From Candidatus Zixiibacteriota bacterium (GTDB lineage Bacteria > Zixibacteria > MSB-5A5 > GN15 > JACZUZ01), in assembly GCA_024280775.1 (NCBI GenBank), contig JAJRPM010000017.1:1-48532 (forward strand): a stretch of DNA of 48,532 bases, in the 5' to 3' direction. The position numbers were made by a program, and so were the translations under genes. Below are positions 1-48,532 of this stretch, piece by piece. The notes beneath the pieces are model-generated. The model had not been told where the DNA came from, did not search any database, and was given only the letters and a program-made list of their open reading frames with translations. Every line of letters begins with the position of its first letter. The first letter of the stretch is position 1.

Positions 1-1
1 A

Positions 2-151
2 CGTATCTTCTCCGGTGGCCCGGCTCCTGTTTGTCAGGATCAAGCCGACTCCAACGGCGACAATGCGTTTAACATTGCCGACGTGACCTTCGGAATCGCT
101 CGTATTTTCTCGGGTGGTCCGGCTCCGGTTTGTGGCACTACAGGCACTTGA
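2..151 (+). CDS. C-terminal end of an exported protein with a double dockerin-like domain (5' truncated)
   Basis: The window opens inside a gene, and the frame starting at base 2 stays open to the TGA at 149-151 (49 residues visible). The residues form the second half of one F-hand repeat, then a full one with calcium-loop residues D-S-N-G-D-N and the core FNIADVTFGIARIF, followed by a GGPAPVC linker. The chain ends PVCGTTGT. The same arrangement closes the genes at 34289-36313 and 46219-47970, so this is almost certainly the C-terminus of a secreted or surface protein. In known families such duplicated F-hands are dockerin type I-like and bind calcium and cohesins. The rest of the protein lies outside the window, so its function cannot be named. 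Confidence 0.8.
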   Translation, partial: RIFSGGPAPVCQDQADSNGDNAFNIADVTFGIARIFSGGPAPVCGTTGT

Positions 152-230
152 TGTGACTTATCGGCTACTCAGGTTTTGAGTAGCCATGCCGTTGAAACTC
201 AAGTACTTGAGTTAAGCGGAATGCAATAAA

Positions 231-275
231 GAAGAAGGCCGGTTTGAGCTAATCAAACCGGCCTTCTTCATTTTT
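231..275 (+). terminator. Strong intrinsic terminator
   Basis: A perfect 16-bp stem (231-246 with 254-269) and a 7-nt loop are followed by five T residues. An A-rich stretch before the stem means it could also work in the other direction. It ends the transcript of the dockerin-type gene 80 bases upstream. Confidence 0.9.
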
Positions 276-818
276 AAGTCGCCGTGAAAATGACAAATCT
301 CAGCCACAGGAGTGGTTCTTTCCCCCGCTCCCTCAACAATTCATGTCCCCAGATAATGGTCGCTCTTGGCAGCTTTTTTCCTTGACGTTTGTGTGAGGAG
401 TTGAGTATTCTACTGATGGGCCTGAAGCTGGTTTTTCGCGTCAGGGCACGGTTGCATGATAACGCAGTCGCAGTTCAAATAACCGTTATCGAACATAAGT
501 GGTAGTCCATGATTTGGACTCAGCGTAGCTTATTATCAAATAGTTGAGTATTGAGTATTACCGCCAACAACTATATCTCCTCACGACCTAGTGAAAGTTA
601 CTATAGAATAAGAGATAGAGTAAGAATTTATGACAATTCACTACTAGTAAAGTGTATAATTGTCTGAATGAGTATGGAGGGTGTATTGACTCAGCGATAA
701 GAGAGTTGTATGTTTTTAGACTTCCAAGGGAAGCAGATTCTTGGAGCCCGCTGATGTTTCAGCGACAAATAAACTAGATGATATATATTGTAAGCATGAA
801 CAAAGGAAGGAACCGGAA
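276..818. other. Long intergenic leader with promoter-like elements and no gene
   Basis: I see no convincing coding region here. Two sigma70-like pairs are visible: TTGACG at 382-387 with TATTCT at 406-411 (18-bp spacer), and the better TTGACT at 686-691 with TATGTT at 709-714. A 7-bp direct duplication (TGAGTAT twice, 545-558) lies between them, and a related copy of AGTTGAGTATT sits at 399-409. The length suggests a long untranslated leader for the gene at 819 or a lost gene. Confidence 0.5.
686..714 (+). promoter_or_regulatory. Candidate sigma70-type promoter for the T9SS cargo gene
   Basis: TTGACT at 686-691 and TATGTT at 709-714 are separated by 17 bp. The start codon it would serve is about 105 bp downstream. 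This is a pattern match only; no transcript data support it. Confidence 0.35.
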
Positions 819-1715
819 GTGAAGAGAACATTAACGATTATTGCGGCTGTTGCATTAGTGGTGGGGTTAAACTCCACAGTCAAAGCCCAGCCGAGCTTGA
901 CCGACACTGTATATCTGACAATCGAAAATGGAGAGGACGCAACCGGAGTTACAGACGGTAACTTCGTCGTCAACGTTTTCGTCTCATATAGCGGTTCAAA
1001 CATGACAGGTGGAACATTTGGAATTACCTGGGACCGCTATTTTTCCAATGGAGACCCGGCGCCGACTGCCTCAACTTCAGACTGGCAGTTTGACTCTCTA
1101 GTTTATCAGGGAGCTTTTGCCCCGGGCGGTGGCTGGAACACAGTGCCACCTCCGAAAGCCATAGCTGATAGCCTTGGAGCTGTCACAGTCGGTGGATTCT
1201 CGTTCTCAGGTGGTGTAGCTCCGGGTTCGGACCAATTGATGGCAAAAATCTATTTGAGCCTGAAAACTGTTAACAGTTGGACCAATGGCAGTGAAGTGAC
1301 TCTAGATTCGTCATTCTTGCCGCCTTCAAGTGACTTCCTGATGGTGCTTGCCGCAGGGTCGAGAGTTCCAACTTTCTTGGGCGCTAAAAAGGTAACTTTC
1401 AACGACATAAAAATTGAAGACGGCAGTTCGCTTCCTAAGACATTTGGCTTGTCTCAGAACTACCCGAACCCATTTAACCCTAGCACCAAGATCAATTACA
1501 CTGTACCCAAGAAGTCTCACGTACAGCTAGAGGTCTACAATGTCCTCGGACAGCGTGTTAAGACTCTTGTCAGCGGTGTTCGTGACGCCGGTGTATGGCA
1601 GGCGACATGGGAAGGCGACAGTGAATCCGGATCCAAGGTTTCGAGCGGAATGTACTTCTATAAGTTCACCGCCGGAGCTTTTGTCGAAACTCGCAAGATG
1701 GTCATGTTGAAATAA
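819..1715 (+). CDS. Exported cohesin-like protein with C-terminal T9SS type A sorting domain
   Basis: This protein of 298 residues starts at GTG 819, because AAGGAAGG lies 8 bases upstream and the first 24 residues then form a classic signal peptide (MKRTLTIIAAVALVVG, cleavage after VKAQ or nearby). Residues about 30-200 form a beta-rich domain with the pattern GGTFGITWD, later QLMAKIYLSLK and SSFLPPSSDF. This resembles cohesin-like sandwich domains of FCB exported proteins. The last 85 residues are a FlgD-like/Por sorting domain: FGLSQNYPNPFNPSTKINY, VYNVLGQRVKTL, SGMYFYKF, ending KMVMLK. Such domains direct substrates through the type IX system to the surface. A longer in-frame start at 741 exists but gives an improbable leader. 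The ligand is unknown; a dockerin partner is inference. Confidence 0.85.
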   Translation: MKRTLTIIAAVALVVGLNSTVKAQPSLTDTVYLTIENGEDATGVTDGNFVVNVFVSYSGSNMTGGTFGITWDRYFSNGDPAPTASTSDWQFDSLVYQGAFAPGGGWNTVPPPKAIADSLGAVTVGGFSFSGGVAPGSDQLMAKIYLSLKTVNSWTNGSEVTLDSSFLPPSSDFLMVLAAGSRVPTFLGAKKVTFNDIKIEDGSSLPKTFGLSQNYPNPFNPSTKINYTVPKKSHVQLEVYNVLGQRVKTLVSGVRDAGVWQATWEGDSESGSKVSSGMYFYKFTAGAFVETRKMVMLK

Positions 1716-1760
1716 TATTTCATCATCAGAAGATATATCTCTAGAGTTATTTCTCTAGCA

Positions 1761-1794
1761 AAGCCCTCGACTATAACAGGTCGGGGGCTTTTTT
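1761..1794 (+). terminator. Intrinsic terminator after the T9SS cargo gene
   Basis: The stem 1761-1771 / 1780-1790 is 11 bp with one G-U pair and an 8-nt loop, and runs into T residues through 1794. It lies 45 bp after the stop codon and probably insulates the following glycosidase gene. Confidence 0.85.
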
Positions 1795-1988
1795 GCTACA
1801 ACTTCTATGATCTCGCGGCCCAATAGTCTTACAATGTCTGCTTTTGGGCTGTAATTGAGGTCAAAATGTTAACTCATTGTCAGTCAGCAGATTAGGGCGG
1901 AGAATTTGACATTGCCTCAATAATTTCGTAGTCTATAACAAACAGCAGAAGACTGTTTCACCTAAGTACTTGAAAGACAGCTATATAC

Positions 1989-4181
1989 ATGTTTGAAATC
2001 TCGCAGAACAAAATATCCCTCGGCAAGGAAGATATATACGCCTTCGCCGCCGAACTTCACTACTTCAGACTAGAAAAGCGCTACTGGTCAATATGCTTTG
2101 AAAGACTAAAACGCGCCGGAATTCGTCTAATCTCAACTCCTGTTCCCTGGAATCTCCATCAAGACAAGTCCCGCAATATAGATTTCCTCGGCTACGACGA
2201 CCCGCGCAAGGACCTGACAGTCTTTCTTGAGCTAGCTCGCGAACTAGGTTTCAAAGTCATTCTTAGGCCGGGGCCATACATTGGCGCCGATTGGCCCAAT
2301 GGAGGAACTCCAGAATTCGTAACCAGTGATCTCCGCTCTCTAGCCAGAGATCACAATGGAGACGAAATCCCATTGACCGGAGCCCCGGGAATCAAGAAGG
2401 CCGGCTATCTCGCCAGCTATATGAGCCCTGCGTTTCAGAACTCTCTTAAGCACTATTACAAAGCCTTCGTGGATGCAACTCGCAACTACATACACCCGAG
2501 AGGACCGGTTGTCATAATCGAAATTGATGATAGCCCTAGTTTCGGAGGATTAACCGACCCGGCCGCTTCGGATTACAACGCCGATATGCTTACCCGAGAG
2601 TTCAATCCGTTCTTGATGGGTCGCTACGAGGGCCTCAAGGAGCTAAACAGCGCATACAAGACCAAGTTCAAAGACTATGACGAAATTGAGCCGCTTCGCG
2701 AATTCGAGCACGCTGACCAAAAGAGTTTGCCCCGAATGCTAGACTGGTTCCGCTTCAAGGAGCATCTCATCCGTCGCTATTTTGAATCATTGAGTTCCAT
2801 TTATGATTCATACACAGTTCAACCGCTATACTCACGCTCCAAGTTCTTCACCCAAAAAGGCCTAATCCCATTCTATGATGTAGGCTACTCTGACGAACAG
2901 AATCTATCTGGTTGCGAGATTTCATATCAGGACAGTTACAGCGAAGTAATACGCCGGGGGCGCTACCTGCGCGGTGAGACTTCTTTGCCGTGGAGCTCAG
3001 CCTACCCGTTCGGACGCGCCGCAGAAGACCCCAAACTTGGTGAATCTCTCCAGCCTATTACCGATGGCGAGCGTCGCTTCATGTTGGCCTCGGCTTTGGG
3101 ATCTGGCTTTAAGGGCATTGACATGAAAATGTTCGCCGACCATAACCATTGGTATGGAGCTCCGCTGAAGAGCGATGGCTCAGTTACCCCGGGCTATGAG
3201 TTTGTCAAGCGAATAGTGGAATCCGCCGAAAGAATGGGTCTCGATGAATTGGCTCCTGATAGTCAGGTTGCAGTTGTCGGAAATCGACTCTATCAGTGGT
3301 TCTCGCAATTGCCGAATCCGAAAGACTTTGAATACATTCAGCGTCTGGTGAATGATTCGATTCCAGGAATTTGCCGCGATTTGTCACGTTTGAAACTCGA
3401 CTACGATGTGCGTGAGTCAGGCTCAATCGAAAAACTCACAAAATACAGGCTAGTGATTATTCCGTCAGCGGAGTTCATGGCCGAATCCGAGCAACAGGCA
3501 ATAATCGACCTCTACAAAGCTGGTGTCTCTGTCGCGGTTATCGGTGTTTTGCCAAAGTTAGATGAGAACATGTCTTCCTGCACGTTGCTGTCGAATTTCC
3601 TGAAAACAAAGTCAACGCTCATGAATTCGATTGACACTATTGCTACCAAGACCAAGTTTGCGTCAGTAGATTTCCCGGCGCATGTCTTCAGCGCTTTGAA
3701 AACATCTGATACACGCGCCAAGAAAATCGCCCATGCCGGAAAATCTCTAGTAGGTGTGGCGGCTAGCAAACAAGATTCCACCCTCAATTTCTTCGGCTTT
3801 GATATAGCCAGCGGGTTTGATCATCACAAGCTAACCTTCCTGGAGTCTTTCCTGGCAGAAGAAGGAATCAAATCAGCAGTCTACTGCAGTGATCCGATGA
3901 TTGATGTGACAGTGCATAGCTCAGCCAAGAAGGTTGTGATTTTCCTAACCGCGCCGCCTGCAGGTGAGCTTGGGGACAGAGTTGAGACTCAGGACAAAGA
4001 GTTCTTTATGCGTGTAGATCTAAAACAAATCGGTTTCGAAACGCCAAGTATCAAAATGGTAGACCTCTTCGAGCCGGAGGAAACTCCCCCGCTGAAACTG
4101 ACATCAGCGGCCCTAGCGACAGGACTGCATTTGCGACTAAGTTATCCGGACGGGAAAGTGTTCTTCATTGAAAAGCGCTAA
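1989..4181 (+). CDS. GH35-like (beta-galactosidase superfamily) glycoside hydrolase, cytoplasmic
   Basis: This protein of 730 residues has no signal peptide. The start MFEISQNKISLGKEDIYAFA fits the usual family opening just before the first barrel strand. Residues 20-115 carry the GH35 core: AELHYFRL (21-28), a strand leading to PVPWNLH (51-57), and RPGPYIGADWPNGG (93-106). At 171-186 the family motif GGPI..VQVENEYG reads GPVVIIEIDD, so the proton-donor Glu position seems to hold Asp180. Later GFKGIDMKMF and HWYGAPLKSDG match the end of a GH35/GH42 barrel, and the C-terminal third is a beta-galactosidase-like trimerisation and sandwich region. The gene runs convergently into the peptidoglycan unit, with only 3 bp between the stops. 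The substrate is not evident; an oligosaccharide taken up into the cell is the likely class. Confidence 0.75.
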   Translation: MFEISQNKISLGKEDIYAFAAELHYFRLEKRYWSICFERLKRAGIRLISTPVPWNLHQDKSRNIDFLGYDDPRKDLTVFLELARELGFKVILRPGPYIGADWPNGGTPEFVTSDLRSLARDHNGDEIPLTGAPGIKKAGYLASYMSPAFQNSLKHYYKAFVDATRNYIHPRGPVVIIEIDDSPSFGGLTDPAASDYNADMLTREFNPFLMGRYEGLKELNSAYKTKFKDYDEIEPLREFEHADQKSLPRMLDWFRFKEHLIRRYFESLSSIYDSYTVQPLYSRSKFFTQKGLIPFYDVGYSDEQNLSGCEISYQDSYSEVIRRGRYLRGETSLPWSSAYPFGRAAEDPKLGESLQPITDGERRFMLASALGSGFKGIDMKMFADHNHWYGAPLKSDGSVTPGYEFVKRIVESAERMGLDELAPDSQVAVVGNRLYQWFSQLPNPKDFEYIQRLVNDSIPGICRDLSRLKLDYDVRESGSIEKLTKYRLVIIPSAEFMAESEQQAIIDLYKAGVSVAVIGVLPKLDENMSSCTLLSNFLKTKSTLMNSIDTIATKTKFASVDFPAHVFSALKTSDTRAKKIAHAGKSLVGVAASKQDSTLNFFGFDIASGFDHHKLTFLESFLAEEGIKSAVYCSDPMIDVTVHSSAKKVVIFLTAPPAGELGDRVETQDKEFFMRVDLKQIGFETPSIKMVDLFEPEETPPLKLTSAALATGLHLRLSYPDGKVFFIEKR

Positions 4182-4184
4182 AGG

Positions 4185-5513
4185 CTAATAGAGTTTGTCA
4201 ATAGTTACTGCAGTGTAGTAGCGCCTAAGGATGTCACCATACGTGTATCCTCGATTGGAGCGAGCCATACCCAGCGCTCCCATCTGACACATACCTACGC
4301 CGTGCCCGTAACCTGCGCCATCGAAGGTGACAGAAGTTATACCCTTGCCGGGTGTATATTGGATATCTCTAAGTGTGAAGTAGTCTGATTGCAGTATCCG
4401 ATTCGGATCAGAGCTACGCCGGAACACCCAGCGTATTCTATCACGAATATATGTGAAACGTCGTGAGCCGGACTTTACTATTAGCTTTTGTACTCGCAAT
4501 CCCCTGCTGGGAGAGGCCGGAGCGCTGTTGTCTATATACATGCTATCGATTCGAGAAATCGAGACAATTTCTCCAGCGGCTGTTTCGTAGTCTGAAATCC
4601 GTTTTGCAACTTGTTTGCCTGTGAAAGTCTCGCGCCATCTGTAATACTTTGAGGGAGCGCACATTTCCTCGCAGTCAACACTCTTCAAATACGGCGCCGG
4701 TGGCTTAGGCCAAACGTTTTCTACATTGTCAGTGCGTCCGCCGCAAGTGGAGTGATAGTTGGCTTTGATGAACTCGCCTTTGTAGCGGATAACTTCGCCG
4801 GCGGTAGACATCACAGCTTTGGAAACGAAATCCTTCTCAACTTTCATCCCGCGATACAATTGGTCGGAAACCTCCGCAGTTACGTCATATCCCTTACCGC
4901 CGTACTGCCCCAGATGCGACATTGTATATGTACGTGCGGCAATTGCTTGCGCCTTGACCGCTTCAATATCCGCAGGCTTAACCGGGCCAAGCTCCGGAGG
5001 AACGACGCCCATAAGATAGTCATCGATATTCAGAATATTCGTTACAACAATTGAGCTATCATCATCATCCTCACCGGGAATTAACCGAGCCATGCCGCGA
5101 TATTGTTCACCATCTATCAGCAAAGTGCGCCTGCGACTACGTGAGGAAACCGTGATAATCTCCAATCCCGATTCGATTTCCTCGCCGCTGGAATTAAGTA
5201 GTGATAGTGAAGCTCCATTAGATTTTGCATGTATACTTTGCGGTGAATAGTAAACAAACTTTTCAATCCCGCGCACGCACTCAATAGCGATAGAACTTGG
5301 GCCGCCGATAGTCACTGAATGAGCGCCATCGGCAATCAGGACGCGCACGAATGGGAGTTGGATGTGCGATGATTCAGCCTGACTGACAGAAGCGCTTCTC
5401 GCGGCGCATTGAGTAACAAAAGGCCAAGCCAATAGCGATAGCGCCGCTACACGCAATAAGCGCGAGCGACGACTGGTTGAATAGCGTCTCGTGATGTTGG
5501 CGTTGTTACCCAA
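4185..5513 (-). CDS. SpoIID/LytB-domain peptidoglycan lytic protein
   Basis: This protein of 442 residues has a basic N-terminus (RRYSTSRRSRLLR) and a hydrophobic segment ending VTQC-AARS, so it is exported and perhaps lipid-modified (the lipobox is poor). The SpoIID domain spans about 155-440: NIDDYLMGVVPPELG (163-177, containing the Glu that is catalytic in SpoIID), QAIAARTYT (189-197), NYHSTCGGRT (252-261) and the closing GYGHGVGMCQMGA motif (from 401). SpoIID proteins cleave glycan strands stripped of stem peptides and act as lytic transglycosylases in known cases. In this operon it lies downstream of nagZ and anmK, which use anhydro-MurNAc products, so a wall-turnover role is likely. This is not evidence for sporulation. 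The gap from anmK is 97 bp. Confidence 0.88.
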   Translation of the reverse strand: MGNNANITRRYSTSRRSRLLRVAALSLLAWPFVTQCAARSASVSQAESSHIQLPFVRVLIADGAHSVTIGGPSSIAIECVRGIEKFVYYSPQSIHAKSNGASLSLLNSSGEEIESGLEIITVSSRSRRRTLLIDGEQYRGMARLIPGEDDDDSSIVVTNILNIDDYLMGVVPPELGPVKPADIEAVKAQAIAARTYTMSHLGQYGGKGYDVTAEVSDQLYRGMKVEKDFVSKAVMSTAGEVIRYKGEFIKANYHSTCGGRTDNVENVWPKPPAPYLKSVDCEEMCAPSKYYRWRETFTGKQVAKRISDYETAAGEIVSISRIDSMYIDNSAPASPSRGLRVQKLIVKSGSRRFTYIRDRIRWVFRRSSDPNRILQSDYFTLRDIQYTPGKGITSVTFDGAGYGHGVGMCQMGALGMARSNRGYTYGDILRRYYTAVTIDKLY

Positions 5514-5610
5514 TTGTCTATATCCTATCTAGTCTTCTGAAGAGTTTCTAACGTATTCTCAAAAACACGCAACAACATATCCAATACTGTTGTCTTATGA
5601 CACTCAATTA

Positions 5611-6876
5611 TTACTTAACGCCATAATGCGGTGGCTGAATTATTCTTCCCGAAACCGGGCTTAGCTGTTTCCGTCCAGTTACTCTGGAACCTTTCTTGGA
5701 GCCGGACGCCCTCTTTGATGAAAGCGCCGGTATACCCTTCAATGTCATCCAACCAAGTGTAGCATAGCAGGTCGCCTCGAATGAATCCGGGTCAATCCCG
5801 ATTTTAGAAACAGGCCAAACCCTCCAGGCAGAGTCACCGTCGCCAAAGAGCGTTTGCAATCTTTTGACCAGGAAAGCATTCCTGGCGCCTCCGCCGGAAA
5901 GGTATATTTCACTTAAGTGTTTGTCAGCGCTCAACAGTGGGGCTAGCGCGTGATAAATCTTCAAAGCAGTTAGCTCCGTCAGTGTCGCCAGAACAGAATA
6001 TCGAGTGACTTCCAGCTTTTCGGCGCGTTTCAATATTCTTCTGACTGCATCTGCTCCGAACTGTTCCCTGCCAGTTGACTGGCGCTTCCTGGAGTCTGCG
6101 TTTCCAAAGAAACTGTCTTGCAACAGCATCTTTAGAAGTTTATCACTGATGCTTCCCTTCTTCGCTAAAGCCCCGGCTTTATCATAGGGTTGGCCAAACA
6201 AAATCTGAGTCAGTTGGTCAAGCAACATATTACCCGGCCCTATATCTTTGGCGATTGCAAATGCTGAACTCTTTCGATATGGCAAATAGAAGTAGTTTGC
6301 GATGCCACCGATGTTAACCAGCAGTCGACTTTTTTGAGAACTATCAAGACAATAATACACCGCCTCAGTAGTGATAGGCGCCCCTTCGCCGCCTATTGCA
6401 GTGTTTGCCTGACGAAAATGGGAAACGACAATACGGTTTGTGGCTGTTGCAATTCGCTCCGGTGAGCCGATTTGCAAGGTGGCCCGCACCGGTATACCCC
6501 CGATAGACTCAACCTGCGGATGATGACGAACAGTTTGACCATGTGAAGAAATGCAATCAACCTTGACCCCCTTCTTGAGACCATGTGTCATCAACGCCCT
6601 GCAGGCCCTGCCGATAAACTCACCCAGCGCCTCATCAAGTAGCGCGACTCTATCGAGCGAAGTAGCAGGCTCACTAGCCATCTGCATAAGCTCGGTTTGC
6701 ATCTCCGTAGAAAAAGAGACAGTCCGGTGCAGAAGTTGTCTAATTCTTGGTTTGGCCATTCTGCTTGTCTGCTGAATTCGCACAACTGATAAATCAAGTC
6801 CATCAATTGAAGTGCCCGTATTGACACCCATAACCGTCATAGATTTTCGTTTGAGCAAACTCGCCAGCTCTGTCAT
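5611..6876 (-). CDS. anmK: Anhydro-N-acetylmuramic acid kinase
   Basis: AnmK phosphorylates and opens 1,6-anhydro-MurNAc to MurNAc-6-phosphate in cell-wall recycling. The sequence shows the nucleotide-binding GVNTGTSIDGLDLS (17-30; usual form MSGTSxDGxD), SHGQTVRHHP (111-120), the DxGPGN signature as DIGPGNMLLDQ (211-221), and GGGARNAFL near the end. At 421 residues it is longer than usual. The extra part is a basic Ser/Lys/Gly-rich C-terminal tail of about 40 residues, and there is also a short N-terminal extension before the first strand. The start ATG overlaps the nagZ stop as ATGA, which supports this start and translational coupling. Confidence 0.92.
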   Translation of the reverse strand: MTELASLLKRKSMTVMGVNTGTSIDGLDLSVVRIQQTSRMAKPRIRQLLHRTVSFSTEMQTELMQMASEPATSLDRVALLDEALGEFIGRACRALMTHGLKKGVKVDCISSHGQTVRHHPQVESIGGIPVRATLQIGSPERIATATNRIVVSHFRQANTAIGGEGAPITTEAVYYCLDSSQKSRLLVNIGGIANYFYLPYRKSSAFAIAKDIGPGNMLLDQLTQILFGQPYDKAGALAKKGSISDKLLKMLLQDSFFGNADSRKRQSTGREQFGADAVRRILKRAEKLEVTRYSVLATLTELTALKIYHALAPLLSADKHLSEIYLSGGGARNAFLVKRLQTLFGDGDSAWRVWPVSKIGIDPDSFEATCYATLGWMTLKGIPALSSKRASGSKKGSRVTGRKQLSPVSGRIIQPPHYGVK

Positions 6877-7898
6877 ACTACTTGCCCCAACTTATTCCGC
6901 AAGTTATCAACCTGACTCAGCGCAGTAGCAAGTCTAGTCTCACTGACAGTCCCGGCGCTAAGCCCAACTCGCAGGCTCTCTATCCCATTAACTATTGTAT
7001 CATTGGAGCGCGCCAGCAAAATATCATGTCCGGCGTTGAGAGCATTAGGAAATACACTACCCTCTTCGTCAATGTCACTCAATGCGCCCATATCCAGATC
7101 GTCAGTAATCAACGCTACTTCTTCAGATAGTTCACCGCGCACCAGCGTATCGATTATTCTTTCAGAGTAAGTGACCGGTAGTGAGTCTAGTTCAGGAATC
7201 AAGAAATGCGAAGTCATGATCATATCAGCCCCGGCCTCACACCCCATCCGAAACGGAACCAAATCGCGGCCCTTGAATTCATCAACTCCCAGCGAACTAG
7301 CCCCCAAATCCACATGCGGATCGGCAACCACAGCGCCAAGCCCCGGCGCGTGTTTGAGACAGCACAAAAGATTGTGCTTATGTGACACCTCAACTGTAAC
7401 TTTGGCAAATGCGCCCACCACTTCTGGCGAAGCGCTGAATGTTCTGCCTCTCAGGGCGGTGGCATCATTGGGTAATGTGTCAGCGGGATGTAAATCGCAA
7501 ACCGGCGCCAGTAGCAAATTGATTCCTATTTCCGCCATATACTCAGCGGCCAGGTTGAAGTCTTTCCGATACCGCTCCAACGCCCTTTCGAGCGCCTCAG
7601 CGCTTGCATCTGCATTGGCGCCATAGTCTCCGGCGGCAAGATACTCCGCAGGTTTACCTTTCAGGCGGCACACTCTGCCGCCCTCCTGGTCAATTGCGAC
7701 AATGAGTTGTCTCTCGGAGTATGACTGCAATTGTTCTATTATGTTTCGAAGTTTCTTATGAGCGACGCAGTTCTCGGCAAACAGAATGATCCCCCCCAAT
7801 GAGGAATCTCTAATTTGTTCGATAATCTCGGCAGGGGCGTCCGGGCCTTGAAAGCCTGAAATCAATAGCTCTCCGACTCTGTTTGGTAATGAGGACAT
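6873..7898 (-). CDS. nagZ: Beta-N-acetylhexosaminidase, GH3 (NagZ type)
   Basis: This protein of 341 residues has no signal peptide and is probably cytosolic. NagZ removes GlcNAc from GlcNAc-anhydroMurNAc. Motifs are IDQEGGRV (69-76), RGRTFSASPEVV (150-161), LKHAPGLG (181-188), the DPH of the catalytic loop (193-195), and TDDLDMGAL (265-273) with the nucleophile aspartate. The usual KHFPGHG reads KHAPGLG, so one conserved histidine is leucine, but the Asp-His dyad on the mobile loop remains. It is the first gene of a minus-strand unit with anmK and the SpoIID gene, a coherent order in which chain cleavage, disaccharide cleavage and sugar phosphorylation follow one another. Confidence 0.9.
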   Translation of the reverse strand: MSSLPNRVGELLISGFQGPDAPAEIIEQIRDSSLGGIILFAENCVAHKKLRNIIEQLQSYSERQLIVAIDQEGGRVCRLKGKPAEYLAAGDYGANADASAEALERALERYRKDFNLAAEYMAEIGINLLLAPVCDLHPADTLPNDATALRGRTFSASPEVVGAFAKVTVEVSHKHNLLCCLKHAPGLGAVVADPHVDLGASSLGVDEFKGRDLVPFRMGCEAGADMIMTSHFLIPELDSLPVTYSERIIDTLVRGELSEEVALITDDLDMGALSDIDEEGSVFPNALNAGHDILLARSNDTIVNGIESLRVGLSAGTVSETRLATALSQVDNLRNKLGQVV

Positions 7899-8015
7899 TA
7901 TATCTTGGGTTTGAAACTACATCAAAAGCTATACTTGTTAGCTTGTTGGTTTGTTTAGCCGAAAATAGCGGCTGGAATCAGAAGGCTCTTGTCGCGCGAG
8001 AGAGGAGTATTCTTG

Positions 8016-9584
8016 CTATATAACCTGGACAACGTTTCGTCCGCTACCTTTTGCGCGATACAACGCCTGATCTGCAAGTTGAATCAAGTCCTCATGTGAT
8101 TTGCCGTTCTCCGGGAAACTAGTCAGTCCCACTGAGACAGTCACCGTTTGTCGGGGAAGTCCCTCGCCTACTAAGAACCTTGTCTTTTCAATCGACTCCC
8201 GAATACGACTGGCGATTTGTTTCGCCTCAGACAAACTCGTCTGAGGTAGAATAATAGCAAATTCTTCACCGCCATAGCGAGCAAAAATATCAGTGTCCCG
8301 CACACAACCGTAAGCGACTCTCGATAGCTCCCTGAGAATCAAATTACCGGACTCATGACCATAGGTGTCGTTGAACTTCTTGAAATGATCAATATCCAAC
8401 ATTATCAGTGATAAAGGCTGGTTGTAACGCGAGGCGCGACGTTGCTCCTCTTCTAACTTGTCAGTAAAATAGCGGTAGTTGAAAGCTCCGGTCAAATCGT
8501 CGGTGATAGTCAACTCTTCCATTTCCTGATGAACCAACGAGTTGTCAATGGCCATCGCCGCCGAACGCGCTACCACCCAGAACATCTTCTCGTCACGCTC
8601 AGAAAACGCTCCAACTACAGTAGACTCAGCAACCAAAATCCCCAAAGTCTTACGACGTACAGTCATAGGAGCCATCATCACCGAGCGAGTATCCGGACGT
8701 AAAGCCGTATAGTCATCGCGATTTAGAACGTTAGGTATCGACACTGGAGAGCCGAGTTTCGATACTCCATGGAGCAAGCCTACTGAGTCTTCAGGGGCTG
8801 ACTTCAACAGTAGGTTTATTTCACCTTCAACTACTCGCCCGCGATAGAGAAACCCGGCTTCACCTTGACGCATCAACAATGCCGCCGCAGGATACTTCAA
8901 AACACTATTTACTATTTGCATTACTGCTTTGATTACTTCATTGACATCAAGAATGCCTGCGAGGATTCGAGAGTTATCATAGATAGATTCAAGTTGCGCC
9001 TGGATTTTTTCAAGCTCGGAGGTTCGCCTGTTTAGTGTATCGAAAAGGTTAAGCATGCGTCCTTCGGAGCGATGCAAATGTTCCGCAACATGCGAGATAA
9101 CCGCCAAAAATACCCAACAAGGACTAAGCCGCAGTGAAAGGCTGAGCCAGTCATGCAATGTCCTCAGTTCTGGCCAAAGTATTGCAATATAGGCGACACT
9201 TATCAAAGATGTGGTCACGATTGCCGCTCTGCGGGTCAACAGGTACGAGGCAAACGAAACAATGAGGTACAGCCCGACATAGAATGGTGAGTCAAGTCCA
9301 CTGTCGAAGCCGATCCACACGAAAATCGCAACGGAATCCAAAATAACCGCCGCCAAATACAGCTTGTTGGTATGGCCCTTCTTGCGACGAGCTAAAGCTA
9401 GCAAAGCAATGAAATGCAACACAAAGGCCGCTAGAATCATTTCCGAAAGAGCCCGCTTTTCCGGGGGAACGAACCCCAACACCAGCCAGCCGACAAGGGT
9501 CGTCAATGCCAATGCGCGGGTTTGAAGATATATCGCGTCAATCCTGGGAAGAAATGCCTTAGCGCTGTTATAGAATATGTTCAT
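8016..9584 (-). CDS. Membrane GAF-GGDEF diguanylate cyclase
   Basis: I chose ATG 9584 (522 residues). The longer frame from GTG 9668 adds 28 Gln/Gly-rich residues that look non-coding, and neither start has a clear ribosome site. About six hydrophobic helices span residues 20-170. A short coiled linker (TSELEKIQAQLESIYDN) follows, then a GAF domain (about 205-350) and a GGDEF domain (about 360-520). The active site is intact: DDLTGAFNYRYF, and RYGGEEF with GGEEF at 438-442. An RDTD I-site lies five residues before it (429-432), so product inhibition by c-di-GMP is expected. The protein likely senses a signal through the membrane region or GAF domain and makes c-di-GMP. No effector is seen nearby. 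Confidence 0.9.
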   Translation of the reverse strand: MNIFYNSAKAFLPRIDAIYLQTRALALTTLVGWLVLGFVPPEKRALSEMILAAFVLHFIALLALARRKKGHTNKLYLAAVILDSVAIFVWIGFDSGLDSPFYVGLYLIVSFASYLLTRRAAIVTTSLISVAYIAILWPELRTLHDWLSLSLRLSPCWVFLAVISHVAEHLHRSEGRMLNLFDTLNRRTSELEKIQAQLESIYDNSRILAGILDVNEVIKAVMQIVNSVLKYPAAALLMRQGEAGFLYRGRVVEGEINLLLKSAPEDSVGLLHGVSKLGSPVSIPNVLNRDDYTALRPDTRSVMMAPMTVRRKTLGILVAESTVVGAFSERDEKMFWVVARSAAMAIDNSLVHQEMEELTITDDLTGAFNYRYFTDKLEEEQRRASRYNQPLSLIMLDIDHFKKFNDTYGHESGNLILRELSRVAYGCVRDTDIFARYGGEEFAIILPQTSLSEAKQIASRIRESIEKTRFLVGEGLPRQTVTVSVGLTSFPENGKSHEDLIQLADQALYRAKGSGRNVVQVI

Positions 9585-10159
9585 GTGTTGTCGTTTTGCG
9601 CAGTTTTTTCTGATGCGGTAATTTTGCGATTGTTGCTGACCTGGTTGATTGGCAGACCCCCCCGCCACCTCTATAGATAGTCCAGCCCTTACTTGGCTTT
9701 ATATCGGCCTTTCTTCATTATTATCGCACAATCATTTGCGGCAAAACTCAGGAACATAATTGATTGCGGTATATGAGGTTCAGAGAGGAGAATCCAGGTT
9801 TCAAAGTGAAATTACCGGACTCGATTTTGCCGGTTATGAAAGCAACCAACGACTCTATCTTTTCGTATCATTATTGGGTCTTGATTCTCCACAAACTTGC
9901 CCCTTGCCCATTGCCCATTGCTCCTTGCCCCTTGGAGAGTTCTTGAATTGAGTTGATAGATTGCAATGGCTTTGGGTGTCACCTGAGTTTTGAGCCGCGT
10001 GAATCTGGCTGGTATTCAGGCGACAAAATCAGGACAATTTTTGATTGGATTTATTGATTTCATAGAGTTTCTTCACCCTCGGTGATTCTTGCCAATGCAC
10101 TGCAAAGCCGGTTTCATTCGAGCATAAGAAAAAACGGAAGACCACACAGTACAGTTGTT
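9585..10159. other. Intergenic region between divergent genes, with a heptad repeat
   Basis: No gene is supported. Two overlapping short plus-strand open frames in this region lack family features. It holds the heptanucleotide repeat at 9897-9931 and would contain the divergent promoters of the cyclase and the bactofilin-like gene. The in-frame extension of the downstream gene from GTG 10082 is considered untranslated. Confidence 0.5.
9897..9931. repeat. Heptanucleotide tandem repeat, five units of TTGCCCM type
   Basis: Five consecutive 7-mers occur: TTGCCCC, TTGCCCA, TTGCCCA, TTGCTCC and TTGCCCC, followed by a partial TTGG. Similar short tandemly repeated heptamers are known from cyanobacteria and some other bacteria, usually intergenic. 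No dyad is associated with it. Confidence 0.85.
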
Positions 10160-11395
10160 ATGAAAGCATACGTTTCGCCAAAGCAGTCACTAAAGCAATT
10201 CACAGCGGTTGAAAGCCTCATTTCAGGCATGATATTGAGTGTCTTACTCTTTGGAGTAATACTAGTTAAGCCTTCTTCCGCTACCACGCGACGATCAACC
10301 GACAGAGTCTCTGTTTCAGAAAGTTCACGCATAGATGATGACATGCTAGTTGCGGCAGGCATGTTTGAGGTCGATGGTTTTGTCAATGGTGATGTTTTCG
10401 CTGTGGCGCGAGATTTTCGGCTCCGCGGGACTATAGATGGCGTAGTATTGGTTGCTTCAGAACACTCAAACATTGATGGTGATATCTCTAACTCTCTTGC
10501 AATCTTCAGCCGTCAGGCCTACGTCGGAGCCACTGTGCGAGGCTCAGCATACATGTTTGTGCAGAAAATTGAGATTGGTGAAGAGGCATTGTTCTCTCGC
10601 GACGTGACACTCTTTTGCGATAGTTTGTTTATGGGTGGAACTATCAACGGAAAACTCAACTGCACAGTCGGCTCACAGGTGAAAATATCCGGAACTGTAG
10701 ATGGTGATTTGGAGATTACTTCGGATGCAAGTATTAGAATTCTTGAAACCGCCAGAATAGGCGGTGACTTGATAATTCACGGAGAGACATCTCCTCTGGA
10801 TATCGAGGACGGCGCAGTTATCAGCGGTGAAATTGTTAGGCTCGAGGGCGAGAAAAGTGATTCAAATACTTTTTCATTCGACGATGTAATACTGCTGATA
10901 TACCTAGTTTTTGCCTTCTTCGTTCTTGCGTTGATAACCCTGTTCCTATCTCGATCACATTTTCAGCGCGCCACCACAGCAGTGAAAAAAGAGTCGCTTC
11001 GCAGTTTTGCCTTCGGGATAGTTGCTCTTGTTGTTGGCTTCTTTGTGTCGATGGCTCTGGTGATAACCCTGATAGGAATATTTTCAGCGGCAGTATTGTT
11101 CTCGGTAATAATCGTGGTCACATTCCTCTTTGGCCCCATCTATGCCGCAAGCGGGATTGGAGCTCTAGTCATATCGTCCAGGACGCGAGATGACCTGGGG
11201 ATAAGCCTGGCGCGCGTCTTTGTCGGTCTCGTCATACTCTTTGCCATAAGCGCCATACCTTATGCCGGCGGGGCTTTGTTCTTCCTGGCTGGCGTAATTG
11301 GAATGGGAGCGTTTATTATCGCGGCGCGCCCGGCCCCAAAAACCGGTAACAAAGAACTACAACCTTCCTCTCTATCCGCCGAGGGAACGCCTTAG
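10160..11395 (+). CDS. Bactofilin-like beta-helix protein with C-terminal membrane domain
   Basis: The start ATG 10160 is chosen because residues 1-45 then give a basic segment followed by a hydrophobic stretch (ISGMILSVLLFGVILV). GTG 10082 is possible but adds a polar leader. Residues about 55-240 are a polymer-forming, bactofilin-type right-handed beta-helix with recurring turns such as VDGFVNGDVF, LRGTIDGVVL, NIDGDISN and ISGTVDGDLE. The C-terminal 170 residues hold four to five transmembrane helices (from ILLIYLVFAFF onward). The helix portion would face the periplasm if the N-terminal segment is a signal. Its role is probably as a scaffold at the envelope, but no specific function can be read. 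Confidence 0.7.
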   Translation: MKAYVSPKQSLKQFTAVESLISGMILSVLLFGVILVKPSSATTRRSTDRVSVSESSRIDDDMLVAAGMFEVDGFVNGDVFAVARDFRLRGTIDGVVLVASEHSNIDGDISNSLAIFSRQAYVGATVRGSAYMFVQKIEIGEEALFSRDVTLFCDSLFMGGTINGKLNCTVGSQVKISGTVDGDLEITSDASIRILETARIGGDLIIHGETSPLDIEDGAVISGEIVRLEGEKSDSNTFSFDDVILLIYLVFAFFVLALITLFLSRSHFQRATTAVKKESLRSFAFGIVALVVGFFVSMALVITLIGIFSAAVLFSVIIVVTFLFGPIYAASGIGALVISSRTRDDLGISLARVFVGLVILFAISAIPYAGGALFFLAGVIGMGAFIIAARPAPKTGNKELQPSSLSAEGTP

Positions 11396-11503
11396 CCGTA
11401 ATTGTTGCGCATATTGCGGCGTTATGGAATAGCCTTCAGATAAACTTTTAGTTGAATATCTGTGTGTTGTAGTGGCAGATTCTGCTAGGCGGGAACCTCC
11501 TAT

Positions 11504-13000
11504 ATGCTTCCGAGAATCAATATCAAAATACTAAGAGCTTGCGTAATCACACTTGCGTTTTGCCTGGCGCTTCCGGTTCCAAGCCACAGCGAGGCGCCAT
11601 ACAATTACAGCCTGTCCTTAGGCTATGCGCCCCAAACTCTATCAGGTGGCGAAAGCGGCAAGGCCAGCCCCTATTTTGTGATTAGTCCTGGATTCAACGT
11701 GACTCTCGGTCGCCGTATAAGTCCCCATTTTCATGTTAGATTCGATTTGTTCACAACAACTATCTACAGCGATTCACTGGCAACTTCGAATCTTCAATTC
11801 GGCTCCAACAAGACCGACCGCATCCGGGGTTTCCAATCTCGGCGCGCCACTGTTGCTCTGGAATATTTCCCGCTTGGTGACCTCCATACTATCAGCCCAT
11901 CGCTGGGATTCGGAGTAGGTGTTGATTCCTGGAAATTCCTGGATCCAATGGGCGATTCAACCCTTGAGGCGCCAAATGGCAGAAATATCCCCATCGCCTT
12001 TGAAGCGCAGGAGCTGGTTTTTGCGACATTCGCCGGACTGGAAATTGATCTAAGCTCTAGCCTGGCTCTTTCAGTAGAAGGACGCAGTGTATACCTGGCT
12101 GGTCCCGGGGCTGAGTTTGCGAACTCCGTCAATGATGCGCGTCCGCGATGGGCATACTCTGTCTCAACGGCCCTGCAGTTTAGTTTCGGCTCCACAATAA
12201 AGAAGGAAGACTGGCGCAGTGACCGAACCTGGACGCAGAGGACATCGACCAAAAAGAACGAGCTACGTCAGTCAGCGCGTGACTCCGACGGAGACGGCGT
12301 CGGCGATGAGATGGACAAATGCCCCTCAACCGCAGCAGGAGCAGTGGTCAATTCACTGGGTTGTCCGATGGATACCGATGGTGACGGTGTCTACGATGGC
12401 TTGGATGACTGCCCTGATACTCCTCCCGGGGCTTTGGGGGCTGTAGATATTCATGGATGTCCAATAGACAGTGATTTCGACGGTATTCCCGACTATAGTG
12501 ACGCCTGTCCTTCCGGCCCGGTCGGAGCGCATGTAGATGAAAGCGGTTGTCCTCTTGATAGTGACAAAGACGGAGTGGCCGATGGTTTGGATGACTGTCC
12601 CGAAACTGTGAGCGGGCTGAAAGTCGATGAGCGTGGTTGTGTCGATATGTCGCTATTCGCGCAGGCAATGGTTCTCAACATAACCTACCCCTCGGGCTCA
12701 TTTGAAGTAGACAAAAAGAGCAAAGTTGAGCTTCAGCAATTGGCCTTGATGTTGAAAGCCGCTTCAAATGTTCATGTGGAAATAATTGGTTATACCGACA
12801 ATATCGGCTCCGCTAAGGCAAATAGGGCGCTATCGGAAAAACGCGCTCGTCGCGTGCGGGACTATTTAAAGAAACTAGGGATTGCCTCAAAACGTATGAC
12901 TGTTCGAGGGCGTGGCGAAACCAATTTCATCGCCGACAACGCCACATCGGCAGGCCGAAAGAAAAATAGACGTATAGAAATACTGTTCCAAAGTAAGTAA
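11504..13000 (+). CDS. OmpA-family outer-membrane protein with TSP3 calcium repeats
   Basis: This protein of 498 residues has a signal peptide (residues 1-28, cut near SHS-EA) and an N-terminal beta-barrel-like domain to about 245. Four thrombospondin type 3 repeats follow (about 260-380; DSDGDGVGDEMDKCP, DTDGDGVYDGLDDCP and related), then an OmpA C-terminal peptidoglycan-binding domain (about 385-498; GYTDNIGSAKANRALSEKRA, ending GRKKNRRIEILF). It would tie the outer membrane to the wall, with a calcium-stiffened linker. It follows the bactofilin-like gene by 108 bp on the same strand, so both may serve envelope structure. There is no obvious ribosome site before the ATG. Confidence 0.92.
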   Translation: MLPRINIKILRACVITLAFCLALPVPSHSEAPYNYSLSLGYAPQTLSGGESGKASPYFVISPGFNVTLGRRISPHFHVRFDLFTTTIYSDSLATSNLQFGSNKTDRIRGFQSRRATVALEYFPLGDLHTISPSLGFGVGVDSWKFLDPMGDSTLEAPNGRNIPIAFEAQELVFATFAGLEIDLSSSLALSVEGRSVYLAGPGAEFANSVNDARPRWAYSVSTALQFSFGSTIKKEDWRSDRTWTQRTSTKKNELRQSARDSDGDGVGDEMDKCPSTAAGAVVNSLGCPMDTDGDGVYDGLDDCPDTPPGALGAVDIHGCPIDSDFDGIPDYSDACPSGPVGAHVDESGCPLDSDKDGVADGLDDCPETVSGLKVDERGCVDMSLFAQAMVLNITYPSGSFEVDKKSKVELQQLALMLKAASNVHVEIIGYTDNIGSAKANRALSEKRARRVRDYLKKLGIASKRMTVRGRGETNFIADNATSAGRKKNRRIEILFQSK

Positions 13001-13383
13001 ATTGCTTCAAAGCAGAGAAAAAACGAAAATGAGGTGAGCATTTGCTTGATTATTTGGCTCAAAATGTGTAGAAAGAGTCATCGTGACCCTGGATAGCGCC
13101 GCGATAACTGACAATCGCCATGCCCTCAGTAGTCCAACGCAAATCCATCCAAATACCACTAAAGCGAATCCGGAAAGTTTGATTGTCTTGCCTGAGAATG
13201 TGTGTTTCGACGAGATGTTTGACCTTGTGTCAAAACTAATCTTCACAGATGTCAGTATAGGGCGCCAGATGAGCCCTATTGAGGGTGTAACATTTTACAA
13301 ATAAAAGAGTTACGCCGAAAACAAATTGACTTGCTTTTGAGCGCTTTCAATTGTACCTTAGCCGCCTGTTGGGCGTTTGTAAT
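13001..13383. other. Intergenic region, one hairpin, no gene
   Basis: The only structure I see is a 7-bp inverted repeat (ATAGGGC 13257-13263 with GCCCTAT 13273-13279), with no T-tract after it. A 73-codon plus-strand open frame covers part of the region but has no family features. The frame of the next gene opens at a TTG (13351), but the ATG at 13384 is preferred. Confidence 0.45.
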
Positions 13384-14595
13384 ATGAGAATACTAATAAT
13401 AACACAGCACTTCCCACCCGAAAAAGGCGCCGTGCGTCGTCTTTTTGAATTCGCCAAGATATTCAAAGCGAATGGGCATGAAGTCACAGTCTTAACGGCG
13501 ATGCCGAATTATCCCGATGGGATTGTGCCCGAGAAATATAAGGGGAGACTTTTCTATCACGAAATGATGGAAGGTGTTTCTGTTTATAGAAGTTGGGCTT
13601 TACCGGCGGCCAATAGTCAACCGCGCAAACGCATGATTGGTTTTCTCACCTTCTTTGTAACCTCATTGTTTAACTCCTTCAGAATCAAAGAAGGATTCGA
13701 TATTGTCCTGTCCTCCACCCCGCCGGTGACAACTCCGATAATCGGAATGACACTCAGCGCTTTATATCGCAAGAAACACATTATTGAAATTCGTGATCTG
13801 CAACCAGAATCCAGTGAGGAATTTGGAAATCTCAAGCCATCACTGTTCACCAAGACGATAAAAAAGATCATGCACTTCATGTATCGTCGGGCGGACTATG
13901 TCGTAGCCGTTACTGAGGGTATTCAAACCTACCTGATAGGACTTGGCGTCCCCAAAGAGCGAATTTCAGCTATTAGGTCTGGTGTTGGCAATGACTTCCT
14001 GCAAGGACATTCAGATGGAATCAGAAAGCGCTTTGCCTGGGAAGGAAAATTCCTGGTGCTCTATTCAGGTACATTGGGATGGGCTCACTCGCTTGAAACT
14101 GTCATTGAAGCCGCCAAGATTCTAAAAGACGACCCCGATGTGTACTTTGCATTCGTAGGTGACGGACACCTCAGAGAATCACTCGAAGGACTTCGGGATA
14201 AGTATGACTTGAAGAATGTCGAGTTTTGTGGCTCGCAACCTCTAGATCAGATTCCGTTCTTCCTGCGAGCCAGTGATGTCCTAATTGAAAGTCTGCGCGA
14301 GACACCGGTTACACGCGGCACATTCCCTTGCAAGCTCTTCGAGTACATGGCGTCAGGTCGACCAATTGTCTTCGGCTCCTCCGGTGGAGAAGCGACCAAT
14401 GAACTGGAAAAAGCCGGCGGAGCGCTTTCATTCGGTGGTAGAGATTCAATAAAGTTGGCCGGCATCATCCGTGAGCTAAAATCAGGGAGCATTGACGGCG
14501 GTAAACTCGGCAAGTCATACCACGAATACGCCGACCGCAACTTCAGACGAGAGCATCTCGCTGAAGAATATCTCGAGATACTAGATCGACTCTAG
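13384..14595 (+). CDS. GT4-family glycosyltransferase (WbuB/WcaI type)
   Basis: This protein of 403 residues starts at MRILIITQHFPPEKGAVRR, the usual N-terminal Rossmann strand and Gly loop of this GT4 group; the TTG 33 bp upstream would add an unlikely leader. The acceptor half includes AMPNYPDG and a hydrophobic patch around 100-130 (FVTSLFNSF, STPPVTTPIIGMTL) that may touch the membrane. The nucleotide-sugar half carries LVLYSGTLGWAHSLE, FVGDGH, and the signature PCKLFEYMASGRPIVFG with its conserved Glu. It likely adds a sugar (often N-acetyl-fucosamine or similar in this group) in surface polysaccharide synthesis. No other polysaccharide gene is adjacent, so the acceptor is unknown. Confidence 0.88.
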   Translation: MRILIITQHFPPEKGAVRRLFEFAKIFKANGHEVTVLTAMPNYPDGIVPEKYKGRLFYHEMMEGVSVYRSWALPAANSQPRKRMIGFLTFFVTSLFNSFRIKEGFDIVLSSTPPVTTPIIGMTLSALYRKKHIIEIRDLQPESSEEFGNLKPSLFTKTIKKIMHFMYRRADYVVAVTEGIQTYLIGLGVPKERISAIRSGVGNDFLQGHSDGIRKRFAWEGKFLVLYSGTLGWAHSLETVIEAAKILKDDPDVYFAFVGDGHLRESLEGLRDKYDLKNVEFCGSQPLDQIPFFLRASDVLIESLRETPVTRGTFPCKLFEYMASGRPIVFGSSGGEATNELEKAGGALSFGGRDSIKLAGIIRELKSGSIDGGKLGKSYHEYADRNFRREHLAEEYLEILDRL

Positions 14596-14618
14596 ACCAC
14601 GTTTTTCGCACAACAATC

Positions 14619-15734
14619 CTAATCTTCAAATACCGAGAGAGTCTTAACCCCAAAAGACTCTTCAATGTTGTCCGCCTGTTCTTGATTCTCAGTCAAAACA
14701 ATCAACTCATTCCAAATCGGTTTCAAGTCAATGTCCCCGCGAATTCGCCATTCTTTTTCTTTTGCCCAGTTAGCGTCACTAGCTCCACTAGAATGCGCGT
14801 AAAGCTTGTCCTCTGATGATAGCCTTGCGAAGTTATTGGCAGAACAATACGCCGCTTCCGCAGCGCCGAGTTTCTTGGCAACGTCAACTGGAATCGCAAT
14901 AGCAAAAGGCTCGAAAGTCATTTCGCGATAACGAGTGCGGTACTTCATCAGCGCTACCGATTCGGTAAGTGAAGCCGAGGTTGCCGAGACCATAGCAATA
15001 CCGGCAAACATATGCCGCGCTGATCCGCGGACTAGTCTTTGTCGTAGGATTTGCTCGATAGTCGCATAGGCTGAACGTGGATACAACTCACGCGCCTCGC
15101 TAAGAGCTTGATAGAAATCACGGCGCTTCTCGCCTGGCCAGTGATGGTTTGATGTTCTGGTCCAGTGAATGAGATGACCTTCAAGAAGCCGCTCAGCGTT
15201 TAGATTGATAGCTTGATTGTAATAATCCTGTTTTACTTGAGTGTGCGCCTTCTTGTAAGAAGTCCCGAATCGTCTGTCGACTTTAGACCTGGTAGCGCCA
15301 CAATTTTTCAAACGTTCGTCCCAAAAGCCTCGCGGCCGGATCGAAACCGGCGCAACAATATTAGCCCGTTTTAGTATCTCCAAATCACGAACATGCGCCT
15401 GATTCTCCGATACATTTTGGTTACCCGCGATACAAACAACTCGCAACTTCTCTGGCGACAATCCAAATTCGAATTCCAAAAACCGCTTCAATTCGTTTTC
15501 ACTATCCGCATACTTCTTGAGCTGGTCAGTAGTCAGGATTATTTCTACTTCTACACCCGCTTTGACCAAATGAAACAGTGTCAATTCATAGGTGATTTCA
15601 CCTAGAGAAGCTAGAAAAGCGCTATTGCCCTCGAAGGCAAAAGTCTCAACTGCTTTGATAGTAGCGCGTAGCCAATCGCTAGCTCCGGTAGGACGAAGCG
15701 CTTGTCGTGAATTGATGATTGCCACACGTTGCAT
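14619..15734 (-). CDS. Unrecognised two-domain protein (Rossmann-like N-terminus, EKEWR-type C-terminus)
   Basis: This 371-residue protein is soluble, without signal or membrane segment. Residues 1-135 read as a nucleotide-binding-like alpha/beta domain (MQRVAIINSRQ, FLASLGEITYELTLFHLVKAG), faintly like SLOG/DprA folds. Residues about 185-360 contain HLIHWTRTSNHHWPGE, SAYATIEQILRQRLVRGSARHMFAG, MVSATSASLTE, FEPFAIAIP and EKEWRIRGDIDL. An order of HxT, then Ser/Thr-rich strand, then Glu-Trp-Arg recalls DUF2971-like or ADP-ribosyltransferase-like folds, but that is inference. It starts 21 bp after the NRAMP-USP gene on the same strand and is probably cotranscribed with it. No function is assigned. 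Confidence 0.6.
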   Translation of the reverse strand: MQRVAIINSRQALRPTGASDWLRATIKAVETFAFEGNSAFLASLGEITYELTLFHLVKAGVEVEIILTTDQLKKYADSENELKRFLEFEFGLSPEKLRVVCIAGNQNVSENQAHVRDLEILKRANIVAPVSIRPRGFWDERLKNCGATRSKVDRRFGTSYKKAHTQVKQDYYNQAINLNAERLLEGHLIHWTRTSNHHWPGEKRRDFYQALSEARELYPRSAYATIEQILRQRLVRGSARHMFAGIAMVSATSASLTESVALMKYRTRYREMTFEPFAIAIPVDVAKKLGAAEAAYCSANNFARLSSEDKLYAHSSGASDANWAKEKEWRIRGDIDLKPIWNELIVLTENQEQADNIEESFGVKTLSVFED

Positions 15735-15755
15735 TAGGGATGCTCTAAGTCAAAA

Positions 15756-17642
15756 TCAATTTTTTTGCGGAGGCTCTGACTTTGGCGCGCTGAGTTTGAC
15801 CACCAGCACCGGGATATCCACTTCATGACGAACTTTCGATGAAGTTTCCCCAAATACCACATCGCCCAGGCCCTGATGTCCATGCGCCCCGAAAACTAGA
15901 AAATCTATGTCAAGCTTGCCAACGATTCCAATAATTTCTTCTGCAGGATTTCCATAGAGAATATTGATGTCCACTTGAATGTCAAGTTCTTCAATTTCGC
16001 TCGCTAGACTCTCAAGGTATTCCTCATCTTCGCGCGAATGCAAACTATCGCTCTCAGCCCCAAGGAGAAATGTACCGGGAGTTTCCACTACGTGAATAAG
16101 CGTCAGTGACGCTTTTTGGTTTTTGACAACTGAAATTGCCGCAGAAATAATCTCAGCGTCACCGTCACTATGTTCCAGCGCCGCTCCAATGTGCTTGTAT
16201 TTTACAGGCTTTATTTCGCTGGCGATTTGTTCAATCGCAAAACTCTTGCGATCTCCGTTTAACCAACTTCCTGAAACTTTCGAAAACGAGCGATAGGTGA
16301 TATATGACAAACCGGCAAACAGCAAAATCGTTACGGGGATAACGGTAAACCATACCCACAGAGGTTCATCTGTCAGCCAACCGGTAAGTTCGTCAAAGAC
16401 AAGTTTGAGATTCAAAGCGATAATGATACCGGCAATAGTCCAGGCTGTGATTTTTAACCACAGCTTACTGGCAAATTGGCCCATTTTGTTTTTGTCCGAA
16501 GTGAAGTGAATCAGTGGGATAATCGCAAAAGGCAATTGCAAACTGAGCACCACCTGCGAAAGAATCAGCATTTCATAAATCCCCTCATTCCCGTAAATCG
16601 CAATCACAATTATCGCAGGAATAAGCGCCAGACTACGAGTAAGCAATCGCCTCAGCCAGGGGCGAAGTTTGATATTTAGGAAACCCTCCATAACAATCTG
16701 GCCGCTGAGAGTTCCAGTCAGAGTGGAGCTTTGCCCGGCGGCAAGTAGCGCAATGGCAAAAGCCATCGGGGCGATATCATTGCCTAGAATCGGCGCTAGA
16801 AGCTCATGCGCCTGCTGAATCTCTGTAACAACAATACCGCGACTAAAAAACACCGCCGCGGCCATAACCAAAATCGAGGCATTCACAAAAAACGCCGCAT
16901 TCAGCGCTATAGTCGTATCAATCAGGTTAAACTTGCAAGCGGCAAGTCTGGCTGAAAAGGTCTTGGATATCTTGCGTGACTGAACCAATGAAGAGTGCAA
17001 ATACAAGTTGTGAGGCATTACCGTAGCGCCGATAATTCCGATAGCGATATACAATGAGGAACCATCAATATGGGGAATGAAGCCGTGGGCGATTCCTTTC
17101 CAATCCGGATCGGCAAAAAATATCTCAATTACAAAACAGCCTCCGATGGTAGCCACCAGCATCACAATAAAGGCCTCCATTTTCCGAACCCCCAAACGCT
17201 GAATAGCCAGCAGTAGGAAAGTATCGAATGCCGTAATCGCCGCCCCCCACAAAAGAGGCATACCGAAAAGAAGATTCAACCCGATTATTGTTCCAATCAC
17301 CTCGGCCAAATCAGTGGCGGCAATCGCAATTTCAGCCAGAACCCATAAGAACAGATTGACTGGCTTGGGATATTCGCGGCGACAACCCTGCGCGAGGTCA
17401 TAGCCGGTAACAATACCCAGCCTGGCCGACAATGTCTGCAAGACCAGAGCCATGATATTGGACATCAGGATTACCCAAATCAGCGCATAGCCGAACTTGG
17501 CTCCGCCTTCAATTGAGGTTGCCCAGTTCCCCGGGTCCATATATCCAATGCTGACCAGATACGCCGGGCCTATAAAGACGAAAAGTCGCCTAAACCAATT
17601 GCCCTTCTTAACAACTACCTGTCCCTGTGTATCAAAAGTCAT
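15756..17642 (-). CDS. mntH: NRAMP divalent metal transporter fused to a UspA domain
   Basis: This 628-residue protein pairs an NRAMP/MntH transporter with a C-terminal universal stress protein domain. NRAMP carriers import Mn(II) or Fe(II) with protons. The metal-binding motifs are intact: DPGN at 36-39 in helix 1 and MPHN near 209-212 in helix 6. About eleven helices lie between 20 and 460. The USP domain (about 480-620) opens YKHIGAALEHS and carries GAHGHQGLGDVVFGETS, a version of the ATP-binding Gx2Gx9G(S/T) motif. Such a fusion could let ATP or stress state tune transport, which is inference. A DtxR/MntR-like dyad lies 68-81 bp upstream. The paralogue called is uncertain, so Mn versus Fe preference cannot be read. 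Confidence 0.9.
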   Translation of the reverse strand: MTFDTQGQVVVKKGNWFRRLFVFIGPAYLVSIGYMDPGNWATSIEGGAKFGYALIWVILMSNIMALVLQTLSARLGIVTGYDLAQGCRREYPKPVNLFLWVLAEIAIAATDLAEVIGTIIGLNLLFGMPLLWGAAITAFDTFLLLAIQRLGVRKMEAFIVMLVATIGGCFVIEIFFADPDWKGIAHGFIPHIDGSSLYIAIGIIGATVMPHNLYLHSSLVQSRKISKTFSARLAACKFNLIDTTIALNAAFFVNASILVMAAAVFFSRGIVVTEIQQAHELLAPILGNDIAPMAFAIALLAAGQSSTLTGTLSGQIVMEGFLNIKLRPWLRRLLTRSLALIPAIIVIAIYGNEGIYEMLILSQVVLSLQLPFAIIPLIHFTSDKNKMGQFASKLWLKITAWTIAGIIIALNLKLVFDELTGWLTDEPLWVWFTVIPVTILLFAGLSYITYRSFSKVSGSWLNGDRKSFAIEQIASEIKPVKYKHIGAALEHSDGDAEIISAAISVVKNQKASLTLIHVVETPGTFLLGAESDSLHSREDEEYLESLASEIEELDIQVDINILYGNPAEEIIGIVGKLDIDFLVFGAHGHQGLGDVVFGETSSKVRHEVDIPVLVVKLSAPKSEPPQKN

Positions 17643-17977
17643 AGTCGTAATCTGCTTGCTTAGCCCGAAATGCGGCCATTGGATAAGTCTCCCATAAGAA
17701 AAAATACTGTTACCTTAGGGTAATAGTACGCGTGATAATAGTCGAAATGAATTGGGATGTCAAGGCTTAGGAATTCAAACTGCCAATGAGAGTTTGCGTA
17801 TCGGGAGAAGGTCAACCACCTCCCCTGAGAATTAGTCCTGCAGGCGCTTCAGACATATAATAATATGATGGGCCGCGACTGGTGGAAACAGAATCCGCTA
17901 TGTACTGTTGCAGTCAAAGAGATAACTCCCAGCAGGAATGAGTGAGAGAGCCGAACCTAATAGTAGCGAAAAAATAT
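17643..17977. other. Divergent intergenic region of mntH and the endonuclease V homologue
   Basis: It contains the TTACC/GGTAA dyad at 17710-17723 and otherwise no gene. An ATG at 17938 opens a 16-codon frame that is not in the frame of the nuclease homologue. The GTG at 17942 is the alternative start of that gene. Confidence 0.4.
17710..17723 (-). promoter_or_regulatory. Candidate metal-repressor operator upstream of mntH
   Basis: TTACCTTAGGGTAA is a 5+4+5 inverted repeat, 68-81 bp before the mntH start. DtxR/MntR/IdeR-family sites are AT-flanked dyads with similar AGG/CCT cores, so a metal-responsive repressor is a fair guess. No such regulator gene is in the window. Confidence 0.35.
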
Positions 17978-18706
17978 ATGAAACCTGAAATACCCCATAG
18001 CTGGACCAAGCGCTATTCCACCGCCATTGAAATCCAAAAGAACATTCTCGCGCCAAGGATGGATCTATATGGCGTAGCGCCGGAAGAAGGCCTGGTCCTG
18101 GGCATCGAATCCGCCTTCAAAGAATCTTCCCAAACCGTGTACTGCGCCGCAGTGTTGATGCGCTATCCCGGTTTCACCGAAATCGAAAGGAGTCTAGTTT
18201 TCGGAGATATTCCTTTTCCGCCAAACCCCGAAATAGCCTCTTTTCGCGAAGGCCGAATAATCGCCAAAGCTTTGGAGAAAATCGAAGCTAAGCCGGATTT
18301 ACTCATGGTTCACGGCGAAGGAATCAGCGCAATCAGCGGGATAGGCATTGCCTCACATCTTGGAATTATATACGATATACCGTCAATAGGCTGCGCACGG
18401 AGAAAACCTTCAGCGCCAAAGCCTCGTGTCGGACGTCCCAAAAACTCTCAGGCGAAAGTTCTCCGCGATGGAAAAGAAATCGCCATCGCCCTGCGTTCAA
18501 AGTTGGGAGTAAAGTCAATCTACATTTCTCCCGGCTATCATCTAGGATTAGATGACTCAGTACAGCTCGTGAAACACATGATGCGCGGATTCCGCACACC
18601 CGAACCTATACGTGTTGCGCACCTGCTGGCAACCAGGTTACGTTCAAGAATCGAACGCGAGCGAAAAGAGTCTCCCAGTCGAGTAACAGCGCCCGCCAGC
18701 AGATAG
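17978..18706 (+). CDS. Endonuclease V-family protein with altered catalytic residues
   Basis: This protein of 242 residues is counted from ATG 17978, which aligns with the family opening (HSWTKRYSTAIEIQKN); GTG 17942, with AGGA just upstream, would add 12 residues. Homology to Nfi is clear over its length: AAVLMRYPGF, FREGRIIAKALEKIEAKPDLLMV, IASHLGIIYDIPSIGCA and GLDDSVQLVKHMMRGFRTPEP. Two metal-binding aspartates differ, however: the GxD motif is GIESAF (Glu44) and DGHG is HGEG (His112, Glu114). The Glu of FREG (Glu91) is kept, the HPRR that follows DGHG is lost, and the usual GHR near the end is GYH. Endonuclease V cuts DNA or RNA at inosine. This copy may be changed in specificity or no longer catalytic. 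Confidence 0.8.
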   Translation: MKPEIPHSWTKRYSTAIEIQKNILAPRMDLYGVAPEEGLVLGIESAFKESSQTVYCAAVLMRYPGFTEIERSLVFGDIPFPPNPEIASFREGRIIAKALEKIEAKPDLLMVHGEGISAISGIGIASHLGIIYDIPSIGCARRKPSAPKPRVGRPKNSQAKVLRDGKEIAIALRSKLGVKSIYISPGYHLGLDDSVQLVKHMMRGFRTPEPIRVAHLLATRLRSRIERERKESPSRVTAPASR

Positions 18707-18739
18707 TCGCAGAAAACAAGAATCAGGGATGAAACCAAG

Positions 18740-19987
18740 ATGAGCCCCACAAAACAAAAAAGTAGCGCCAGCGCCAAAGAGAACCTAAGCCCCTCACAAC
18801 TCAATTCCCTCATCCTCGAAAAAGCCAAAGAGCTACATCCATATCTAATTGAGGTGCGACGTCACTTACATCGCAACCCCGAACTATCAAACGAAGAATT
18901 CGCCACTACCAAGTATCTGAAAAAAGAACTCGCGCAATTCGGTTTCAAGCCGTTCCCATTGAAAGCGCCAACTGGAATTCTAACCGAACTCAAAGGTGGA
19001 AAATCCGGCCCTACTATCGCGGTGCGCACAGATATTGACGCTCTCCCGATTCTTGAGAAAACAGAATTACCTTTCGCCTCAACTGTACCGGGAAAGATGC
19101 ACGCCTGCGGGCATGACACGCACATGGCCACAGTGCTGGGAACAGCCAAGCTACTGAATGAAATCAGCGAACACATCCCCGGCAATGTGCGTTTCCTGTT
19201 TCAACCCGCAGAGGAAACACCCCCCGGTGGAGCCAGACCTTTGATAGAAGAAGGGGCGCTGGAGAACCCCACTGTGTGCTGTATTCTGGGACTGCACGTT
19301 GACCCGCGAGTCAAAACCGGAAAAATCGGCTTACGTGACGGCCCCACAATGGCCTCAGTAACCGACATCGACATCCACATCGCCGGAGTATCAGCGCATG
19401 CCGCAAGACCCAATGAGGGCGTCGACGCAATCGTAGTTGCCGCTGAAATAGTCACTTCCCTTCAACGGATAGTCAGCCGTGAGATAGACCCTTTGCATTC
19501 AGTAGCGGTGACGATAGGAAAAATAGAAGGCGGAAACGCCAGAAACGTAATCGCCGCAAATGCAAAACTAACCCTGACTCTTCGCGCTTTGCTCTCTTCC
19601 GACGCCAAAACCGCATTGAAATCCATCAAGCGCAGTGTGGCAGGAATCTGCAAAGCCTATGGCGCTACCGGAGAAGTGGAAGTCCTGGCTGAATATCCAT
19701 CGCTGTCCAATACGCCTCGGGTTAATCAGTGCTTCGAGAAATCCATGACCTCACTCTTCGGAAAAGGACGCGTAATCGAAACCGATCAGGTCCTCGGTGG
19801 TGAAGACTTTGCCTGCTACTTAGAGCATGTGCCCGGAGCCCAGGTTCGACTGGGCATTCGCAACCCTGCAATCGGGGCCACCGAAGGTTGGCATTCTGAT
19901 CGTTTTGTTGTGGACGAAGAAGCCATATATTACGGAGTCGCCATGATGGCGAAAACCGTACTTGTCGCGCTTGACTCCTATGCCTAA
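18740..19987 (+). CDS. M20-family amidohydrolase (N-acyl amino acid / hippurate hydrolase type)
   Basis: This 415-residue cytoplasmic metallohydrolase cleaves an N-acyl or peptide-like amide bond. Metal and catalytic residues are visible: HACGHDTH (121-128), QPAEE (155-159) with the catalytic Glu, GLHV near 182, the dimer-domain motif SAHAARPNEGVDAI, GGEDF near 352, and the closing WHSDRF. A lysine/serine-rich N-terminal stretch of about 25 residues precedes the domain. Relatives include hippurate, IAA-amino acid and N-acetyl-amino acid hydrolases, so the natural substrate is open. It starts 33 bp after the endonuclease V homologue and may share its transcript. Confidence 0.9.
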   Translation: MSPTKQKSSASAKENLSPSQLNSLILEKAKELHPYLIEVRRHLHRNPELSNEEFATTKYLKKELAQFGFKPFPLKAPTGILTELKGGKSGPTIAVRTDIDALPILEKTELPFASTVPGKMHACGHDTHMATVLGTAKLLNEISEHIPGNVRFLFQPAEETPPGGARPLIEEGALENPTVCCILGLHVDPRVKTGKIGLRDGPTMASVTDIDIHIAGVSAHAARPNEGVDAIVVAAEIVTSLQRIVSREIDPLHSVAVTIGKIEGGNARNVIAANAKLTLTLRALLSSDAKTALKSIKRSVAGICKAYGATGEVEVLAEYPSLSNTPRVNQCFEKSMTSLFGKGRVIETDQVLGGEDFACYLEHVPGAQVRLGIRNPAIGATEGWHSDRFVVDEEAIYYGVAMMAKTVLVALDSYA

Positions 19988-20062
19988 CCGGCGCTAGCAG
20001 GCCAATCGCTACTTTGATATTCATCAAGAAACCTGGCCGATTTAGCTGGAAGGCTCCACTTA

Positions 20063-21643
20063 ATGATTCAGCGGGAATCAAATCTACATCTACGCAAGAG
20101 ACGGTTTTGCGCTCTGGCGTGCGGAGTCTTTCTGCTGGTTTTTGCCGTCCCTGGCCAGGCGCAATGGAAATCACTGGATACCTATCGCAAAGATTTCCTG
20201 AATATTGGCTCATATTCATACATCACCGCAATCACCTCCAGTGACTACTACGCCTATTTCGGCTCATCTTCGGGGATACTGCGCTACGACATACTCAATC
20301 GTGAATTCATCGAGCCGTTGAGCATCAGCGCCGATGGCTTAGTCGGAAACACGATTTCGCGTATTGTAGCCTCATTCGATGATGAAAAACTCTGGGTCGA
20401 AACTGATTTCGGCGTCTTTTTGTATGAGCGAGTCTTCGGCTATTGGACACAGACAAGTGGTTTTCCCAATGGTATCAACAGCGGCTCCTACGTAGCTCCT
20501 GAGCCGATTCATAATCCACCATTCGGCTACACCTATTTCCCTGATGGCGTAATAATGAGCGACGCTGGCCGGCAATTCATAACCGAGCCAATATATCAGG
20601 ACAAAGCTGGCTACTTGTGGATGGGGATTCAAGGGTTTGGTCCCGCCCGAAGCGAGGTCAATAACGGCGATTTGGAGTTTCTGCCCTTTGGCCTATTGGG
20701 TGATGATATCACCTCTATTCGCGCCATTGATGACAATTTGGTAATAGGCGGATACTTGGGAGCTTCCGCCAGAGTCGGCTTAACTCAGCTGAATCTAACC
20801 ACCGGAGCCTTCGACTATATCGAACAGGGTATCTATCGCAATTTCCCCGAAGTCAATGTGACTTCGCTGGGTGAATCCAATCGGGCGATTCTAGTCGGAA
20901 CCGCCAGCGGCCTCTATGAAATCAGCAAAAAAGACAACACTCCGCTGGCGCGCTATGACAGATTCAACGGCCTACCCAATACCCAGGTCAACGCCTCTCT
21001 GGGATTTGGTGATACAATTCTGGTGGCGACACAATTAGGACTGGGTATGCTCTACGCAGACACCACCGGCGCAGTATCCCTAAGAAAGAATGTCCTGCCT
21101 GCTTCGCATGTCTATTGCCTGGAGCCTGCCTACCCGGCAGGAAGGCGCAAGCTACCAAAGTCCAGCCAGGTGCGCCCTCGCTACATTTGGGTCGGAGCCG
21201 AAAAGGGCGCATACAGACTCAATGTAAAAACTCTAAAGCTCAAAAAACTCAATGATCCCGAGATGATTCTCCAAAGTCCGGTGTGGAAAATCCGACTGCG
21301 TGGCTCAGAGCTGTGGCTTCTGGCTCAAGATGGACTGGTGAAAATCGATGTGCAAACCGGAGAGGCCGAATCCTTTTTGGAAGTAAGTCGATTCACCGAC
21401 CATACTTCGTTTGACGTTAACGAAGAGCTAATAGCAATCGGGACCAAGTCGGGTTTGGAAATAATCCCCTATCGCAAGAGAGACAGCAAAGGCAAAAAGT
21501 CATTGTCTGTAAGATTTTCCGCAAACGACGGATTGCCCTCGAATTACATTACTTCAGTAGAATTTGCCGGAGATTTCCTTTGGATAGGAACCGATAGAGG
21601 CTTAAGCAGATTTTGGTGGAATAACCCCTCCAGAGTTTATTGA
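20063..21643 (+). CDS. Exported beta-propeller protein with Reg_prop-like repeats
   Basis: This 526-residue protein starts at ATG 20063, with GGAAGG 9 bases upstream. A signal peptide is visible after a basic stretch (CALACGVFLLVFAVPGQAQ). The remainder is repeated blades with W-x-G-T-x-G-L-like motifs: KLWVETDFGVFLYE, GYLWMGIQGFG, ILVGTASGLYE and FLWIGTDRGLSRFWWN, plus GNTISRIV and SNYITSVEF strands. These match two-component-regulator propeller blades found in sensor ectodomains, here without histidine kinase or membrane anchor. It has no T9SS tag. It may be a periplasmic or surface binding protein; the ligand is unknown. Confidence 0.75.
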   Translation: MIQRESNLHLRKRRFCALACGVFLLVFAVPGQAQWKSLDTYRKDFLNIGSYSYITAITSSDYYAYFGSSSGILRYDILNREFIEPLSISADGLVGNTISRIVASFDDEKLWVETDFGVFLYERVFGYWTQTSGFPNGINSGSYVAPEPIHNPPFGYTYFPDGVIMSDAGRQFITEPIYQDKAGYLWMGIQGFGPARSEVNNGDLEFLPFGLLGDDITSIRAIDDNLVIGGYLGASARVGLTQLNLTTGAFDYIEQGIYRNFPEVNVTSLGESNRAILVGTASGLYEISKKDNTPLARYDRFNGLPNTQVNASLGFGDTILVATQLGLGMLYADTTGAVSLRKNVLPASHVYCLEPAYPAGRRKLPKSSQVRPRYIWVGAEKGAYRLNVKTLKLKKLNDPEMILQSPVWKIRLRGSELWLLAQDGLVKIDVQTGEAESFLEVSRFTDHTSFDVNEELIAIGTKSGLEIIPYRKRDSKGKKSLSVRFSANDGLPSNYITSVEFAGDFLWIGTDRGLSRFWWNNPSRVY

Positions 21644-21771
21644 GACTTTTGAGCATCTTCATACGTATTAAAAGAAGCGACAATCAGCGTCAGACTCAGT
21701 CTATCAAGCGATAGCTCTTAAGAATTGTTAATCTTTGATATATCATCTTTGCTGTACCATCATTGTGTATC

Positions 21772-23319
21772 ATGACAAAACATCCTATTTTCCACTCTAT
21801 GCGAACGCGCTCCCAATCTGCTTTCTCTAGCGTTACCCTCGGATTACTTAGTCTGGTTTTCTTGGTTATTCTACTAGTGTCAGTCACAACAACCAAAGCG
21901 GCAGATCAGGATCAATTCGATGTCAGAGAACTTTCGGTTGAAGGCTGGGCGCTGGGGACTCTAATTGGCGATTTCAATGGCGATGGACTCGGTGATGTCG
22001 TGATAGTCTATTTCCCCACCAAAATCCGCGATCAGCGTCGTTTTCTCGGATGGTTCCTACAGGATAAATCAACCGGTTTCAACTCAGCGCCAAGCTATGT
22101 CAGCCCCGCTCCGGCAACAGCAACGCAATTCCAGGTAGCAAACATCGATGGTGATAGCGATGACGAAATTGTCTTTCTGGACAATAGCGGTGTGCAACAA
22201 ATCTCACTGGCTGGCTCATCAATCACTTCACCCAAGAGAATAATCCGAAAACAAACAGTCTACCGGGCCGCAGATTTCCGCGGAGCAATTATTTCAGAAT
22301 TTGCTCTCGAGCTAAATGGCTTGCCCGGTTTGGAGTTCATTATTCCCACCGAGGTGGGTTTCTCAATCTATCAAACATCGGATAACTCGTCCTACGAGCT
22401 GGTTACCGACATTCAATTAAAAAGCGCCGCGGTGCCATTTGGCTTTGAGAGACTCTTCTTTCGCAAACGCAACCGCCCTCATGCCTACACAGTAGAAACT
22501 CCGGAGCTTATCCCAGCCGATGCAAATCTCGACCGCCGTATGGACTTATACGCCCTCTACGAAAACCGCCTCTATTTATTCTTACAGGATGAAAGCGGCA
22601 ACTTTTCGCGTACACCTGACAGACTATTGGAGCTAACCGAATTATCGGCAGGAGAATCATGTCATCCTATTTTGATAGATTGCAATGCCGACGGTCGACC
22701 TGATGTTGTTTCGCTTCGGATGCGCGGTGGGGTGGCCGCTCCGGAGTGCATGGTGGACATTTTCCTTAGTGACAAGTCCGGTTACTTGAGCCAAACACCG
22801 AATAAAACGCTACGTCTGACACAAGCGCGAAGCTCGCTTATGGTAATCGACATCGAAGGTGACGGAGTACCGGAAATAGTCTTGCCAGCAGTTGAGCTTG
22901 GCGCGGTGGCCACTATTAAAATGATGATGCAGAAAAAGGGCTCTTTGGATTTGCTTATTTATGAGCTATTAGATGGCATTCCCGCAGATGAATTCTCACA
23001 GAGGAAAAAGTTTTCATTTGCACTCAACTACTCAACCGAACATCCGGACAATGAAATCTTGTTTGACTGGTCAGCGGATTTTAATAATGACGGTCTGCTC
23101 GATTTGGTATATACCGATGGCGCTGATCACCTGGAGATATTCTATGGATCACGCATCGATGGTTTAGAAAAAGAGAATGACATAGAAGTGTCTATCCCTG
23201 ATGCCGCGAACATAATCACCCGAGAACTGAACCGTGACGGCAAAATGGATTTGATAATCGAACAAAAGAACACCGGCAAAATCAATGGTGTGTGGACACT
23301 AGTGACACGAAGCTTATAG
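21772..23319 (+). CDS. Exported FG-GAP/VCBS-like repeat protein
   Basis: ATG 21772 is preferred over GTG 21763. The N-terminus (TRSQSAFSSVTLGLLSLVFLVILLVSV, here only described as residues 10-37) is a signal anchor or signal peptide ending near KAA-DQ. The body contains spaced calcium-loop units such as GDFNGDGLGDVVIV, NIDGDSDDEIVFL, DCNADGRPDVVSL, DIEGDGVPEIVL and DFNNDGLLDLVY, typical of FG-GAP/VCBS propellers. It ends ELNRDGKMDLIIEQ with no T9SS or dockerin tag. It lies between the propeller gene and ybbR on the same strand; the 15-bp gap to ybbR suggests a shared transcript. Function is unassigned. Confidence 0.75.
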   Translation: MTKHPIFHSMRTRSQSAFSSVTLGLLSLVFLVILLVSVTTTKAADQDQFDVRELSVEGWALGTLIGDFNGDGLGDVVIVYFPTKIRDQRRFLGWFLQDKSTGFNSAPSYVSPAPATATQFQVANIDGDSDDEIVFLDNSGVQQISLAGSSITSPKRIIRKQTVYRAADFRGAIISEFALELNGLPGLEFIIPTEVGFSIYQTSDNSSYELVTDIQLKSAAVPFGFERLFFRKRNRPHAYTVETPELIPADANLDRRMDLYALYENRLYLFLQDESGNFSRTPDRLLELTELSAGESCHPILIDCNADGRPDVVSLRMRGGVAAPECMVDIFLSDKSGYLSQTPNKTLRLTQARSSLMVIDIEGDGVPEIVLPAVELGAVATIKMMMQKKGSLDLLIYELLDGIPADEFSQRKKFSFALNYSTEHPDNEILFDWSADFNNDGLLDLVYTDGADHLEIFYGSRIDGLEKENDIEVSIPDAANIITRELNRDGKMDLIIEQKNTGKINGVWTLVTRSL

Positions 23320-23334
23320 GAAAGCTCATCAAAT

Positions 23335-24237
23335 ATGTTTTCAAATCTACCTCTAAAAGCCCTGGCTGTAGCATTGGCTTTACTTTTTTGGCTACATGTG
23401 GTTACTGAGAAGAACTACGAAGTCGAAGAAACACTTCCGGTGTCTTTGGTTCTGACCGCTGAAAATCGAGCGTTAGCTGAGCCGCCGCCTGATTCGTTAC
23501 GCATGCTAATCTCGGCGACCGGAAAAGCGCTACTAAGAAGCGCCTGGAAAGAAAAAGGTGTTTCTATCCGCGTAGGCGAAACACGAATTGGGCGACGCGA
23601 ATTGGAGCTTTCAACCGACAATGTGGCATTACTGGATGGCTCCGGGGTAGAATTGCAAAGTGTTCTTGCGCCGCGAAATTATCGCTTTACCATCGATGTG
23701 GTCGACAGCGCCCTTTTGCCGGTGCGCAGTAGAGTAAATATTACACCGGCGGCGGGCTTCGTAGTCGGCACGGTGGATTCTATCAGTCCCGCAGTTGTTC
23801 GCGCAATAGGACCCAAAAGCTCCTTGCAGAGACTTACATTTGCAAGCATGGAAGTCGAAACAGCGCTGAATGTTAGCAATGATGTTGTGATGAGTGTCGC
23901 ATTGGATACTTCCGAAGTCTATGGAGTGCGATTCAGCCCGTCACAAGTAACCTATCGCGCCAACGTAACAGCAGTGCGTCAAAAAGTTATAGAGGATATC
24001 CCCATAGCCCTGCTAAATGCTCCAGAATACGCCATAGATGTATTGCCCAAAGTAATCAGCGCAATCGTTTCCGGCGCTTTGGATGAGATAAAGAAAATCC
24101 AGAGCGGGGATGTTAGTGTCACAGTTGATTTTCAACGACGCGACACCTCTGGCTTTGCCCCTATAGGTGTTTCACTTCCAGCCAGACTCAAGCTCGTTTC
24201 AATCTCTGACTCCCTGGCGCAGATTATCATTCACTAG
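23335..24237 (+). CDS. YbbR-domain protein
   Basis: This 300-residue protein starts at MFSNLPLKALAVALALLFWL, the characteristic YbbR N-terminal helix, with GGAAAG 10 bases upstream. Three YbbR-like beta repeats follow (about 30-115, 115-210 and 210-300), including PVRSRVNITPAAGFVVG and VRAIGPKSSL in the second. In Firmicutes the YbbR protein CdaR controls the diadenylate cyclase CdaA; no cyclase is beside this gene, so the same role is not assured. It sits 27 bp before tsaD. Confidence 0.85.
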   Translation: MFSNLPLKALAVALALLFWLHVVTEKNYEVEETLPVSLVLTAENRALAEPPPDSLRMLISATGKALLRSAWKEKGVSIRVGETRIGRRELELSTDNVALLDGSGVELQSVLAPRNYRFTIDVVDSALLPVRSRVNITPAAGFVVGTVDSISPAVVRAIGPKSSLQRLTFASMEVETALNVSNDVVMSVALDTSEVYGVRFSPSQVTYRANVTAVRQKVIEDIPIALLNAPEYAIDVLPKVISAIVSGALDEIKKIQSGDVSVTVDFQRRDTSGFAPIGVSLPARLKLVSISDSLAQIIIH

Positions 24238-24264
24238 AGCCAAATCAAGAATTCGCTATTCCCG

Positions 24265-25275
24265 ATGGCCTTCCTAACACTTGGTATAGAATCCTCCTGC
24301 GACGAAACCGCGGTCGCTATCGTTGAGGACGGCTCCCGTGTGCGATCGAATATAATACTGAGTCAGGCCGAGCATTCGGTTTTCGGAGGAGTTGTCCCTG
24401 AGATAGCCAGTCGCAAACACGTAGTATCCATAGGCCCAATTTTCAAACGCTCTCTATCAGAGGCTGGATTGGAACTGAGCGAAATCGACCTGATTGCCGC
24501 AACTCGTGGCCCCGGGCTGATAGGTTGTCTGTTGGTGGGGCTAAACTTCGCTCGCGGCCTATCTTTGGCGACAGGAAAACCCTTGGTCGCCGTCAATCAT
24601 CTTGAAGGACACATAGCGGCCAATTCCCTGGCCTGTGTCGATCTGGATTCACATCACTTAACTTTGCTAATCTCCGGTGGCCACACCTTGCTGGTGGAAG
24701 TGCGTGGGACAGGTGATTATCACGTGCTGGGCGAGACCAGAGATGATGCAGTAGGTGAAGCTTTCGATAAAGTCGCTAAGCTCGTAGGCCTAGGCTACCC
24801 CGGCGGAGCCAAGATAGACCAGCTCGCCAAAAGTGGTAATCCGAAAGCAATCAGATTCCCCCGTCCAATGCGTCATAGCGGTGACTATGACTTTTCCTAC
24901 TCCGGTCTAAAGACTGCAGTGGCCTTGCATTGGAATTCTCTATCAGACACCCAAAAGCAGAGTGATATAGCCGATGTGGTCGCGTCATTTCAAGAAGCCG
25001 CAGTCGATATACTGGCGCAAAAGACAATTGACGCCGCCGAGGAGCTGAATATATCAGCAGTAACCCTGGCCGGCGGAGTCGCCGCCAATAGCCGTTTGCG
25101 GACTCTATTGGCCGAAAAGCTCGAAAAACGAGGAATCAAGTTCTATTTCCCCCAGCTAGATCTTTGCACCGACAATGCCGCAATGATAGCCGCCGCCGGA
25201 TATTTCCAATATCGCCTGCGAGGCGCATCAAAGATGGATATAGACTCACAACCAGCGCTTCGCCTGGGGCAATAA
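24265..25275 (+). CDS. tsaD: tRNA N6-adenosine threonylcarbamoyltransferase TsaD
   Basis: TsaD transfers the threonylcarbamoyl group to A37 of ANN-decoding tRNAs, together with TsaB and TsaE. The 336-residue length is normal. Family marks are GIESSCDETAVAIV (7-20), FGGVVPEIASRKH (40-52), the metal-binding NHLEGH (111-116), ISGGHTLL, GLGYPGG and LAGGVAANSRLR. The ATG at 24265 has no clear ribosome site, but the first residues fit the family start. It is an essential core gene and indicates ordinary chromosome here. Confidence 0.97.
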   Translation: MAFLTLGIESSCDETAVAIVEDGSRVRSNIILSQAEHSVFGGVVPEIASRKHVVSIGPIFKRSLSEAGLELSEIDLIAATRGPGLIGCLLVGLNFARGLSLATGKPLVAVNHLEGHIAANSLACVDLDSHHLTLLISGGHTLLVEVRGTGDYHVLGETRDDAVGEAFDKVAKLVGLGYPGGAKIDQLAKSGNPKAIRFPRPMRHSGDYDFSYSGLKTAVALHWNSLSDTQKQSDIADVVASFQEAAVDILAQKTIDAAEELNISAVTLAGGVAANSRLRTLLAEKLEKRGIKFYFPQLDLCTDNAAMIAAAGYFQYRLRGASKMDIDSQPALRLGQ

Positions 25276-25429
25276 TCAGCGCCCGAAACGATACTTATTA
25301 ACAATAATCCTCTGCCTGAGTGAGCTAACTCGATTAGCTGTAATGCCCTGTGGGGTTATAGCTTAAGTATACAGGTCGATAGCGCGTATTTAATGCGCCC
25401 AAGTTGCGCGCGCCTCCCTCTAAGGCGTC

Positions 25430-25458
25430 TTGACATTTTGCAGGCTTGGCGCTACTTT
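25430..25458 (+). promoter_or_regulatory. Candidate sigma70-type promoter
   Basis: TTGACA at 25430-25435 and TACTTT at 25453-25458 are 17 bp apart. The nearest likely coding starts are a micro-ORF at 25625 and the outer-membrane gene at 26108, so any transcript would have a long leader. Confidence 0.4.
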
Positions 25459-25624
25459 TGGCAGTCGAATCGTGACCCTGCCGCCATAGAAGAGGTTTGA
25501 TTCAAAAAACTGGAATAACTGAAGTAAGGGAGTTTAACAAATCTCGGCAAGATAAGGTCTTTTTCGAAAAGGTAATCTGTGAGAAGGTAGTCTTTGAAGG
25601 GATGATCTTAGGAGGGGTGGCGCG

Positions 25625-25711
25625 ATGCTCATTGTTGCCTTAAGTAGCAATGACCATTCCCGGGGAATACCCGGAATCAGGAAACTCAACGGGGATACGA
25701 CGGAAAAATAA
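25625..25711 (+). CDS. Possible small protein or leader peptide of 28 residues
   Basis: A GGAGG (25611-25615) lies 9 bases before ATG 25625, which opens 28 codons to TAA (MLIVALSSND start, basic middle). The ribosome site is stronger than that of most genes here. It follows the promoter at 25430 and precedes the tandem repeats. With no homologue known and only 28 codons, chance is a real alternative. Confidence 0.25.
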   Translation: MLIVALSSNDHSRGIPGIRKLNGDTTEK

Positions 25712-25956
25712 TTGACCGTGCGACAGTACAACACAGTCTTCTCTAATAAAAATGTTGTTGTCGACGTCGTTGGTTCTCTAAGTGTCAATTCCGCATTTAG
25801 CCGACGTGATTTCACCATCAAGTTATTACGCGGCGCCTCACTCCCCCGCTTCACTAACAATGATTTCTAGAGTGTCCCCAAAATAACACTTCTTGAAAAG
25901 ATTATCACGTTGGATTGTGTTGACAGTAACAGAAAACTCTTAAGCAAAAGATCCTT

Positions 25957-26008
25957 TAACAAAAGATTGTAACAAAAGATACTTCTAAGAACGATTTCTA
26001 AGAACGAT
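25957..26008 (+). repeat. Two adjacent 13-bp tandem duplications
   Basis: TAACAAAAGAT begins at 25957 and again at 25970 (13-bp period; a weaker AGCAAAAGAT copy lies at 25943). TTCTAAGAACGAT is then repeated perfectly at 25983-25995 and 25996-26008. The block ends 99 bp before the start codon of the FadL-like gene. Confidence 0.9.
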
Positions 26009-26107
26009 AAAAGTCAAAGTAGCGAATTTGCGCAGGATTATTGAGATATGACAGGTATGGAAGATAGGAAACAGTCGGTTGTTAGATCATCGGCAATGAG
26101 GTTTTCA

Positions 26108-27586
26108 ATGAATAAAGCTCGTTTGTTTATCATTGCCCTGGGATGCGTCCTGTGTGGATCCGGAAGCGTTCTTGCCGCCGGCTTCGGTTATGATACTGGC
26201 ATCAAAGCCCGCGCATTGGGTGGCGCATTCAGAGCAATCGCAGACGATTGGTCAGCCGCCGCATACAACCCCGCTGGGTTGGCCCAAATCAAGGACAATG
26301 AATTCGGTTTTGCCAATAGCTTTACCCACAACAGATTCACCTACAATGTAAATTACAAATTCGGTTCTACGTTCGAAACCGGATTCGCAAACGGACAGGA
26401 TATTCCCAATCGGCACGATATAAATTCATCACCTGAAGGCGGCATTGTGCTCCGTGCGCCAATCTGGGGAGAGACCGTAGTCGGGTTCTCCATCTTTCAA
26501 ACCGGCGACCAAAACATGAGCTGGTCACTATTTGAGGGAATTCAGGGATATAGCTCTGCGCGGTTTCCTGTTGACCAAAAACAATTCGCCATAAACATGG
26601 ACATTGTAAATTTCCAGGCGTCGTTTGCTCGTGAGTTCATTGAAGACAAGCTGTCTGTAGGTATAGGCATTGCCCTGGTTAGAGCCGATTTGAATTACAA
26701 TAACGTCTCGCTTCGCAACAACCCGCTTGACCCAGCTTTGGTTGACAGACCGTATGAAAAAATCCCTGAATTCACCTCATCCGATGGAAATGGTTGGAGT
26801 ATAGGTGGACAGCTAGGACTCCTATGGCAGGCAAAAAAGAATATTCGTGTCGGCGCAACATTCTCACCCAAGACAACCGTCACTGTTGACGGTCGAACTG
26901 CATTCGAAATGTTCTTGCCGGCGGACAGTCAGTTGCAGAGGTCAGAGGGTTTCCTAAGAGGAACCGATGAGTTCTTCCTCACCTCTGGATTTACTTTAGA
27001 GTCCGGCTCAGATTTTTCTGTTGATGTCGTGACTCCTGCCAAATTCGGAGCTGGCATCGCAATTGACTTATCCGAAAAGTTTACTGTGTCAATTGATGGA
27101 GAGTACACACTTTGGTCGCAGTTTGAGGGCCTCAACTTTGCCTTCAGCTCGTATGATAGTTTGAATATAACCATACCCCAGGGTGTCGCCGATCCGTTCC
27201 CATTGCTAAACGGACTGGTTAAGACTGATTTGTCCAGCCCGAACATTTGGGATGACGCAGGTAGTGGTATGATTGGTTTGATGTTCAAGCCATATACGAC
27301 AACCGCCTTCATGGGCGGTTTTAGGGTTGACCAGTCAGTGACCTCAGATTCCCGCACCACCTCGCCTCAGTTTATCAACAGCGGAACTACCTATACCGGC
27401 AGTTTTGGTCTTTCTGTAGATGTGGATCGTTGGACTGTTCAGGGAGTCGTTAGTATAACTCATCAGGATGACTTAACTTTTACCGAAGCGTCAGACGTAA
27501 ATGGTGATACCATTATTGACAATCTCCCAGCCAGCATTAGTGGAAATAAATATCAATCAGTATTTGGAGTTGTTTATCGTTTCTAG
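26108..27586 (+). CDS. OMPP1/FadL/TodX-family outer-membrane transport protein
   Basis: I start it at ATG 26108 because GAGG (26098-26101) is 6 bases upstream and MNKARLFIIALGCVLCG gives a proper signal peptide ending near VLA-AG; the frame extends back to 26048. Mature residues begin GFGYDTGIKARALGGAFRAI, then ADDWSAAAYNPAGLAQI, the N-terminal hatch signature of FadL-type channels. The rest alternates amphipathic strands and ends VVYRF, as expected for a barrel with terminal aromatic. Known members pass long-chain fatty acids or aromatic hydrocarbons. The next gene (64 bp later) encodes a lipoprotein with an esterase fold and may act with it. Confidence 0.9.
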   Translation: MNKARLFIIALGCVLCGSGSVLAAGFGYDTGIKARALGGAFRAIADDWSAAAYNPAGLAQIKDNEFGFANSFTHNRFTYNVNYKFGSTFETGFANGQDIPNRHDINSSPEGGIVLRAPIWGETVVGFSIFQTGDQNMSWSLFEGIQGYSSARFPVDQKQFAINMDIVNFQASFAREFIEDKLSVGIGIALVRADLNYNNVSLRNNPLDPALVDRPYEKIPEFTSSDGNGWSIGGQLGLLWQAKKNIRVGATFSPKTTVTVDGRTAFEMFLPADSQLQRSEGFLRGTDEFFLTSGFTLESGSDFSVDVVTPAKFGAGIAIDLSEKFTVSIDGEYTLWSQFEGLNFAFSSYDSLNITIPQGVADPFPLLNGLVKTDLSSPNIWDDAGSGMIGLMFKPYTTTAFMGGFRVDQSVTSDSRTTSPQFINSGTTYTGSFGLSVDVDRWTVQGVVSITHQDDLTFTEASDVNGDTIIDNLPASISGNKYQSVFGVVYRF

Positions 27587-27649
27587 TCATTGGAGCGAAT
27601 GCGAAATCGAAGTGTCGGAGACGACAACTTAGTCGATAGAAAAATAAGA

Positions 27650-29128
27650 ATGATGATGAATAAATTACCGAGACTCAGAACCAAGAAAATCGCCACTCTC
27701 CTGACTATGGCCGCTATGGCTCTTACGACTTCAATTATTGTCAGTTGTACAGATAGAGGCAACCCTACCTTTAGGTCAGATGCTGAAGAGGGAATTGCAA
27801 CCTGGACTAGAAATCATTTTTTCCTGGAAACCGTCTTCACCCAGTTCAGAGACTTGCCCACTACCGGGATCAACGTCTACACCCCACCCGGGTATGACGA
27901 AAAAGGTTTCTCCAGACCCTATCCGACATTGTATCTCCTGAGTCCCTTCAGAGGCGATCAATTCTTCTACATGCACAATAACTTGCAAACTGTGATGAAT
28001 CGCATGATTGCAAGTGGTGAAATTGAGCCGATGATTGTAGTGACCATCAATGGCTCAAGCAATCCCTTCGGCGGGTCTTTCTATAGCAACTACCTTACCA
28101 ACGGACTTTGGGAAAACCTTGTCACCTATTCTTTGGTGCCGTTTATAGACACGCAGTTCAATACCTTCGGTAATGTCCCCTCTATAAGTCAGCCTAAAAA
28201 TCTTCGAGCGATTTCCGGATATGAAATGGGAGGCTACGGCGCAATACGTTCGATGATAGCTCCCAGTCCATTTACGCAGAGATCTGATTCAGTGAATTTT
28301 GGTTCTGTGTCTGCTATTTCTGCGCCACTGTTCTTCACCGATAACACCTACGGCTTTCCGCGCTTGTTCACCCAAGCATTGGCAGAATGGGGTTCATACA
28401 GCGATATCGATTCATCTACTGACGCTCAGGCCACAAGTTTCTTAATTGCCGCGGCGGTAGGGTTTTCACCTGAGGACACACTCTATTCTTTTAATAATAC
28501 ATTTACCGCTATCGATTCTATCAACAGAATCTATGACAGTTCGGTGATAGATACAGTCGTCTTTATTGACACAACGATAACTGTAGATACGCTGGTAGAT
28601 ACCTTAGTGGCCCCCCCGGATACTGTCATTACTACCGACACTACAATAGCGCCACCTGACACAAATTTAGTTTACAACCCACCGACAGATCTGATATTTC
28701 CGACTTTCCCGAATCTTTTCACAGGTGAGGATGCCATTCTACGAATGTATCTACCTTTTGATTCAACCGGAGCGCCATATCCTTTGATTTGGGATTTGTG
28801 GAAACGGCATGACATGGCGAATGTTATCGATTCCATGCGCCCCGATGTCCTAAACGAGTTGAGCGGCAATATTTTGATTATGTCCACCCAGCAAGCGAAA
28901 TTCAATCACTTCGATCAGGATACCATGTTTGTCAATAAGCTAAACTCGATGGTCCCCCCGGTTTCCACCGTATTCGAAGAATACTCAGGCTATGACGGAT
29001 TCGCTGATGTTGGTGGCTCACACTATCTCTTTGAGGTGTTGCCATCTATCCTAAAGTTCCACTCCGATAAGATTCACCCATTTGTACCGGCGGACTTGCA
29101 GGTGAAAAACTACAAGGCTAAATACTAG
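27650..29128 (+). CDS. Lipoprotein with esterase-D fold but Glu in place of the nucleophile Ser
   Basis: Three successive ATGs (27650, 27653, 27656) can start it; the frame extends back to a TTG at 27590. The lipobox is IIVSC-TDRGN, so it is probably an exported lipoprotein. The alpha/beta hydrolase (esterase D type) core is clear: INVYTPPGYDEKG, PYPTLYLLSPFRG, PMIVVTINGS and PFIDTQFNT. The elbow reads AISGYEMGGYGAIR, where families have GHSMGGYGA, so Glu192 (codon 28223-28225) replaces the catalytic serine. An insert of about 60 residues is rich in Asp-Thr repeats (VDTLVDTL, TTDTTIAPPDT). The C-terminus has GGSHYLFEVLP with a possible catalytic His. It may be a binding pseudo-enzyme. It follows the FadL-like gene. 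Confidence 0.75.
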   Translation: MMMNKLPRLRTKKIATLLTMAAMALTTSIIVSCTDRGNPTFRSDAEEGIATWTRNHFFLETVFTQFRDLPTTGINVYTPPGYDEKGFSRPYPTLYLLSPFRGDQFFYMHNNLQTVMNRMIASGEIEPMIVVTINGSSNPFGGSFYSNYLTNGLWENLVTYSLVPFIDTQFNTFGNVPSISQPKNLRAISGYEMGGYGAIRSMIAPSPFTQRSDSVNFGSVSAISAPLFFTDNTYGFPRLFTQALAEWGSYSDIDSSTDAQATSFLIAAAVGFSPEDTLYSFNNTFTAIDSINRIYDSSVIDTVVFIDTTITVDTLVDTLVAPPDTVITTDTTIAPPDTNLVYNPPTDLIFPTFPNLFTGEDAILRMYLPFDSTGAPYPLIWDLWKRHDMANVIDSMRPDVLNELSGNILIMSTQQAKFNHFDQDTMFVNKLNSMVPPVSTVFEEYSGYDGFADVGGSHYLFEVLPSILKFHSDKIHPFVPADLQVKNYKAKY

Positions 29129-29161
29129 TCCTGATAATTCATCAAGAAGTTAATAAAACAT

Positions 29162-29195
29162 AATGGCCGAACGATTCCTCGTTCGGCCATTTTTT
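29162..29195 (+). terminator. Strong intrinsic terminator
   Basis: A perfect 13-bp stem (29162-29174 with 29179-29191), a TTCC tetraloop and a T-run to 29195 follow the esterase-fold gene by 33 bp. Confidence 0.92.
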
Positions 29196-29244
29196 ATTGC
29201 ATGCAACAACAAGTAAATGGATATTATTTGGTTGACAGGAAGTT

Positions 29245-29260
29245 TCTCGCATCTGCGAGA
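29245..29260 (+). promoter_or_regulatory. Dyad (possible operator) before the LmbE deacetylase gene
   Basis: TCTCGCA-TC-TGCGAGA is a perfect 7-bp inverted repeat. A TTGACA lies just before it (29232-29237) and TACAGT just after, but their 23-bp distance is too long for a normal promoter. It sits about 70 bp before the start codon and has no T-tract, so operator use fits better than termination. Confidence 0.35.
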
Positions 29261-29328
29261 TACAGTCCCTACAACTAGCTTTGCTTATTTGAAAATAAAA
29301 TCTCAGTATTCCAAGGAAACACATAGAC

Positions 29329-30147
29329 GTGGCTAAAAAAGCAAACAAAGACTCAGATACCAAGAGCTATGATATTCTCGCCATTGGCGCCCATCCCGAT
29401 GATGTAGAAGTAGGTTGCGGCGGTCTAATCCCCAAATCAGTGGCACAGGGATACACAGCCGCAGTAGCAGTCTTCACCAAAGGCGAGATGGGCACCGGTG
29501 GCACAGTAGAAATACGGGAAAAAGAAACCGCCAAAGCCGCAAAAATCCTCGGCGCGGATTTGATTGAAGTCTATGACTTCGGTGACACTCAATTAGTAGA
29601 CACCTACGAAAAGCGCATGAAAGTCGCAGAGCTAATTCGCCAGGTAAAACCGAAAATTGTCCTCTGCCCCTATCCGCAAAACACCAGCGGCAGAGCGCAG
29701 TGTCACCCCGACCACATAGCCACCGGAGAAATCACCATCAACGCAGTAGGCCTGGCGCGCCTGGCAAAATTCGACTGCGGACTAGCGCCGCATCATGTAG
29801 ACAGGGTGTTCCATTATTTCTTACCCACCGGAATGGCTCCGTCATTTGTAGTGGATATAACAGACTATTTCGACACCTGGAAAAAATCGCTCAAAGCTCA
29901 TGCCTCCCAATTTCAAAACCCCGATAAGGAAGGCGACTACATGTTCTATATGGAAACCATGGCGCGCACTTACGGTCAAATGGGGCGGTGTAAATATGCG
30001 CAAGGATACTTTGCCTTTGAGCCGTTAATGATAAATGACATAATGGATTTGACAGTAGTAAAAGACACCGTCATCAAACGCCACAGCATTAACAAAAAAG
30101 ATAGCGCCAATAAAAAAGAAAGCCGCAGACACGACCCGGGTTACTAG
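29329..30147 (+). CDS. LmbE/PIG-L N-acetylglucosamine deacetylase, BshB1 type
   Basis: This protein of 272 residues starts at GTG 29329 with AAGGAA about 11 bases upstream. It is a zinc deacetylase: AIGAHPDDVEVGCGG (17-31) holds the AHPDD metal and catalytic motif, and CHPDH (near 125-130) supplies the third ligand. FTKGEMGTGGTVEIREKE and YPQNTSGRAQCHPDH resemble BshB1 of bacillithiol synthesis, which removes the acetyl group from GlcNAc-malate. The closing part is basic and Lys/Ser-rich. Cysteine-forming genes converge on it from 30196, consistent with low-molecular-weight thiol metabolism. BshA and BshC are not in the window, so another GlcNAc substrate remains possible. Confidence 0.85.
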   Translation: MAKKANKDSDTKSYDILAIGAHPDDVEVGCGGLIPKSVAQGYTAAVAVFTKGEMGTGGTVEIREKETAKAAKILGADLIEVYDFGDTQLVDTYEKRMKVAELIRQVKPKIVLCPYPQNTSGRAQCHPDHIATGEITINAVGLARLAKFDCGLAPHHVDRVFHYFLPTGMAPSFVVDITDYFDTWKKSLKAHASQFQNPDKEGDYMFYMETMARTYGQMGRCKYAQGYFAFEPLMINDIMDLTVVKDTVIKRHSINKKDSANKKESRRHDPGY

Positions 30148-30195
30148 GTCGCTATTCTGCGGCTAAAACTTCTTGCTGTCTTATCTTCGGGGGTA

Positions 30196-31434
30196 TCAGG
30201 CGGAAGCCATCGCGGAACTACGATAGCTCTTATATGCCTTCAAAGCCTGTTGCAAATCATCAATCAAATCATCAACATGCTCCACCCCAACTGACAATCT
30301 AATTAGTCCGTCATCAATACCGAATTTCATGCGAGTCTCGCGAGGAATCGACGCATGGGTCATCGAGGCCGGATGGTTAATCAACGACTCCACCCCGCCA
30401 AGCGACTCAGCGAGTGTGAAGAGCTTGGTGTTCATCACAAAACGCTTAACCGTTTCAAAATCACCGTCAAGCCGGAAAGAAACCATCGCCCCGCCAGACT
30501 TCATACCATTAGGAAGCGGAGAGCCATCGGAGCCTGGATAAATGACACTAGCGACATCATCGGAGCCCTGCAAAAACTTCACAATCGCTTGAGCGTTAGC
30601 GCATTGCCTATCAAGCCGCACCGCGAGAGTCTTAATACCACGTATCGCCAGCCAGCAATCAAATGGCGCCATCACCGCTCCAACTGCATTCTGATAATAC
30701 GCCAACTTCTCACCCAGGGCTTTGTCTTTAACTATCAGCGCCCCACCTACAGTATCGCTATGCCCCGCCATATATTTGGTAAGCGAATGCAAAACAATAT
30801 CAGCTCCTAATTCCAAAGGACGTTGCAAATGCGGTGTCGCAAAAGTATTATCCACCACCAGTAGAATATCATGTGCCTTGGCAATCTTGGAAATCGCCGC
30901 AATGTCATAAGTTTTCAGCAGAGGATTAGTCGGAGTTTCAATCCAGATAATTTTGGTTTTGTCAGTAAGAGTCGCTTCAATGTTTTTCGGATCACGTCCG
31001 TCAACATAGGTGAATGCAATACCGCTATTAGGCTGATGCACATTCTGAAACTGACGAACCGAGCCACCATACAAATCATCTCCGGCAACCAAATGGTCTC
31101 CCTGCTTGAGCAGGTTCATAATTGTATTAGTGGCCGCCAATCCGCTGGCAAAAGCCAAACCCTGAGAGCCATTCTCAAGTTTCGCCAATGCATTCTGCAA
31201 AAGGTCACGAGTCGGGTTGGCGCTACGAGTGTAAACATAACCAGACTCATCACCCGGAGCCGGAAGTTTGAAAGTAGCAGTCTGATATATGGGGGCTGAA
31301 ACCGCTCCGGTAGCCGGGTCGGCCGGATGGCAATGCACCGCCTTAGTTTCGAACCGCAGTTGCTTTTGACTTGTATTGCCTGTGTCCTGTGTATCTTTTG
31401 AGCTCAAAACTTCAGCCCTTTCTCTTTCATCCAT
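30196..31434 (-). CDS. Cystathionine gamma-synthase/lyase-type PLP enzyme
   Basis: This protein of 412 residues belongs to the Cys/Met metabolism PLP family. Visible features are SAPIYQTATFK, YTRSANPTRDLLQNALAKLE, SGLAATNTIM, IWIETPTNP, the DNTFATP strand, and HSLTKYMAGHSD with the PLP lysine. It either forms cystathionine or releases cysteine from it. The order after the beta-synthase suggests reverse transsulfuration (homocysteine to cysteine), which is inferred. Its ATG lies 31 bases inside the end of the preceding gene, so translation is coupled; the first 25 residues are a polar extension. Confidence 0.9.
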   Translation of the reverse strand: MDERERAEVLSSKDTQDTGNTSQKQLRFETKAVHCHPADPATGAVSAPIYQTATFKLPAPGDESGYVYTRSANPTRDLLQNALAKLENGSQGLAFASGLAATNTIMNLLKQGDHLVAGDDLYGGSVRQFQNVHQPNSGIAFTYVDGRDPKNIEATLTDKTKIIWIETPTNPLLKTYDIAAISKIAKAHDILLVVDNTFATPHLQRPLELGADIVLHSLTKYMAGHSDTVGGALIVKDKALGEKLAYYQNAVGAVMAPFDCWLAIRGIKTLAVRLDRQCANAQAIVKFLQGSDDVASVIYPGSDGSPLPNGMKSGGAMVSFRLDGDFETVKRFVMNTKLFTLAESLGGVESLINHPASMTHASIPRETRMKFGIDDGLIRLSVGVEHVDDLIDDLQQALKAYKSYRSSAMASA

Positions 31435-32384
31435 TCATCATCATACATCTTACTAACATACTTCATCCCGCTATCAGTAAGAATAACCACCACCACCGCC
31501 TCAGCAGGCAGAGTCTTGGCATGCTCCAAAGCAACTTTAACCGCCGCGCCAGAGCTACCGCCAGCAAAAATACCCTCTTTACGAGTCATAGCTCGAGCGG
31601 TGTCAAAACACTCCTGATCATTAACCTGATATATCTTATCAATAACCGAAAGGTCAATTGACTTACAAATCATGTCCTCGCCAATACCCTCAACTAAATA
31701 GGTGCTAGGCTCAATCAATGTGCCGTCTTTGTGATACTGATAATAAATAGAGCCATAAGGATCAGCGCCTACAATCTCAACAGATGCATTCTGCTCTTTG
31801 AGATACCGCGCACAACCGCTAACCGTCCCACCAGTGCCAATCCCGCCAACCAAACAAGTAATCTTACCGTCAGTCTGATTCCAAATCTCAGGACCAGTCA
31901 CATCATAATGCGCATCAATGTTCTTAACATTCTGATACTGCTCCAAGAAGAAACTACCCGGTGTTTCGCTGTGCAATCTCTTAGCCGTCTCATAGTAATT
32001 ATCCGGAGAGTCAGCGGGAACCTCAGTAGGGCAAACCACTAATTCAGCCCCGAAGGCTCGCATAGTGTTGAGCTTCTCAGGAGAGGTCTTATCCGGCGCT
32101 GTAATCAAAGCCTTATAGCCATTAGCCGCCGCATACATCGCCACCGCCGCGCCAGTATTGCCCGAAGTAGCCTCAATAATCGTGCCACCCGGTTTCAGCA
32201 AACCGCTGGCAACTGCATCCTCTATAACCCAAACCGCCATCCGGTCTTTAACCGAACCGCCCGGGTTCATAAACTCCAGCTTAGCGAGAACCGTGCAAGT
32301 GACACCCGCTTCAGCAGTAAGGTTTCGTATTTTCACCAAAGGCGTATTGCCAATCGTAGAGCATATATCTTCGTGATAACTCAT
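31404..32384 (-). CDS. Cystathionine beta-synthase / cysteine synthase-type PLP enzyme
   Basis: I use ATG 32384 (326 residues): MSYHEDICSTIGNTPLVKI fits the family start, and AGAAGA is just upstream. The ATG at 32450 adds 22 Thr/Lys-rich residues. PLP residues are NPGGSVKDRMA (Lys), EATSGNTGAAVA and GGIGTGGTVSG. The PDKTSPEKLNTMRAFGAEL stretch and the length without regulatory domain fit the bacterial CBS/CysM-like group that makes cystathionine or cysteine from serine or O-acetylserine. It is the first gene of a two-gene minus-strand unit with the gamma-enzyme. Confidence 0.88.
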   Translation of the reverse strand: MSYHEDICSTIGNTPLVKIRNLTAEAGVTCTVLAKLEFMNPGGSVKDRMAVWVIEDAVASGLLKPGGTIIEATSGNTGAAVAMYAAANGYKALITAPDKTSPEKLNTMRAFGAELVVCPTEVPADSPDNYYETAKRLHSETPGSFFLEQYQNVKNIDAHYDVTGPEIWNQTDGKITCLVGGIGTGGTVSGCARYLKEQNASVEIVGADPYGSIYYQYHKDGTLIEPSTYLVEGIGEDMICKSIDLSVIDKIYQVNDQECFDTARAMTRKEGIFAGGSSGAAVKVALEHAKTLPAEAVVVVILTDSGMKYVSKMYDDEWMKEKGLKF

Positions 32385-32643
32385 ATTGTTCTTCTGTGTC
32401 ACTGATTTTGTCGATACTGTTTTTGTTGTTGCTGTTTTCGTCGTTTCCATTACTTGGACTTTCGCTTATACAATAGCTAATAATTTACATTGCGCAATAG
32501 ATAATCGGCCTACCTGAACCCAAATAGAATTCAGCGCAATCGCTCACCGACTACCTGTTTAACAGTTAGCCGGTGAATAAAGTTCATAAAAGCATTTCAA
32601 GAATGCAGAACAAGAAGAACCTGCGCCAAACCAATCAACACAC

Positions 32644-33126
32644 CTACTCGTCTCGGCTAATCTCCAGAATCTTGTAGCGCAACTTACCTATAGGAATCTC
32701 AATCTCAACTTCATCACCAACACCCTTACCCAGTAACCCGGCGCCAATAGGAGATTTTACAGAAATCTCATCATTCTCTACATCCGTCTCTTCGGCAGGT
32801 TTGAGATGATAAGTAATATCCTCTTTACGCTCAAGGTCACGAACTTTGACTTTGGCGAACAAATAGGCTTTGTCAGTAGGAATTTTGTCAAGATCAATCG
32901 AGCGCACTCTTGAGAGTTTGTCTTCAAGCTGACCAATCTTTTGCTCGATAAACTTCTGCTCTTCTTTGGCGGCATGATATTCAGCGTTCTCTTTGAGATC
33001 ACCCATATTCGCCGCACGTTCAATTTCTCCGACTATTCTGCGTCGCTCAACTGACTTGAGTTGTCTCAGTTCGCTTTCGAGTTTGGTGCGACCGGCTTTA
33101 GAAAGGTATATAGGTTCGCGGCTCAT
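32644..33126 (-). CDS. greA: Transcription elongation factor GreA
   Basis: GreA (160 residues) restarts backtracked RNA polymerase by stimulating transcript cleavage. The sequence shows the N-terminal coiled coil (SKAGRTKLESELRQLKSVER, with ERAANMGDLKENAEYHAAKEEQ carrying the tip acidic residues) and the C-terminal FKBP-like domain (ISVKSPIGAGLLGKGVGDEVEIEIP). The MSREPIYLSKAG start is standard. It may head the minus-strand unit with the cysteine genes, but 259 bp separate them. Confidence 0.96.
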   Translation of the reverse strand: MSREPIYLSKAGRTKLESELRQLKSVERRRIVGEIERAANMGDLKENAEYHAAKEEQKFIEQKIGQLEDKLSRVRSIDLDKIPTDKAYLFAKVKVRDLERKEDITYHLKPAEETDVENDEISVKSPIGAGLLGKGVGDEVEIEIPIGKLRYKILEISRDE

Positions 33127-33596
33127 AATTCTATCACATCCTTTGATTGAGTTCTTTGTAGACTCTTTGTACGTAGACTCTGTATAGATCTTTTACGAGG
33201 GACGCAACGCCTCAGGTTTTGATAATAACCAACGAATCGAAGTTCAATCGGCGTCCCTATCAGGGAGCCGCTCTTCTGATGTATTGCTGATATTGACTAT
33301 TTCTCTGAGAGGGTCTTGCGTTGTCCTCAGCGCTGAATATACGATTCTTAGCTACATCAGGCAATATACGGCTGATGTAGTCTTTGCAAATCCCAGAAGC
33401 CTTCTCTGGATGGAATTTTAACGTTTTCTGAGCGTCAAAGTTCCAAGTGGACCCTGTAGGAAGCTTTATCGGGACCCAATTAGCAAAATCTCCTTTTGAG
33501 AAAATCTTCTTTGCAGTTTCATCCATTAGACCGGATATTAGCACATCCGGTAGCAAAACCGGAAAATCCGGATATGACTTGAACCGCAGGAAAACG
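33127..33596. other. Divergent intergenic region with direct and inverted repeats
   Basis: Upstream of greA lie two copies of GTAGACTCT (33158-33166 and 33173-33181), 15 bp apart. The other side holds the CCGG-type dyads at 33530-33573. A 155-codon minus-strand open frame (33260-33727) overlaps the next gene and shows no family features. Confidence 0.45.
33530..33573 (+). promoter_or_regulatory. Two consecutive CCGG dyads before a small membrane protein gene
   Basis: ACCGGAT (33530-33536) pairs with ATCCGGT (33545-33551), and CCGGA (33559-33563) pairs with TCCGG (33567-33571) across AAA. The four half-sites lie just before the ribosome site (AGGAAA) of the gene at 33597, so they could be operator sites or a leader RNA structure. 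Confidence 0.4.
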
Positions 33597-34265
33597 ATGG
33601 CGCCCCAGGAAGAAAAAGACCCCATAAAAGCCCTTGAAGAGCAGTTAAGCGCCCATGATTTGGCCTCAACTGCCAGCGGTTCAGGTTCATCGGTCAGGCT
33701 GGTAGATTCATTTCGCAAAATGAGCAAAACCGAACGTCGCTATCAATTGCGTAGATTGGCCGTGATTCTGGTAGGATTTGGTATACCCCTGGCCTTGACC
33801 GCCGGAGCCTATTGGCTAAAGAGCGCTTTCGATATCCAGAAAGTCGAGGCAGAAAAGGAATTCGTCGGTGATTTCCCTATCAGGGCCGCCATTAGCTCGA
33901 AGTTCAATACTCTACCCGGCGGACCACCACGTCTGCGAGTTACCGCCCAACCGACGCAAACCGACAGCCTGATTACAGTCTTCGAAGTAACCGCGCTTAC
34001 AGCCGAAAAGCTAGACGAAGTCTATGCCGAATTCGTAACCTCACAAGTGGCCTTTGCATTGTTCGACACACTCTACGCCATCACCACCAACGGTGGACAC
34101 AGTTGGGGAGTTGTCACAGTTAGTGACACCTCGGGCGCCACATTGGTCATCGACGGTGTAATTCTGGATGAAAAAGGAAACGGCTTCCTATTCCCATTGG
34201 GAATAAAAAGCCTTGATTCCTGCTGGACCACTGAAGACTTCGGCTACACCTGGAATGCGCCCTAG
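33597..34265 (+). CDS. Single-pass membrane protein of unknown function
   Basis: This protein of 222 residues starts at ATG 33597, which has AGGAAA 4 bases upstream; the frame can be read back to 33447 but the extension has no signal. Residues 1-50 are cytoplasmic and polar. RRLAVILVGFGIPLALTAGAY (52-72) is the only membrane segment, and the C-terminal 150 residues would be periplasmic. The outer part is beta-rich (PPRLRVTAQPTQTDSLITVFEVTAL, split here as 100-125) and ends in strands containing NGGHSWGVVTV and CWTTEDFGYTWNAP, which recall Asp-box-like turns. I do not recognise a family. The stop is 23 bp from the convergent LVIVD gene. Confidence 0.7.
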   Translation: MAPQEEKDPIKALEEQLSAHDLASTASGSGSSVRLVDSFRKMSKTERRYQLRRLAVILVGFGIPLALTAGAYWLKSAFDIQKVEAEKEFVGDFPIRAAISSKFNTLPGGPPRLRVTAQPTQTDSLITVFEVTALTAEKLDEVYAEFVTSQVAFALFDTLYAITTNGGHSWGVVTVSDTSGATLVIDGVILDEKGNGFLFPLGIKSLDSCWTTEDFGYTWNAP

Positions 34266-34288
34266 CAGGCGCTTCTCATCTCCTCGAC

Positions 34289-36313
34289 TTACTGTCCTGT
34301 TGTTCCACAAACCGGCGCCGGGCCACCAGCGAAGATTCTCTCAATACCGTAAGTAACATCAGCAATATTGAAAGCGTTGTCTCCATTAGCGTCGGCTTCG
34401 TCCTGACAGACAGGAGCCACACCGCCAGCGAAAATCCTGGCGATACCAAATGTCACATCAGCAATGTTGAATGCGCCATCATGGTCAGCGTCACCGGCTA
34501 CAACACAACAAGTGCAAGGATTAGGCTCGAGAGGACACTCATCACAAGCATCAGGGACACCATCGTTGTCTGCGTCGGCAGTGTCATTTCCACCCGGGCA
34601 AACATCACAAACATCTCCCACACCATCTCCATCTGCATCCTCTTGCCCCGGGTTTGCAACGCTTGGGCAATTGTCCACATCACCACAAATACCATCGCCA
34701 TCGATGTCATTCAGCGCATCATTAGGACAACTATCACAAGCATCACCAATACCGTCATTATCAGAGTCAGCTTGAGTGGCGTTATTGACTGTTGGGCAAT
34801 TATCCACATCGGCGCAAACTAAGTCGCCGTCAAAATCATTATTCGGATCATTGGGACAGAAATCACATACATCTCCCTCGCCGTCACCATCACTGTCGAG
34901 CTGATTAGTATTTGGAGTAAATACGCAGTTATCTACGTCGTCACACACATCATCGTTGTCAGTGTCATTACCTGCGGCGGCAGGACATGCGTCACAAGCA
35001 TCACCGACTCCGTCGCCATCTGTGTCAAGTTGATCCGGGTTCGGTGTGTTGATGCAATTATCACAAAAATCACGAACTCCATCGCTGTCAGAATCAGGAA
35101 TGGCTATACTAGGATCTTCTCGAACCTTCAAGACGAACAACTTCCCATTGTCATTGGATGCAAAAATCGTACTATCATTCGTAAAGGGAAATGTCCCCCA
35201 GCATCCGGCAAATCCCGAACCGTCACCTGAAGGCCAGGTGTCAAACTGCGCAACTTCCTCCGGACATTCCGGCCGTGTAATATCGAGAACATACACACCG
35301 GATTGGTAGTGAGAAACGTAGACGAAATTACCTTTCACATGAACATTGTGCGCTAGTTGCGAGGAACCAAGAAATTCGCCTATAAGCTTCACATCATTGA
35401 AGTCTTGAATATCCCAAACTTTAACCGTATGCCCAATAGTCTCCTCGGTGGTAACTGCATACTTGCCGTCTTCAGTCGGCCAAATATTATGAGCATAACC
35501 CTGATTGAAAATAAACCAGCGCGCTAATAGTTGCGGGTTGGCTTTGACCGTCATATCCCATATCGAATAAGAATTATTAGAGCCGTCCGCAACATATACA
35601 GTATCATTATTGGCGTAAATATCATGAATAGAATTACCAACATTGCTGAACTTTGTCACATAAACAGGATTCTCACGGTTTGAAATATCGTGCACATAAA
35701 TGTTACTATTTGCCGATGCCGTTCCTTCTAAATAGATAAAGTTCTTCAACGAATCAATCGAGAGATTATGCGAGGACATCCCACCGGTGTTATTGACCGG
35801 AAACGAACCCACAAAATGAACGCTATCCGGCAGAAAACTCAAATCCATCACCAGCAATCCATTCCCGCATTCAGAAACCGAATAGCAATAGTTGTCGACC
35901 GTCGCCATATCCTGCCAAATACACGCCGTACCAACACGCGGCACCGTATCGGCGATTGTAAGTGTAGTGGTATTGATAAAAACCAAGCCATCTCGGATTC
36001 CCATAATGGCATATTGGTCGCCACCGGGGGCCTGCCATCCCCAACAATCAGTTCCATCGTTCGTGCCGAAGGTAAAGGTGGCCACACTATCGAGATTAAA
36101 CCGTCCTGGGGGCTGAGCCTGCAAGGAAGCAGAATTTTCAGTGTATTGGCTCCGAATAAGAGCGCGATACTCGGGAGTATCCTGATAGGTAATAGGTTTT
36201 GCCAAAATACTCGTAGCCGAATAGAGCATAGCCACTGCGGCAAATAAGGTTCCCAGCGTTATGTAGCGAAGTTGATTGCCAGTCTGGAAAGAAGCGCTAG
36301 AGGTAGTTTTCAT
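34289..36313 (-). CDS. LVIVD (choice-of-anchor B) exported protein with TSP3 repeats and dockerin-like end
   Basis: This protein of 674 residues has a signal peptide near residues 15-38. Residues about 70-390 are an LVIVD-type propeller (DGLVFINTTTL, GLLVMDLSFLPD, SIHDIYANNDTVYVADG, AHNVHVKGNFVYVSHYQSGVYVLD), resembling choice-of-anchor B proteins. Residues about 405-600 are thrombospondin type 3 repeats (DSDSDGVRDFCDNCINTP and relatives) that bind calcium. The last 70 residues hold two dockerin-like F-hands (GAFNIADVTFGIARIFAGG, then NAFNIADVTYGIERIF), ending PVCGTTGQ. It is probably a surface protein with a calcium-dependent stalk and docking tail. The start has no clear ribosome site. Dyads lie in its leader. 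Confidence 0.88.
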   Translation of the reverse strand: MKTTSSASFQTGNQLRYITLGTLFAAVAMLYSATSILAKPITYQDTPEYRALIRSQYTENSASLQAQPPGRFNLDSVATFTFGTNDGTDCWGWQAPGGDQYAIMGIRDGLVFINTTTLTIADTVPRVGTACIWQDMATVDNYCYSVSECGNGLLVMDLSFLPDSVHFVGSFPVNNTGGMSSHNLSIDSLKNFIYLEGTASANSNIYVHDISNRENPVYVTKFSNVGNSIHDIYANNDTVYVADGSNNSYSIWDMTVKANPQLLARWFIFNQGYAHNIWPTEDGKYAVTTEETIGHTVKVWDIQDFNDVKLIGEFLGSSQLAHNVHVKGNFVYVSHYQSGVYVLDITRPECPEEVAQFDTWPSGDGSGFAGCWGTFPFTNDSTIFASNDNGKLFVLKVREDPSIAIPDSDSDGVRDFCDNCINTPNPDQLDTDGDGVGDACDACPAAAGNDTDNDDVCDDVDNCVFTPNTNQLDSDGDGEGDVCDFCPNDPNNDFDGDLVCADVDNCPTVNNATQADSDNDGIGDACDSCPNDALNDIDGDGICGDVDNCPSVANPGQEDADGDGVGDVCDVCPGGNDTADADNDGVPDACDECPLEPNPCTCCVVAGDADHDGAFNIADVTFGIARIFAGGVAPVCQDEADANGDNAFNIADVTYGIERIFAGGPAPVCGTTGQ

Positions 36314-36718
36314 TGGAAAAAAGCTTTCATCGGTTATTCTAGAAGTTGTTGTTCTAGAGGTTCTACGAGTCGTTGACGATACCGCCTCTTAGCTTCGCGT
36401 TGCAATGGATGCTATGACTATTACAGCGCAACGCGATACAAGCTTGACAGTACATTTTTGCGGAAAATGCGAAGCCAAATAACGTCTCGGCTTCAACGTG
36501 AGGTCAGTAATAAGATAAGCAAAACTCCCCATTTGGCAAGCAAAAACCATTTATGTGCCAGTTTCCGGTACTTCACTGCAACAGTCTCTATTATCGGCCA
36601 TCCCGCTCCCTTGCCAAGCCGCGAAATCGCGAGTATAATTGTCAGGTAAGATGCCCTGTGGGTGGGTTTTGAAATTGAAATCAGAGTGTTACGGATTTCC
36701 CTGTTACAAAGGAGCCCC
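36314..36718. other. Divergent intergenic region with two dyads
   Basis: TCTAGAA (36338-36344) pairs with TTCTAGA (36352-36358) across 7 bases, 25-45 bp before the LVIVD gene start. A longer 9-bp dyad, TCGCGTTGC (36395-36403) with GCAACGCGA (36428-36436), lies behind it with a 24-base gap. No gene is seen. AAAGGAG before 36719 is the ribosome site of the next gene. Confidence 0.45.
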
Positions 36719-37732
36719 ATGAATATTCTCGTCCTCGGCGGAACAAAATTTGTAGGCCGCGCGCTAGTTGACGCCGCTCTCGCCGCCAATCATCAAATTA
36801 CCATCTTCAATCGCGGTAAATCGAATCCGAATATTTTCAAAGATATCGAAACGCTAACTGGCGACCGGGACGGAGGACTTTCAGCTCTGAAAGGACAAAA
36901 ATGGGACATCGTCATCGATACTTGCGGTTATGTGCCCCGAATCGTCAGACAATCAGTTGAGCTGTTACAGGACTCAGCAGAGCGCTACCTCTTCATTTCA
37001 ACTCTCTCAGTCTACGACTCTCACCTCAGTAGCGCCGGAAAAATCTCCGAAAGTCACCCTCTCAAAATCATGGAGGATGAAAGCACAGAAGAAGTAAACG
37101 CCCAAACCTACGGCGCCCTGAAAGTCCTGTGCGAAAAAGAAATAGAAAAGTGTTTCTCCGGACGCTCTCTGCAAATACGACCCGGATACATAGTCGGCCC
37201 GCATGATCCAACTGACCGTTTCAGCTATTGGGCGCTAAGAGCAACCCAAGGAGGAAATGCGCTGGCCCCAAACCCTCCCGGTAGAAAAATGCAAATCGTA
37301 GATGCGCGAGATTTGGCGGCATGGACCATCCAATGTTGCGAAAATGACCGCAAGGGATTCTACAATGCGGTAGGCCCCGAAAAAGACTTGAGCATGAAAG
37401 AACTATTAGATTCCTGCGTCCAGGTCGCCGCCGAGAAAAATCTACCAGCAGCCAATTTCGTTTGGCTCGCAGAGAAATTCCTGATAGAACACGAAGTAGG
37501 CTACAGCTCAGAATTACCGCTCTGTTTACCTCCGGTAAATGGTCATTCAACTGACAGAGTTTTTGATAACTCTAAGGCGATTTCCAATGGTCTGAAGTTC
37601 CGTCCGCTTTCAGAAACAATCTCCGATACTATTTCCTGGGTTAAGTCACAAGAACCAAAAAGTAAACTGAGTGCGGGGCTCTCACCAGAAAAAGAAAGCC
37701 GGCTCCTAAGGGCTTGGTCAGAAACTGCATAG
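36719..37732 (+). CDS. NAD-dependent epimerase/dehydratase (extended SDR)
   Basis: This protein of 337 residues starts at ATG 36719, with AAAGGAG 5 bases upstream; a GTG at 36662 is in frame but has no signal. The Rossmann motif is MNILVLGGTKFVGRALV, and DIVIDTCGYVPR and LFISTLSVYD (the catalytic Ser/Tyr region) fit the extended short-chain dehydrogenase class; the TYGALKVLCEKE region holds the Tyr and Lys. RPGYIVGPHDPTDRF and VDARDLAAW are typical of nucleoside-sugar epimerase relatives. The substrate cannot be read, and the C-terminal part is more divergent than in well-known epimerases. Confidence 0.82.
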   Translation: MNILVLGGTKFVGRALVDAALAANHQITIFNRGKSNPNIFKDIETLTGDRDGGLSALKGQKWDIVIDTCGYVPRIVRQSVELLQDSAERYLFISTLSVYDSHLSSAGKISESHPLKIMEDESTEEVNAQTYGALKVLCEKEIEKCFSGRSLQIRPGYIVGPHDPTDRFSYWALRATQGGNALAPNPPGRKMQIVDARDLAAWTIQCCENDRKGFYNAVGPEKDLSMKELLDSCVQVAAEKNLPAANFVWLAEKFLIEHEVGYSSELPLCLPPVNGHSTDRVFDNSKAISNGLKFRPLSETISDTISWVKSQEPKSKLSAGLSPEKESRLLRAWSETA

Positions 37733-37767
37733 TAATAATCGGGTCGAAATAGAAGAAAGCATTGAAA

Positions 37768-37851
37768 ATGGCAATACTTGCAATCATAACCAACGCCGCC
37801 AAATATACACTGTGACTGTCAATAACAATCCTAGCTCTTACTTCAGCTATA
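37768..37851 (+). other. Signal-peptide-like leader split from the M1 peptidase by an in-frame TGA
   Basis: ATG 37768 opens the reading frame of the M1 peptidase, but a TGA at 37813-37815 ends it after 15 codons. The codons after it (37816-37851, in the peptidase frame) encode LSITILALTSAI, followed by LA-QDRGF, a good hydrophobic core and cleavage site. AAGAAAG lies before the ATG. Either the export signal is broken by a nonsense change or base error, or translation starts at a rare codon after it. Confidence 0.6.
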
Positions 37852-40386
37852 TTGGCACAGGATAGAGGGTTCTCAAACGACAACTCCCAATCCTTCTTCA
37901 CCCCCGAACGCACTTTCGATGTGTTACACCTAAAACTCGAGCCGTCAATTGACATTCTCGATGGACGAATTGACGCAATCGCCACCACTACCCTCACCCC
38001 AATCAATGACGGACTCACTGCAATAACTCTTGATGCAGTAAACTTAGAAGTAAGTGATGTCACTAACGGCTCAGGACTAGCGCTAGATTACCGAACCTTC
38101 GGCGATAAGTTAGAAATAACTCTGGAAAGAGCATACTCAAGCGCCGAAACTCTAAGCGTCGTAATTACCTATTCAGCGCATCCCCATGAAAAGGGATTGT
38201 ACTTCGTGCGCCCCGATGAAGGCTACCCCGACAAAGGCCTGCAAGTATGGTCGCAGGGTGAAATGGAAGAAAGCCGCTACTGGTTCCCCTGCTGGGATTT
38301 CCCCAATGACCGTCTCACAACCGAGATGATAGTAACAGTCGATGAAGGTTTCAAAGCCATCTCCAACGGAGCCTTAATAAGTTCGACTAAGAATCAGGAC
38401 GGCACAACAACATTCCACTGGCGCGAAAATATTCCACATGTCTACTACCTTGTGTCACTAGTGATAGGTGAATTCGCGGTCATCCATGATTCCTGGAATA
38501 ACATTCCGGTAAACTACTATGTGCCGCACGAAGACTCCGCTTTAGCTGAGCGCTCTTTTTCCAAAACTCCCGATATGATGCAGTTTTTCTCAGAAAAAAT
38601 AGGTGTGCCATATCCCTATGAAAAATACGCACAAGTAGCGGTACAGGATTTCATCTGGGGCGGCATGGAGAACATCAGCGCCACCACCATGACCCGACGC
38701 ATGCTACATGACAAACGCGCGCATCAGGATTACACCAGCCACGGACTGGTAGCGCATGAACTAGCGCATCAATGGTGGGGCGACTTAATAACCACCAAAA
38801 ACTGGAGCAACACCTGGCTAAACGAAGGCTTCACTACCTATTTTGACTTATTGTACACCGAACATGATCTCGGAGTAGACGAATTCAGTATGCGCCTGCG
38901 AGAAACACGCGCCTCATATTTCGGAGAAGACCGTAGCCGTTATCGCCGTAATGTAGTCACTAATCTCTTTGAAGACCCGGAACAAATGTTCGATAGTCAC
39001 ACCTATCGCAAAGGAGCGCTTGTGATGCACATGATTCGCTCCAAGCTCGGCGATAAACTGTTTTGGAAAGCCATCAATCACTACGCCATAACTAATCGAG
39101 AAAAATCAGTTGAAACCGGTGACTTCCGCAAAGCGATAGAAGAGTCCACCGGCAAACCCCTGGAAAAATTCTTCAAGCAATGGATTTATTCAGCCGGCTA
39201 CCCGGAGTTGAAAGTCTCTTGGAAATGGAATGCCAGTAGAAAAACTGTCAGCTTAGACGTCGCACAAACTCAAAAGGTAGATTCCCTGACACCCCTATTT
39301 GATCTTGATGTCAATCTTGTAATCTATGGTGACTTCGTCGCACGTTCATTTGATATCCGAGTCTCAAAAGAAAACCAAACATTCGTTTTCGCAACCCCGT
39401 CACGTCCGTCTCGAATAGAGTTTGACCCGTCAGGTAACATCCTGATGAAGCTGAAATTCGAAAAGACCAAAGAAGAATGGCTTGAACAACTGGCAAAATC
39501 CAAAACCGTAACCAGTCGCATGCGAGCGGCAATTGGACTCAAGAAAAACACCCACAATTCCAAAGTAACGTCAGCCTTAGTGAGAGCGCTAAAAGAAGAT
39601 AAGTTCTGGGGAGTGCGAGCGGAAGCGGCTAGGTCACTTGGGATAATCCGCGGCAAACAAGCTCGTGATGGCTTAATTGGGGCGCTAAACGAACTCGACT
39701 CAAGAGCTAGAGTCGCCACTGTTGTCGCGCTGGGGGAATTCGATGATGACGGCGCTGTTGCCAGCGCATTACGCAGAGTCTTCGGCTCTGACGACAGCTA
39801 CAAAGTCCGAGCTGAAGCGCTAAAATCATTGGCAAAAACCGGAGCCAGCAAAACCTTTAGAGACTGCAAGACTGCCTTGAAACAGGATTCATATCGACAA
39901 TGGATTCGCTCGGCGGCTTTCATAGCCCTAGTGGAGCTAAAGGACAAACGTGGAATCGACCTGGCGCTAAAATGGTCTGAGTATGGGCGCCCAGAGGATG
40001 TTCGCACCTCGGCGATAGCCGCGTTACCCAAATTGGCCGAAACAGACGACAAACGTCAGGATGAAATCCGCGAACTCCTGATTTCGTTTCTTGATGACAG
40101 AAGCTATCGCGCGCGTGGCTCGGCAATAAACGCTCTAGGGGCGCTCGGCGACCCCAAAGCCATCTCTGCGCTACAAAGAAGCGCAGAAACCGAAGCGCAC
40201 TTCGGCAGACGAAAACAAGCGCAAGCAGCCATTGGCAGGATTCACAGCAAAACCTCAAAAGAGACCCAAATAGCCGACCTCAAAAAAGACATAGACAAAG
40301 TCAAAAAGAAAAACCTGGAATTGCAGCGGCAGATTGAAGCGCTTTCAAGTCAACTAAACCCCGATAGCGGCGCAGAAAAGAAATAA
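37852..40386 (+). CDS. M1-family metallopeptidase with C-terminal HEAT repeats
   Basis: This protein is 844 residues from TTG 37852, which gives no signal peptide; see the split leader just upstream. The M1 core is complete: the exopeptidase motif GGMEN (269-273), and the zinc site HELAHQWWGDLITTKNWSNT followed by WLNEGFTTYF, giving HEXXH-x18-E (from 302). The N-terminal sandwich (37-200) and a catalytic domain to about 450 are followed by a sandwich domain, then HEAT-like helical repeats (about 550-790; RAEAARSLGII, RVATVVALGEF, RTSAIAALPKLA) and a C-terminal coiled coil. It trims N-terminal residues from peptides. The HEAT block is a peptide- or partner-binding addition. Confidence 0.9.
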   Translation: MAQDRGFSNDNSQSFFTPERTFDVLHLKLEPSIDILDGRIDAIATTTLTPINDGLTAITLDAVNLEVSDVTNGSGLALDYRTFGDKLEITLERAYSSAETLSVVITYSAHPHEKGLYFVRPDEGYPDKGLQVWSQGEMEESRYWFPCWDFPNDRLTTEMIVTVDEGFKAISNGALISSTKNQDGTTTFHWRENIPHVYYLVSLVIGEFAVIHDSWNNIPVNYYVPHEDSALAERSFSKTPDMMQFFSEKIGVPYPYEKYAQVAVQDFIWGGMENISATTMTRRMLHDKRAHQDYTSHGLVAHELAHQWWGDLITTKNWSNTWLNEGFTTYFDLLYTEHDLGVDEFSMRLRETRASYFGEDRSRYRRNVVTNLFEDPEQMFDSHTYRKGALVMHMIRSKLGDKLFWKAINHYAITNREKSVETGDFRKAIEESTGKPLEKFFKQWIYSAGYPELKVSWKWNASRKTVSLDVAQTQKVDSLTPLFDLDVNLVIYGDFVARSFDIRVSKENQTFVFATPSRPSRIEFDPSGNILMKLKFEKTKEEWLEQLAKSKTVTSRMRAAIGLKKNTHNSKVTSALVRALKEDKFWGVRAEAARSLGIIRGKQARDGLIGALNELDSRARVATVVALGEFDDDGAVASALRRVFGSDDSYKVRAEALKSLAKTGASKTFRDCKTALKQDSYRQWIRSAAFIALVELKDKRGIDLALKWSEYGRPEDVRTSAIAALPKLAETDDKRQDEIRELLISFLDDRSYRARGSAINALGALGDPKAISALQRSAETEAHFGRRKQAQAAIGRIHSKTSKETQIADLKKDIDKVKKKNLELQRQIEALSSQLNPDSGAEKK

Positions 40387-40488
40387 CCTACAGATACATC
40401 CCACCTGTCGTATCTCTTACTTTCTTTGGTCAAGAAAGACACTCTAAAGCCTTATCAGCCACGGTTTCAGTAATTTTACAAATCCAAA

Positions 40489-40518
40489 GGCAACCTTTCT
40501 AGAAAATCCAGTGTCTAA
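40489..40518 (+). promoter_or_regulatory. Candidate ECF-type promoter of the sigma gene (autoregulation)
   Basis: GGCAACC at 40489-40495 and GTCTAA at 40513-40518, with 17 bp between, match the general ECF promoter form (AAC core at -35, GTCTA at -10). Transcription would begin about 7 bases after GTCTAA, at or next to ATG 40526, so the message could be almost leaderless. Confidence 0.5.
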
Positions 40519-40525
40519 GTAGAGG

Positions 40526-41218
40526 ATGGAACGTAATAGGAACCTATTCTGGAAGCTTCTGGAACCGGATCATCCGAAGGCTGAAGCATTTAGCCGAAAA
40601 CTGATGGGGAATAGGGAGGATGGCGACGACCTCTATCAGGACGCGTTGGTCTTAGCGCTAACCAAGTTCTCGAGCTTGAAAGAGACCGCCGCTTTCCGAC
40701 CCTGGCTCTATCGGATTATAGTTAATTGCTTCAATAATCGCTTTCGGACACCTTGGTATCGAAAAGTTATTCCAATAACCGAAGAAATCAGCGCCTCGCT
40801 GAAGACCGTAGACCCAACTAACGGCTATACGGTTAGCAGACTCTTGCAAAAGGCGTACGCTGGTATTACAGTCGAAGAACGCGCTCTAGTTACGCTCTTC
40901 GAGATTGAAGGCTGGACTGTGGCCGATTTAGGCGCTGTGTATCAATGCCCTTCAGGAACAATCAAAGCCAGACTCTCAAGAGCTCGCAAGAAAATGAAAA
41001 AAACACTCTTGAAGGATTTGCAGGAAACAAAACTTAAGAATGACGCCAACAATACGGACAGAGCGGACGTAGCAAACAATGTGGTTTCAAAAAATGTAGC
41101 TTCAAACAATTCAAACAAAGTGATATTGAAATCCGTTTCGCACTCCCCATCAAGAGTAACTTCCGCGAGAGTGATTTCATCAGTAACTTCAATAGTGTCA
41201 AGAATGTATCACGAGTAA
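40526..41218 (+). CDS. ECF-family sigma factor
   Basis: This protein of 230 residues carries sigma region 2 (about 15-75; DGDDLYQDALVLALTKF, FRPWLYRIIVNCFNNRFR) and sigma region 4 (about 105-160; ALVTLFEIEGWTVADLGAVY, PSGTIKARLSRARKKMKK). The C-terminal 60 residues are Asn/Ser/Val/Lys-rich and carry no domain I know. The ATG at 40526 is directly preceded by AGAGG, so the ribosome site is unusually close. A coupled anti-sigma gene follows after 13 bp, and an ECF-like promoter precedes it. It likely switches on genes for the envelope or for surface export. Confidence 0.9.
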   Translation: MERNRNLFWKLLEPDHPKAEAFSRKLMGNREDGDDLYQDALVLALTKFSSLKETAAFRPWLYRIIVNCFNNRFRTPWYRKVIPITEEISASLKTVDPTNGYTVSRLLQKAYAGITVEERALVTLFEIEGWTVADLGAVYQCPSGTIKARLSRARKKMKKTLLKDLQETKLKNDANNTDRADVANNVVSKNVASNNSNKVILKSVSHSPSRVTSARVISSVTSIVSRMYHE

Positions 41219-41231
41219 GGGAGGCCGGCTC

Positions 41232-43031
41232 ATGAATTATCAAGTGAATTGCCCAATGGATTGTCAGCAAGCAATGAGCAAGATTGAAGAATATTGCCGG
41301 GCAGGAATTAAGAAAATTGACAATCAATTGTGTGAGAAGAACCTTCTCGAACATTTGACAGATTGTCCCGATTGTCTCAATGAAGCAGTGAAGCATTTTG
41401 AGATAGAGAGTATTGTCTCTCAGGCTTTCACTGAATCAAAAACCAATCTAGAACAAGCAAGTTTCGAAGGCGCGACACCATTGCAGTTTTTGCGCCCTAG
41501 AATCGAAGCGCGCGCAGATGGAAAGACATCAAGCGCAACTAAACCAATAGGAAACTCAACAATGTCCACCATATTCAATCAACTCAAGAATCGGTCGCGT
41601 CTAACAATTGGCGTGGCGCTTGCAACAGTTGCTCTGTTAGCAGTGACTGTAATACCTTTCAAGTATGACGACACCATCGGCTATGAAGTAGCATTTGCCG
41701 GTGTAAATAAAGTCTTGGCTCTCGATAGTGACAAGATCTCAAAATTACTAAATGAGCTTGGCGTTAAAGGCGCCACCGTTGATGTCAGTGGTTGCGAAAC
41801 AACTTGCAATCTCAAAATTACCGACCTTCAGACCGCTGAAGACGGTCGCTTGTTAATCGCCGCCTTCGAAAGCGTCGGCGCTGTGCATTTGACAAATGGA
41901 GTTACACCGATAGTCGACACTATTCAGGGCAGTCTTTTGTCCAAAGCCAGCAACTTTATCTTTATCAGTGGCGATGATGGAGAGTTTGGGGCTGAAAAGT
42001 TGAATAGTATTATCATTGAGAGACTAGGCGATAACTATGAAACACGGATAGAAGCTTGTTTCAAGACTATATCCGGTGATTCGATAGGCGTTGGAATCAA
42101 CACCTTGGATGGCGAAGATGGCGGTAACTTTTGGGTGATGGACAGCTCGACAGGTGATGCGGCTATGATGTTCTTCGGAGCAATCTCCGGTGATGACCTG
42201 AAAGGTTTTGACGTTGGCTCCGGACAGTTAACCGATGAGCAGATAGCCCGCCTACGGCAAGAGGGCTATACAGTTACTGTAGAGCTAGGAGATGACGGCA
42301 GTCAGCAAGTACTGCTTCATAGGGGCTCCGATTCTCTAACAATAGCGTTGAATATGCTTGATGATGACGGTGAACATATGTGGTTTGTCGATAGCGCTTC
42401 AGGTGATTCAATGTTAGTGTTCGGCGGTTCGGTTGTTGATGCTCAGTTAAACTTTCGTCATTTAGTAATGCCAGGTAACGATTCTTCTAATTGCAATTTA
42501 GGAGACCTCTCCGGATTTGACTTTAGCGATGGACAACTAACGGATGAGCAAATAGCCGAGCTGGAAGCCAAAGGTTACTCGGTAACCATCACCCAAACTG
42601 ACGACGGCAAACAGCAAATTGTCCTGCAAAAATCATCTACTTCCGGAGATGGTAGCATCCACGAGGAGAAGGAAGTTGTTGACTTCATCGGCAACGATGA
42701 TGCTCTAGCGAAGGAAACTCCCGATAGTCTCGGAGACCCGTCGGCTCTACCGGAAGGATTCGCATTGTCACAAAACTATCCGAACCCTTTCAATCCGAAT
42801 ACCAAGATTGATTACACCCTGGCGTCCACAGAACGTGTTCATATTGATATCCTAAATGTAATGGGCCAAACAGTGCGTACATTAGTTGATGAGCAGGTTG
42901 GTCCCGGGGCCCACACAGTCGAATGGGACGCCACCGACGACAATGGTCGTCAGGTAGCCTCCGGAATGTATTTCTATCGCTTCAAAGCCGGAAAAGCTGT
43001 TCAGACCAGGAAAATGACTTTACTGAAGTAA
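41232..43031 (+). CDS. Membrane anti-sigma protein with C-terminal T9SS/FlgD-like sorting domain
   Basis: This protein of 599 residues has AAGGGAGG 9 bases upstream of ATG 41232, 13 bp after the sigma stop. Residues 1-115 are cytoplasmic. They include HLTDCPDC (41-48), the HxxxCxxC zinc-binding anti-sigma motif, and further Cys at 7, 11, 22 and 34. One membrane helix (about 121-145, after KNRSR) leads to an outer region. That region includes two related units of 85-110 residues (281-364 and 365-475), each with LDxxDGxxxWxxDSxxGD and GQLTDEQIAxLxxxGY. Residues 510-599 are a full sorting domain: FALSQNYPNPFNPNTKIDY, ILNVMGQTVRTLV, GMYFYRFKAG, KMTLLK. The domain order is unusual, since sorting domains normally sit on signal-peptide cargo. 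Confidence 0.85.
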   Translation: MNYQVNCPMDCQQAMSKIEEYCRAGIKKIDNQLCEKNLLEHLTDCPDCLNEAVKHFEIESIVSQAFTESKTNLEQASFEGATPLQFLRPRIEARADGKTSSATKPIGNSTMSTIFNQLKNRSRLTIGVALATVALLAVTVIPFKYDDTIGYEVAFAGVNKVLALDSDKISKLLNELGVKGATVDVSGCETTCNLKITDLQTAEDGRLLIAAFESVGAVHLTNGVTPIVDTIQGSLLSKASNFIFISGDDGEFGAEKLNSIIIERLGDNYETRIEACFKTISGDSIGVGINTLDGEDGGNFWVMDSSTGDAAMMFFGAISGDDLKGFDVGSGQLTDEQIARLRQEGYTVTVELGDDGSQQVLLHRGSDSLTIALNMLDDDGEHMWFVDSASGDSMLVFGGSVVDAQLNFRHLVMPGNDSSNCNLGDLSGFDFSDGQLTDEQIAELEAKGYSVTITQTDDGKQQIVLQKSSTSGDGSIHEEKEVVDFIGNDDALAKETPDSLGDPSALPEGFALSQNYPNPFNPNTKIDYTLASTERVHIDILNVMGQTVRTLVDEQVGPGAHTVEWDATDDNGRQVASGMYFYRFKAGKAVQTRKMTLLK

Positions 43032-43057
43032 TCGCGATTAGCTTTAGCCTCTTATGC

Positions 43058-43102
43058 AAACCCCGTCGAGACAAGTGAAAGTCTCGATGGGGTTTTCTGT
43101 TT
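43058..43102 (+). terminator. Intrinsic terminator of the sigma/anti-sigma unit
   Basis: The stem 43058-43072 / 43081-43095 is 15 bp with one G-U pair and an 8-nt loop, and continues in TTTTCTGTTT. It ends the sigma/anti-sigma transcript. Confidence 0.88.
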
Positions 43103-43133
43103 GAACACCAGGCTCCCAGGGAACTAGAAAAAC

Positions 43134-43155
43134 CATCGTTTGTTCATCGTTTGTT
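43134..43155 (+). repeat. 11-bp tandem duplication
   Basis: CATCGTTTGTT occurs perfectly twice in a row (43134-43144 and 43145-43155). A flanking inverted pair CCATCG (43133-43138) and CGATGG (43163-43168) encloses it. Confidence 0.9.
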
Positions 43156-43200
43156 CATAGTACGATGGCGTTGTATCTTACAGCCGCGAAGTATAGCGCG

Positions 43201-43233
43201 TGGCTCATTCCGGCTCATTGGCCGGCTCATTGG
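43201..43233 (+). repeat. 12-bp tandem duplication with a partial third copy
   Basis: CCGGCTCATTGG is repeated perfectly at 43210-43221 and 43222-43233, and TGGCTCATT at 43201-43209 is a partial earlier copy. It lies 47 bp before the acetolactate synthase-type gene. Confidence 0.9.
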
Positions 43234-43279
43234 AATCGCGCCGAAATATCAAAAAGCTAGCACAAATAATAGGATCATA

Positions 43280-44923
43280 ATGAAAGCCTCAGAACTGTTT
43301 CTGCGTTGTTTGGAAGAAGAAGGTGTGGACACAATTTTCGGCGTGCCCGGTGAGGAAAATGCCGACTTGATGATCTCCCTGCTGGATTCACCGATTGAGT
43401 TTGTAACTTGCCGTCATGAACAAGCCGCCGCCTTCATGGCCGATATGTATGGCCGACTCTCTGGCAAACCCGGCGTCTGTCTGGCAACCCTAGGTCCCGG
43501 CGCAACTAATCTCCTGACAGGCGTAGCAAGCGCAACACTTGACTATTCACCGCTGGTTGCAATAATCGGGCAAGGAACAACTACAAGACTCCACAAAGAA
43601 TCCCACCAAAACATGGACTCAATCGCCATGTTCAAACCAGTCACAAAATGGGCGTCATCGATATATGACGCCGAAAACATTCCCGAAGTCGTGCACAAGG
43701 CATTCAAACTCGCCCATGATGAAAAACCCGGCGCAACTTTGATAGAACTCCCCGAGGATATTGCTAAAGCCGAAACCGACGCTCGTCCGATTATCATCTC
43801 TTCAAACGAAAGACATCTTGGAACTGATATTAAGTTGGTCGAGCTGGCCATGAAATGCATAGAGAAAGCCAAAACGCCAATCTTGCTAAATGGCCTGGGA
43901 GTTGTGCGCTCAGGAGCCTCGGATCTACTGGAAGAGTTTGTCAATAAGACCGGAATCTATGCGGCTAATACTTTCATGGGCAAAGGCGCCCTTTCGGCGC
44001 GCAACCCCAAGTGCCTATACACTGTCGGGCTAGGCGCTCGTGATATTGTCCTTGATGCATTCCAGGAGGCCGACCTGGTGATTTGCATCGGCTACGATAT
44101 GGTAGAATGGCATCCGGAACAATGGAATACCGGTGAAGAGAAAACAATAATTCACATCGACACACGCCCTGCGGAAGTGGACAGTCATTATGAAACCGAT
44201 GTCGAAATAATTGGTGATATCTCCGAAGCGCTACGTGAAATGAATAAGCGTATTGGCGCTGTCCACCAGAAAAGCACACCGCAATTTGAAAAACCGCGCG
44301 AGATGATGACCCATGAATTGACCATGCACGATTCCGATGAGGGCTTCCCCATCAAACCGCAAAGAATTCTCAGTGACCTACGCTCAATCATGCGTGATGA
44401 TGATATTCTCATAAGTGACGTCGGAGCGCACAAAATGTGGGTAGCGCGTCACTATCTCACCTACGCCCCGAAATCATGCTTCATCACCAACGGCCTGTGC
44501 TCAATGGGCTTCGCGCTCCCGTCGGCATTTAGCGCCAAACGACTCTACCCCAACAAAAACGTAGTAGCGCTTTGCGGCGATGGTGGCTTTCTAATGAATG
44601 TGCAGGACTTGATTACAGCCGTCCGCTACAAAATTCCGCTTACAGTCTTGATTTGGGATGATAACCAATACGGCCTAATAAAATGGAAACAAGAAGCGGC
44701 TTATCAGAGACATTCGCATATCGACTTGACAAACCCGGATTGGATGAAGCTCGCCGATTCTTTTGGCTGTCAGGGAATACAAGTGACAGCCACCAACGAA
44801 TTTATCCCGGCAATGAAAAAGGCGTTTGCCGAAACCAGCAAACCTAGTATAGTTGTTGTACCTGTTGATTATAGAGAAAACTTAAAACTCACCGAGCATT
44901 TGGGAGAATTACTTTGCCGTTAA
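43280..44923 (+). CDS. Thiamine-diphosphate enzyme, acetolactate synthase type (AlsS-like)
   Basis: The start ATG 43280 gives 547 residues; the frame can be read back to 43151 through repeats and is not coding there. The ThDP-activating Glu is in TCRHEQAAAFMADMYGR. The cofactor-binding site is CGDGGFLMNVQDLITAVRYK, then DDNQYG (GDG-x-NN form). DILISDVGAHKMWVARHY and CFITNGLCSMGFALPSA fit the acetolactate synthase family, and the end ENLKLTEHLGELLC is like catabolic AlsS. It condenses two pyruvates to acetolactate. No ilvN, ilvC or alsD is adjacent, so catabolic versus biosynthetic use is undecided. Confidence 0.88.
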   Translation: MKASELFLRCLEEEGVDTIFGVPGEENADLMISLLDSPIEFVTCRHEQAAAFMADMYGRLSGKPGVCLATLGPGATNLLTGVASATLDYSPLVAIIGQGTTTRLHKESHQNMDSIAMFKPVTKWASSIYDAENIPEVVHKAFKLAHDEKPGATLIELPEDIAKAETDARPIIISSNERHLGTDIKLVELAMKCIEKAKTPILLNGLGVVRSGASDLLEEFVNKTGIYAANTFMGKGALSARNPKCLYTVGLGARDIVLDAFQEADLVICIGYDMVEWHPEQWNTGEEKTIIHIDTRPAEVDSHYETDVEIIGDISEALREMNKRIGAVHQKSTPQFEKPREMMTHELTMHDSDEGFPIKPQRILSDLRSIMRDDDILISDVGAHKMWVARHYLTYAPKSCFITNGLCSMGFALPSAFSAKRLYPNKNVVALCGDGGFLMNVQDLITAVRYKIPLTVLIWDDNQYGLIKWKQEAAYQRHSHIDLTNPDWMKLADSFGCQGIQVTATNEFIPAMKKAFAETSKPSIVVVPVDYRENLKLTEHLGELLCR

Positions 44924-46209
44924 ACATATTCGTACCTCACAGGCTTGCCCGTTGCATCGCTTCATATCTTACACTAGCGATAGTAATAAGCGGCGTAGCG
45001 CCACAGCATAGTCACGCCTCAGATACTTTGGTTTCATCAACCCCTGCGACCGCAACCGGCGAAGTGCTTAACGCTAACATATCGGTGAAGCCCCTCACAT
45101 CACCGGCTGGTCCCAACTCCGGTGAACCAAATTTTGCCGTTTCTCCATCAGGTCAGGCAACTCTCTCATGGGTAGAAAAATCCGACGACAACCTCTCCTC
45201 TCTATTGGTTTCTTACTATGCCGATAAGCAATGGTCAGCGCCAAAGCTAGTCGCATCAGGCGATGACTGGTTCGTCAACTGGGCGGACTTCCCCTCAATA
45301 GCCATAGACAAAGACGAGAATATACTAGCGAGCTGGCTGAAAAAGTCGGCGCCTGACACTTACGCCTACGATGTCCACCTGGCAATTTCCGCAGATGGCG
45401 CCACAAGCTGGGCAAAATCTTTCGTACCGCATACAGACAAAACCCAAACCGAACATGGATTCGTATCCGCCGAACCTCTCGCCGAAGGCGGCTTTGCTGT
45501 TGCCTGGTTGGACGGACGTCAAACAGCAGAAAAAGGCGGCGCAATGTCACTACGTTTCGCCACTGTCAATTCCAAAGGCGCTGTAAGCAATGAAGCCCTG
45601 CTTGATAATCGCACCTGTGATTGTTGCCAAACCACAATGGCAATCCTAAGTGACGGAACAACTCTCGTTGGCTATCGCGACAGGTCAGACGATGAAGTGC
45701 GTGACACATACATTGTCCGCAACCAAGACGGCGCCTGGAGCGCCCCAATTAGAGTCTCAAATGACAAATGGAAAATAGCCGGCTGTCCGGTCAATGGACC
45801 GGCGTTAGCTTCGTCGGATTCACTGGTTGTAATAAGTTGGTTCACCATGGGCTCCGATGAAAAGCCAAAAGTCTATTGTGCGTTTTCTCATGATTCAGGC
45901 CTGACATTCGGCGAGCCAATGCGTCTTGACGGCGGAAATCCTCTGGGACGAGTCGATGCTGTAATGTATGACTCTCAAACCGCATTAGTGAGTTGGTTAG
46001 AACAAATAGGTGAGTCCGCCGAGATAATTGTACGCGCGGTACAGCCCGACAATTCACTCTCAAAACCCAAGACCGTAACCGAATCAACTACCAGTCGCGC
46101 CAGCGGCTTCGCTCGAATGGCCCCAACAAAAGACGGCGTCCTAATCGCCTGGACCAACGACACCGACACCTCAACAATAGGCGCCGCCCTAGTCACTCTA
46201 AGTGAATAG
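44914..46209 (+). CDS. Exported BNR/Asp-box propeller protein with a CxCC motif
   Basis: This protein of 431 residues starts at TTG 44914, inside the end of the acetolactate synthase gene (10-bp overlap), with GGGAGA about 8 bases upstream, so translation is coupled. The signal peptide is residues 5-36. The rest is a sialidase-like propeller: PNFAVSPSGQATLSWVEK, FPSIAIDKDENILASWL, SAEPLAEGGFAVAWLDGR, FSHDSGLTFGEP. RTCDCCQTT (Cys 235, 237 and 238) is a conserved-looking metal- or redox-type motif. No catalytic sialidase residues are evident. The pairing with a pyruvate enzyme is odd, and its ligand is unknown. Confidence 0.78.
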   Translation: MPLNIFVPHRLARCIASYLTLAIVISGVAPQHSHASDTLVSSTPATATGEVLNANISVKPLTSPAGPNSGEPNFAVSPSGQATLSWVEKSDDNLSSLLVSYYADKQWSAPKLVASGDDWFVNWADFPSIAIDKDENILASWLKKSAPDTYAYDVHLAISADGATSWAKSFVPHTDKTQTEHGFVSAEPLAEGGFAVAWLDGRQTAEKGGAMSLRFATVNSKGAVSNEALLDNRTCDCCQTTMAILSDGTTLVGYRDRSDDEVRDTYIVRNQDGAWSAPIRVSNDKWKIAGCPVNGPALASSDSLVVISWFTMGSDEKPKVYCAFSHDSGLTFGEPMRLDGGNPLGRVDAVMYDSQTALVSWLEQIGESAEIIVRAVQPDNSLSKPKTVTESTTSRASGFARMAPTKDGVLIAWTNDTDTSTIGAALVTLSE

Positions 46210-46218
46210 TAAATTCAA

Positions 46219-47970
46219 TCAAGCGCCTGACGTGCCGCAGACCGGATTCGGGCCGCCAGCGAAAATAAGCGCTATCAGAAAAGTTACATCGGCAATGTTC
46301 ACTGAGTTGTTGCCATCCGCGTCAGCCTTATCACTACAGCTTGGCGCCGGGCCTCCGGCGAAGATTCTAGCAATAGAGAATGTCACATCAGCAATATTGA
46401 CAGAGCCGCTGTTATCAGCGTCCCCGGCAGTGTCACAGCATAACTGACAGGCATCACCCTGGCCATCACTGTCACTGTCTGTTTGTCCCGGATTGGAAAC
46501 AGTCGGACAGTTGTCACAAGCATCAGGAACAAAATCCATGTCCGAGTCGCTAATTGAGAACACATAGGCGCTACCTCCCTGAAAGGCTCCCGCGTTACTA
46601 AAAGAAGCGCCAGCTATCAAATCCGGCAAACCGTCTCCGTCGTAGTCTCCGCCAAGCGCAAGAGAGCCTCCCAAAGACTCAATGGCTGTGTCTCCGTTGA
46701 TCACATAGATCGGCTCAAAGTCCGCTCCTGAATAGACGTATATACGTCCGGCAACCAATCCTGCCTTATCAGAATTCGGAGCTCCGATAGCAAAGTCGTT
46801 GACACCATCATGGTTTACATCGCCAATCCCCCTCACAGAGCTGCCAAATACATCACCCTCACTTTCGCCATCAAATGAGGCAATCACTGATCCATCAAAT
46901 CCCGAGAAAAGGAATGCGCGCCCCGAGCCAAGACCCGTTGCCGCTGTCAAGGGAGCGCCAACCAATAACTCTCCGAAGCCATCTCCATTGATATCGCCAA
47001 CGCCGGTTACCGATTCGCCGAATTGGCCTGCGTTTTCACCTGAGGTTAAGACATGTATCAGGGTTCCATCTGCCCCGGAGTAAACATAGGCGAGCCCATC
47101 AAGCGAAGCGTCTGCAGGAGCTCCAACGATAATGTCAGTTACACTATCTGCATTTACATCACCGGCGCTGGATACAGACCAACCGAACATGCTCGCAGGG
47201 CTTGTCCCTGTGAAAGTGAACATGATAGTTCCATCAACGCCCGAATACACATAGGCGCGTCCGGCGTCCACTCCCCCCGAGTCACTGCCAATCGCTCCCA
47301 CAATAAAATCATCAAAACCATCTTGATTGATATCCACCTGTCCAGCCAGAGACTGACTGAATTGATCGATCTCCGCCTCACCATGGATCAAAAACAGGAG
47401 CGAACTATCGACTCCGGAATATATGTGAACCGAGCCAACTGTAGAAGCAGTTGGTGATGAGCGATACAAAGTGCCAATTATCATATCCGAAAAACCGTCA
47501 TTGTTAACATCACCACCTGCTACAGTAAACCCGAACCGGTTGTGAGAGGAGTCTCCTGTAAAACGATACAACTCAGTTCCGTCAGCGCCAGAATAAACAA
47601 ATGCTCTTCCCGGACGTAAAAGCGTGTCACCGGCTTCATTGGCGCCAACAATAATATCAGCAATTCCATCCCCATTAACATCCCCTGCATTGGCCACAGA
47701 CAAGCCAAAATCACTATTTGCATTTTCAGCGAAGAAGCTGTAGAAAGGCCTAATACACTCGCAGGCGTCCCCAAAACCGTCGTTATTCGTATCAACCTGA
47801 TTGGGATTGAAGACATAGGGGCAATTGTCAACTGAATTGTCTATACCATCGTTATCACTGTCAACAGCAAACGCCGAAGATACCCCGCATGTCAAAAAGA
47901 GCGCCATCCCGAAGAATATCGATAATCGAATAGCGATTCGAACGCTATGTCCTACACTCTTGTTCTTCAT
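46219..47970 (-). CDS. Exported FG-GAP (integrin alpha-like) protein with TSP3 repeats and dockerin-like end
   Basis: This protein of 583 residues has a signal peptide at about residues 10-35 and GAGG about 11 bases before the ATG. An initial TSP3 segment (DSDNDGIDNSVDNCP) is followed by about seven FG-GAP blades (about 85-470; NAGDVNGDGIADIIVGA, GDVNNDGFSDMIIG, GVGDINGDGFGELLVGA, GDYDGDGLPDLIAGA), forming a calcium-binding integrin-alpha-like propeller. TSP3 returns near 475-500. The C-terminus has two dockerin-like F-hands (GSVNIADVTFSIARIF, then NSVNIADVTFLIALIF), ending PVCGTSGA. It is most likely a surface or matrix protein. The stop is 9 bp from the convergent BNR gene. Confidence 0.9.
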   Translation of the reverse strand: MKNKSVGHSVRIAIRLSIFFGMALFLTCGVSSAFAVDSDNDGIDNSVDNCPYVFNPNQVDTNNDGFGDACECIRPFYSFFAENANSDFGLSVANAGDVNGDGIADIIVGANEAGDTLLRPGRAFVYSGADGTELYRFTGDSSHNRFGFTVAGGDVNNDGFSDMIIGTLYRSSPTASTVGSVHIYSGVDSSLLFLIHGEAEIDQFSQSLAGQVDINQDGFDDFIVGAIGSDSGGVDAGRAYVYSGVDGTIMFTFTGTSPASMFGWSVSSAGDVNADSVTDIIVGAPADASLDGLAYVYSGADGTLIHVLTSGENAGQFGESVTGVGDINGDGFGELLVGAPLTAATGLGSGRAFLFSGFDGSVIASFDGESEGDVFGSSVRGIGDVNHDGVNDFAIGAPNSDKAGLVAGRIYVYSGADFEPIYVINGDTAIESLGGSLALGGDYDGDGLPDLIAGASFSNAGAFQGGSAYVFSISDSDMDFVPDACDNCPTVSNPGQTDSDSDGQGDACQLCCDTAGDADNSGSVNIADVTFSIARIFAGGPAPSCSDKADADGNNSVNIADVTFLIALIFAGGPNPVCGTSGA

Positions 47971-48209
47971 TGTTCTCTACCTCGCTCCGGTTCGCAGGTG
48001 GACTACCATTCGATACTCCCGCAGTGACATGCAGTGGGCTTTGTCTACTTCTACTTCTTGTAATACATATAATATCTGAACTTAGTTATTCCAAGAGCTA
48101 TTTTCGGACCATTTGACTCGATGTTTTGTTAAAACAGACTTGTAGCAGAGTGTTGTCACCAGCAAAGCGCAGCAATATCGAGGGGGCATGGTGTGAAAAA
48201 AACGAGACC

Positions 48210-48245
48210 TTGTGGCCGTGACCACGGTTTCAACCATCGCCACAA
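48210..48245. other. Nested inverted repeats (possible structured RNA or DNA element)
   Basis: TTGTGGC (48210-48216) pairs with GCCACAA (48239-48245). Inside, CCGTG (48216-48220) pairs with CACGG (48223-48227) over AC. No T-tract follows, so it does not read as a terminator. Confidence 0.5.
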
Positions 48246-48297
48246 AGACAGCAACAACCAAAAGAAAGACAGAACTATCAAAATGTCGGGTTTCAAC

Positions 48298-48313
48298 GTC
48301 ACATGAATGTGAC
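48298..48313. promoter_or_regulatory. 16-bp dyad GTCACAT-GA-ATGTGAC
   Basis: Seven-base arms are perfect with a two-base centre. It lies 134 bp before the transposase start. It could be an operator or part of the element end. Confidence 0.4.
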
Positions 48314-48446
48314 TCCGGAACCTAACCTACGAAACTACGAGACTATTCATGAAGAAACCATCAGTTCACCCCCAACCCGTCTCGCCCGCGAAGGGGCCTG
48401 TTGATAAAGTATTGGTATTTTGGATATTGAATCAATAGATTCTTTT

Positions 48447-48532
48447 ATGCAAACGAAACGAAATTATTCCGAGAATTCGATGATGCTTTTGCCTTCATTG
48501 GATTCATTCATCCCCGAAGATCACTATCTTCG
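48447..48532 (+). CDS. IS1182-type transposase, N-terminal fragment (runs off the window)
   Basis: ATG 48447 opens a frame that is still open at the window end (28 codons seen). The sequence contains MMLLPSLDSFIPEDHYLR, matching the common N-terminus of IS1182-type transposases (SLDxxIPEDHxxR). The preceding Tyr-Ser-Glu-Asn stretch is also usual there. The catalytic DDE domain is beyond the window. It is the only mobile element seen and marks a possible insertion point beside the FG-GAP gene. Confidence 0.65.
   Translation, partial: MQTKRNYSENSMMLLPSLDSFIPEDHYL

Follow-up and report, generated by a model that had tools for sequence, protein, structure and literature searches.

An ECF-linked membrane anti-sigma factor of Zixibacteria carries a T9SS-type sorting tag and a candidate internal start

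Introduction

In FlgM/FliA, a sigma factor is made to respond to the state of a secretion apparatus by way of its anti-sigma factor: FlgM, which is small and soluble, leaves the cell through the flagellar type III system. The T9SS substrates known so far are free proteins. We know of no membrane anti-sigma factor under regulated proteolysis that carries a T9SS tag or a conserved internal start, and in the open-access literature, to which our search was confined, we found no description of a T9SS-tagged anti-sigma factor or of an internal start in an anti-sigma gene.

Several described systems share parts of the arrangement reported here. The Dma proteins of Bacteroidota combine an anti-sigma head, a helix, a disordered tether and an outer-membrane module (PMC13088901). 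Type A tags are recognised by PorV (PMC12618676, PMC7712824); PorA of Porphyromonas gingivalis, whose tag binds PorV, acts upstream of the ECF sigma factor SigP via PorXY (PMC7712824), and the energised step of the T9SS is release from the carrier (PMC10994853). For the anti-sigma factor RsiV, the site-1 protease is signal peptidase (PMC10202637). Here we describe a locus from the phylum Zixibacteria in which a zinc-binding anti-sigma head, a membrane helix and a T9SS-type tag occur in one polypeptide.

Results

The window, meaning the whole 48,532-nucleotide stretch of DNA that was analysed, contains an ECF sigma gene at 40526-41218 (this and the other features of the locus lie on the + strand). 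Its 230-amino-acid (aa) product has sigma-70 regions 2 and 4 only, both above the Pfam cut-off (PF04542, PF08281), and matches TIGR02937 at 59 bits. The anti-sigma gene follows at 41232-43031 and encodes a full-length product of 599 aa. The 13-bp gap between the genes (41219-41231) contains AAGGGAGG, the Shine-Dalgarno (SD) sequence of the anti-sigma gene (41217-41224), which overlaps the sigma stop codon and is supported by the sequence and by the SD statistics of the primary start. The sigma protein also ends in an Asn/Ser-rich low-complexity extension of ~65 aa (window 41020-41215).

Relatives of the anti-sigma protein were gathered with its N-terminal 253 residues over the order, then with a profile over the phylum, and 77 members were inspected (57 + 20). 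In all 77, an ECF gene lies directly upstream on the same strand, a few of these genes being cut by contig ends, and the gene directly 3' of it encodes a single helix after the head, the layout of ZAS anti-sigma factors. No conserved operon partners beyond the sigma and anti-sigma genes were seen in the family loci. Downstream of the anti-sigma gene, a hairpin resembling an intrinsic terminator (43058-43095; 15-pair stem, -27.3 kcal/mol, z -6.05) marks the probable end of the operon, which therefore probably consists of two genes.

Upstream of the sigma gene lies a putative autogenous ECF promoter, GCAAC-N18-GTCTAA (40490-40519), whose -10 element ends 7 nt before the sigma ATG. Most sigma genes of the family (loci L066-L123) are preceded by this element at the corresponding position, in the form GYAAC-N17/18-GTCTWA, with its 3' end 6-8 nt from the start codon. 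A promoter motif so close to the start fits self-activation and a leaderless message, and the sigma mRNAs of the family are probably both leaderless and self-activated. When the full motif at this spacing was sought in the window genome and in a genome of the same genus (G001), the sole perfect match was the sigma gene's own promoter. Weaker matches in the same two genomes were at or below control counts, and none of the T9SS and cargo genes inspected carried the motif above chance; we thus claim no target gene for this sigma factor.

The first 110 residues of the anti-sigma protein (41232-41561) form a cytoplasmic, zf-HC2-like ZAS head. Its zinc motif, C11-x29-H41-x3-C45-x2-C48, agrees with the ZAS pattern (H/C)-x(25-29)-H-x3-C-x2-C and is invariant in 23 tagged members, and zf-HC2 was matched in 6 of 18 relatives. 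As an anti-sigma head, it would bind and inhibit the cognate sigma factor. The transmembrane helix (residues 124-142, 41601-41657) was placed by hydropathy, and AlphaFold2 (AF2) models a helix at 125-140. Beyond it, the full-length AF2 model (mean pLDDT 63) contains a membrane-proximal domain (residues 143-240, 41658-41951) with a beta-alpha-beta-beta-alpha-beta fold, a pLDDT of about 90 and conserved C188/C192. Foldseek matched this domain only weakly, to PII-like proteins, and we left these matches out of the evidence. The following tether (residues 241-504, 41952-42743) is mostly disordered, with pLDDT values that stay below 50 for much of residues 246-510, and includes two copies of LTDEQI...G-Y-x-V-T. 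An alpha-beta-beta repeat resembling (L/K)TDEQI...G-Y-x-V-T...DDG, at 42220-42350 and 42510-42640 of the window, also occurs in tagless ectodomains (tails of L097, L101, L107 and L110).

A preliminary description of this DNA had identified the sigma gene, the 13-bp gap with a strong ribosome site, and an HxxxCxxC zinc head followed by one membrane helix, all of which our analysis bears out. The large ectodomain that it also described is in part a folded structure, a single domain of ~95 aa; about 250 further residues are mostly disordered.

The window genome encodes the T9SS components SprA, PorU (665 bits) and, adjoining PorU, PorV, together with 47 T9SS sorting domains. The window contains a second tagged protein, a 331-aa open frame at 741-1715 (TIGR04183, 44.9 bits). 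Among the tagged proteins of the genome, the anti-sigma protein was the only one found to have a cytoplasmic head in front of its helix; of the doubtful others, those that we read mostly begin with ordinary signal peptides. The full-length anti-sigma product lacks the N-terminal cleavable Sec signal peptide of T9SS cargo, its helix being preceded by the 110-residue head.

The C-terminal sorting domain (residues 505-599, 42744-43028) is of T9SS type A. Residues 516-595 match TIGR04183 at 33.5 bits (cut-off 23), PF18962 at 30.3 (cut-off 27) and PF13860 at 36.6 (cut-off 27), and the motifs SQNYPNPFNP, GMYFYRF and KMTLLK are all present, in agreement with the complete domain claimed earlier. We also scored the tag with an HMM trained on 44 ordinary cargo tags, from which anti-sigma tags were excluded and against which cargo were scored leave-one-out. 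The window tag reached 137.7 bits and outscored 32 of the 44 cargo tags (median 127, range 39-152). Of the 23 anti-sigma tags scored, 20 exceeded 109 bits and the other three are degraded. The tag is a genuine T9SS-type tag, indistinguishable from the cargo tags of its own genome. AF2 models it with a pLDDT of about 92. The structures that it matches include the PorU, PorZ and mirolase tags, RemA/RemZ tags in complex with the SprA-PorV translocon, and FlgD and other Ig-like folds.

The match to FlgD raises the question of whether the beta-sandwich is instead a periplasmic FlgD-like module for sensing or dimerization that is never seen by the T9SS. FlgD is indeed among its best sequence and fold matches, and three relatives have degraded tags. 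We nevertheless consider this very improbable, given the standing of the window tag on the cargo-only HMM, the retention of NPFNP and a terminal KMTLLK-like motif in most tagged relatives, and the abundance of such tags on signal-peptide proteins of the genome. The preliminary description had set a plain FlgD-like module against its own proposal; the presence of PorU, PorZ, mirolase and RemA/RemZ tags among the best structural matches, alongside FlgD, speaks for the sorting domain.

When the segments are compared across all relatives, conservation is highest in the tag, at 55% mean identity (83% with the orthologue from the same genus), and lowest in the tether, at 19% (43% with that orthologue, on a par with the 41% of the head). 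The helix-to-tag distance in tagged members is 202-362 residues. A tether that is long and variable between conserved ends is also what one might expect if the tag only anchored the tail at PorV or the cell surface. The protein would then sense a surface ligand, or the spacing or tension of the envelope, a role that has been proposed for Dma or RsgI proteins. The same layout in Dma (PMC13088901) is consistent with such a role, as is the lack of a T9SS regulon signal from the promoter motif. We think it unlikely on balance: the tether shows no ligand-binding module, and a tag delivered by the T9SS would depend on T9SS function in any case.

The tag is carried by 26 of the 77 members, spread over at least five GTDB families in two or more orders. 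The remaining 51, all ECF-linked, were scored as tagless, although one of them, L087, runs off the end of its contig and clusters with tagged members. On a tree built from the head, helix and first domain of 57 members, no fewer than four changes are required to explain where the tag occurs, or three if only strongly supported branches are counted, numbers that L087 may inflate. The co-occurrence of tagged and tagless members in one ECF-linked family suggests that a wider anti-sigma family has long kept the tag as an option, and the 51 members scored as tagless indicate that basic sigma control does not need it. The expectation that ZAS-TM-CTD proteins would be found beside ECF genes in the same clade was thus borne out at 26 loci. 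Relatives lacking the tag, which had been named as counting against the proposal, do exist (the 51, with L087 truncated), but so do the 26 ECF-linked relatives that carry it.

A gene fusion or assembly artefact was considered and ruled out because 26 loci have the same layout. Presence outside the phylum was judged by one pattern scan of genome contigs, which returned 12 loci labelled Zixiibacteriota, FCB group or Calditrichaeota, and those with labels other than Zixiibacteriota match contigs of the same GTDB order. Two further groups of relatives deserve mention. The tagged members L094, L112 and L116 have degraded sorting domains (NPFNP is lost in L112) and may offer natural tests of the role of the tag. 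The HxxxCxxC zinc motif is lost in the tagless members L092, L100, L103, L104, L109, L114 and L121, which keep the helix, the ectodomain and the ECF neighbour.

A feature absent from the preliminary description is a conserved, probable internal start at 41562. Met111 is invariant in the alignment of tagged members; it precedes the helix by 13 residues, and a basic n-region comes after it. An AAGGAG-like SD (in the window AGGAA, 41549-41553) lies a short way upstream of the ATG. Counting an SD as at least 4 SD bases at proper spacing, we found one at this Met in 41 of the 43 family members that have it, compared with a mean of 17.5 and a maximum of 26 in 300 synonymous shuffles encoding the same amino acids. 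In one of the two misses, L067, a different Met had been taken, and its true Met98 is preceded by AAAGGAA. When the Met was chosen by SD score, a slightly favourable procedure, 42 of 44 had an SD, both exceptions being members without the conserved Met. SD words are concentrated at -15 to -10 and sparse over the rest of 150 bp. We find this probable start throughout the tagged members of the order, in one large clade without the tag, and in members from another family of the class (G091, G092); the short tagless members lack it.

Could the Met and the purine run be constrained by the protein, or by the needs of membrane insertion, without serving as a start? Purines are indeed favoured by the KE or RE that many members encode at this place. 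Yet the purine run is retained while the overlapping amino acids vary (KE, RE, IG, QR, LG, KG and others), with the SD kept in PIGN, LQRN, NKGI, GLGA and WEN contexts; the synonymous shuffles do not reproduce it, and an SD precedes just 42 of 277 other internal Mets. We therefore regard this explanation as improbable. The invariant ATG and the SD excess strongly indicate dual starts, with a second, headless in-frame product of 489 aa (41562-43031) composed of the basic n-region, hydrophobic helix, ectodomain and tag. The gene thus probably makes a second product that lacks the sigma-binding head.

Past the helix lies an A-x-A motif (AFA, residues 154-156; 41691-41699), a possible signal-peptidase-type site. 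Its spacing is fixed in the tagged members of the order: in 23 of 23 it is 15 residues past the hydrophobic core, which is 18 long. It is also linked to the tag. A scripted count found A-x-A in 23 of 26 tagged and 7 of 51 tagless members (Fisher p about 1e-10, not corrected for relatedness). Among the three scripted misses, L094 (GYELAVAG) was misparsed and two read A-x-G, which brings A-x-A or A-x-G to 26/26; one of the seven tagless matches is the truncated L087, a member of a tagged clade. AF2 places the motif inside a confident beta-strand. It could serve as a signal-peptidase-type first cut, as in RsiV (PMC10202637), or reflect mere beta-strand packing. Site-2-type M50 proteases are encoded in the window genome and could make the second cut of an RsiV-type pathway.

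The internal start and the A-x-A motif together invite another reading, in which the nested product is cleaved, freed as T9SS cargo and served by the tag, which the full-length anti-sigma protein carries as a passenger. In keeping with it, every tagged member of the order has the internal ATG, and A-x-A or A-x-G is associated with the tag. The internal-start product does have an n- and an h-region, but its A-x-A is 15 residues past the core, whereas in cargo with a motif near the core end the distance is mostly 2 to 7 residues. The motif also occurs in 6 of 20 short tagless members. We give this reading a small chance; the simpler idea that the internal-start product is just ordinary cleaved cargo was likewise lowered because of the measured spacing.

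Discussion

The window protein is a conserved and unusual membrane anti-sigma factor, most likely of trans-envelope type. The account that we favour, tentatively and with slightly less than even confidence, is that the locus is a self-activated two-gene sigma operon in which a tail-tagged anti-sigma factor bridges the envelope to the T9SS, proteolysis frees the sigma factor, and a nested headless isoform is made as well. In this account, the full-length protein would keep the ECF sigma factor at the inner membrane via its zinc head, and the long, flexible periplasmic tail with its type A tag would reach the outer-membrane T9SS (PorV/SprA), so that the anti-sigma factor spans the envelope. Altered engagement (export, jamming or a pulled tether) may expose the membrane-proximal domain to a first cut, possibly by signal peptidase at A154-x-A156, after which RseP would cleave in the membrane and the sigma factor would be freed. 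Initiation at Met111 on the same mRNA would give a copy that lacks the head but keeps the helix, ectodomain and tag, and this copy could be a partner or decoy of the anti-sigma factor, or free T9SS cargo if cut at A-x-A. Counting against this account, a helix-anchored T9SS substrate could jam the pore.

Does the operon then report on secretion itself? The preliminary description had suggested that the T9SS machinery could seize or cut the tag and so release the sigma factor according to export traffic or failure; our results support this in part, in the sigma/anti-sigma pair, the tag and the T9SS genes. A bolder form of the favoured account is that the gene yields a sigma-holding sensor and a headless tagged copy, that both read T9SS traffic, and that stalled or pulling export leads to cutting of the anti-sigma factor and firing of the sigma factor. 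We regard this as doubtful, if a real prospect. Our confidences in the favoured account and its rivals are not exclusive shares, and the rival concerning the internal SD bears on one part of that account.

To our knowledge, this is the first case in which a membrane anti-sigma factor and a T9SS sorting tag are joined in one protein. If the tail reaches the T9SS, diderms outside Bacteroidota would have their own route from the outer membrane, or its secretion machine, straight to transcription. A headless anti-sigma isoform from a conserved internal start would add a second, testable layer, and the tagged, tagless and degraded-tag relatives provide a natural control set within one phylum. Should T9SS traffic be what is read, the T9SS would have its own equivalent of FlgM-type sigma control coupled to secretion, complete with a built-in reporter. 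What is shared with FlgM/FliA is the idea of coupling to secretion state through an anti-sigma factor; FlgM is small and soluble, unlike the window protein.

Among membrane anti-sigma factors, the window protein resembles RsiW, RseA and RsiV (PMC10202637) in its single helix and ECF operon partner, and it shares its zinc head with the ZAS members. RsgI of Clostridium thermocellum (PMC12203970) likewise joins an anti-sigma head and a helix to an exterior sensor of modular build and is cut stepwise, but it differs in its single-membrane host, autoproteolytic periplasmic domain and carbohydrate-binding modules. As in PorA-PorXY-SigP (PMC7712824), a T9SS-tagged protein would act upstream of an ECF sigma factor in the regulatory chain; however, PorA is a separate surface protein that works through a two-component system, whereas here the tag and the anti-sigma head are in one polypeptide. 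The parallels with Dma (PMC13088901) comprise the N-terminal anti-sigma domain, one helix, a long disordered tether, a C-terminal module aimed at the outer membrane and an adjacent ECF partner. Dma proteins end in an outer-membrane beta-barrel, and the C-terminal domain of the window protein is a beta-sandwich that matches T9SS tags; because the barrel is absent, we do not file it as a Dma member. Dma has an ECF21 partner and is reported only from Bacteroidota, whereas the window protein, from Zixibacteria, has a T9SS beta-sandwich tag, an extra folded domain and a probable internal start.
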